From: Halothermothrix sp. DTU029
GTDB lineage: Bacteria; Bacillota; Halanaerobiia; Halanaerobiales; DTU029
Assembly: GCA_001512435.1 (NCBI GenBank)
Contig: LFRS01000169.1
Coordinates: 1-35,914 of the forward strand
Length of the DNA stretch: 35,914 bases
Direction: 5' to 3'
Positions 1 through 35,914 of this stretch are shown here, piece after piece. The notes below the pieces were generated by a model. It worked only from the letters and a program-made list of their open reading frames with translations, made no database searches and was not told where the DNA came from. Positions within the stretch are counted from its first letter, which is position 1. Every line of letters starts with the position of its first letter. Both the position numbers and the translations under genes were made by a program.

Positions 1-27
1 AGTACTAATCGGTCGAGGGCTTAATCT
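1..27 (+). rRNA. rrl: 23S rRNA, 3' end (partial)
   Basis: The first bases (GTACTAATCGGTCGAGGGCTTAA) match the highly conserved 3' terminus of bacterial 23S rRNA, which in Firmicutes ends close to GAGGGCTTAACC. Only the last ~27 nt are inside the window. TCTCAA at 25-30 can pair with TTGAGA at 72-77 and may form part of a processing stem. No 5S rRNA sequence follows. Confidence 0.88.
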
Positions 28-95
28 CAAAAGCTTTTCTGTATGCGATTTTGAAAGTAGAGCCGCAGAGATTGAGAAATAAATATTGTACCAGG

Positions 96-123
96 TTGAT
101 AAATACTAATAATGAGATATAAT
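96..123 (+). promoter_or_regulatory. SigA-type promoter for UPF0316 gene
   Basis: TTGATA (96-101) and a perfect TATAAT (118-123) are separated by 16 bp, a good vegetative promoter. It lies just after the 23S 3' end and about 50 bp before the ATG at 172. An ATG at 112 in the same frame lies inside this promoter and so is not the translation start. Confidence 0.65.
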
Positions 124-171
124 AATAGTAGAGAATGGATCTCTACTTATTTTTATATTGGGGGATTAAAA

Positions 172-696
172 ATGAGTTTTATAACAGGATATTTATTTAT
201 ATTTATAGCCCGGGCCTGTGATGTTACCCTTGCCACTATCAGGATGTTAATGGTTGTTCAGGGGAGGAAAATTCAGGCAGCATTAATTGGTTTTTTTGAA
301 GTAAGTATATATGTTATGGCTTTGGGTAAAGTAGTAAGTAACCTGGACAATTTAGGAAATGTAATTGCCTATGCCTTAGGCTTTGCCTGTGGAAACTATA
401 TCGGTATTACCATAGAGAACAGGATTGCCCTTGGCAAACAGGCTGCCCAGGTTGTTGTAAAGGAAGATCAGAATGAAGATTTGGTTGAACATTTAAGGGA
501 AAATGGTTTTGGTGTAACGGTTATTAATGCAGAGGGTAGAGAGGGCCACAGAAAGGTACTACATATTGTCTTTAATCGTAAGGATCTGGACAAGTTGAAA
601 AAAGTTATTTATGATTTTGAAGAAAAGGCTTTTATTACTGTCAATAATATTAATCCTATAAGTGGTGGATATTTTTCCCCCAAGAAAAGAAAATAA
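172..696 (+). CDS. UPF0316 / DUF2179 membrane protein
   Basis: This 174-residue protein is of the UPF0316 family (B. subtilis YebE-like). About three hydrophobic helices fill residues 1-85. A soluble C-terminal DUF2179-type domain follows (about 95-165), of the alpha/beta kind also found at the end of YitT-family proteins. The biochemical function of the family is unknown. I chose ATG 172 because GGGGGA lies 7 nt upstream; an upstream in-frame ATG at 112 falls inside the promoter. A T-rich stretch after the stop (709-730) may be a weak terminator. Family assignment is firm, function is not. Confidence 0.85.
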   Translation: MSFITGYLFIFIARACDVTLATIRMLMVVQGRKIQAALIGFFEVSIYVMALGKVVSNLDNLGNVIAYALGFACGNYIGITIENRIALGKQAAQVVVKEDQNEDLVEHLRENGFGVTVINAEGREGHRKVLHIVFNRKDLDKLKKVIYDFEEKAFITVNNINPISGGYFSPKKRK

Positions 697-768
697 TTTC
701 TTAAGGAAAAAGTTTTTTTATTTTTTTTAATTTAGATTGAAAATTCTATCCAATTGGAGTTGATAATA

Positions 769-1674
769 TTGGCTAAAATCCTTTATGGTATTTTATATTT
801 GCTTTTGACAAGTTTCCTTGTTTATTATTTGTTTTTTGATAATAATTATCTTAATAATAGATTAGAAGATTTTAGGGAAAACCTGGTTAGAAAACTGACT
901 GTCAAATTTGAGATCAGGGAAAAAGCAAGGATAAAAAGAATAAGCAGTTTTCTGGATTGGGTACAGACGATTCTTATAGCTTTAATTCTGGTTTTCATTA
1001 TTCAATACTTTTATTTGGGGAATTATACTGTACCGACCAGTTCAATGTATCCAACTATCAAGCCAGGAGAAAGATTCTTTGCTGATAAGGTCTCCTATAA
1101 ATTCAGGGAGCCAGAGAGAGGGGAAATACTGGTTTTCAAAGAACCCTTTTTAAATAAAGAGAGGTATACTAAGAGGTTGATTGGCCTACCTGGAGAAACT
1201 GTACAGATTAAAGATAATTCTGTTCATATTAATGGTGTGTCTTATCCTGCTGATAGGGATTATTATAATAGCAATACCTTACAGGGGGAAGAGGCCTGGA
1301 AGGTACCTGAAAAAGGAGATTCAATTAAATTAGAAGATGGTCTTTTTCGCATAAAAGGTTATTTATATCCTCTGGATCTTTTAAGGGAAAGATTAAAAGA
1401 GGAGCCCGGGCTTTTGAAAGAAATATTTATTGTTAGATCTAAATTTGTATTAAATGGCAATATTTCCACAGGACCTATATATGACCGGGATATTTTGCTA
1501 AAACTGATAAATGGAGAAGAGTTAGTCCTGGACAATGATTATTATTATGTCCTTGGTGATAATTCTGGCAATAGTCTTGATTCCAGGTATTGGGGCTTTG
1601 TTTCCGAAAAGCGGATTATGGGTAAAATGATGTTCAGGTTCTGGCCAATAAAAGAGATTGGTACCGTAAAATAA
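769..1674 (+). CDS. lepB: Signal peptidase I (long form)
   Basis: Membrane-bound serine protease that removes signal peptides from exported preproteins on the outer face of the membrane. The catalytic Ser92 is in SSMYPT and the general-base Lys135 in TKRLIGLPGE. The GDN..DSRYWG box is near the C-terminus, reading GDNSGNS where many relatives have GDNR. At 301 residues it is much longer than typical Bacillus SipS (about 185). It has an extra hydrophobic helix at residues 3-23 before the usual anchor (about 65-85), and an insertion of roughly 70 residues between the Lys box and the GDN box. TTG 769 is chosen because GGAG (756-759) sits 9 nt upstream; the in-frame TTG 754 overlaps that Shine-Dalgarno. 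It is 24 bp from the next gene. Confidence 0.92.
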   Translation: MAKILYGILYLLLTSFLVYYLFFDNNYLNNRLEDFRENLVRKLTVKFEIREKARIKRISSFLDWVQTILIALILVFIIQYFYLGNYTVPTSSMYPTIKPGERFFADKVSYKFREPERGEILVFKEPFLNKERYTKRLIGLPGETVQIKDNSVHINGVSYPADRDYYNSNTLQGEEAWKVPEKGDSIKLEDGLFRIKGYLYPLDLLRERLKEEPGLLKEIFIVRSKFVLNGNISTGPIYDRDILLKLINGEELVLDNDYYYVLGDNSGNSLDSRYWGFVSEKRIMGKMMFRFWPIKEIGTVK

Positions 1675-1698
1675 TATTTCAGGTTAAGGGGTATTATT

Positions 1699-2628
1699 TT
1701 GGAGAGGGATATAAAAAGACTATGGACTGGCTTCTGGCAGTTAGCCGATCCTAAAATCTGGATTTCTTCAACTGTACCGATGTTAGTTGCTGCTGCCCTT
1801 GCCTATAATTTAAAAGGAAGTTTTGATTTTTACTGGTTTTGCTGGACACTTCTGGGTATATACTTAATAGAGATCGGGAAAAATGCCATCAATGAGGTGG
1901 TTGATTATAATTCTGGAGTAGATCTTTTTGTAACAAAGGAAGAAAGGACAGCCTTTAGTGGTGGTAAAAAAACCATTGTTGATGGCAAATTAACGGTTTT
2001 TGAAGCTAAAGTAATTGCAGTTTTGACCATGGCTGCTGCTGCTTTGATTGGTATTTATATAAGTGCATATCGTGAGCCAAAGGTATTTTTAATTGGGGTA
2101 ATAGGTTTTATACTGGCTATAATTTATAGCTTACCACCTTTTAAATTAGCTTACCGGGGCCTGGGGGAGTTGACAGTAGGCTTGACCTTTGGGCCTTTAA
2201 TAGTTCTGGGAACATACCTGGTACAGACTCATACAATATCGCCAGAAATTATCCCTGTTTCTCTGCCGATAGGATTATTAATTACAAATGTTTTATGGAT
2301 TAACCAGTATCCAGATTATAATGCCGATAAAAAGGGTGCCAAGCAAAACTGGGTGGTGCGCCTGGGTAGAGAGAAAGCTATCCTAATATATGTCTTGTTA
2401 TTTGGCTTAAGCTATCTTTCTTTATTTTTGATCTTTATAGTTTTTAAAAACCCCTTCTGGCTTTTGCCCTTTGTAAGTCTACCCCTGGTCCTTGAAGCTA
2501 TCAAGACAGCCAGGAAATATTATGATAATGTATCTAAATTAGTTTTAGCCAATTTAAGAACAGTTCAGGTTTATCAGTTGTTTGGACTAAGTTTATTTAT
2601 TGCCGCCTTGCTTGACAAAATCTTTTAG
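1699..2628 (+). CDS. UbiA-family prenyltransferase (MenA-like)
   Basis: Polytopic membrane enzyme of about 8-9 helices (309 aa) of the UbiA superfamily, which transfers a polyprenyl chain from its diphosphate to an aromatic or other acceptor. The two Mg-diphosphate-binding motifs are visible. The first includes N65, D69 and D75 (NEVVDYNSGVD); the second is DYNAD (206-210) followed by GAKQNWVVRLG, which resembles MenA. The substrate cannot be read from sequence, and no other quinone biosynthesis gene is in the window. TTG 1699 has AAGGGG 7 nt upstream. It is likely cotranscribed with the signal peptidase gene and rnhA (20 bp gap). Confidence 0.85.
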   Translation: MERDIKRLWTGFWQLADPKIWISSTVPMLVAAALAYNLKGSFDFYWFCWTLLGIYLIEIGKNAINEVVDYNSGVDLFVTKEERTAFSGGKKTIVDGKLTVFEAKVIAVLTMAAAALIGIYISAYREPKVFLIGVIGFILAIIYSLPPFKLAYRGLGELTVGLTFGPLIVLGTYLVQTHTISPEIIPVSLPIGLLITNVLWINQYPDYNADKKGAKQNWVVRLGREKAILIYVLLFGLSYLSLFLIFIVFKNPFWLLPFVSLPLVLEAIKTARKYYDNVSKLVLANLRTVQVYQLFGLSLFIAALLDKIF

Positions 2629-2648
2629 GACAATGAGGAGAAAAAGTA

Positions 2649-3191
2649 ATGGATACAAAGAATAAGGATAAAGGTATAGATATAGACAAAGATAAAGGGA
2701 TAGATCTGAATAAGGGCATAAACAAAAGTAAAGATAGGGATAAAGATAAAGTGGTCTATGTTTATACAGATGGGGCCTGTTCTGGAAATCCAGGCCCAGG
2801 AGGCTATGCAGCCTTGATAATTGATGGTGATGAGAAAAAGGAGTATAGTGGTTATTACCCTGAAACTACCAATAATAGAATGGAGATGATGGCACTTATA
2901 GAAGCATTAGGTAAAATTGAAGAAGGCTCTAAGGTGATAATTATTTCTGATTCTAATTATGTAATAAAGGGTTTAGAAGAATGGTTGCCAGAATGGAAAA
3001 AGAGAGGCTGGAAGACTGCAGGTAGGAAAGCTGTTAAAAATCAGGATTTATGGAGAAAATTAGATAGCCTTGTTTCTAAATATAAAGTAGAACTACATAA
3101 AGTAAAGGGGCATTCTGGCCATGTCTACAATGAAAGGGTTGATTTTTTAGCCAGAAAGGAAATAGAAAAACATAGAGATGAAAACAAATAA
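2649..3191 (+). CDS. rnhA: Ribonuclease HI with charged N-terminal repeat extension
   Basis: Degrades the RNA strand of RNA-DNA hybrids. The catalytic carboxylates D41 (YTDGACSGNPG), E79 (NNRMEMM), D101 (ISDSNY) and D165 (ERVDFLA) are all present, as is the loop histidine H155. The core starts near residue 35. Before it lies a 34-residue extension made almost only of Lys, Asp, Gly, Ile and Asn, with two near-identical octads (NKDKGIDI, DKDKGIDL) and a degenerate continuation. ATG 2649 is supported by GAGGAG upstream, so the extension is probably translated. It is not the known RNase H hybrid-binding domain. The gene converges on the PerR-like gene. Confidence 0.95.
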   Translation: MDTKNKDKGIDIDKDKGIDLNKGINKSKDRDKDKVVYVYTDGACSGNPGPGGYAALIIDGDEKKEYSGYYPETTNNRMEMMALIEALGKIEEGSKVIIISDSNYVIKGLEEWLPEWKKRGWKTAGRKAVKNQDLWRKLDSLVSKYKVELHKVKGHSGHVYNERVDFLARKEIEKHRDENK

Positions 3192-3215
3192 CCCGCTCTT
3201 TATTGTTAGCGGGTT
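3190..3215. terminator. Hairpin between convergent rnhA and perR
   Basis: The inverted repeat AACCCGCT (3190-3197) / AGCGGGTT (3208-3215) has a 10-nt loop. It lies between two converging genes. The T-rich flank is better on the minus strand, so it may chiefly terminate the PerR-like gene while also acting on rnhA. Confidence 0.7.
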
Positions 3216-3230
3216 CTTAAGGACTTAAAC

Positions 3231-3626
3231 TTAATTTTTATTCTGGCATTCCGGGCATAAACCTGTAAAATCTATTCTATGGTTTTCTACTAAAAAGGGT
3301 GTTTCATTGTTGATTTTTTCATTCAGTCTTTCATTGAAGGGCATTTCTATATCAAAGATTTGCTCACAATTATTACAGATAAAATGGTAGTGATTGTGTG
3401 GATTTCCGTCAAATCTACTATAGGAACTACCAAAATCCAGAACACTGATCTTGTTCATTTCACTTAATAACCGTAAGTTTCTATAGACTGTACCAAGACT
3501 GATATTGGGAATTTCTTTTTTTACCTGTTCATAGATCCAATCAGCTGTTGGATGGGAATCTGTGCTACGTAAAACTTCCAGTATTAATTTCCTTTGTTTT
3601 GTCATGCGATGTTTTGGTTTTGCCAT
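3231..3626 (-). CDS. perR: PerR-type Fur-family metalloregulator
   Basis: This 131-residue Fur-family repressor has an N-terminal winged helix (about 1-75) and a C-terminal dimerisation/metal domain. The PerR regulatory-metal ligands are all in register at a constant offset of 12 from B. subtilis PerR: H25, D73, H79, H81 and D92. D92 sits where PerR has Asp and Fur has Glu. The structural zinc cysteines C84/C87 and C124/C127 are intact. This supports an H2O2-sensing peroxide regulator over an iron-sensing Fur. It has a Shine-Dalgarno AAAGGAG 7 nt before ATG and a good promoter upstream. No peroxidase gene is adjacent. Confidence 0.85.
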   Translation of the reverse strand: MAKPKHRMTKQRKLILEVLRSTDSHPTADWIYEQVKKEIPNISLGTVYRNLRLLSEMNKISVLDFGSSYSRFDGNPHNHYHFICNNCEQIFDIEMPFNERLNEKINNETPFLVENHRIDFTGLCPECQNKN

Positions 3627-3667
3627 TTGGAAACTCCTTTCATTTACCAGTAACTATTATTACTATT

Positions 3668-3696
3668 ATTTTAACAATTTATTATTGGAAAGTCAA
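3668..3696 (-). promoter_or_regulatory. Promoter of the PerR-like gene
   Basis: Reading the minus strand, TTGACT (3696-3691) and TAAAAT (3673-3668) are separated by exactly 17 bp, a strong SigA-type match. The AT-rich sequence just downstream (about 3650-3667) could hold an operator, but I could not recognise a clean Per box inverted repeat. Confidence 0.65.
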
Positions 3697-3722
3697 TATT
3701 ATCTTGAGCAGGAATTATAGAT

Positions 3723-3752
3723 TTGTTACTATAAAATTTATACAGGTATAAT
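3723..3752 (+). promoter_or_regulatory. Distal promoter for ddl-dinB
   Basis: TTGTTA (3723-3728), an 18-bp spacer and TATAAT (3747-3752). A perfect 6-bp inverted repeat, AGTCCT-GAAT-AGGACT (3760-3775), begins at about the predicted +1. It could be an operator or a 5' stem-loop on the transcript. Confidence 0.5.
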
Positions 3753-3806
3753 TATATGTAGTCCTGAATAGGACTTGATAAGATGGCAGGGATAATAAAT
3801 TTTTTT

Positions 3807-3836
3807 TTGAATAAACTGATTTATAAGGGTTATAAT
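3807..3836 (+). promoter_or_regulatory. Proximal promoter for ddl-dinB
   Basis: TTGAAT (3807-3812), an 18-bp spacer and a perfect TATAAT (3831-3836), about 35 bp before the ddl start codon. It would act in tandem with the distal promoter. Confidence 0.55.
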
Positions 3837-3871
3837 GATTAAACTTTTCCAGAAGAAAGGGAGAGATATAA

Positions 3872-4912
3872 TTGAGTAAACTTCGTCTCGGGCTTATTTT
3901 TGGTGGTCGTTCTCAGGAACATGAAATATCAATAATGTCTGCCAGATCTGTTTACCAGGCTGCAGATAAAGATAAATATGACCTGATACCTTTTGCTATT
4001 TCCAAAAAGGGTTACTGGCTTGATCCTGTCAGGTCTCTGGCTATATTGCAGGATGAAAATGTAAAAGAGGTACCTGAAGATATCACCAGTTCTATATCCC
4101 AAAGCATTAAATCTTTTCTGGACACAGAACTAGACCTGGTTTTTCCCGTTTTACATGGACCTTTTGGAGAGGATGGCAGGTTACAGGGATTGTTGGAAAT
4201 GCTTGATATACCATATGTGGGGACAGGAGTACTCAGTTCAGCAGTGGGTATGGATAAAGGAGTTATGAAACACTTATTTGCAATACATGGTTTGCCCCAG
4301 GGAAGATACCTGGTTCTTTATGAAAATGAAATTAAAACTAATTTAGATGAGATAATAAAGAAAATTGATAAGGAGATAAAGTGGCCCTGTTTTGTGAAGC
4401 CGGCCAATCTGGGTTCCAGTATTGGTATTTCTAAAGTAAATAAAGCAGAGGATATAGAAGGAGCCCTGGCAGAGGCCTTGAAATATGATTATAAAATTGT
4501 TATTGAAGAGTATATAAAAGGACGGGAGATAGAGTGTTCTGTCCGGGGGAATATAGATATTCTGGCTTCATTGCCTGGAGAAATAAGGATTACTCATGAT
4601 TTTTATGATTATAATGCCAAGTATCAGGATGAAAGCACAGAATTGATTATACCGGCAAAACTGGATAAAGAGATTACTGACAGGGTCAGGGAATTAGCCA
4701 TCAAGGCATTTAAGGCCATTGATGGTAGGGGTTTTGCCAGGGTTGATTTTTTCCTTACAGAAAATAATGACCTTATCCTTAATGAAGTAAATACCATACC
4801 TGGTTTTACCCGTTATAGTATGTACCCCAAGATGTGGGAAGCTACAGGCCTTAAATATAGTGATTTAATAAATGATTTAATAAAATTGGCCTTAGAATGG
4901 CACAGAAAATAA
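3872..4912 (+). CDS. ddl: D-alanine--D-alanine ligase
   Basis: Cytoplasmic ATP-grasp enzyme that makes D-Ala-D-Ala, the dipeptide MurF adds to the peptidoglycan stem. The N-terminus shows the GGRSQEHEIS motif, followed by HGPFGEDG, the ATP-grasp segment FVKPANLGSS(I)GI, and a C-terminal VDFF...LNEVNTIPG metal/phosphate motif. The omega-loop reads YDYNAKY, the D-Ala-specific tyrosine form and not the vancomycin-resistance D-Ala-D-Lac type. Full length at 346 aa. TTG 3872 follows an AAGGGAGAG ribosome-binding site. It is cotranscribed with dinB (11 bp gap) and functionally linked to the dcw cluster downstream. Confidence 0.96.
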   Translation: MSKLRLGLIFGGRSQEHEISIMSARSVYQAADKDKYDLIPFAISKKGYWLDPVRSLAILQDENVKEVPEDITSSISQSIKSFLDTELDLVFPVLHGPFGEDGRLQGLLEMLDIPYVGTGVLSSAVGMDKGVMKHLFAIHGLPQGRYLVLYENEIKTNLDEIIKKIDKEIKWPCFVKPANLGSSIGISKVNKAEDIEGALAEALKYDYKIVIEEYIKGREIECSVRGNIDILASLPGEIRITHDFYDYNAKYQDESTELIIPAKLDKEITDRVRELAIKAFKAIDGRGFARVDFFLTENNDLILNEVNTIPGFTRYSMYPKMWEATGLKYSDLINDLIKLALEWHRK

Positions 4913-4923
4913 GGGGATCAGCT

Positions 4924-6090
4924 ATGGCTTTAAATATAATGCATGTGGATATGGATGCATTTTATGCTGCTGTGGAACAGCAGGATAACCCTGCCTTAAA
5001 AGGAAAACCGGTAATTGTTGGAGGTTTAAGTAACCGCGGGGTAGTTTCCACTGCCTCCTATGAGGCAAGAAAATATGGTGTTCATTCGGCAATGCCCATA
5101 GTTGAAGCAAAACGGCTATGTCCGGAGGGTGTATTTTTGCCTGGCAGGCATGATAGGTATGCTGAGGTTTCCCGGCAGATTTTTGAGATCTTTTATCATT
5201 ATACTCCCCTTGTGGAGAAACTCTCCATTGATGAAGCCTTTCTTGACTTGACTGGTTGTTCCCGCCTTTTTGGAGATCCTATTCAGATAGGTAAAAAGAT
5301 TAAAGAGGAGCTTTATAATAAACTGGGCTTAACTGCTTCTATTGGCCTGGCCAGGAATAAGTTTCTGGCTAAATTGGCTTCAGACCTGGACAAACCAGAT
5401 GGTTTTTTTATTCTTGAGGAAAAGGATATAGACAGGATACTGGAACCCCTGGATATTAGTAAAGTCTGGGGTGTGGGTAAAAAGACAGAAGAATTGTTAA
5501 AAAGTAAAGGAATTGATACTATAGGCCGCTTAAAAAGCCTTTCCCTGGATGAATTGGAAATGCTTTTGGGGAAAAACGGTATCCAGCTTTATTATTTGTC
5601 CAGAGGGATCGATAATAGGAAGGTAGAGGTAAATAACCAGGTAAAATCCATCAGCCATGAGGAGACCTTTGCAGAGAATAGGGTGGATAAAAACCTTATT
5701 CTGGCCTCTTTATTGAGAATGTCTATCAAGGTATCCAGACGCCTGCGGAAGGCAGGTTTGCAGGGGTCTACTATTGAAATTAAAGTAAGGTATGGAGATT
5801 TTACCACCTATAACAGGAGTGTCAGCCTTGCGGTGGGGACTAATAAGACAGATATAATTTATGAAAAGGCAATTTATTTGTTGGAGAAAAACAGGCTGCT
5901 GGGAAAACCAATCAGGTTATTGGGAGTGGGGGTAAGTAATTTATCCCCGGAAGGGGCTCAACAATTATCCTTGTTTGAAAATAATATAAAAATGGACAAG
6001 CTGGATAAAACTATAGATTTATTAAGGGATAGATTTGGAGAAAGTAGTGTTATGAGAGCCAGAAATCTGGATGATTTTAAGAGTAGATAA
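4924..6090 (+). CDS. dinB: DNA polymerase IV (Y-family)
   Basis: Error-prone translesion polymerase of 388 aa. The palm-domain metal ligands are D9 (HVDMDAF) and D103/E104 (SIDEAF). Finger, thumb (helix-hairpin-helix near GVGKKTEELL) and little-finger domains are all present. A QLSLF motif at 347-351 is the expected beta-clamp binding peptide. I chose ATG 4924 over the in-frame ATG 4897 because AAGGGG (4911-4915 region) lies about 8 nt upstream and the protein then begins like other DinB proteins. No LexA box was recognised upstream; it shares the ddl transcript. Confidence 0.95.
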   Translation: MALNIMHVDMDAFYAAVEQQDNPALKGKPVIVGGLSNRGVVSTASYEARKYGVHSAMPIVEAKRLCPEGVFLPGRHDRYAEVSRQIFEIFYHYTPLVEKLSIDEAFLDLTGCSRLFGDPIQIGKKIKEELYNKLGLTASIGLARNKFLAKLASDLDKPDGFFILEEKDIDRILEPLDISKVWGVGKKTEELLKSKGIDTIGRLKSLSLDELEMLLGKNGIQLYYLSRGIDNRKVEVNNQVKSISHEETFAENRVDKNLILASLLRMSIKVSRRLRKAGLQGSTIEIKVRYGDFTTYNRSVSLAVGTNKTDIIYEKAIYLLEKNRLLGKPIRLLGVGVSNLSPEGAQQLSLFENNIKMDKLDKTIDLLRDRFGESSVMRARNLDDFKSR

Positions 6091-6122
6091 TAAGGTTTCA
6101 TTAAGATAATAATAAAGTCAAC

Positions 6123-6158
6123 AAAAAGGGTGTTTTCAGATAGAAAACACCCTTTTTT
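6123..6158. terminator. Bidirectional terminator after dinB
   Basis: A strong 13-bp stem, AAAGGGTGTTTTC (6125-6137) / GAAAACACCCTTT (6143-6155), has a 5-nt loop and is flanked by T-runs on both strands. It ends dinB transcription on the plus strand and could end the small minus-strand ORF at 6246-6374. Confidence 0.92.
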
Positions 6159-6245
6159 ATATTTTGAGGGAGATTTATTATTCTGTATTGTATAGAAGTG
6201 TAAAATAATATCCTTTAATAAAAAATTTTAGACAAAAGAGGGAGT

Positions 6246-6374
6246 TTAATTTTTTTTAAAGATATTAAGCCATCTAAGGAAGGAAGGTAGTTTAAATCCA
6301 CCACCAATGGATTTAGTGTATTCATTACTTTTATCTTTGTTTTTGGTCCAGGCAAAGAAAAAATTTATTTTCAT
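6246..6374 (-). CDS. Possible small protein, 42 aa, unrecognised
   Basis: This minus-strand ORF of 42 codons begins MKINFFFAWTKNKDKSNEY and ends in FKLPSFLRWLNIFKKN. It has an unusually good Shine-Dalgarno, GGGGG (6387-6383), 8 nt before ATG, and a perfect -10 TATAAT (6404-6399) about 25 nt before ATG; I found no clear -35. A bidirectional terminator lies about 90 bp downstream on its strand. The product is basic, with a hydrophobic aromatic N-terminus, a GGG hinge and an amphipathic-looking C-terminal helix. I do not recognise it. It could be a genuine small membrane-associated peptide or chance. Confidence 0.45.
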   Translation of the reverse strand: MKINFFFAWTKNKDKSNEYTKSIGGGFKLPSFLRWLNIFKKN

Positions 6375-6398
6375 ATATTTAACCCCCTTTTCATCTTT

Positions 6399-6404
6399 AT
6401 TATA
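6399..6404 (-). promoter_or_regulatory. -10 element of possible promoter for the small ORF
   Basis: TATAAT on the minus strand, 24 nt before the ATG of the 42-codon ORF. No -35 resembling TTGACA is present at 16-18 bp, so this is a weak call on its own. Confidence 0.3.
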
Positions 6405-6592
6405 TGAACTACTTTAGATAAATGTGCAGAAGAATTCCTTTTATTAGTTTATTAATATTTATTAGAACTTAAGAAAAAAATGCCTTTCCTAGATTAAAGA
6501 ATATAAATAAGAAAAAAATATTGAAAAAAATATAAAAAAATTTCCTGATAAAGAAGGACTTTTCTAAAAGAGAAAGAATAATAGAAAATAGA

Positions 6593-6630
6593 GTGGTGGA
6601 AAGTGGGGGTTTGTGGTGTAAAAGTGGTGG
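6593..6630 (+). promoter_or_regulatory. MraZ operator repeats
   Basis: GTGG repeats occur at 6593, 6603, 6613 and 6624, i.e. spaced 10, 10 and 11 bp, inside a G-rich patch in otherwise AT-rich DNA, 25-60 bp before mraZ. MraZ is known to repress its own dcw operon by binding direct repeats with a TGG core at one helical turn. Each repeat is AGTGG-like. I could not pick out a convincing promoter upstream in the very A-rich 6460-6590 region. Confidence 0.8.
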
Positions 6631-6654
6631 GATACACCAGGAAGGTGATATCAC

Positions 6655-7086
6655 ATGTTTATGGGCGAATATCAACATAATATGGACCCCAAAGGACGGG
6701 TAATTATACCGGCTAAGTTTCGTGACGCCCTGGGAGAAAAGTTTGTTGCCACAAGGGGTTTAGATAATTGCCTTTTTGTGTATCCTATGGATGAATGGTC
6801 AATTTTAGAGCAGAAATTAGTTACCCTCCCACTTACCAGTAAGAATGCCCGGGCTTTTGTAAGGTTTTTCTTTTCCGGTGCTACTGAATGTGAAGTGGAC
6901 AAACAGGGAAGGATTTCTATACCAGCAAATCTACGGGATTATGCCGGTATAGATAAGGAGTTGGTTATAATTGGCCTGGCCAATAGAATAGAACTCTGGG
7001 CAAAAGAGAAATGGGATGCATATTTACAGGATGCAGAGGAGTCCTATGAAGATATTGCTGCTGCCATGGAAGAACTGGGAATTTAA
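6655..7086 (+). CDS. mraZ: Transcriptional regulator MraZ
   Basis: AbrB-like swapped-hairpin DNA-binding protein of 143 aa, normal length. It has two tandem SpoVT/AbrB repeats, each with the signature D-x-(K/Q)-GR-(V/I)-x-[16 protein letters not shown] near residue 11 and [13 protein letters not shown] near 82. The family forms ring oligomers and binds direct repeats upstream of its own gene to repress the dcw operon. Those repeats are visible at 6593-6630. The start MFMGEYQHN is the canonical one; GGAAGG precedes it. It is the first gene of the 16-kb dcw cluster. Confidence 0.96.
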
Positions 7087-7112
7087 TATTAAAATGACAG
7101 GATGTCTGGATC

Positions 7113-8048
7113 ATGAATAAAGAACATATACCGGTATTATTGGAGGAAACAATCGAATATTTGAATTGCCAGAAAGAGGGTATCTATATTGATGGTACAC
7201 TTGGCCGTGGTGGCCATACAGGAGAGATTCTGAAAAAACTAGAGGGAACAGGAAAGCTTATCGGTATAGATCGGGATATAGAAGCAATTAGAAAAGTAGA
7301 AGAAAGATATGGGAAATTAGCAAACCTGGATCTGATTCATGATAATTATATCAATATACCTGCAATACTTGACAGGATTGGTATTAGGGAAGTAGATGGG
7401 ATGTTGTTTGATCTGGGTGTTTCTTCTCCACAGTTTGACAATCCGGAAAGGGGTTTTTCTTATAATTATGATGCCTTTCTGGATATGAGGATGGACCAGG
7501 AGCAGGAATTAACTGCTGCAGAGATTGTCAATACTTACTCCCAGGAGGACTTAAGCAGAATAATTAAGGACTATGGAGAAGAGAAATGGGCTTCCCGGAT
7601 TGCAGATTTTATAGTAAAGGCCCGGAAAAGAAAGCCTATTGAAAGGACTCTGGAGCTTGTAGAGATAATCAAGGCGGCTATCCCTGCCGCAGCCCGGAGA
7701 AGTGGCGGACATCCAGCCAGGAAAACCTTCCAGGCTTTAAGGATCGCTACCAATAATGAATTAAACCAATTGGAAGAAATGTTGGGAAAGGTAGTAGCTT
7801 ATTTGAAACCTGGGGGCAGAATCTGTGTGATTACTTTTCATTCTCTGGAGGATAGGATTGTTAAAAATAAATTTAGACAATTAGCCCAAAATTGTACCTG
7901 CCCACCGGATTTTCCAGTATGTGTTTGTGATAATAAGGCTGAATTGAAGATATTAACCCGTAAACCAGTTACAGCCAGCAAAGAAGAACTTGCTAATAAC
8001 TCAAGGGCCAGAAGTGCTAAATTACGAGTAGCAGAAAAGATACAATAG
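7113..8048 (+). CDS. rsmH: 16S rRNA (cytosine-1402-N4)-methyltransferase
   Basis: SAM-dependent methyltransferase that modifies C1402 in the ribosomal decoding centre. The N-terminus [13 protein letters not shown] and the SAM-binding loop [14 protein letters not shown] are diagnostic. They are followed by [20 protein letters not shown] and the C-terminal [13 protein letters not shown]. Length of 311 aa is typical. It lies 26 bp after mraZ, its near-universal position in dcw clusters. Confidence 0.97.
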
Positions 8049-8103
8049 TGATTTTATAAGGGGAATTGTTGATTGTTCTAAATAAAAAGGTGGGTGAATA
8101 AAT

Positions 8104-8565
8104 TTGTTACAGACCAATTATCATTATACTTATCAAGGAAAAAATGCTCATAATAAAGTAAATGCCAGCAGTAATAGTATGTCTGGTAAAATGGCCTTGT
8201 TTTATATATTTTTACTTTTATTGTTTGCTCTTATTCTGGTTTCATATATCTGTCAGTCTGTGAAAATTACCCACCTTAATTATAAGGTCAGCAGTCTGGA
8301 AGAAGAGCTGAATTCTATCCAAAGGGAAGTAGATTCCTTGAATCTGAAAGTGGCCAGGGAGATGTCTGTAGCCCGGATAGAGACAATTGCCAGAAATGAT
8401 TTAAAAATGGTAGAACCGGATAAGGTAGAATTTGTTTTTCTGCGAAATAGAGAACTGGAAGAAGATATTTATCCAGTCCCAGGGCAAAGGGAAATCTTTT
8501 TTGTCAGGGTCATTAATGATTTTCTGGAAAGAGTGGGTACTGTCAGGGCTGAAGAATTGCGCTAG
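8104..8565 (+). CDS. ftsL: Cell division protein FtsL
   Basis: Small bitopic division protein of 153 aa. It has a cytoplasmic tail of about 30 residues, one transmembrane helix (about 31-53, FYIFLLLLFALILVSYIC) and a leucine-zipper-like coiled coil (about 55-90). A membrane-distal segment follows with the ARNDLKM...P motif of the FtsL/DivIC family. FtsL, FtsQ/DivIB and DivIC form a septal complex that activates FtsW and the septal PBP. Sequence conservation is low, so position between rsmH and the PBP gene carries much of the call. TTG 8104 has GGTGGGTG upstream. Confidence 0.85.
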   Translation: MLQTNYHYTYQGKNAHNKVNASSNSMSGKMALFYIFLLLLFALILVSYICQSVKITHLNYKVSSLEEELNSIQREVDSLNLKVAREMSVARIETIARNDLKMVEPDKVEFVFLRNRELEEDIYPVPGQREIFFVRVINDFLERVGTVRAEELR

Positions 8566-8583
8566 TACAGGGGGATTATAAAA

Positions 8584-10662
8584 TTGTCTGTTTATCCTCA
8601 ATTACAGGTTAGAAAAAGGATCCTGCTTTTATTTTTAATATTTTTATTTCTGGTTTTTCTTTTGTCCATCAGATTGGCCTGGATACAGGTTGTTAATAGT
8701 GCTGAGTTTCAAAAAAGAGCCCTGGAACAGAGAACCAGGGAATTAAAGGTTGAACCTAAACGGGGTATAATTTATGATAAAAAGGGCAGGGAATTGGCTA
8801 TAAGTGGCAGCAGTGAAACTGTTGTTGCTGTACCAATGGAAATAGAAGACCCAGGGAGAACAGCCAGGATTTTGTCAAATATCCTGGCCTTAGAATATGA
8901 TTATGTATATGACCGGCTAACCCGGAAAGCCAGTGCTGTTTATATAAAAAGAAAGGTATCAGAAGAGATTGCTGAAGAGGTACGGAGACAGAATTTAGCA
9001 GGAATTACTTTTACTGAAGAAAGTAAGAGATTTTATCCCAAAGGAAATCTGGCCAGCCATATCCTGGGTTTTGCCGGTATAGACAGCCAGGGTCTGGAAG
9101 GCCTGGAATTATCCTATGATAAATATTTAAGGGGTAAACCTGGAAAGATAGGGATTGAAAGAGATGCAGCTGGTAGATTTATACCAGATGGGATTCAACA
9201 GTATGTAGCACCCCATGATGGCTATAATATCTATTTGACTATTGATGAAGTAATTCAATATATAGTAGAACGGGAACTGGATAAAGCCATGACAGAACTT
9301 CAGACTTCTGATGCTACTGTAATTGTGATGGATCCCAAAACAGGGGGAATCCTGGCTTTGGCCAACCGGCCGGATTATGATCTGAATAATTTTGCTGCTT
9401 ATCCCCAGAAAAACTGGAGAAATAGGGCTATTTCTGATGGTTTTGAACCTGGTTCTACCTTTAAAATCATTACTACTGCTGCTGCTCTGGAAGAAGGAGT
9501 AGTTAATGAATATGATTATTTTGCGGATCCTGGCCATATTTTAGTAAGTGGTGAAAGGATAAATTGCTGGAAATATGGTGGCCATGGCAGCCAGACTTTT
9601 GCTGAAGTTGTACAAAATTCCTGTAATCCCGGTTTTGTTCAGGTGGGAATGAGACTGGGTAAGGAATCCTTTTATAATTATATAAAGGCTTTTGGTTTTG
9701 GTAGTAAAACTTCTATAAGGCTTCCCGGAGAAGCTACAGGTATAATGTTAAATTATGATTCCATCGGCCCTGTTGAGCTGGCTACAATGTCTTTTGGCCA
9801 TGGAATAACTGTAACTCCAATACAATTGACAACAGCAGTAGCTGCTATAGCCAACAAAGGTATGCTTATGCAGCCCCGCCTGGTGGAAGAAATAAGAACA
9901 TCCACAGGCCAATTGGTGGAGAGGATAGAGCCAGTGGCAGTAAGACAGGTAGTCTCTGAAGAGACTGCAGACCGTACTCTCAAATTACTGGAGAAAGTTG
10001 TAGCTGATGGTACGGGAAGTAGTGCTGCTATTAGTGGTTACCGTATAGGTGGGAAAACAGGAACTGCCAAGCATTATGGTGTTGAGGTTTATGACTCCTC
10101 CTTTATAGGTATACTGCCTATTGATGATCCCCAATTAGTCATCATGGTAGTTTTTTATGATCTTACTGGTCAGCTATACTATGGTAGCCAGACAGCTGCG
10201 CCAGTTTTTCGCAATATAGCATTAGATGTAATCCGCTATCTGGATATAGCACCTTCTTTTCCGGCTGAAGAGGAAAATAAAATAAACAGGGTCTTGACAG
10301 TGCCTGATTTAATAAATATGGATATATATGAAGCAGAAAATCTATTGAGAAAAGAGGCTTTTGATGTTAAAATTGTAGGGAAGAGCAAAAAGGTATTAAA
10401 ACAGGTTCCTCTGGCTGGTGCCAGGATCCTGGAAGGGACTACAGTCCTCCTGTTTACTGAAGAGGATTATGACCGGAATTATTTAATTGCTGTACCAGAC
10501 CTGACAGGTATGACTGTAGATGAAGCCAGTTATTTACTTGAACAGATTGGACTCTTATTACAGGTTAAGGGAAAGGGCAGGATAATTAAGCAGGATATTC
10601 AGGCGGGAGAACGGGTATCAAGTGGTACTGTAATAAGTGTTGAAGCAAAAGACAGTGCTTAA
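8584..10662 (+). CDS. Class B penicillin-binding protein with two PASTA domains (SpoVD/FtsI type)
   Basis: Septal peptidoglycan transpeptidase of 692 aa. It has an N-terminal anchor (about 10-32), a dimerisation/pedestal region (KRGIIYDKKGRELA near 62) and the transpeptidase motifs S291-T-F-K, S346-C-N and K491-T-G-T. Two C-terminal PASTA repeats follow (about 570-628 and 635-690). Two PASTA domains suggest a PBP2b-like division enzyme. The position before murE and beside the SpoVE-type FtsW also fits sporulation SpoVD, and a single enzyme may serve both roles. TTG 8584 follows CAGGGGG. A 42-bp gap with a new ribosome-binding site leads to murE. Confidence 0.93.
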   Translation: MSVYPQLQVRKRILLLFLIFLFLVFLLSIRLAWIQVVNSAEFQKRALEQRTRELKVEPKRGIIYDKKGRELAISGSSETVVAVPMEIEDPGRTARILSNILALEYDYVYDRLTRKASAVYIKRKVSEEIAEEVRRQNLAGITFTEESKRFYPKGNLASHILGFAGIDSQGLEGLELSYDKYLRGKPGKIGIERDAAGRFIPDGIQQYVAPHDGYNIYLTIDEVIQYIVERELDKAMTELQTSDATVIVMDPKTGGILALANRPDYDLNNFAAYPQKNWRNRAISDGFEPGSTFKIITTAAALEEGVVNEYDYFADPGHILVSGERINCWKYGGHGSQTFAEVVQNSCNPGFVQVGMRLGKESFYNYIKAFGFGSKTSIRLPGEATGIMLNYDSIGPVELATMSFGHGITVTPIQLTTAVAAIANKGMLMQPRLVEEIRTSTGQLVERIEPVAVRQVVSEETADRTLKLLEKVVADGTGSSAAISGYRIGGKTGTAKHYGVEVYDSSFIGILPIDDPQLVIMVVFYDLTGQLYYGSQTAAPVFRNIALDVIRYLDIAPSFPAEEENKINRVLTVPDLINMDIYEAENLLRKEAFDVKIVGKSKKVLKQVPLAGARILEGTTVLLFTEEDYDRNYLIAVPDLTGMTVDEASYLLEQIGLLLQVKGKGRIIKQDIQAGERVSSGTVISVEAKDSA

Positions 10663-10704
10663 AATTACCTTGTATTGGGTAAAATATAGGAGGAGGAGAC
10701 CCTG

Positions 10705-12177
10705 ATGTTACTAAAAGATTTAATTAAGAGGATAGAAGTACTGAAGATAGTGGGGAATCTTGATATAGAAATAAAAAAAATGGTCTATGATTCCCGCCAG
10801 GTTGAAGAAGGCAGTCTTTTTATTTGTATTGAAGGCTTTAAGGACGATGGCCATGATTATATAAATAAAGCTATTCAAAATGGTGCTGTAGCTATAGTGG
10901 TAGAAAAAGAGCTGGAAACATATCCGGATGGAATAACTGTTGTTGAAGTAGCTGATAGTAGAGAAACGATGGCTTATCTTGCAGCTGCTTTTTTTAATGA
11001 TCCACTGGAAAAACTGGACTTGATCGGGGTTACTGGTACAAATGGTAAAACAACAACTACTTATATCATAAAAAGTATTCTGGACAATACAGGCAGGGCT
11101 ACTGGTTTAATTGGGTCTATTAAGAATATTATTGGCGAAAAAACCTTGCCAGCTACCAGGACCACCCCTGAATCAATGGATTTGTATGGACTTTTTGCTG
11201 AGATGCTGGAAAACAGGCTCTCCCATGCTGTTATGGAGGTTTCTTCCCATGCCCTTGATTTAAAGAGAGTAGAAGGCATGGATTTTAAAGTAGCTATTTT
11301 TACAAATATTAGCCAGGATCATCTGGATTTCCACCAATCCTTTGATGAATATCTGCTGGCGAAAAGCAAACTTTTTCAACAGTTAGGACCTGGTGGGTTT
11401 GCAGTAGTAAATATTGATGATCCCAGGAGTGAACAGATTATAGCAGCAGCAAAGGGAGAGATTTTAACTTATGCCATCAAGAAAGAAGCTGATTTTCAGG
11501 CAAGAGATATTAAAATAAATTCCCGGGGAGTATCTTTTACAGTAGAGGGAAAATATAATTTTTCCTTGAACATGAAGCTGACAGGTTTGTTTAATGTCTA
11601 TAATGCCCTGGCAGCTATTGCCTGTGGTTATGCCCTGGGTTTGAGTCCGGAGGAGGTAAAATCTGGCCTGGAAAAGGTTAATGGTGTTGCCGGCAGATTT
11701 GAAATTGTAGATGAAGGCCAGGATTTTACTGTTATTGTAGACTTTGCTCATACTCCCGATGGACTGGAGAATGTTTTGCAAACAGCCCTTGAACTGGCCA
11801 AAGGGAAGATACACATTGTCTTTGGTTGTGGTGGGGACAGGGATAAGGGTAAAAGGCCAGAAATGGGGAGAATAGCCGCAGAATATGGAGATTATCTGGT
11901 CTTGACCTCGGATAATCCCCGTTCAGAAGATCCAATAGCTATTATAAAAGATATTGAGCAGGGGTTAGAAAAGAGCACAACTCCTTATGAAGTGATCCTG
12001 GATCGGCGGGAGGCAATATTTTATGCCATAGAAAAGGCTGGTCCTGGTGATATGGTCTTGATCTTTGGTAAAGGTCACGAAACCTATCAGATTTTCAAGG
12101 ATAAGACCATTTCCTTTGATGATCGCCAGGTTGCCAGAGAGGCTATCCGGGAAAGGTTTGCAGGTGATATGGGATGA
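10705..12177 (+). CDS. murE: UDP-MurNAc-L-Ala-D-Glu--meso-diaminopimelate ligase
   Basis: Mur ligase adding the third stem-peptide residue in the cytoplasm. The ATP-binding loop GTNGKTTT is at 111-118, and the carbamylated-lysine region and central HLDFH motif are present. DNPR at 403-406 is the signature of meso-diaminopimelate specificity, as opposed to the lysine-type enzymes. This implies m-DAP peptidoglycan. 490 aa, full length. GGAGGAGG precedes ATG 10705. Its stop overlaps the murF start (ATGA), so translation is probably coupled. Confidence 0.97.
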   Translation: MLLKDLIKRIEVLKIVGNLDIEIKKMVYDSRQVEEGSLFICIEGFKDDGHDYINKAIQNGAVAIVVEKELETYPDGITVVEVADSRETMAYLAAAFFNDPLEKLDLIGVTGTNGKTTTTYIIKSILDNTGRATGLIGSIKNIIGEKTLPATRTTPESMDLYGLFAEMLENRLSHAVMEVSSHALDLKRVEGMDFKVAIFTNISQDHLDFHQSFDEYLLAKSKLFQQLGPGGFAVVNIDDPRSEQIIAAAKGEILTYAIKKEADFQARDIKINSRGVSFTVEGKYNFSLNMKLTGLFNVYNALAAIACGYALGLSPEEVKSGLEKVNGVAGRFEIVDEGQDFTVIVDFAHTPDGLENVLQTALELAKGKIHIVFGCGGDRDKGKRPEMGRIAAEYGDYLVLTSDNPRSEDPIAIIKDIEQGLEKSTTPYEVILDRREAIFYAIEKAGPGDMVLIFGKGHETYQIFKDKTISFDDRQVAREAIRERFAGDMG

Positions 12178-13541
12178 AGAAGCTGACAGCAGAATTTATA
12201 GCAAAAAGCACAGCTGGAGACCTAATACAGGGGCCTCCGGCAGAGGAGATTCTGGGTGTTTCCATAGATAGTAGAACTATTCAAAAGGGAGAAGTGTTTT
12301 TTGCTATTAGAGGGGAAAGATTTGATGGTCATGATTTTATTAATGAGGCTATAGAAAAAGGAGCCAGGGCCCTTGTTGTAGATAGGCCAGTAGAGGTTAC
12401 GAGAGATATTGCCCTTATAAAAGTTGAGGATACCACAAAGGCTTTACAGGACCTGGCCAGGGCTTATCGTCTCCTCTTCAGGAACCTGAAGGTTATCGCC
12501 ATAACAGGTAGTGCTGGAAAGACTACTACCAAGGATATAATTGCTGCTTTATTAGAAAAAAAATATAGAACCAGAAAGACCAGAGGTAATTTAAATAATT
12601 TTTTTGGACTGCCTTTAACCTTGCTTGCTTTTGATGGAGAGGAAGAAGTGGCAGTACTGGAAATGGGTATGAGTCAATTGGGCGAGATCTCTTTACTGGC
12701 AGAGATTGCAAAACCAGAGATAGCTGTTATCACCAATGTAGGAAAAACCCATCTGGAAAGCCTTCTTTCTGTTGAAAATGTAGCAAAGGGAAAGGGGGAA
12801 CTGATCACTTCCTTACCGGCAGAGGGTGTTGCTATACTGAATTATGATAATGACTATGTGCGAAATATGGGCAGCTTATTTCCGGGGAGAAAGATATATT
12901 ATGGATTAAAGGGAGAGGCAGACCTCTATGCAGATAATATAGTTACTTTCCAGAACAGGATGGAGTTTGATATTCATTATGAAAATGAAGTGGAAAGAAT
13001 AAAACTGGATAGAACCGGCCTTCATAATGTCTATAATGCCCTGGCTGCTATTGCGGTAGCCCGCCTGTTGGGGATCACCTGGCAGGAGATAAGGGAAGGA
13101 TTAATGAATGTAGATTATTCTTCTTTACGCTGGGATGTTCAGGTACAAAATGGGATTACTATAATAAATGATGCCTATAATGCTAATCCTCTCTCTATGG
13201 AGGCCAGTATCAGTGCTGCCAAAGATATGAAAGGGAAAAGATTAGTACTGGCCCTTGGGGCTATGTTGGAGTTAGGGGAGGAAGAAGAGTCTGCCCACCT
13301 GCAACTGGGAGAATATGTATCCGGGCAAGGAGTAGCTTTGCTGATTACTGTTGGAGAAATTGCCCGTTTAATAGCTAAAGGGGCCAGGGAAAAAGGGATG
13401 CCAGAAGACCAGATTGTCGAATGTGAAAATAATCAAGTAGCAAGTGAGATATTGAGCAAGTATCTGCAGGAGGGGGATGTCTTGCTGGTTAAAGGATCCC
13501 GGGGTTTAAAGATGGAGGAAATAGTAAGGGCTTTATTATAA
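12174..13541 (+). CDS. murF: UDP-MurNAc-tripeptide--D-Ala-D-Ala ligase
   Basis: Final cytoplasmic Mur ligase. It adds the D-Ala-D-Ala made by Ddl, which is encoded about 8 kb upstream. The ATP loop GSAGKTTTK starts at residue 112, and NDAYNANP, typical of MurF, lies in the C-terminal half. 455 aa. It overlaps murE by 4 bp. B. subtilis keeps murF elsewhere, so its place here resembles the more complete dcw arrangement. Confidence 0.96.
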   Translation: MKKLTAEFIAKSTAGDLIQGPPAEEILGVSIDSRTIQKGEVFFAIRGERFDGHDFINEAIEKGARALVVDRPVEVTRDIALIKVEDTTKALQDLARAYRLLFRNLKVIAITGSAGKTTTKDIIAALLEKKYRTRKTRGNLNNFFGLPLTLLAFDGEEEVAVLEMGMSQLGEISLLAEIAKPEIAVITNVGKTHLESLLSVENVAKGKGELITSLPAEGVAILNYDNDYVRNMGSLFPGRKIYYGLKGEADLYADNIVTFQNRMEFDIHYENEVERIKLDRTGLHNVYNALAAIAVARLLGITWQEIREGLMNVDYSSLRWDVQVQNGITIINDAYNANPLSMEASISAAKDMKGKRLVLALGAMLELGEEEESAHLQLGEYVSGQGVALLITVGEIARLIAKGAREKGMPEDQIVECENNQVASEILSKYLQEGDVLLVKGSRGLKMEEIVRALL

Positions 13542-13568
13542 ATGTAATAATTATTGGAGGAAAATAAA

Positions 13569-14531
13569 ATGCTATATTTAACAGCAGTTTTTTTGCCTTT
13601 TCTTATTTTAATACTTTTTGGTCCTGCTTTAATAAAAGGTTTGCAGTATCTTAATTTTGGACAACAGATCAGGGGCGAAGGTCCCAGTTCTCATTTGAAG
13701 AAAAAGGGAATTCCCACCATGGGTGGTATCTTGATTGTCCTGGCCATATTAATTTCTTCTTTTGTTTTCCTGGACCTCAGTACAGAGGTAATATGGGCAT
13801 TGATAACAACACTGGCCATGGGCTTAATTGGTTTCCTTGATGATATAATAAAGATTCGTAGCAAGCGGTCACTGGGTTTAAAGGCCAGGGAAAAACTAAT
13901 AGGGCAGATTACTGTTGGCTTGCTTCTGGCCCTATATGTTGTCTTTTATTCCAATATAGGAAAAGAAATATTATTTCCCTTTACAGGTTGGCTTATTAAT
14001 CCTGGCTACTTACTTATACCCTTTATTGTATTTATAGTAGTTGGTTTTACCAATGCAGTAAACCTGACAGATGGTCTTGATGGACTGGCTGCAGGTGTTA
14101 CCTTAATTGTCTGTACTGCCCTGGCAGTACTCTGCTCAGCCCTGGGGTATAAACAACTGGCTATATATGCTTTAATTGTCAGTGGTGCCTGTCTGGGCTT
14201 TGTCTGGTTCAATAGTCATCCGGCTCAGGTTTTTATGGGGGATGTAGGCTCCCTGGCTCTGGGTGGTGCTGTATCAGCCCTGGCGGTTCTTTCCGGGACA
14301 GAGTTTTTCCTGGTTATTATTGGAGGAATATATGTAGCAGAGGCCTTATCAGTGATGATACAGGTTGGTTATTTTAGATTAACTGGTGGGAAGAGGATAT
14401 TCAGGATGACCCCTCTCCATCACCATTATGAATTGACTGGTCTGGAGGAAGCACAAATAGTTTCCCGTTTCTGGATCACCAGTATTATTCTTGCCATTCT
14501 TGGCCTCTTTTCATATTTTATTATTCTATAA
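13569..14531 (+). CDS. mraY: Phospho-MurNAc-pentapeptide transferase
   Basis: Integral membrane enzyme that transfers phospho-MurNAc-pentapeptide to undecaprenyl phosphate, forming lipid I. It has about ten transmembrane helices in 320 aa. Visible motifs are GIPTMGG, the Asp pair in FLDDIIK, NLTDGLDGLA, and the C-terminal histidine patch TPLHHHYELTG. I chose ATG 13569 because TGGAGG (13555-13560) is its Shine-Dalgarno; an in-frame TTG at 13554 overlaps that site. Confidence 0.97.
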   Translation: MLYLTAVFLPFLILILFGPALIKGLQYLNFGQQIRGEGPSSHLKKKGIPTMGGILIVLAILISSFVFLDLSTEVIWALITTLAMGLIGFLDDIIKIRSKRSLGLKAREKLIGQITVGLLLALYVVFYSNIGKEILFPFTGWLINPGYLLIPFIVFIVVGFTNAVNLTDGLDGLAAGVTLIVCTALAVLCSALGYKQLAIYALIVSGACLGFVWFNSHPAQVFMGDVGSLALGGAVSALAVLSGTEFFLVIIGGIYVAEALSVMIQVGYFRLTGGKRIFRMTPLHHHYELTGLEEAQIVSRFWITSIILAILGLFSYFIIL

Positions 14532-14548
14532 AAGCAAGGGGTTATTTT

Positions 14549-15913
14549 ATGATGGAGCTTAAGAATAAAAAAATTGCCATTATTGGTTTGAGCCGGACTG
14601 GGGTAGCTACGGCTGAATTTCTTTCCCGGGCTGGTGCCAGAGTTATAGTTTCTGATACAAAAACAGCTCCTTTCCTGGAAAAGGAAATGGAAGCCCTAAA
14701 AGGACTGGAGCTTGATTATGAATTAGGTTATCATGGCGAGAAATCTCTGGCTGCTGATTTGATTGTTGTCAGCCCAGGGGTACCCCTGGATATACCCTTT
14801 TTTAAAAAAGCAAGGGAGAAGGGTATTCCCATAATCAGTGAGATAGAATTGGCTTATCATTTTACAGAAGGGAAAATCATAGCCATTACCGGGACCAACG
14901 GTAAAACCACAACCACTTCCTTGATTGGAGAGATTCTGCAAAAGGCCCAGATAGGCAAGGTAAAAGTAGCAGGAAATATTGGTACTCCCTTGATAAGAGA
15001 GATAGGGGATTTAGGACAAGATGACTGGCTGGTAGTGGAAGTCAGTTCCTTTCAATTGGAAACTATAGTTGATTTCAAGCCGGATATTAGTTTGTTTTTG
15101 AATTTTACAGCCGATCATCTGGATAGGCATAAAAGCCTGGAGAATTACTGGTTAGCCAAAAAACGAATTTTTGAAAACCAGACTTCCAGGGATATGGCCC
15201 TGGTTAATTTTGATGATCAGGATGTTATGAAGGCAGTAAAAGATTTTCCTGGCAGAATATATCAGGTCAGCATGGATAAAAAGGTAAATCCAGGTATAAG
15301 TCTTGTAGACAATAAACTAGTCTTCCGGGCAGAGGATAGGGAGGAGGTTCTTATAAACTGTACAGATATTCCCCTCCCGGGATTACATAATATCCAGAAT
15401 GTTGCCTTTGCAGCCCTAACTGCTTACTTGCTTGGTATTCCTGTAGAGATAATCAGGAATGCTATTAGGGATTTTAAGGCTGCAGGTCATCGCCTGGAGG
15501 AAGTCTGTTTATTGGAAAATAATATCTTGGTTATTGATGATTCAAAGGCTACTAACCCTGATGCGGCTATAAAAGGGATTGAATCTTTTACCAGGCCTTT
15601 AGTTCTGCTGGCAGGAGGGCAGGACCGGAATGCAGATTTTACAGAATGGGGCCGGGTTGTCAGGGAACGGGCAAGGGTTCTGGTATTGTTGGGAGAGACC
15701 AGATATAAAATGCGGGAAGTGGCATTAAAAAGCGGTTTTCCCAATATAAATATACATATAGCAGACAATATGAAAGAGGCTGTAGAGATTGCTGCCCAAA
15801 ACTTAAAGCCAGGTGACTGCCTACTCCTGTCACCGGCCTGTCCCAGTTGGGATATGTATAAGAGTTATCAGGAAAGGGGTAGGGAGTTTCAGGATTTGGT
15901 TAAGACTCTATAG
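14549..15913 (+). CDS. murD: UDP-MurNAc-L-alanine--D-glutamate ligase
   Basis: Mur ligase adding D-Glu. It has an N-terminal UDP-binding Rossmann domain (IAIIGLSRTGVA), the ATP loop GTNGKTTT at 115-122, LNFTADHLDRH in the central domain and LLSPACPSWDMY near the C-terminus, where most relatives have PACAS. 454 aa. AAGGGG lies about 8 nt before ATG 14549. It follows mraY by 17 bp. Confidence 0.96.
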   Translation: MMELKNKKIAIIGLSRTGVATAEFLSRAGARVIVSDTKTAPFLEKEMEALKGLELDYELGYHGEKSLAADLIVVSPGVPLDIPFFKKAREKGIPIISEIELAYHFTEGKIIAITGTNGKTTTTSLIGEILQKAQIGKVKVAGNIGTPLIREIGDLGQDDWLVVEVSSFQLETIVDFKPDISLFLNFTADHLDRHKSLENYWLAKKRIFENQTSRDMALVNFDDQDVMKAVKDFPGRIYQVSMDKKVNPGISLVDNKLVFRAEDREEVLINCTDIPLPGLHNIQNVAFAALTAYLLGIPVEIIRNAIRDFKAAGHRLEEVCLLENNILVIDDSKATNPDAAIKGIESFTRPLVLLAGGQDRNADFTEWGRVVRERARVLVLLGETRYKMREVALKSGFPNINIHIADNMKEAVEIAAQNLKPGDCLLLSPACPSWDMYKSYQERGREFQDLVKTL

Positions 15914-15990
15914 TTCTAGTTTCAAGATAATGGATAGAAAAGTAATACCAGGCTACATGAGTTCTACTGAGGATTTAAGGGGGATTGGAT

Positions 15991-17088
15991 TTGGAAAATA
16001 AAAAAGCACCTGATTATATCCTGCTCTTTGTAGTAATTACTCTGATGTTAATTGGACTGATTATGATATTAAGTGCCAGCTCAATACGGGCTCTGGCAGA
16101 TTATAATGATAGCTTTTATTTGTTCAGGCACCAATTGCTCTGGTCAGTAATTGGCATCCTGGCCATGATCTTTTTTATGAATCTGGATTATCAGATTTAC
16201 CAGAAATATGCCAGATTAATCCTTATCCTGACCATATTAGGCCTATTAATTGTCTTAATTCCGGGAATAGGAAGGGTAGCCGGTGGTTCCAGGAGATGGA
16301 TTATTTTTGGCCCAATCCGTATTCAACCCTCTGAATTAGCCAAATTAGGTATGGTTATATATTTATCCCAGTATTTTGCCAGAAAAGGAGAGAAGGTGAA
16401 GGACTTTCTGGAGGGGCTTTTACCTCCTTTGATTATCCTGGGGATAGTATTTCTCTTGATTCTTCTGGAACCTGATCTTGGTACTGCTATCACCATAGCC
16501 GGTACAGTTTTTTTGATGTTGTTTGTTGCAGGAGCCAGGTATGCCCACCTGGGTTTATTAATTCTGGTCAGTGTTCCCCTTTTGCTTTTTTTTATAATCA
16601 GGGAAGATTATAGGAGGGAGAGGCTTTTTTCCTTTTTAGACCCCTGGTCAGATCCCCTTGATACAGGTTATCATATTATCCAGTCTTTACTGGCTCTGGG
16701 CTCTGGGGGTATCTTTGGTGTTGGTTTAGGCCAAAGCAAGCAGAAATTTTTATATTTACCAGAACCGGGAACAGATTTTATCTTTGCCATTATTGGGGAA
16801 GAGCTTGGTTTAATCGGGACTCTCCTGGTTTTATTCCTCTTTTTTCTTTTTGCCTGGAGGGGACTAAAAATTGCCCTTAATGTCCCCGATCTTTTTGGGT
16901 CATTACTGGCAACAGGAATAAGTTCAATGGTTATACTACAGGCCTTGATTAATATTGCTGTTGTTACTTCTTCCATGCCAATTACCGGTATAACCCTGCC
17001 TTTTATCAGTTATGGAGGCACCTCCCTGGTAATCATGTTATCATCAGTAGGTATCTTACTGAATATTTCCCGTTATGCTCTGGAATAA
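15991..17088 (+). CDS. ftsW: SEDS-family lipid II polymerase FtsW/SpoVE
   Basis: Peptidoglycan glycosyltransferase of the SEDS family with about ten transmembrane helices (365 aa). Motifs include GSRRWI, QPSELAKLG, EPDLGTA, the large extracellular loop with DPWSDPLDTGYHIIQSLLALGSGG, and PFISYGGTS near the C-terminus. Its position between murD and murG matches B. subtilis spoVE, but no other FtsW is in the window, so it may serve vegetative division too. TTG 15991 is chosen because AAGGGGG (15977-15983) is 7 nt upstream; the TTG at 15985 is too close to it. Confidence 0.95.
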   Translation: MENKKAPDYILLFVVITLMLIGLIMILSASSIRALADYNDSFYLFRHQLLWSVIGILAMIFFMNLDYQIYQKYARLILILTILGLLIVLIPGIGRVAGGSRRWIIFGPIRIQPSELAKLGMVIYLSQYFARKGEKVKDFLEGLLPPLIILGIVFLLILLEPDLGTAITIAGTVFLMLFVAGARYAHLGLLILVSVPLLLFFIIREDYRRERLFSFLDPWSDPLDTGYHIIQSLLALGSGGIFGVGLGQSKQKFLYLPEPGTDFIFAIIGEELGLIGTLLVLFLFFLFAWRGLKIALNVPDLFGSLLATGISSMVILQALINIAVVTSSMPITGITLPFISYGGTSLVIMLSSVGILLNISRYALE

Positions 17089-17113
17089 TATAGAAGATAA
17101 GAGGTGTAGATAG

Positions 17114-18229
17114 ATGAAAGCTATTATAACAGGTGGTGGGACTGGTGGTCATATCTACCCTGCCCTGGCTATAGCAAGGGCTTTAGAGGAGAGGGGCTGG
17201 AAGATATTATATCTAGGCTCAAAAGGGGGCCTGGAAAGTACTCTGGTCAGGGAAGAGGGTTTTAACTATCAAGAAGTACAGGTAGCCCCTTTGCCGAGAA
17301 AACTTTCAGTAAAATTAATGAGCTCGGTCTTTAAAACCATGCTGGGTTTTTTTCAGGCCAGAAAGCTAATTAAGGAATTTCAGCCAGATGTGGTACTGGG
17401 CACTGGGGGGTTTGTAGCAGGGCCAGTAGTTCTGGCAGCCAGTGCTTTAAAGATTCCTTCTATTATTCATGAGCAGAATGTCTATCCGGGTTTTACCAAC
17501 AAGCTTCTGGCGAGAAAGGTGGATATTATTGCCCTGAATTTTGCTGCAGCCCGGGATTATTTTCCTGAGAAGATTAAAGCCAGGTTTGTTGTTACAGGTA
17601 ATCCTGTCCGCCAGGCTATTCTGAATACTGATAAAGAAACTGGTCTGGAGAAATTGAGCCTTGAAAGAGGGAAAAAGACCATCCTGGTTTTTGGCGGCAG
17701 CCAGGGTGCCATGAGTATAAATAGAGCAATGCTTGAAGTCTATAAATATTATACTGAAAGTAATAAGGTCCAGATTATTCAAATAACAGGTGAAAAAAAT
17801 TATCAACAGGTCTTACAGGACATAGAGGATGCAGGGGTGAAACTGAAGGAAAACAGGCATTATAAAATAATACCCTATTTAAGGGAAATGGAATATGCCT
17901 ATGCAGTAGCTGATCTGGTTGTTTATAGGGCAGGGGCTACAGGGATTGCAGAAATTACGGCTAAAGGTATACCAGCAATACTGATTCCATACCCTTATGC
18001 AGCAGAAAACCATCAGGAGTATAATGCCCGTAACCTGGAAAAACAGGGAGCAGCAGAGGTGATTCTGGATAGGGATTTAAAGGGCCAGGTCCTGATTGAG
18101 AAAATAGAGGAATTATTAAGTAATGAAGATAGATTAAAAGAGATGGCTCAAAATAGTAAAAGTCTGGGGAAGGCTGAAGCAACAGAAAATATTGTTAGCT
18201 TAATCCAGGACTTGCTAAAGAAAGAATAG
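17114..18229 (+). CDS. murG: Undecaprenyl-PP-MurNAc-pentapeptide GlcNAc transferase
   Basis: Peripheral membrane GT-B glycosyltransferase that converts lipid I to lipid II. The N-terminal GGGTGGHIYPALA loop, GTGGFVAGP, HEQNVYPG, the second-domain GGSQGA and the UDP-GlcNAc-binding YRAGATGIAE/NHQEYNAR region are all present. 371 aa, normal length. It lies 25 bp after ftsW. Confidence 0.97.
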   Translation: MKAIITGGGTGGHIYPALAIARALEERGWKILYLGSKGGLESTLVREEGFNYQEVQVAPLPRKLSVKLMSSVFKTMLGFFQARKLIKEFQPDVVLGTGGFVAGPVVLAASALKIPSIIHEQNVYPGFTNKLLARKVDIIALNFAAARDYFPEKIKARFVVTGNPVRQAILNTDKETGLEKLSLERGKKTILVFGGSQGAMSINRAMLEVYKYYTESNKVQIIQITGEKNYQQVLQDIEDAGVKLKENRHYKIIPYLREMEYAYAVADLVVYRAGATGIAEITAKGIPAILIPYPYAAENHQEYNARNLEKQGAAEVILDRDLKGQVLIEKIEELLSNEDRLKEMAQNSKSLGKAEATENIVSLIQDLLKKE

Positions 18230-18293
18230 AGTAACATATTATTATTCTCTTTCATAGGATATAGTTGTGGTGAAAAAAGAGGTGGTTAAGGTG

Positions 18294-19676
18294 ATGGATA
18301 AAATAAAGAGAATACATTTTGTTGGTATTGGCGGAATCTCTATGAGCGGGATAGCGGAAATGTTGGCCCATAAAGGATATCAAGTCAGTGGTTCAGATTT
18401 GAAAGATTCTCATCTCCTGGATAAATTACGGGAAAAAGGTGTAAAAATTTATATTGGCCATGATAAGGATAATGTCCAGGATGCAGATTTGCTTGTAATA
18501 TCCAGCGCTATACCAGAAACCAATCCTGAATTAAAAGATGCTCGAGATAGAGGTTTACCGGTCTTAAAAAGGGCGGAAATGTTGGCTGAGATAATGAAAG
18601 GGATGAGAGGTATTGCCATCGCAGGGACCCATGGAAAATCCTCTACTACAGCCATGACAGCAGCATTATTGCTGGAAGGCAAAAAGGATCCCACCATTAT
18701 GCTGGGTGGAGAGTTGGATTTAATTGATGGCAATGTATATCTTGGCCAGGGTGAGTTTTTATTAACTGAAGCCGATGAAAGTGATGGCTCTCTTCTTTAT
18801 TATAATCCGGAAATAGTAGCTATCACCAATCTGGAACTGGATCATCTGGATTATTATGGTTCTGAAAGTAAACTATTAGGGACCTTTGAAGAATTTCTCC
18901 AAAAGATTCCTCAAAAGGGTAAAATAATCCTTAATGCTGAAGATGAAAAATTAATGGGCTTAATCAGTGAGGCAGATTCCAGACTACTTACCTATGGTAT
19001 TGAAAAAGGCACTATACAGGCAAAAGAAACCAAACTATATCCCTTTGGCAGTATATTTTCCCTGACAAAAGAGGGAGAAATGATAGATACTATAAATCTT
19101 CAGGTTCCTGGCAGACATAATATTCTCAATTCCTTGGCTGCAATTGCTATAGCACTGGAAACTGGAGTTAAGCCAGAAGATATAAAAAGAGGTATTGAGA
19201 AATATACAGGTATAAAACGGCGCTTTGAAAAGAAAGGATTATTGGGGGATATCCTGGTCATAGATGATTATGCTCACCATCCTACAGAAATTGCGGCTAC
19301 TATAAAATCTGCCCGGAATACTGGTTATGAAAGGGTTATAGCAGTATTCCAACCACATCGTTATACACGGACCAGGGATTTTATGCAGGAATTTATCCAT
19401 TGTTTTGAGGGTGTTGACCATTTGATAATTACAGAGATTTATTCAGCAGGAGAAAAAGCCCTACCAGGTATTGATGGAAAAAGATTAAGTGAAGAAATTG
19501 CCAGAAAGAACTCCTTCCCGGTAGATTTTATAGCTGAAAAAGAAGATGTGGTTGATTATTTAACCCGTATTGTGCGGAGTAAGGATCTGGTTATTACTAT
19601 GGGGGCCGGAGATGTTTATGAGATTGGCAACTTATTTCTGGAGAAAATGAAAAAAAAAGCTAAAGAAATGGCCTGA
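18294..19676 (+). CDS. murC: UDP-N-acetylmuramate--L-alanine ligase
   Basis: First Mur ligase, adding L-Ala to UDP-MurNAc. It has a Rossmann start HFVGIGGISMSGIA, ATP loop GTHGKSST (111-118), EADESDGSLL, the LELDHLDYY region and DDYAHHPTEI. 460 aa. I chose ATG 18294 because GAGGTGG is 8 nt upstream, although the frame is open back to a GTG at 18267. murB, which often accompanies murC and provides its substrate, is not here. Confidence 0.96.
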   Translation: MDKIKRIHFVGIGGISMSGIAEMLAHKGYQVSGSDLKDSHLLDKLREKGVKIYIGHDKDNVQDADLLVISSAIPETNPELKDARDRGLPVLKRAEMLAEIMKGMRGIAIAGTHGKSSTTAMTAALLLEGKKDPTIMLGGELDLIDGNVYLGQGEFLLTEADESDGSLLYYNPEIVAITNLELDHLDYYGSESKLLGTFEEFLQKIPQKGKIILNAEDEKLMGLISEADSRLLTYGIEKGTIQAKETKLYPFGSIFSLTKEGEMIDTINLQVPGRHNILNSLAAIAIALETGVKPEDIKRGIEKYTGIKRRFEKKGLLGDILVIDDYAHHPTEIAATIKSARNTGYERVIAVFQPHRYTRTRDFMQEFIHCFEGVDHLIITEIYSAGEKALPGIDGKRLSEEIARKNSFPVDFIAEKEDVVDYLTRIVRSKDLVITMGAGDVYEIGNLFLEKMKKKAKEMA

Positions 19677-19693
19677 GGGAAGGGAGTTTTACT

Positions 19694-20398
19694 ATGTCCG
19701 ATAATAAGCTGCTTTATTATATAATAGCTTTTATCAGTCTTTTGGCCCTTATTTCTTTTGCTCTCTCACCCTTTTTTGAAATCCGTAGTATTGAAGTAAA
19801 TGGCCTGTATATATTAAGTAGAGGGGAATTGGAGTATTTACTGGAACCCTATTATGGAACAAACATTTTATTATTAAATAAAAAGAACTTAAGGGAAAGC
19901 CTATTAAATATAGCATATATAAAAGAAATAGAAGTCAGGAAAAGCTATCCGGCTACACTGGTCCTCTACATAAAAGAAAGGGATCCTGTTGCCAGGATTA
20001 TTAATAATGAGCGCTATATCTTATTTAGTAGTGATGGCTTTATTGTGGAGAATAATACTATTATAAACCGGGTTAAGGTTCCAGAAATAAAGGGACTTGG
20101 CTATTCTTTTCATAACCAATATGTAGAGTATACCCCTATACTGGAAAGTATTGTACAGGCTCTGGAAGGAATTAGCCTGAAAACCAGAGGAAAAATTGAT
20201 TTTATAAACTACCAAAATAAAGAGAACACCATAATTGCTTATAATGGTAAGGTTCCTATATATTTTGGACAACCTGTAGGCTTAATAGAAAAATTTAGAG
20301 TCCTGGAATATATCCTTAACAAGATACAGGAAGAAGATTTAGCAGTAGAATATATAGATCTGAAAATTATAAATAAACCTGTTGTTAAAATAGAATAA
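19694..20398 (+). CDS. ftsQ: Cell division protein FtsQ/DivIB
   Basis: Bitopic division protein of 234 aa. It has a short cytoplasmic end, one transmembrane helix (about 7-27), then a POTRA domain beginning FEIRSIEVNGLYILSRGEL, with the conserved IKEIEVRKSYPATLVLYIKER segment. It forms the septal complex with FtsL and DivIC. GGAAGGGAG precedes ATG 19694. It probably ends the first dcw transcript, as a new promoter follows. Confidence 0.92.
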   Translation: MSDNKLLYYIIAFISLLALISFALSPFFEIRSIEVNGLYILSRGELEYLLEPYYGTNILLLNKKNLRESLLNIAYIKEIEVRKSYPATLVLYIKERDPVARIINNERYILFSSDGFIVENNTIINRVKVPEIKGLGYSFHNQYVEYTPILESIVQALEGISLKTRGKIDFINYQNKENTIIAYNGKVPIYFGQPVGLIEKFRVLEYILNKIQEEDLAVEYIDLKIINKPVVKIE

Positions 20399-20439
20399 GA
20401 TTATTTTTCCTTTAAAAAAGAGGACTTTTTCAATAGATG

Positions 20440-20468
20440 TTGAATTAATTCTAAAAGATTAGTATAGT
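20440..20468 (+). promoter_or_regulatory. Promoter for ftsA-ftsZ
   Basis: TTGAAT (20440-20445), a 17-bp spacer and TATAGT (20463-20468), just upstream of the ftsA ribosome-binding site. The 90-bp ftsQ-ftsA gap is the longest internal gap since the start of the mra operon. It would let FtsA and FtsZ be made independently of MraZ-repressed transcription. Confidence 0.65.
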
Positions 20469-20488
20469 CTGGGGGAGGAGGTTTATCT

Positions 20489-21751
20489 GTGGGAAGTCGC
20501 AGGATTGTAACTGGACTTGATGTAGGAACCACCAAAATATGTACAATAATTGCAGAGGTTAATGAAGCAAATGGTAATATAAATATAATCGGTATTGGAC
20601 TCTCTCCTTCACATGGCTTACGTAAAGGAATTGTAGTGGATATAGATGAAACAAGTAAAGCAATAAGGGATTCCTATAAAAAAGCAGAAAGAATGGCTGG
20701 AATTTCTATAGACACAGCTTTTGTTGGGATTGCAGGTGCCCACATTTCCTCGTTAAATAGTCATGGAGTTGTAGCAGTCACCGGAGAAGAAAAAGAGATA
20801 AAAGAGACTGATATACAACGGGTTATGGAAGCAGCCAGGATTGTTCCCCTGTCGGCTGAAGAAGAGATGCTTCATGTTCTGGCCAGGGAATTTATAGTAG
20901 ATGGATGTTCAGGAATCAAAGATCCTTTAGGTATGTCAGGAGTAAGGTTAGAGGTAGAGACCCATATTATTACCGGTTCTAGTACATCAATACAAAATCT
21001 GGTAAAGAGTGTTATGCGAGCAGGTTTAGCAGTAGATGATATAGTGTTGGAACCACTTGCTTCCAGTGAATCTGTTTTAACCAAAGATGAAAAAGAACTG
21101 GGTGTAGTACTGGTGGATATAGGAGGAGGTACCACAGACCTGGTTGTTTTTCATGAAGGAAGTGTTTGCTATACAGCTGTTTTACCTATCGGAGGTAACC
21201 ATGTCAGCAATGATATAGCAGTAGGTTTGAGAACACCTATTAATGAGGCCGAAAATATCAAGATAAAATATGGCTGTTCTTTAACCAGTCTTATTGAGGA
21301 AGATGAATATATTACTGTTGCCACTGCTAGTGGGAAAGATACTAGAGAGGTGCCTTTAAGAAAGCTCTGTCAAGTTATTGAACCCCGGATGCAGGAAATA
21401 TTTACCCTGGTAAAAAGAGAACTGGACCGGATTGGCCCCAGGGATTTGACTCCTGCCGGTCTTGTAATAACTGGTGGAGCATCTTTACTTAGAGGTACAG
21501 ATGCCCTGGCCTCGGAAATTCTTAAGCTGCCAGTACGTCTGGGAGAGCCAGATTTACTAAATGGTTTATCAGATGTTATTGATAATCCTGTTTACATTAA
21601 AAAAGATGGCAAAGTTCCCAAAGCTATCTTTTCGACAGCTGTTGGGCTTGTTGAATATGGTGCACGCTATCATAAAAATAGTGGAGAAAAAAGTAAAGAT
21701 GTAGTAGGGGATTTTATAAATAAAATAAAAAGATTTTTTGAATGGTTTTAA
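20489..21751 (+). CDS. ftsA: Cell division protein FtsA
   Basis: Actin-like ATPase that tethers FtsZ to the membrane. It has phosphate-1 loop GLDVGTTKI near the N-terminus, the family-specific 1C subdomain, phosphate-2 DIGGGTTDLVVF and adenosine motif GLVITGGASLL. The C-terminal amphipathic membrane-targeting helix (INKIKRFFEWF) is intact. 420 aa. GTG 20489 lies after GGAGGAGGT. It is followed by ftsZ after 19 bp. Confidence 0.97.
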   Translation: MGSRRIVTGLDVGTTKICTIIAEVNEANGNINIIGIGLSPSHGLRKGIVVDIDETSKAIRDSYKKAERMAGISIDTAFVGIAGAHISSLNSHGVVAVTGEEKEIKETDIQRVMEAARIVPLSAEEEMLHVLAREFIVDGCSGIKDPLGMSGVRLEVETHIITGSSTSIQNLVKSVMRAGLAVDDIVLEPLASSESVLTKDEKELGVVLVDIGGGTTDLVVFHEGSVCYTAVLPIGGNHVSNDIAVGLRTPINEAENIKIKYGCSLTSLIEEDEYITVATASGKDTREVPLRKLCQVIEPRMQEIFTLVKRELDRIGPRDLTPAGLVITGGASLLRGTDALASEILKLPVRLGEPDLLNGLSDVIDNPVYIKKDGKVPKAIFSTAVGLVEYGARYHKNSGEKSKDVVGDFINKIKRFFEWF

Positions 21752-21770
21752 TATGGGGAGGTAACAGAAA

Positions 21771-22835
21771 TTGTTTGAAATAGGTACAGAGATTGAGCAA
21801 TTTGCTACTATAAAAGTTGTGGGTGTTGGTGGTGGAGGAAATAATGCTGTTAATCGGATGATTGAAGAAGGCCTTGATGGAGTAGAATTTGTAGCCATTA
21901 ATACAGATGCACAGGCTTTATTATCTTCGAATGCCAGTAGAACTATACAGATAGGTAATAAAATAACCAGAGGTTTAGGTGCTGGCTCAAATCCTGCTAT
22001 CGGTAAAGAAGCAGCTGAAGAAAGCCGGGAAGATATAGCAGAAGCCCTGGAAGGTGCTGATATGGTTTTTGTCACAGCTGGAATGGGTGGTGGAACCGGT
22101 ACTGGAGCAGCTCCTGTAGTTGCTGAAATAGCAAAAAGTCTTGGTGCTCTTACTGTAGCTGTTGTTACCAAACCACTTACTGTAGAAGGTCGTAAAAGAA
22201 TGGAAAGGGCTGAACAGGGGATTGAAACTCTAAAAGAATGTGTTGACACCTTAATTGTAATCCCTAATGACCGTTTGCTGGAGGTAGCCGAAAGGCAGAC
22301 CAGTCTTCTTGATGCCTTTAAAATAGCTGATGATGTTTTACGGCAGGGGGTCCAGGGTATCTCTGATCTTATAACCATTACAGGAATTATAAACCTGGAT
22401 TTTGCTGATGTAAAAGCTATTATGACAGATGCCGGGTCAGCCTTAATGGGTATTGGTAGAGCTAAAGGAGAAAACAGGGCTATGGAAGCAGCAAAAATAG
22501 CTATTGCTTCACCTTTGTTGGAAGCTTCCATTGATGGAGCCAAAGGGGTATTATTGAATATAACAGGTGGCTTGAATTTAGGTATTCATGAAGCCAATGA
22601 AGCAGCCCGGGTTATCCAGGAAGTTGCTGATCCAGAAGCCAATATTATTTTAGGTGCTGTTATTGATGAGAGCTTTGATGAAGAAGTACAGGTAACAGTT
22701 ATAGCTACTGGTTTTGATGAAAGAAATGCAGCCAGAAAAAAAGAAGAGGAGAAACTTGTAGAAGAATTTGATATAGAAAATTTTACTGGAGATGACCTGG
22801 ATATTCCAGCCTTTCTGCGCAGGCAGAAAGCATAA
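21771..22835 (+). CDS. ftsZ: Cell division protein FtsZ
   Basis: Tubulin-like GTPase forming the Z ring. It has the N-terminal [10 protein letters not shown], tubulin signature [11 protein letters not shown], the T7 loop [11 protein letters not shown] with its catalytic Asp, and a short variable linker. The conserved C-terminal peptide [12 protein letters not shown] binds FtsA and other partners. 354 aa. TTG 21771 has GGGGAGG 9 nt upstream. A strong terminator follows directly. Confidence 0.98.
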
Positions 22836-22855
22836 GCAGGGTATTAGTTGAATAC

Positions 22856-22887
22856 AAATCTCGATACATACCGTATCGAGATTTTTT
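22856..22887 (+). terminator. Rho-independent terminator after ftsZ
   Basis: A perfect stem AATCTCGATAC (22857-22867) / GTATCGAGATT (22873-22883) with a 5-nt loop and a six-T tail. It closes the dcw cluster and separates it from the sporulation genes. Confidence 0.95.
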
Positions 22888-22988
22888 ACTTTTGGGGTAA
22901 TATGACAAAATAAGATAAATAAAGCAGGTCTAAAACTCTTTTTTCCTCATATATATAAATTGAATTGATAAGTAGGTGTATAATCAGA

Positions 22989-23873
22989 ATGATTATCTAT
23001 GTAGATATCACACTACTTAATAATTTTTTGATGACAACTGCCATAATATGGGCAATAGCAAAAATAATGGAAATAAAGATAAGCTGGGCCAGATTGATAT
23101 TGGGAGCCAATATAGCCAATCTTTATCTTATCTTTGCTTTTTTGTTACAACAAATTCCTTTACATTATTTTATAAGTTTTATTTTACATATCTTATTAAA
23201 TATAATTAGTGCTTTACTGATTGTGAAGGTTTCTTTTCCTGATTTAGATAAGGCCAGGTTCATAAGGGCAGTAACCAGGCTTTATCTGATTACCTTTATT
23301 GCTATAGGAACAACCCTATCTTTATTTTATATTTATGGAGGCTCACCTTTTAATACTGGTATTCTCAAGCTGTGTATTGGTCTTATTGTTTTATTTTTAT
23401 TAGGAAATTTCGGCTGGAGTATTATACAGAAGTATAAATTACCTGATGAATTATACTTAGCCATTGTTATATATTTTCAAGGCAGAGAGCTAAGCTTAAC
23501 TGGTTTGCTGGATACCGGAAACAGCTTAACTGATCCCTTCAGCAATGCACCTGTTATTGTTGCCGAGTTATCTGCCCTTCTTCCCTTATTTCCAGAGAAA
23601 ATACAAAAGCAAATCCTATCCAGTGCAAATAGAGATTTTGGCTTAATAGATATTTTTCAGGAATATGATCTTGCTCAAAGGATACGTCTTCTTCCCTTCT
23701 CTGATTTGGGACAGGAAAATGGACTTATGTTAGGCTTTAGACCAGATCTTGTTGAGCTTTTCTATAAGAACAAGCTGTTGAGGATAGAGGATTGTGTTAT
23801 AGGAATAAGCAAGAGGGTTCTGGACCATGAAAATTCCTATCAGGCTCTCATTCATCCTAAATTAATAATCTAG
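22989..23873 (+). CDS. spoIIGA: Sporulation sigma-E processing peptidase SpoIIGA
   Basis: Membrane-embedded aspartic protease that cleaves the pro-sequence of SigE in the mother cell. The N-terminal half has about five transmembrane helices (1-150). The C-terminal domain holds the catalytic motif LLDTGNSLTDP with Asp175, and the protein likely acts as a dimer like retroviral proteases. It responds to SpoIIR, encoded 1.7 kb downstream. 294 aa. ATG 22989 is chosen (MIIYVDI, with AGTAGGTG 10 nt upstream) over the in-frame TTG 22965. It is 24 bp from sigE. Confidence 0.95.
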   Translation: MIIYVDITLLNNFLMTTAIIWAIAKIMEIKISWARLILGANIANLYLIFAFLLQQIPLHYFISFILHILLNIISALLIVKVSFPDLDKARFIRAVTRLYLITFIAIGTTLSLFYIYGGSPFNTGILKLCIGLIVLFLLGNFGWSIIQKYKLPDELYLAIVIYFQGRELSLTGLLDTGNSLTDPFSNAPVIVAELSALLPLFPEKIQKQILSSANRDFGLIDIFQEYDLAQRIRLLPFSDLGQENGLMLGFRPDLVELFYKNKLLRIEDCVIGISKRVLDHENSYQALIHPKLII

Positions 23874-23897
23874 AACAAATATGAAAGGGGCAGAATA

Positions 23898-24635
23898 ATG
23901 CTTAAGAAGTTTTTTTTGCTTATAAAAGTCCAGCTGAAAATAACCTGGATCAAATTGCTGCAAAAAATAGGCTTATACCGGTCAGCTATTTATTATTTAG
24001 GTAGTAGCGAGACTTTACCCCCACCTCTGGAGGAAGAAGAGGAGTCCTATCTTTTGGAAAGATTAGGGGCAGGCGAAGAAGAGGTAAGGAAATTACTGAT
24101 AGAACATAATCTGCGTTTAGTAGTTTATATTGCCAGGAAATTCAATAATACCGGTGTTGATATTGAAGACCTGGTTTCAATTGGTACTATTGGTTTAATT
24201 AAAGCAGTCCGTACTTTTGATGTCAATAAAAATATCAAGCTGGCCACTTATGCTTCCAGATGTATAGAAAATGAAATACTCATGTATTTACGGAAAAATA
24301 ATAGAAAAAAAGCAGAACTTTCTTTTGATGATCCATTAAATATAGATTGGGATGGTAATGAATTAAAATTATCTGATATTATGGGAACTGATGCTGATAT
24401 TATCTATAAAAATATTGAATTAGAGATTGATAGGGAACTATTAAAAACAGCCATGAAAGCATTAACAAAGAGGGAAAGAACCATCCTTATTCTCCGTTTT
24501 GGGCTTTTAAAATCTGGTAATACAAAAACCCAGAAGGATGTTGCTGATATATTGGGAATATCTCAATCTTATATCTCCCGGCTGGAAAAAAGAATTATCA
24601 GGAAGTTAAGGAGGGAAGTAGCCAAATTAATCTAG
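23898..24635 (+). CDS. sigE: Sporulation sigma factor SigE (pro-SigE)
   Basis: Mother-cell sigma factor made as an inactive precursor. Residues 1-32 form the amphipathic, membrane-associated pro-sequence. The conserved processing region [14 protein letters not shown] is intact; by analogy with B. subtilis, cleavage is expected between Tyr32 and Tyr33. Regions 2 ([26 protein letters not shown]) and 4 ([37 protein letters not shown]) are clear. 245 aa. A terminator follows it. Confidence 0.96.
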
Positions 24636-24656
24636 TTTTAAGAGATAGACTGGTTT

Positions 24657-24683
24657 AAGAAGGGCCAAACCCTTCTTTTTTTT
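24657..24683 (+). terminator. Terminator after sigE
   Basis: The stem AAGAAGGG (24657-24664) / CCCTTCTT (24670-24677) has a 5-nt loop and continues into a T-run. It separates spoIIGA-sigE from sigG-spoIIR, so the two pairs can be transcribed by different sigma factors. Confidence 0.92.
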
Positions 24684-24707
24684 ATTTATAGACCCAATAT
24701 GTACCAG

Positions 24708-24735
24708 GTATAAAAAGGGTGTAATGGGAAATAAT
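24708..24735 (+). promoter_or_regulatory. Possible forespore (SigF/SigG) promoter for sigG-spoIIR
   Basis: GTATA (24708-24712) and GGAAATAAT (24727-24735), 14 bp apart, resemble the GYATA / GGNNAN pattern of SigF- and SigG-dependent promoters. Spacing is about 1 bp shorter than usual. The site lies between the sigE terminator and sigG, about 50 bp before the sigG start, where B. subtilis also has a SigF promoter. Confidence 0.4.
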
Positions 24736-24782
24736 GAATAAAAACAGTAAAAAGATCAGAAAAGAGACCGGGAGGAATTTAG

Positions 24783-25565
24783 ATGGGGAACAAAGTAGAA
24801 ATTAGTGGAGTAAATACATCTGAGCTACCTGTCTTAAGTAATAAAGAAATGAGAGTTTTATTCAGGAAGATGCAAAAGGGAGATCAGAAAGCACGCAATA
24901 CTATTGTCAATGGAAATTTACGCCTCGTTCTCAGTGTTATTCAGCGTTTTAATAATAGGGGAGAGAATGTTGATGATCTCTTTCAGGTAGGTTGTATAGG
25001 CCTTATGAAGGCAATTGATAATTTTGATCTCAGTAAAAAAGTCCGTTTTTCTACTTATGCTGTTCCTATGATTATCGGAGAAATCAGAAGATATTTGCGG
25101 GATAATAATTCCATCCGGGTTAGCCGCTCTTTAAGAGATACTGCCTATAAAGCATTACAGGTAAAAGAAAGCCTGAAAAACAAGAATTCTGAAGAGCCTT
25201 CTCTTAATGATATTGCCAAAGAATTGGGAATTCCCAGGTCAGAGGTAATTTTTGCCCTTGACGCTATACAGGACCCCATTTCTCTCTTTGAACCTATTTA
25301 TCATGATGGAGGAGATCCAATATTTGTTATGGATCAGATCAGTGATAAAAAATCTGAAGATGAGAGCTGGCTGGAAGGAATTGCTGTAAGAGAAGCCTTG
25401 CGAAGATTAAATGAGAGAGAAAAACTTATCCTTTCTTTTCGTTTTTATGAAGGGAAAACCCAGATGGAGGTGGCAGATGAAATAGGTATTTCACAGGCAC
25501 AGGTTTCCCGGCTGGAGAAGGCAGCCTTGAAACGTTTAAGAAGGCATGTGAAGGAGGAACTATGA
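24783..25565 (+). CDS. sigG: Forespore sigma factor SigG
   Basis: Late forespore sigma factor of 260 aa. The N-terminal VEISGVNTSELPVLSNKEM is the SigG-specific leader that contacts anti-sigma factors. Region 2 (NLRLVLSVIQRFNNRGEN, DLFQVGCIGLMKAIDNFD) and the 4.2 HTH (QMEVADEIGISQAQVSRLEK) follow. GGGAGG precedes ATG 24783. It is immediately followed (1 bp) by spoIIR, implying shared transcription. Confidence 0.95.
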   Translation: MGNKVEISGVNTSELPVLSNKEMRVLFRKMQKGDQKARNTIVNGNLRLVLSVIQRFNNRGENVDDLFQVGCIGLMKAIDNFDLSKKVRFSTYAVPMIIGEIRRYLRDNNSIRVSRSLRDTAYKALQVKESLKNKNSEEPSLNDIAKELGIPRSEVIFALDAIQDPISLFEPIYHDGGDPIFVMDQISDKKSEDESWLEGIAVREALRRLNEREKLILSFRFYEGKTQMEVADEIGISQAQVSRLEKAALKRLRRHVKEEL

Positions 25566-25566
25566 G

Positions 25567-26238
25567 ATGTTTTTTAAAAAATTAAGGATTATTCTCTTTC
25601 TTATATTTGTTACAATTGTCATATTGAGCATAAATGCTAATAGTGCATTTTTGCTAAAAGAAAAGGGGGACTATATTAATGCTTTTACTGAAGATAATCT
25701 CCTACGTTTACATGTAATTGCTAATAGCAATTCTCCTAAAGATCAATATATAAAAAGATTAGTGAGAGAAAGGCTGATTGAACATATAAGGTCTAATGAT
25801 AATCTGAATTTAGATCTCCAGGCTCTGGAAGAATATATTAATGGAATATTGGAAAAGGAAGGTGTGAAATATAGAGGAAGGCTTGAGTTGGGAGAATTTG
25901 ATTTTCCAGCCAGGACCTATGCAGAGCTAAGATTAGCTGCTGGTAACTACCTGGCCTTAAAAATTATTCTGGGAAAAGGTGAGGGATCTAACTGGTGGTG
26001 TGTATTATTACCCCCTCTCTGTATTGAAGAGGCAGAAAATAATGCCAGTGATAAAAAGCTGGAACTAAGATTAAAGATGGTGGAATGGATTAGAGACCTA
26101 AATAAAAAAGAGGTTATAGAGAGTCCGGAAAATAAAAAATTAGTGACCTTAGGAGATAACTTTAAGGAAATTAAGTTAGAACCAGCCTGGCCGGAATTTA
26201 AATTAATTGATATAGAGGTTTTGAATGTAGAAGTATAG
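25567..26238 (+). CDS. spoIIR: Stage II sporulation protein R
   Basis: Signal protein made in the forespore and secreted into the intermembrane space, where it triggers SpoIIGA to process pro-SigE. It has an N-terminal signal/anchor segment (about 7-23), the family motif LRLHVIANSNSPKDQ near residue 47, FPARTYAELRLAAGNY, and the diagnostic NWWCVLLPPLC. 223 aa. The start is 1 bp after the sigG stop. Placement beside sigG differs from B. subtilis, where it is at a separate locus. Confidence 0.92.
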   Translation: MFFKKLRIILFLIFVTIVILSINANSAFLLKEKGDYINAFTEDNLLRLHVIANSNSPKDQYIKRLVRERLIEHIRSNDNLNLDLQALEEYINGILEKEGVKYRGRLELGEFDFPARTYAELRLAAGNYLALKIILGKGEGSNWWCVLLPPLCIEEAENNASDKKLELRLKMVEWIRDLNKKEVIESPENKKLVTLGDNFKEIKLEPAWPEFKLIDIEVLNVEV

Positions 26239-26266
26239 GAGTATAGGAAACTTGTTTTTCCCTGTG

Positions 26267-26287
26267 ACTGCCCTGAGGCAGTTTTTT
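26267..26287 (+). terminator. Terminator after spoIIR
   Basis: Stem ACTGCC (26267-26272) / GGCAGT (26277-26282) with a CTGA tetraloop and a six-T tail. Confidence 0.9.
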
Positions 26288-26289
26288 CT

Positions 26290-26320
26290 TTGCACACTTC
26301 AGCCCTGGCCTTCATATAAT
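26290..26320 (+). promoter_or_regulatory. Possible promoter for ymxH
   Basis: TTGCAC (26290-26295) and a perfect TATAAT (26315-26320), with a long 19-bp spacer. It lies right after the spoIIR terminator and 45 bp before the ymxH start. Spacing makes it uncertain. Confidence 0.3.
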
Positions 26321-26364
26321 AATTTTGAATTCTTATAAGTTTTCAAGAAAAAGGAGGGCTGTTT

Positions 26365-26613
26365 GTGTTGAAAAACTCTGAATTAAAATTGAAGGATGTA
26401 ATTGATATTAAAAGGGGGAAAAAACTAGGTTTTATTGATGATATAGATATAGAGGTGGAAAAGGGTCAAATCAAGGCTTTTGTGGTTCCTGCTCATCAAA
26501 ACAAGTTATTTAATTTTTTTCTGAAAAAAAATGATCAGGTAATCACCTGGGATGAAATTAGAAAAATAGGTGAAGATGTTATTTTGGTAGAACTGAATGA
26601 AGATAAGGTTTAA
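26365..26613 (+). CDS. ymxH: YlmC/YmxH-family PRC-barrel protein
   Basis: Small PRC-barrel-like protein of 82 aa. The pattern SELKLKDVIDIKRGKKLGFIDDIDIE, then GQIKAFVVP and W..I.KIGEDVILVEL, is typical of the YlmC/YmxH family found in spore-formers next to sigG and nrdR. The exact role is unknown; expression in sporulation has been reported for members. GTG 26365 follows AAGGAGGG by 6 nt. Its neighbours fit the standard order. Confidence 0.85.
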   Translation: MLKNSELKLKDVIDIKRGKKLGFIDDIDIEVEKGQIKAFVVPAHQNKLFNFFLKKNDQVITWDEIRKIGEDVILVELNEDKV

Positions 26614-26637
26614 AATTAAAAATATTTATGATATACT
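26609..26637 (+). promoter_or_regulatory. Possible promoter for nrdR
   Basis: An extended -10, TG-A-TATACT (26629-26637), with a weak -35 TTTAAA (26609-26614) at 17 bp. It begins within the last codons of ymxH, 38 bp before the nrdR start. Confidence 0.4.
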
Positions 26638-26674
26638 AGGAAAGTAGTCGAGGATGTTGGGAGGACTGGAGCAA

Positions 26675-27139
26675 ATGAAATGTCCTTATTGTGATTATAA
26701 AGATAGCAAGGTAATAGATTCCCGTTATACTGAAGAATATACCTGTATCAGACGGAGAAGAGAATGTCTGAATTGTAAAGAGAGATTTACTACTTATGAG
26801 CGCCTGGAAGACTTACCTTTGATGGTTGTAAAAAGGAATGGTCAAAGGGAATTATTTGACCGGAATAAAATAAAGACAGGTCTCTTAAAGGCTTGTGAAA
26901 AAAGACCTATCAGCCAGGAACAGCTGGATCAATTAATTGATAATGTGGAAAAGAATCTTAGAAATGAAATGAAGCAGGAAGTCCAGAGCACTGAGATAGG
27001 TGAAATGGTGATGAATTATCTTAAAGAGCTGGATGAAGTTGCTTATGTAAGGTTTGCCTCTGTTTACAGGCAATTTACAGATCTAAATATATTTATACAG
27101 GAATTGGAGCATTTACTTAAGGAAAGGTCAAAGGATTGA
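26675..27139 (+). CDS. nrdR: Transcriptional repressor NrdR
   Basis: Nucleotide-sensing repressor of ribonucleotide reductase genes. It has an N-terminal zinc ribbon starting MKCPYC with a second pair in CLNCKERF, and the basic stretch IRRRREC. A central ATP-cone ([20 protein letters not shown]) follows. 154 aa, standard. I chose ATG 26675, preceded by GGGAGG (26659-26664); the frame extends to ATG 26654, which would add an atypical 7-residue leader. No ribonucleotide reductase gene is nearby. Confidence 0.96.
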
Positions 27140-27153
27140 GGAGGCAGTAAATA

Positions 27154-27975
27154 TTGTTTACCTGGGTTGAGGATAGGGATCTACTTTATCTAAAGATTGA
27201 TAGTTTTGCAAAATATGCTGTTGAGGCATATTTTACTACCCGTAATGGCGGAGTTAGTATAGGGGCTTACAATTCACTAAACCTGGCCTTACATGTTGGT
27301 GATAAAAAAGAGGATGTTTTGAATAATAGGGTAAAATTAGCTAATTCATTAGGATTTGATTCCAGAACTTTTGTAGCTGCAGAACAGGTTCATGGTGGAA
27401 ATACTTATATAGTTACAGAGAAGGATCAGGGGGCAGGGGTATTGGATTTTCAGGATAGTATTCCTGGAGTAGATGCCCTTATAACTGCAAAAAAAGGAAT
27501 CCCCCTCATTTCTTTTTATGCAGATTGTGTACCCTTGTTTTTTCTGGATCCTGTCAAAAGGGTGGTAGCTCTGGCCCATGCAGGCTGGAGAGGTACTGTA
27601 AAAAAAATAGCCCGGCAGACTGTTTTGCAGATGCAGGAGGCTTTTTCCTCCAGTCCAGAGAATATTATGGTAGCCCTGGGGCCATCTATATCCCGGGATT
27701 ATTATGAAGTCAATGAAAGGGTAATTGAGGAATTCAGGAGGGCTTTTCCCTGGTATAAAGAATTGCTTGTTTATAAGGGAAAAGAACACTATCTCCTGGA
27801 TTTGTGGCAGGCCAATATTTTAATATTGGAAGAAACAGGGGTAGGAAGAGAGAAGATATTTCTAAGCAATCTCTGTACATTTGGAAATCCTCAATTATTT
27901 TATTCTTATAGAAGAGAAGCAGGTAAGACCGGAAGAATGGCCAGCATAATCTATCTACCTGAAAGTAAGGATTAA
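27154..27975 (+). CDS. pgeF: Multicopper-oxidase-like laccase domain protein / purine nucleoside phosphorylase family (YfiH/PgeF)
   Basis: Member of the DUF152/Cu-oxidase_4 family (B. subtilis YlmD). Family members have been assigned purine nucleoside phosphorylase/adenosine deaminase activity and, in E. coli, peptidoglycan-precursor editing. Metal-site motifs AEQVHGG, FYADCVPLFF and AHAGWRGTVKK are intact, as is LGPSIS..YEV. 273 aa. TTG 27154 has GAGGAGG upstream. It sits in the conserved ylm block between ftsZ and divIVA. Fold is certain, physiological substrate less so. Confidence 0.88.
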   Translation: MFTWVEDRDLLYLKIDSFAKYAVEAYFTTRNGGVSIGAYNSLNLALHVGDKKEDVLNNRVKLANSLGFDSRTFVAAEQVHGGNTYIVTEKDQGAGVLDFQDSIPGVDALITAKKGIPLISFYADCVPLFFLDPVKRVVALAHAGWRGTVKKIARQTVLQMQEAFSSSPENIMVALGPSISRDYYEVNERVIEEFRRAFPWYKELLVYKGKEHYLLDLWQANILILEETGVGREKIFLSNLCTFGNPQLFYSYRREAGKTGRMASIIYLPESKD

Positions 27976-27998
27976 TTCCAAGATATAGGGATGATTAT

Positions 27999-28961
27999 AT
28001 GCAGGAAAATAAAGATCTTTTTTTTGTGGAGGAAAAAAGGAGTTTAATAAAGAATTATAATTTTAAAGGTGCTAAAAAAAAGAGACCTTTCTTTCCCTTT
28101 TTCATTATTTTCCTATTTGTGGCCTTTTTCTTTCTCTACTTTTACACAATAAAGAACCGGGTAGATATAGTTATAGCTGATTATACAGAAGTAGTAGATG
28201 GCTTTCGGGCAGAGGGTTTAATTATCAGGGAGGAGACAGTTTATACTGCTCCTGAAGCTGGTTATGTAAAATTGCTGGCCAGGGAAGGGAAAAGGGTAGC
28301 CTATGGTGAAGAAATAGCCAGACTCAATAACAGGACTATCTATAACCACCATGCTGGCTTATTAAGTTATGCTGTAGACGGCCTGGAAGAAGTCTTGACT
28401 TTCAGTAGCATTAATAATATGACTGTAGATAAATATCGGTCTTATAAAAGGAATTTTAAACAGAATTTTAATAATGACTATATAAGAAAAGGACAGGCTT
28501 TATTTAGAATTATTAATAACAATAACATGTATCTTATTATCCCCTGTGATAAAGAGGAAATTAGAAGATATAGACTTATGGAGACTGTATTTATTGAGAT
28601 AGATGAGCCAGATAATAAACTGGTTGAAGCCAATATAATTGATATCAAGATTGAGGATGAACAGGGGCTTTTAGTTGTTAGATTAAATCTTTTTCTGGAA
28701 GAATGGCTAAATACCCGCAGGGTTAATTTTCACTTTATAAAAAATATTTATCGGGGGATTGCCATTCCCAGAAAAGCTATCTTTACCACTACTGCAGGTG
28801 AAGGTGTATTAGTATATGACCCATTAAGGAATACATATAATTTTGTACAGATAAGGGTTTTAAATGGCAACAGGGATTTGGTGATAGTTGAAGGGGTAGA
28901 CCTGGGAGATAATATAGTAACCAATCCAGCAGACCTGGATTATGGCCGAAAAGGGGTGTAA
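27999..28961 (+). CDS. HlyD-like membrane-fusion-type protein, role unknown
   Basis: This 320-aa protein has a basic cytoplasmic tail, one transmembrane helix (about 30-50) and an extracytoplasmic part. That part contains a biotinyl/lipoyl-like half-motif (EGLIIREETVYTAPEAGYVKLLAREGKRVAYGE split over about 72-108) and a beta-barrel region (about 185-310). The layout resembles HlyD/membrane-fusion adaptors, but the long coiled-coil hairpin is replaced by a short segment (about 118-160). No transporter partner is adjacent. Related genes are known to me from clostridial genomes at this site, annotated only as HlyD family. Cotranscription with yggS (3 bp) hints at an envelope or division role. 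Confidence 0.7.
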   Translation: MQENKDLFFVEEKRSLIKNYNFKGAKKKRPFFPFFIIFLFVAFFFLYFYTIKNRVDIVIADYTEVVDGFRAEGLIIREETVYTAPEAGYVKLLAREGKRVAYGEEIARLNNRTIYNHHAGLLSYAVDGLEEVLTFSSINNMTVDKYRSYKRNFKQNFNNDYIRKGQALFRIINNNNMYLIIPCDKEEIRRYRLMETVFIEIDEPDNKLVEANIIDIKIEDEQGLLVVRLNLFLEEWLNTRRVNFHFIKNIYRGIAIPRKAIFTTTAGEGVLVYDPLRNTYNFVQIRVLNGNRDLVIVEGVDLGDNIVTNPADLDYGRKGV

Positions 28962-28964
28962 AAT

Positions 28965-29684
28965 TTGCATTTACTTGAGTCAGACCTTAAATCCCGATTG
29001 TTCCATATAGAGGAAAGAATAAAAAAAGCTGCCACTAAGGTGAAACGTGATCCTGGTGAGATAGTTTTGTTGGCAGTTAGCAAAAATCAGCCTATAGAAA
29101 AAATTGATTTTTTCTATAGGAAAGGCCTGCAATATTTTGGGGAAAATAGGGTGCAGGAATTGAGGGAGAAATATAGGCAGAGGCCGGATATTGGTTGGCA
29201 TTTTATAGGTCATTTGCAGAGAAATAAAGTAAAGTATCTTCTGCGAATGGATAATTGTGTCTTAATTCATTCCCTGGATAGCTGGTCTCTGGCTGAGGAA
29301 ATAAACAGGAGGGCGGCCAGGCATAATAGGGTTATGCCGGTATTACTGGAGGTAAATGTAGCAGGAGAAAGAAATAAACAGGGTATTAGGGTAGAGGAAG
29401 TAGAGGATTTTTTGGCTGAAGCTCGTAATTTAAATAATATGGAGATAAGAGGTTTAATGACTATGGCACCCTATGTAGAAACTCCAGAAGAGGTTAGACC
29501 GGTTTTTAATAAGTTGGCTGCTATCAGGAAAGAAATGAAGGAAAAAGGGTTTAATTTAAGAGAACTATCTATGGGGATGAGTAATGATTTTGAAGTGGCA
29601 ATTGAAGAGGGTGCTACAATAGTTAGAATAGGGACTTCTCTTTTTGGACTAAGGGAAGTGGAAGAAATACAGAGGGAGGTATAA
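28965..29684 (+). CDS. YggS-family pyridoxal-phosphate homeostasis protein
   Basis: PLP-binding fold-III protein (YggS/YlmE/PROSC), 239 aa, thought to buffer PLP and influence amino-acid and keto-acid pools; no catalytic reaction is firmly assigned. The PLP lysine is K40 in LLAVSKNQP. GENRVQE, WHFIGHLQRNKVK, EVNVAGERNKQG, LMTMAP, LSMGMSNDFEVAIEEG and VRIGTSLFG are all canonical. TTG 28965 uses AAGGGGTG at the end of the previous gene. yggT follows after 1 bp. Confidence 0.95.
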   Translation: MHLLESDLKSRLFHIEERIKKAATKVKRDPGEIVLLAVSKNQPIEKIDFFYRKGLQYFGENRVQELREKYRQRPDIGWHFIGHLQRNKVKYLLRMDNCVLIHSLDSWSLAEEINRRAARHNRVMPVLLEVNVAGERNKQGIRVEEVEDFLAEARNLNNMEIRGLMTMAPYVETPEEVRPVFNKLAAIRKEMKEKGFNLRELSMGMSNDFEVAIEEGATIVRIGTSLFGLREVEEIQREV

Positions 29685-29685
29685 G

Positions 29686-29979
29686 ATGTATTTTTTATCA
29701 TATCTAATAAGAACTATCTTTAATATCTTTAGCTGGCTAATTATCATCAGAACCATAATAAGTTGGCTGGCACCTGATATCTATAATCATAACTGGCGTA
29801 ATTTATTAAGATTATTATATAAATTAACAGAGCCTATATTGAAACCCATCAGGGAATACCTGCCCACTGTGGCCTGGGGCCTGGATTTTTCTCCCCTGAT
29901 TGCTCTTTTATTATTGAATATCTTGCGTAGTTTTATCTTAAGATTATTATATTATCTGGCAATAGATTTAGGAATATAA
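29686..29979 (+). CDS. YggT-family membrane protein (YlmG)
   Basis: Small membrane protein of 97 aa with two hydrophobic regions (about 4-27 and 65-90) and the family motif RTIISWL...LYKLTEPILKPIREYLP. It is conserved beside division genes in Gram-positives and cyanobacteria; function is unresolved, with links to nucleoid or septum organisation in some lineages. It starts 1 bp after the yggS stop, exactly where sepF usually intervenes. Confidence 0.92.
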   Translation: MYFLSYLIRTIFNIFSWLIIIRTIISWLAPDIYNHNWRNLLRLLYKLTEPILKPIREYLPTVAWGLDFSPLIALLLLNILRSFILRLLYYLAIDLGI

Positions 29980-30001
29980 TCAGTAAAAGGAGTGTTTTAG
30001 T

Positions 30002-30790
30002 TTGCTTGACAGGGAGCGTTTGACTTCCCATCTTCATCGGGAAGAAGAAAAAATCCTACTTAACCATGTCCTTGATAAGGCAGAAATTGTCTTAAAAAGA
30101 AAGAGTAAAGAAAGAACAAATTTTTTAAATCCCCATGAATGTAATATCATTTCCGGGGTTATTAAACAGGTCAATGAGATAAATTTTAAATTAGAAGGAG
30201 GATATCCTACTGCCGAGAGGAAAAGAATCAGCATATTTCCTGATTATATTTACCCTGATCATGTGGAGAATACGGTCAGTATATTAAAAATAAGCGGTAA
30301 TTTCAAGTTCCAGGCCTTAAGTCACCGGGATTTCCTGGGAGCTATCCTGGGTACAGGCATAAAGAGGGAGATGGTCGGGGATATTCTGGTGGCGGAAGAC
30401 TTTGCCCAGGTAATTGTAGCAGCTGAGTTGAAAGACTACATTAGCTTAAACCTTGTCCAGGTCCACGAGGTACCAGTAGAAGTTCTGGAGATCTCTGCAG
30501 AAGACCTGGTAATGCCTCATAGCCGGGTGAAGGAAATCAGAACTACGGTTCCTTCCATGAGGATTGATGCAGTAGCCAGTGCTGGTTTTGGTGATTCCCG
30601 GAGCAAGATCAGCCGGGAAATTGCAAGTGAAAAGGTGCAAATAAATTATAAATTGGTTTCTAATCCTTCTACCAGAGTAGAGGAAGGGGATTTGATCTCT
30701 ATCCGGGGCAGAGGCAGGATAAAGGTTGTAGAGATAAGCGGTGTTTCAAATCGGGACAGGCTAAAGCTCCTTATACATCGTTATATATAA
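30002..30790 (+). CDS. S4-domain RNA-binding protein YlmH
   Basis: RNA-binding protein of 262 aa with an N-terminal YlmH domain (about 1-170) and a C-terminal S4 domain (about 180-245: MRIDAVASAGFGDSRSKISREIASEKVQIN then EGDLISIRGRGRIKV). YlmH has been linked to rescue of stalled ribosomes/ribosome quality control in Firmicutes. TTG 30002 has AAAAGGAGTG upstream. It lies 22 bp after yggT and is followed by divIVA, the standard order. Confidence 0.93.
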   Translation: MLDRERLTSHLHREEEKILLNHVLDKAEIVLKRKSKERTNFLNPHECNIISGVIKQVNEINFKLEGGYPTAERKRISIFPDYIYPDHVENTVSILKISGNFKFQALSHRDFLGAILGTGIKREMVGDILVAEDFAQVIVAAELKDYISLNLVQVHEVPVEVLEISAEDLVMPHSRVKEIRTTVPSMRIDAVASAGFGDSRSKISREIASEKVQINYKLVSNPSTRVEEGDLISIRGRGRIKVVEISGVSNRDRLKLLIHRYI

Positions 30791-30814
30791 AAATAAAGAA
30801 AAGAGGTGGTTGTA

Positions 30815-31351
30815 TTGAAAATTTCCCCCCTTGATATTTATAACCATGAGTTTAGCAAAACAACTTTTGGGTATAATGTTAAACAGGTTCAGGAATTCCT
30901 TGATGAAGTTGGAATGGCCTATGAAAGGCTGCTGAAAGAATTGAATATGCTCCAGGATGAAAATGAAAAACTAAAAGAAAAAGTAGCAGCCCAGGAAGAA
31001 ATGGAAGAAAAGTTACAGAGGATTCTCTTGACTGTCCAGGAAACAGCCAGAGAGATTACTGAACAGGCCCATAAAGAAGCAGATCTGATCATAAAGAAAG
31101 CAGAACTAAAGGCAGAAAGAATGGAAAGAGAAACAAGGAATAAATTACAGGAAGAATACAAATCCTTACAAAGTTTACAGGAAACCAGGGAATTATTCAA
31201 AATACGGTTTAAAACAATGCTGGAAGGGTATCTGGAATTGTTAAATAAAGAGGAAGAACTTGATGATGAGATTGAAAAAGATGTAGCAGTTAATAATCTG
31301 GAATTGGATGATGTAGATGAGGATAATTTAGATATCAGTCTGGATTATTAA
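30815..31351 (+). CDS. divIVA: DivIVA-family polar/septal protein
   Basis: Membrane-curvature-sensing coiled-coil protein (178 aa) that marks septa and poles. The N-terminal lipid-binding domain is ISPLDIYNHEFSKTTFGYNVKQVQEFLDEV. Long coiled coils follow (about 35-85 and 90-150), with a strongly acidic C-terminus (EDNLDISLDY). TTG 30815 is chosen: GAGGTGG (30803-30809) is 5 nt upstream, whereas the GTG at 30806 lies within it. A terminator follows at once. Confidence 0.95.
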   Translation: MKISPLDIYNHEFSKTTFGYNVKQVQEFLDEVGMAYERLLKELNMLQDENEKLKEKVAAQEEMEEKLQRILLTVQETAREITEQAHKEADLIIKKAELKAERMERETRNKLQEEYKSLQSLQETRELFKIRFKTMLEGYLELLNKEEELDDEIEKDVAVNNLELDDVDEDNLDISLDY

Positions 31352-31376
31352 GACACCCTCTTCCGGGGGTCTTTTC
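31351..31376 (+). terminator. Terminator after divIVA
   Basis: AGACACCC (31351-31358) pairs with GGGGGTCT (31365-31372) with one A-G mismatch, and is followed by a T-rich tail. It overlaps the divIVA stop codon. Confidence 0.85.
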
Positions 31377-31388
31377 TTTTTATTTATT

Positions 31389-31418
31389 TTGTAGAACTGA
31401 TTTTATTAAGATTAGAAT
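31389..31418 (+). promoter_or_regulatory. Promoter for trpS
   Basis: TTGTAG (31389-31394), an 18-bp spacer and TAGAAT (31413-31418), only 26 bp before the trpS ATG. The leader is too short for a T-box. Confidence 0.5.
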
Positions 31419-31443
31419 AATTAAACACAGGAGGTTATGAAAT

Positions 31444-32454
31444 ATGAGTAGTAAAGTAGAAAGGAAAAAAAGGGTTTTCTCCGGCGTACAGCCAACAGGA
31501 CAGATACATATTGGTAATTATGTAGGTGCTATAAGCCTGTGGGTGGAAAATCAGGACCTCTATGATAATATTTTCTGTATCGTTGATTTACATTCCTTAA
31601 CCATTCCTGAAAATGTAAGTCCTGAGTATTTAAGAAAAAAAGTCAGGGAAGTAGCAGCCCTGTATCTGGCCTGTGGTATAGATCCTGAAAAATCCACTAT
31701 TTTTGTTCAATCCCATGTTCCGGAACATGCCGAATTGACCTGGCTCTTAAATTGTGTAACACCAATGGGTTGGTTAGAGAGGATGACCCAATATAAAACA
31801 AAAGCAGCTGATATGGAAACTGTGGGTACAGGTTTATTTGATTATCCAGTACTGATGGCTGCAGACATCCTCTTGTATGATACTGATCTGGTCCCGGTAG
31901 GTGATGACCAGAAACAACACATTGAAATCACCAGAGATATTGCTCAGCGCTTTAATCATCTTTATGGAGAGGTTTTTAAGATACCTGATGGCCTCTTCAG
32001 GGAAAGTGGTGCCAGGATAATGGGACTTGATAATCCGGAAATGAAGATGAGTAAAAGTCTTGGAGAAGTAAAGAAAAGACATTCCATTGGGATCCTGGAT
32101 TCAGCAGATGATATCAGGGATACAATTATGAGAGCTACTACTGATTCCAATATGGAGACCCGTTTTGAGTATGCTTCCCCTGGAGTCAAGAATCTTCTGG
32201 TCCTCTATCAGGTAATGACAAATAGCAGCAAGGAGGAAGTAGAAGACCATTTCAGGGGTAAAAATTATGGGGCATTAAAAAAGGAATTGGTAGAAGTTGT
32301 TATTGAAAGATTAAGGCCCATACAGGAAAAATATAAAGAAATTGTGGAAGAAGAGGGTTATCTGGATAATATATTGAACAGGGGAAAAGAAAGAGCAAAA
32401 GAGATTGCTGCTGTAACTCTGCAAAGGGCAAAAGAACATATGGGTTTAATTTAA
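31444..32454 (+). CDS. trpS: Tryptophanyl-tRNA synthetase
   Basis: Class I aminoacyl-tRNA synthetase charging tRNA-Trp. It has the HIGH-type signature GVQPTGQIHIGNYVGA near residue 15, the tryptophan-site region (FDYPVLMAADILLYDTDLVPVGDDQKQH) and KMSKS at 201-205. 336 aa, normal length. GGAGG is just upstream. At this place after divIVA, B. subtilis carries ileS instead. Confidence 0.97.
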   Translation: MSSKVERKKRVFSGVQPTGQIHIGNYVGAISLWVENQDLYDNIFCIVDLHSLTIPENVSPEYLRKKVREVAALYLACGIDPEKSTIFVQSHVPEHAELTWLLNCVTPMGWLERMTQYKTKAADMETVGTGLFDYPVLMAADILLYDTDLVPVGDDQKQHIEITRDIAQRFNHLYGEVFKIPDGLFRESGARIMGLDNPEMKMSKSLGEVKKRHSIGILDSADDIRDTIMRATTDSNMETRFEYASPGVKNLLVLYQVMTNSSKEEVEDHFRGKNYGALKKELVEVVIERLRPIQEKYKEIVEEEGYLDNILNRGKERAKEIAAVTLQRAKEHMGLI

Positions 32455-32613
32455 AAAACAGTAATTGGCCTGAAGAGCAAAAGTAGATACTTTACCCTGG
32501 GATATTCTATCTAATAAATGAATCCTCTCAATAAGATAAGTTGGAGATGGAACTTTTTTATGCTTTTATTCGTCTAAATGGACAGAAAGTAGAAAAAAGG
32601 GGCTGTTATTTAG

Positions 32614-33855
32614 ATGAATATAGGAAGAAAAACCTTGATATTAACTTTAATAATCTTTAGTTTCCTGGCCATCTGTCTAAAGGCAGGGGGGGATCCCGGG
32701 AATATACTTCTGGAAAAAGAAATAATAAAAAACTTTAATGAAATAGTAAAAAACAGGGAAGAATTACCGGCAATAATAGCCTTTATTGATGAAAATATTG
32801 CCTACCTATCTCCGGAAAATGCTACCAGCCTGGTCAGTGAACTGGAAATAAAACAGAAGTTCCATCTTGTAGATCTGGAAAAGAGGTATTTCCCGACCAG
32901 GATACAGGAAAAACTCCTGGACTTATACATGCAGGATTTTGACCTGGGTAAATTTAAGGAGCTGGACAGGATAAAAAATTTAGGAGAAGGTAGTTTGCAG
33001 GAACTTTTGCTGGAAACAAATTTAACTGGCTATAAGGTTGAAACAGCAGAGGGTATGTTTTTTCCTGTAATTGATTATGAGTTTTACAAAAAATATCTTC
33101 CTTATCTTACCCGGGATTTCAGGGAATACATTGACTTGATGGTACGGGAATCCAGCAATCCTCCTGCCAAAGATGCTGCCTTAATTATTGGCTGGGATGA
33201 GCTTATAGAACGGGCCCTCTTTCAGGAGAAATTTTTGCTTGACTTTCCTTATTCAATAAGGGTTCCGGAAGTAAAAAACCTCTATGAAAAGTACCTGTAT
33301 TTTATTTTTTATGGTCTTAATAATACACCCCTCTTTGCCTATGATACCCAGGAGATGCTGAAAAAAGCCAGGGAAGTTTACCCGGAAATGATAAATAGGC
33401 CTACAGATAGTTACTTGCTGCAATATTTAGCAGGTTTTCTGGAAATCCTGGAGGAGGATAATTATCATTTGACAGAAGAGGTAAATAAATACAGGGCAAG
33501 TGTCCTGGAAGATATTTTCTTTTCCTATGAATTTTATAAAGAACTAATCAAAGACTACCTGGTAGCCATGCAGAGAAATATTGACCTGGTCAAAGAAGAA
33601 AGCAATATCCAGAAGATTATTGAGGCCAATTATGGTGATAGCTATCAAGAGACCAGGGCCTTGAAAGTAACAGAAGATGAATTGCTTTTTGAGGCAGTAG
33701 AGGTAGTTTTCCCTGGTAATTATAAAGGTCACTTTACACCTGGTAAGAGATATCCCTATTATCTGGATGCAGCTATGGGAGGCCAGAGAGGTCTTATTAT
33801 TAAAGATAATTTTGGCATCTGGCATTCTTTTGGCTGGCGAGTTCCAATAGAATAA
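32614..33855 (+). CDS. Exported protein of unknown function
   Basis: I do not recognise this 413-aa protein. It has a clear N-terminal signal sequence (about 5-24, TLILTLIIFSFLAICLKA). The LAIC segment is not a good lipobox because Ile precedes Cys, so cleavage after KAG-type sequence by signal peptidase I is more likely. The mature part is rich in charged and aromatic residues and looks mostly helical. The C-terminal 50 residues contain Gly-rich turns (FPGNYKGHFTPGKRYPYY, AMGGQRGLIIKDNFGIWHSFGW). It is a single gene with its own ribosome-binding site and a terminator after it. The 159-bp gap before it shows no promoter I can defend. Confidence 0.75.
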   Translation: MNIGRKTLILTLIIFSFLAICLKAGGDPGNILLEKEIIKNFNEIVKNREELPAIIAFIDENIAYLSPENATSLVSELEIKQKFHLVDLEKRYFPTRIQEKLLDLYMQDFDLGKFKELDRIKNLGEGSLQELLLETNLTGYKVETAEGMFFPVIDYEFYKKYLPYLTRDFREYIDLMVRESSNPPAKDAALIIGWDELIERALFQEKFLLDFPYSIRVPEVKNLYEKYLYFIFYGLNNTPLFAYDTQEMLKKAREVYPEMINRPTDSYLLQYLAGFLEILEEDNYHLTEEVNKYRASVLEDIFFSYEFYKELIKDYLVAMQRNIDLVKEESNIQKIIEANYGDSYQETRALKVTEDELLFEAVEVVFPGNYKGHFTPGKRYPYYLDAAMGGQRGLIIKDNFGIWHSFGWRVPIE

Positions 33856-33868
33856 TTAATTATAAATT

Positions 33869-33896
33869 AAAGGACAGTTTTGCTGTCCTTTCTTTA
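33869..33896 (+). terminator. Terminator after the exported-protein gene
   Basis: A perfect stem AAAGGACAG (33869-33877) / CTGTCCTTT (33883-33891) with a TTTTG loop, followed by CTTTA. Confidence 0.9.
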
Positions 33897-33899
33897 TTG

Positions 33900-33927
33900 T
33901 TCAAATATATTAATAATGAGATATAAT
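33900..33927 (+). promoter_or_regulatory. Possible upstream promoter for the MerR-type gene
   Basis: TTCAAA (33900-33905), 16 bp, TATAAT (33922-33927). The surrounding 19 bases (33911-33929) are identical to 107-125, the -10 region of the promoter at the left edge. The -35 is weak. Confidence 0.35.
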
Positions 33928-34013
33928 AAAATTTTTTAAAGTTATATTTAAAGCTATATAATATATAAAAAATCCATGGAAAATCAAAATCAAAAAAATA
34001 CTTAAAAAATCTC

Positions 34014-34044
34014 TTGACCTTGACGTTACGTAAAGGTGTATAGT
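34014..34044 (+). promoter_or_regulatory. MerR-type promoter/operator with 19-bp spacer
   Basis: TTGACC (34014-34019) and TATAGT (34039-34044) are 19 bp apart, the over-long spacing typical of promoters activated by MerR-family DNA distortion. The spacer holds a near-perfect 21-bp palindrome (34017-34037) with half-sites ACCTT-N-ACGT; 9 of 10 base pairs match about the central T34027. It lies 27 bp before the MerR-family gene, so autoregulation is expected. Confidence 0.85.
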
Positions 34045-34070
34045 TTTATTAGCAGGAGGTGATATAGGGG

Positions 34071-34847
34071 TTGGAATATACAGTACAAAGATTAGCAGAC
34101 CTGGCCGGAGTCAGTTCCCGTACAATCAGGTACTATGATGAGATAGGCTTCCTTAAGCCTGCCCGGATAAATTCATCTGGTTATCGGCTTTATGGTGAAA
34201 AAGAGGTTGACCGTTTACAACAAATTCTTTTTTACCGGGAACTGGAAGTAGAGCTGGAAAATATTAAAAAGATTATTAATGGTCCAGATTTTGATGAGTT
34301 AAAAGCCTTAAAAAAACACCGGGAAAAACTCCTGAAAAAAAGACACCGTCTTGATTTATTAATAGCAAATCTTGAAAAAACCATAGATGCTAAAGAAAGG
34401 AGAATAAAAATGAGTGATAAAGAAAAATTTGCAGGTTTTAAGAAAAGGATGGTAGAAGAAAATGAAAGGAAATATGGTCAAGAGGTTAGAGAAAAATACG
34501 GTGATGAAGCAGTTGACCGGTCTAATCAGAAGTTCTTGAAGATGACTGAAAGGGAATATGAAGAAATAAGAGAACTGGAAAAAGAATTTATGGAAACATT
34601 GTTGACCGCATTTAAGACAGGTGATCCCGCTGGAGACCTGGCCCAAAAGGCAGCTGATTTACACCGCCAATGGTTGACCTTTTATTGGGATAATTATTCA
34701 AAGGAAGCCCATGCAGGAGTAGTCCAGCTCTATGTTGATGATGAACGTTTTAAAGATTATTATGAATCCTATTTTGCAGAAAAACAGGCTGGTATTGCAG
34801 AATTTCTCCGGGATGCAGTGCATATTTATACAGGAAAGGGAAAATAA
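34071..34847 (+). CDS. MerR-family regulator with TipA-like effector domain
   Basis: Transcription activator of 258 aa. The N-terminal MerR winged helix is YTVQRLADLAGVSSRTIRYYDEIGFLKP followed by SGYRLYGEKEVDRLQQI (about 1-70). A long antiparallel coiled coil follows (about 80-115). The C-terminal TipAS-type domain (about 140-258) has the conserved FYWDNYSKEAHAGVVQLYVDD...YYESYFAEKQAGIAEFL. TipA/Mta-type proteins bind hydrophobic or thiopeptide drugs and activate efflux genes and themselves. TTG 34071 has AGGAGGTGA 8 nt upstream. No drug transporter is adjacent; the riboswitch unit downstream has its own promoter. Confidence 0.9.
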   Translation: MEYTVQRLADLAGVSSRTIRYYDEIGFLKPARINSSGYRLYGEKEVDRLQQILFYRELEVELENIKKIINGPDFDELKALKKHREKLLKKRHRLDLLIANLEKTIDAKERRIKMSDKEKFAGFKKRMVEENERKYGQEVREKYGDEAVDRSNQKFLKMTEREYEEIRELEKEFMETLLTAFKTGDPAGDLAQKAADLHRQWLTFYWDNYSKEAHAGVVQLYVDDERFKDYYESYFAEKQAGIAEFLRDAVHIYTGKGK

Positions 34848-34861
34848 TCTGGAAGATTTAA

Positions 34862-34889
34862 TTGACTTGTTACAAAAATATGGTATAAT
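34862..34889 (+). promoter_or_regulatory. Promoter of the FMN riboswitch-ribU unit
   Basis: TTGACT (34862-34867), 16 bp, then an extended -10, TGG-TATAAT (34881-34889). A strong SigA promoter starting about 20 nt before the aptamer. Confidence 0.8.
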
Positions 34890-34915
34890 TATTTATGAAA
34901 AGAAAATAACTGATA

Positions 34916-35034
34916 TATCTTCAGGGCAGGGTGAAATTCCCGACCGGCGGTATAGCCCGCGAACTCTTTATTTTATAAAGAGCTGATCTGGTTAAATTCC
35001 AGAGCCGACAGTATAGTCTGGATGAAAGAAGATA
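34916..35034 (+). ncRNA. FMN riboswitch (RFN element)
   Basis: The conserved RFN core is readable in order: TCAGGGCAGGGTGAAATTCC (34921-34940), CGACCGGCGGTA, then GCCCGCGA. A variable hairpin CTCTTTAT/ATAAAGAG follows (about 34964-34982), then CTGGTTAAATTCCAGAGCCGACAGT, AGTCTGGATGAAAGAAGAT. The closing P1 helix pairs TATCTT (34916-34921) with AAGATA (35029-35034). It senses flavin mononucleotide and represses the riboflavin transporter gene downstream. Confidence 0.97.
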
Positions 35035-35052
35035 CTTTTATTGTTTATCCTG

Positions 35053-35079
35053 TCCCTGATTATATCAGGGATTTTTATT
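35053..35079 (+). terminator. Riboswitch-controlled terminator
   Basis: TCCCTGA (35053-35059) / TCAGGGA (35065-35071) with a TTATA loop and a T-rich tail, 18 nt after the aptamer. The upstream arm can alternatively pair with aptamer bases 34921-34930, giving an antiterminator. Confidence 0.9.
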
Positions 35080-35115
35080 TTTCTATAATAAATATTATAG
35101 TGGGGGGAATTAAAG

Positions 35116-35670
35116 ATGAATGTAGGCTCAAATACCATGAGCAAAGGAAAAATAAAAACAAATAAGATGGTAAAAGTATCTTTGCTGGCAGCTATTTCTT
35201 ATATATTGACCTTTATAAGAATACCCTTACCCTTGTTTCCTGAATACCTGAAACTGGATATTGCAGAACTACCAGCTTTGATAGGAGGTTTTAGCCTGGG
35301 TCCAGTATATGGTATAATGATTGTCCTGATCAGAAATATAGTGGATTTCCTAACCAAAACTACAACTGGAGGTGTGGGGGAACTTTCTAATTTTATCGTC
35401 GGAAGCTCTTTTGTTATAACTGCCAGTTTAATTTATAATTATAACAAAACCAGGAAAACAGCCCTTATAAGTGTTATTTGTGGAACCCTGGTCATGAGTT
35501 TACTGGCTTTATTATCAAATAAGTATATAATTTTTCCCTTATATGGTCTTCCTGCTGATTGGGGTTTTTTGTTTACCTTTATTTTTCCTTTTAATCTGAT
35601 TAAAGGTGGGGTAAATAGTGTGGTGGTTTTGTTAATATATAAAAAGATATCCAGTTTGCTAAAAAACTAG
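35116..35670 (+). CDS. ribU: Riboflavin ECF transporter S component RibU
   Basis: Membrane substrate-binding subunit of an energy-coupling-factor transporter for riboflavin, 184 aa with about six helices. It has family features such as KVSLLAAISYILTFIRIPLP near the N-terminus, KLDIAELPALIGGFSLGPVYG, TTTGGVGELSNFIVGSSFV, and FPFNLIKGGVNS near the C-terminus. The FMN riboswitch directly upstream confirms the vitamin. It needs the shared EcfA/A'/T module encoded elsewhere. ATG 35116 follows GGGGGG by 8 nt. Confidence 0.95.
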   Translation: MNVGSNTMSKGKIKTNKMVKVSLLAAISYILTFIRIPLPLFPEYLKLDIAELPALIGGFSLGPVYGIMIVLIRNIVDFLTKTTTGGVGELSNFIVGSSFVITASLIYNYNKTRKTALISVICGTLVMSLLALLSNKYIIFPLYGLPADWGFLFTFIFPFNLIKGGVNSVVVLLIYKKISSLLKN

Positions 35671-35689
35671 AGTGGATTTTCAGGAACCC

Positions 35690-35718
35690 TTGTATCTATA
35701 GCCTAAATATGATACAAT
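35690..35718 (+). promoter_or_regulatory. Promoter of the structured leader after ribU
   Basis: TTGTAT (35690-35695), a 17-bp spacer and TACAAT (35713-35718), with TG one base before the -10 (35710-35711), i.e. an extended -10. Transcription would start near 35725, just ahead of the folded element. Confidence 0.55.
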
Positions 35719-35751
35719 AACCATATAATTATTTTTGTAAAATCTTATTAT

Positions 35752-35821
35752 AATCTCTCCTGAAAAGCAAATTTGATCCTCTGCTTTAGTCTTTTATAAA
35801 GGCTATAAGGAGGGATTTTTT
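35752..35821 (+). ncRNA. Candidate structured leader or small RNA: three-way junction ending in a T-run
   Basis: The outer helix pairs AATCTCTCCT (35752-35761) with AGGAGGGATT (35808-35817), 10 bp with one U-G. Inside are two hairpins side by side: AAAGCA/TGCTTT (35764-35769 / 35782-35787) and AGTCTTT/AAAGGCT (35788-35794 / 35798-35804, one U-G). Six Ts follow directly (35816-35821), so the whole fold could act as a terminator. I cannot match it to a riboswitch class I know. It may be a branched terminator for ribU, an attenuator for the next gene, or a small RNA. Confidence 0.45.
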
Positions 35822-35832
35822 ATGTAAAATAT

Positions 35833-35861
35833 TTGCCTGTATTACTAGTTTTACTTATAAG
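35833..35861 (+). promoter_or_regulatory. Possible promoter for the gene at the right edge
   Basis: TTGCCT (35833-35838), 17 bp, TATAAG (35856-35861), 28 bp before the ATG at 35889. If real, the edge gene does not depend on readthrough of the structured leader. Confidence 0.4.
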
Positions 35862-35888
35862 TAATAATAAAGGATGGAGGCTATAGAT

Positions 35889-35914
35889 ATGGTTAAGATC
35901 AGTAAATTGTTTAC
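35889..35914 (+). CDS. Start of an unidentified gene (truncated by window edge)
   Basis: ATG at 35889 is preceded by GGATGGAGG (35872-35880) at a suitable distance and the frame stays open to the edge, reading MVKISKLF. Too short to identify. Confidence 0.5.

Follow-up and report, generated by a model that had tools for sequence, protein, structure and literature searches.

On balance, the leader of a MATE efflux gene in Halothermothrix sp. DTU029 appears to be a transcription attenuator, one that has kept the terminator half of a leader-peptide attenuator of the CplR/VmlR type. It lies at the end of the window, by which is meant the whole stretch of DNA analysed (35,914 nucleotides), itself a whole contig in an assembly of 187 contigs. 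Transcription would start at the leader's own promoter, ∼27 nt before a long-looped, terminator-like hairpin with a Shine-Dalgarno (SD) sequence in its stem. The majority of transcripts would stop at the T-run around position 35821, leaving a ∼95-nt RNA; the MATE gene would be expressed only from read-through transcripts, and premature termination would limit its expression. A putatively complete, antibiotic-responsive form of the leader precedes the MATE orthologue of a genome from another genus (G005) and the ABC-F genes of six Halanaerobiales genomes, and we infer that the genus hairpin descended from such a leader with the loss of only its 5′ part. Because the terminator half alone is kept, the window leader would be a MATE attenuator with constitutive down-tuning or an unrecognised input. 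It is not filed as a full member of the antibiotic attenuators, since it has no ATG ahead of its stem and the 5′ arm stays mostly unpaired when the 3′ arm is kept out.

Leader anatomy

The elements of the leader and its surroundings are as follows, in window coordinates:

34913-35037, FMN riboswitch (Rfam, 127.4 bits)
35116-35670, + strand, upstream gene, ECF transporter S-component-like (NCBIfam matches below cut-offs)
35690-35718, + strand, promoter TTGTAT-17-TACAAT with TG before the -10 (sequence; -35 and -10 region invariant in the three genus genomes)
35752-35761, + strand, 5′ arm of the outer stem, AATCTCTCCT (fold and genus alignment)
35762-35807, + strand, loop region, with helices P2 and P3 in the window genome only (fold; no conservation in congeners)
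35808-35817, + strand, 3′ arm of the outer stem, AGGAGGGATT, containing the SD AAGGAGG at 35807-35813 (fold and genus alignment)
35816-35821, + strand, six Ts, the expected termination site (sequence; invariant in the genus)
35822-35827, + strand, ATG TAA directly after the T-run, a presumed start (sequence)
35876-35880, + strand, SD of the MATE gene, GGAGG, outside the hairpin and within an invariant 13-nt run
35889-35914, + strand, first 26 bases of the MATE gene, ended by the contig edge (orthology to the G001 and G002 genes)

The promoter reads as a -35 of TTGTAT (35690-35695), a 17-nt spacer and a -10 of TACAAT (35713-35718), with the TG at 35710-35711, and the transcript is expected to start near 35725, ∼27 nt ahead of the stem. 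It is not a strong consensus promoter: its -35 has three of the six consensus bases, and the promoter scan, which requires four, does not list it, finding six promoter-like sites in 34000-35914 against a shuffle mean of 7.1. An 11-nt inverted repeat, TATCTATAGCC / GGCTATAGATA, links the promoter area (35693-35703) with the region of the MATE SD (35879-35889); it is present in the window and in G002 and absent in G001.

The MFE fold of 35715-35825 (-20.8 kcal/mol) pairs the outer stem (35752-35761/35808-35817), P2 (35765-35769/35782-35786) and P3 (35787-35794/35798-35805). These are the three helices drawn in the preliminary description of this DNA, and the promoter, hairpin and six-T run that it reported are all present in the sequence. 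The stability of the fold is only a little out of the ordinary (z -1.91): 9 of 200 shuffles give an equally or more stable structure. The terminator scan admits only loops of 3-8 nt and omits the hairpin because of its long loop; it lists another site, the terminator-like hairpin at 35052-35072, which follows the FMN riboswitch ahead of the S-component-like gene.

Set beside the parts of a leader-peptide attenuator, the window leader has, by sequence and fold, an intrinsic terminator of stem and T-run. Neither a uORF between promoter and terminator nor antiterminator or anti-antiterminator pairings were found, and the SD in the stem is not that of the regulated gene: it heads the ATG TAA. The corresponding start codon opens a frame of 7-10 codons in G001, G002 and G005, and in the ABC-F leaders described below the start codon after the T-run is the start of the gene itself.

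Rfam at gathering score finds only the FMN riboswitch at 34913-35037. Even a permissive search of 35671-35914 returns three matches with E values of 0.63-4.5, all far below the gathering scores.

Conservation within the genus

The genus set consists of the window genome (G000) and two further genomes, G001 and G002, whose contigs (L070, L074) are listed as MAGs of Halanaerobiales and of Halanaerobiaceae in the named collection. Both share with the window the gene order S-component gene, leader, MATE. The three-genome alignment has 121 identical columns out of 317, and its five longest invariant runs fall on recognisable elements: AAGGAGGGATTTTTT (15 nt) is the 3′ arm with the T-run, ATGGAGGCTATAG (13 nt) the region of the MATE SD, AATCTCTCCT (10 nt) the 5′ arm, TAAATATG (8 nt) adjoins the -10, and CTTGTAT (7 nt) covers the -35. 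The spacing from TCTCTCCT to AGGAGGGATTTTT varies, at 46 nt in G000, 34 nt in G002 and 28 nt in G001, and neither P2 nor P3 forms in folds of the inter-arm stretch of G001 and G002. Promoter, outer stem and T-run thus look selected from their sequence, while P2 and P3 are not conserved. As judged by the alignment, the conserved object is a promoter plus one long-looped, SD-bearing, terminator-like stem.

A conserved three-way junction is rejected on the absence of both inner helices in the congeners, whose loops differ. The preliminary description had suggested a new regulatory leader with its own promoter and a three-way-junction fold, or a small RNA; conservation in the genus supports a regulatory leader and its promoter, and a new class of three-way junction is not supported. 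The relatives offer no covariation for the three-helix fold, an outcome that the preliminary description had itself named as a refutation, and that of the outer stem, treated below, is weak.

Neither a leader peptide nor an antiterminator was found in the genus leaders. In the window leader the 27 nt ahead of the stem contain no ATG; the candidate uORF frames of G001 and G002 are unconserved and have no SD, leaving no conserved uORF in the genus. No competitor for the 5′ arm was found in the three leaders, where its mean pairing with the 3′ arm left out is 0.17, 0.25 and 0.25.

The MATE gene and its neighbourhood

The contig ends 26 bases into the MATE gene, for which an alternative in-frame ATG lies at 35874, and a search of the window genome at E 1e-60 for another piece of the same gene returned only a 35% paralogue. 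The family of the gene is known through its orthologue in G001, whose protein passes the NCBIfam matE cut-off (282 bits against 147.4), and makes it a gene of putative resistance type. The contig of G002 (L074) ends its MATE at 146 residues, in a frame with one in-frame TAG, which marks either a broken gene or an assembly error. The upstream S-component-like gene is taken from its riboswitch to encode a riboflavin transporter.

In G001 (L070:3-5193) the MATE gene is followed on the same strand, after 40 nt, by a gene that passes the HflX cut-off (425.8 against 216.75 bits). Behind hflX stand a TetR-like regulator, whose NCBIfam matches are weak and fall short of the cut-offs, and two frames resembling ABC transporter genes by eye. 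The array is a possible drug-response operon. An hflX gene occurs near MATE at one of the 35 loci compared (G001, L082), where flanks of at most 1.5 kb miss genes lying farther away.

Outside the genus, the MATE orthologue of G005, a different genus of the same family, is 79% identical over residues 2-320; it has no adjoining S-component gene, which is on another contig. Across the phylum, a search at E 1e-110 gave 38 MATE matches in 37 of 398 genomes. None of the 30 loci read (∼52-74% identity; three with less than 170 nt of upstream sequence) shows the 3′ arm with a T-run; CTCTCC alone occurs in two, and the stem model has a single match, at E 0.49.

Fuller leaders before ABC-F genes and the G005 MATE gene

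A strict pattern of the stem matches 4 of 101 related genomes, and its reversed control none. Three of the matches are those of the genus before MATE; the fourth, in G015, stands before an ABC-F gene, and its T-run runs directly into the TTG start of that gene. The best NCBIfam match of the G015 protein is ‘ribosomal protection-like ABC-F’, at 246.7 bits and below the cut-off of 380. Its frame (L055:568-1500) encodes only 310 aa, whereas in the six remaining genomes the frames stay open for 417-585 aa; either a broken gene or an assembly error would account for this. Relatives of this ABC-F gene occur in seven of the 38 genomes of the order, and six of the seven loci (L087-L091 and L093) have a common leader upstream of the gene. 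The exception, L092 in G027, has a T-run hairpin before the start and a profile E of 0.12, and was excluded from alignments A2 and A3.

The common leader has the parts that the genus leaders lack. It contains a predicted leader peptide of 8-9 residues and of the M-x-I-N-T-L-T-I-Q type (for example MRINTLTIQ, MIINTLTIQ, MRISTLTIQ and MFKYTLTIK) and a strand complementary to the peptide codons that is able to pair with the terminator region instead. The terminator 3′ arm, with the gene SD inside, follows 181-195 nt after the peptide SD. The 1:2 pairing is reached by only 0-1 of 1000 shuffles in all six ABC-F leaders. The 2:3 pairing is clear in four of the six (0-4 of 1000 shuffles) and unremarkable in G015 (139 of 1000) and G021 (78 of 1000). 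Over seven leaders the 1:2 helix is 97.8% paired; its score for covariation is matched by 63 of 500 shuffles, so its support comes from conservation and not from covariation.

The seventh leader is that of the G005 MATE gene, which is homologous along its length to the ABC-F leaders (E 7.3e-08 with their profile) and has the predicted peptide MPNIALTTR; of 1000 mononucleotide shuffles, 20 do as well as its 1:2 pairing and 18 as well as its 2:3 pairing. A model, R1, finds the seven leaders among 59 class genomes at 81.6 bits against 40.1 for the next match, a separation of the same seven leaders on which it was trained. Its matches in G036 (40.1 bits), G010 (35.4) and G000 (25.3) have by eye no such leader peptide. 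Rfam returned only two FMN riboswitches on nine related loci (L089 excluded), and no match on five of the six ABC-F leader loci. In layout, the leaders before the ABC-F genes and before the G005 MATE gene fit the published CplR/VmlR attenuator scheme, and they are candidates for antibiotic sensing.

Possible relationship of the window hairpin to the ABC-F terminators

At the level of sequence, support for a link between the window hairpin and the terminators of the ABC-F leaders is marginal. The ABC-F profile finds the window hairpin at E 7 and that of G002 at E 5.7, and leaves G001 unmatched at E 10. Run the other way, the genus hairpin profile places two ABC-F terminators first outside the genus, G034 (E 0.0012) and G033 (0.005), followed by L073 (0.0074), an unrelated stretch selected by the pattern, then L078 (0.021) and G005 (0.044). 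A second model, R2, trained on the ten leaders, gives these ten and one orphan hairpin at least 47.3 bits in the 38 genomes of the order, and everything else at most 35.9; two of the lower matches were read (G019, G032), and both resemble ordinary terminators. Outside the order, R2 scores 38 bits at L073 and 33 bits at L079. The orphan, in G004 (L184:533-614; G004:C1:1141732-1141813), is an SD-bearing terminator of 47.3 bits; it comes after another gene, and no long frame directly follows it.

Covariation of the outer stem over the ten sequences is weak: 44 of 500 shuffles reach its score, a count that is approximate, as MAFFT shifts the G015 row by one column in alignment A3. In a hand-set table of the arms, 8-10 of the ten sequences are paired at each of ten positions, in a register chosen by hand. 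A search of the species-level genome collection with the strict pattern gave 15 stretches, two of them of this genus. The remaining 13 are scattered; several fall within reading frames, and some lie directly ahead of one. A relaxed pattern, CTCCTN{12,42}AGGAGNNATTTTTT, was uninformative, with 11 matches of mixed context in 9 of 38 genomes against 9 in the reversed control.

A further trace is found in G005, where the T-run is followed by a mini-ORF, MLVMKFKEWI (L083:1287-1319), that resembles the starts of ABC-F genes. Against six ABC-F starts it scores 29-46, and the scores of 41 and 46 exceed those of all 567 other ATG starts (maximum 38); its mean over the six, 35.8, is reached by five of the 567. 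The resemblance suggests an ABC-F gene as the source of the G005 leader, or as a gene that arrived together with it, and the mini-ORF is a possible fossil of an ABC-F gene lost from before MATE. A fuller history can be sketched, though it is improbable in its entirety: a single antibiotic-sensing cassette of promoter and attenuator in Halanaerobiales, with the M-x-I-N-T-L-T-I-Q peptide family as its own, would have passed from an ABC-F gene to a MATE operon (MATE-hflX in G001), taking with it the first ABC-F codons as the mini-ORF fossil seen in G005. The genus would then have lost the peptide sensor, with promoter, terminator stem and SD still under selection, and the SD-bearing terminator would answer a different signal.

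Alternative explanations

The principal alternative is that the genus hairpin, as an attenuator or an SD-bearing hairpin, arose independently, and that its likeness to the ABC-F terminators is convergence. This is conceivable because an SD, its complement and a T-run amount to few letters. Hairpins of the same pattern do stand directly before reading frames elsewhere (L073, L076 and L079 among the 15 matches), L073 and L079 reach 38 and 33 bits with R2, the relaxed pattern is no more frequent than its reversed control (11 against 9), and the profile support for the ABC-F link is marginal. However, homology to the ABC-F leaders extends along the whole G005 MATE leader, and R2 separates ten leaders and the orphan from the rest (at least 47.3 against at most 35.9 bits), the ten being its training set. 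Since the MATE genes of G005 and the genus are orthologous, with a hairpin ahead of both, descent needs only the loss of the 5′ part. Convergence is a lesser but serious contender. Less likely again is that the hairpin terminates the upstream S-component gene, with the MATE promoter downstream of it. The hairpin does follow that gene, behind which the scan shows no other terminator-like site; a weak site, TTGCCT-17-TATAAG, is visible by eye at 35833-35861, unlisted by the promoter scan; and in G004 a similar hairpin, scored at 47.3 bits by R2, comes after a different gene. Yet a promoter conserved in the three genus genomes separates gene from hairpin, none of the conserved runs falls on the downstream promoter-like site, and in G005 the hairpin precedes MATE even though a different contig carries the S-component gene.

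A small RNA acting in trans would account for a promoter and a terminator-like hairpin ∼95 nt apart, but the parts that could pair with a target, the loop and the 5′ end, are unconserved, and the position before MATE is kept in another genus (G005); we consider this very improbable. An RNA of ∼95 nt would itself be an expected by-product of termination at the hairpin. A new riboswitch or other ligand-binding three-way junction is more improbable still: the three helices of the window MFE fold speak for it, whereas P2 and P3 are absent in both congeners, the stability is ordinary (9 of 200 shuffles as good) and Rfam has no match. That the window element is a riboswitch is largely refuted. The attenuator reading is the one that we retain.

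Novelty and comparison with known systems

Attenuators of this kind are already known. New, as far as Rfam and open-licence papers go, are the Halanaerobiales peptide family, the use before MATE and the reduced form; the M-x-I-N-T-L-T-I-Q family was not found in either source and may be in print elsewhere. If the attenuator reading is correct, MATE efflux genes would join the targets of ABC-F-type attenuators, and the passage from the full leader of G005 to the reduced leader of the genus would be a natural series in which to study how an attenuator functions once its leader peptide is gone.

The published systems are compared here as excerpts of their reports describe them. In the ABC-F gene cplR of Clostridioides difficile, the gene's SD is sequestered in a terminator hairpin, and an antiterminator can form once an antibiotic stalls the ribosome on a uORF of three codons (PMC10201436). 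The window leader likewise has a T-run terminator hairpin with an SD in its stem, in the leader of a resistance-type gene, and the Halanaerobiales peptides begin (MRI...) much like the uORF consensus of cplR, MR[I/M]. In contrast with cplR, no uORF or antiterminator was found in the window, the stem SD heads ATG TAA and the gene is MATE (PMC10201436). The ABC-F gene vmlR of Bacillus subtilis works like cplR, with the uORF MIN and a separate SD-sequestering hairpin, neither of which the window leader has (PMC9226507). Its own promoter and premature leader terminator are shared with the window, and its logic of anti-antiterminator, antiterminator and terminator matches the ABC-F and G005 leaders (PMC9226507).

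The hflXr gene of Listeria is under an antibiotic attenuator with a similar leader (PMC6310831). In rli80-hflXr of Listeria monocytogenes, premature termination occurs before an hflX-type gene, and the hflX of G001, putatively of the resistance type, lies behind MATE; rli80 has a 14-residue uORF with an RLR motif, and the window has no uORF (PMC6310831). Leader attenuation of a drug-efflux operon, as proposed here, is described for bmrB-bmrCD of B. subtilis and for mef(E)/mel of streptococci (PMC4191407, PMC4335068). Those operons encode ABC or MFS-type pumps and have leader peptides, and they are likened to the window leader by description and not by sequence (PMC4191407, PMC4335068).
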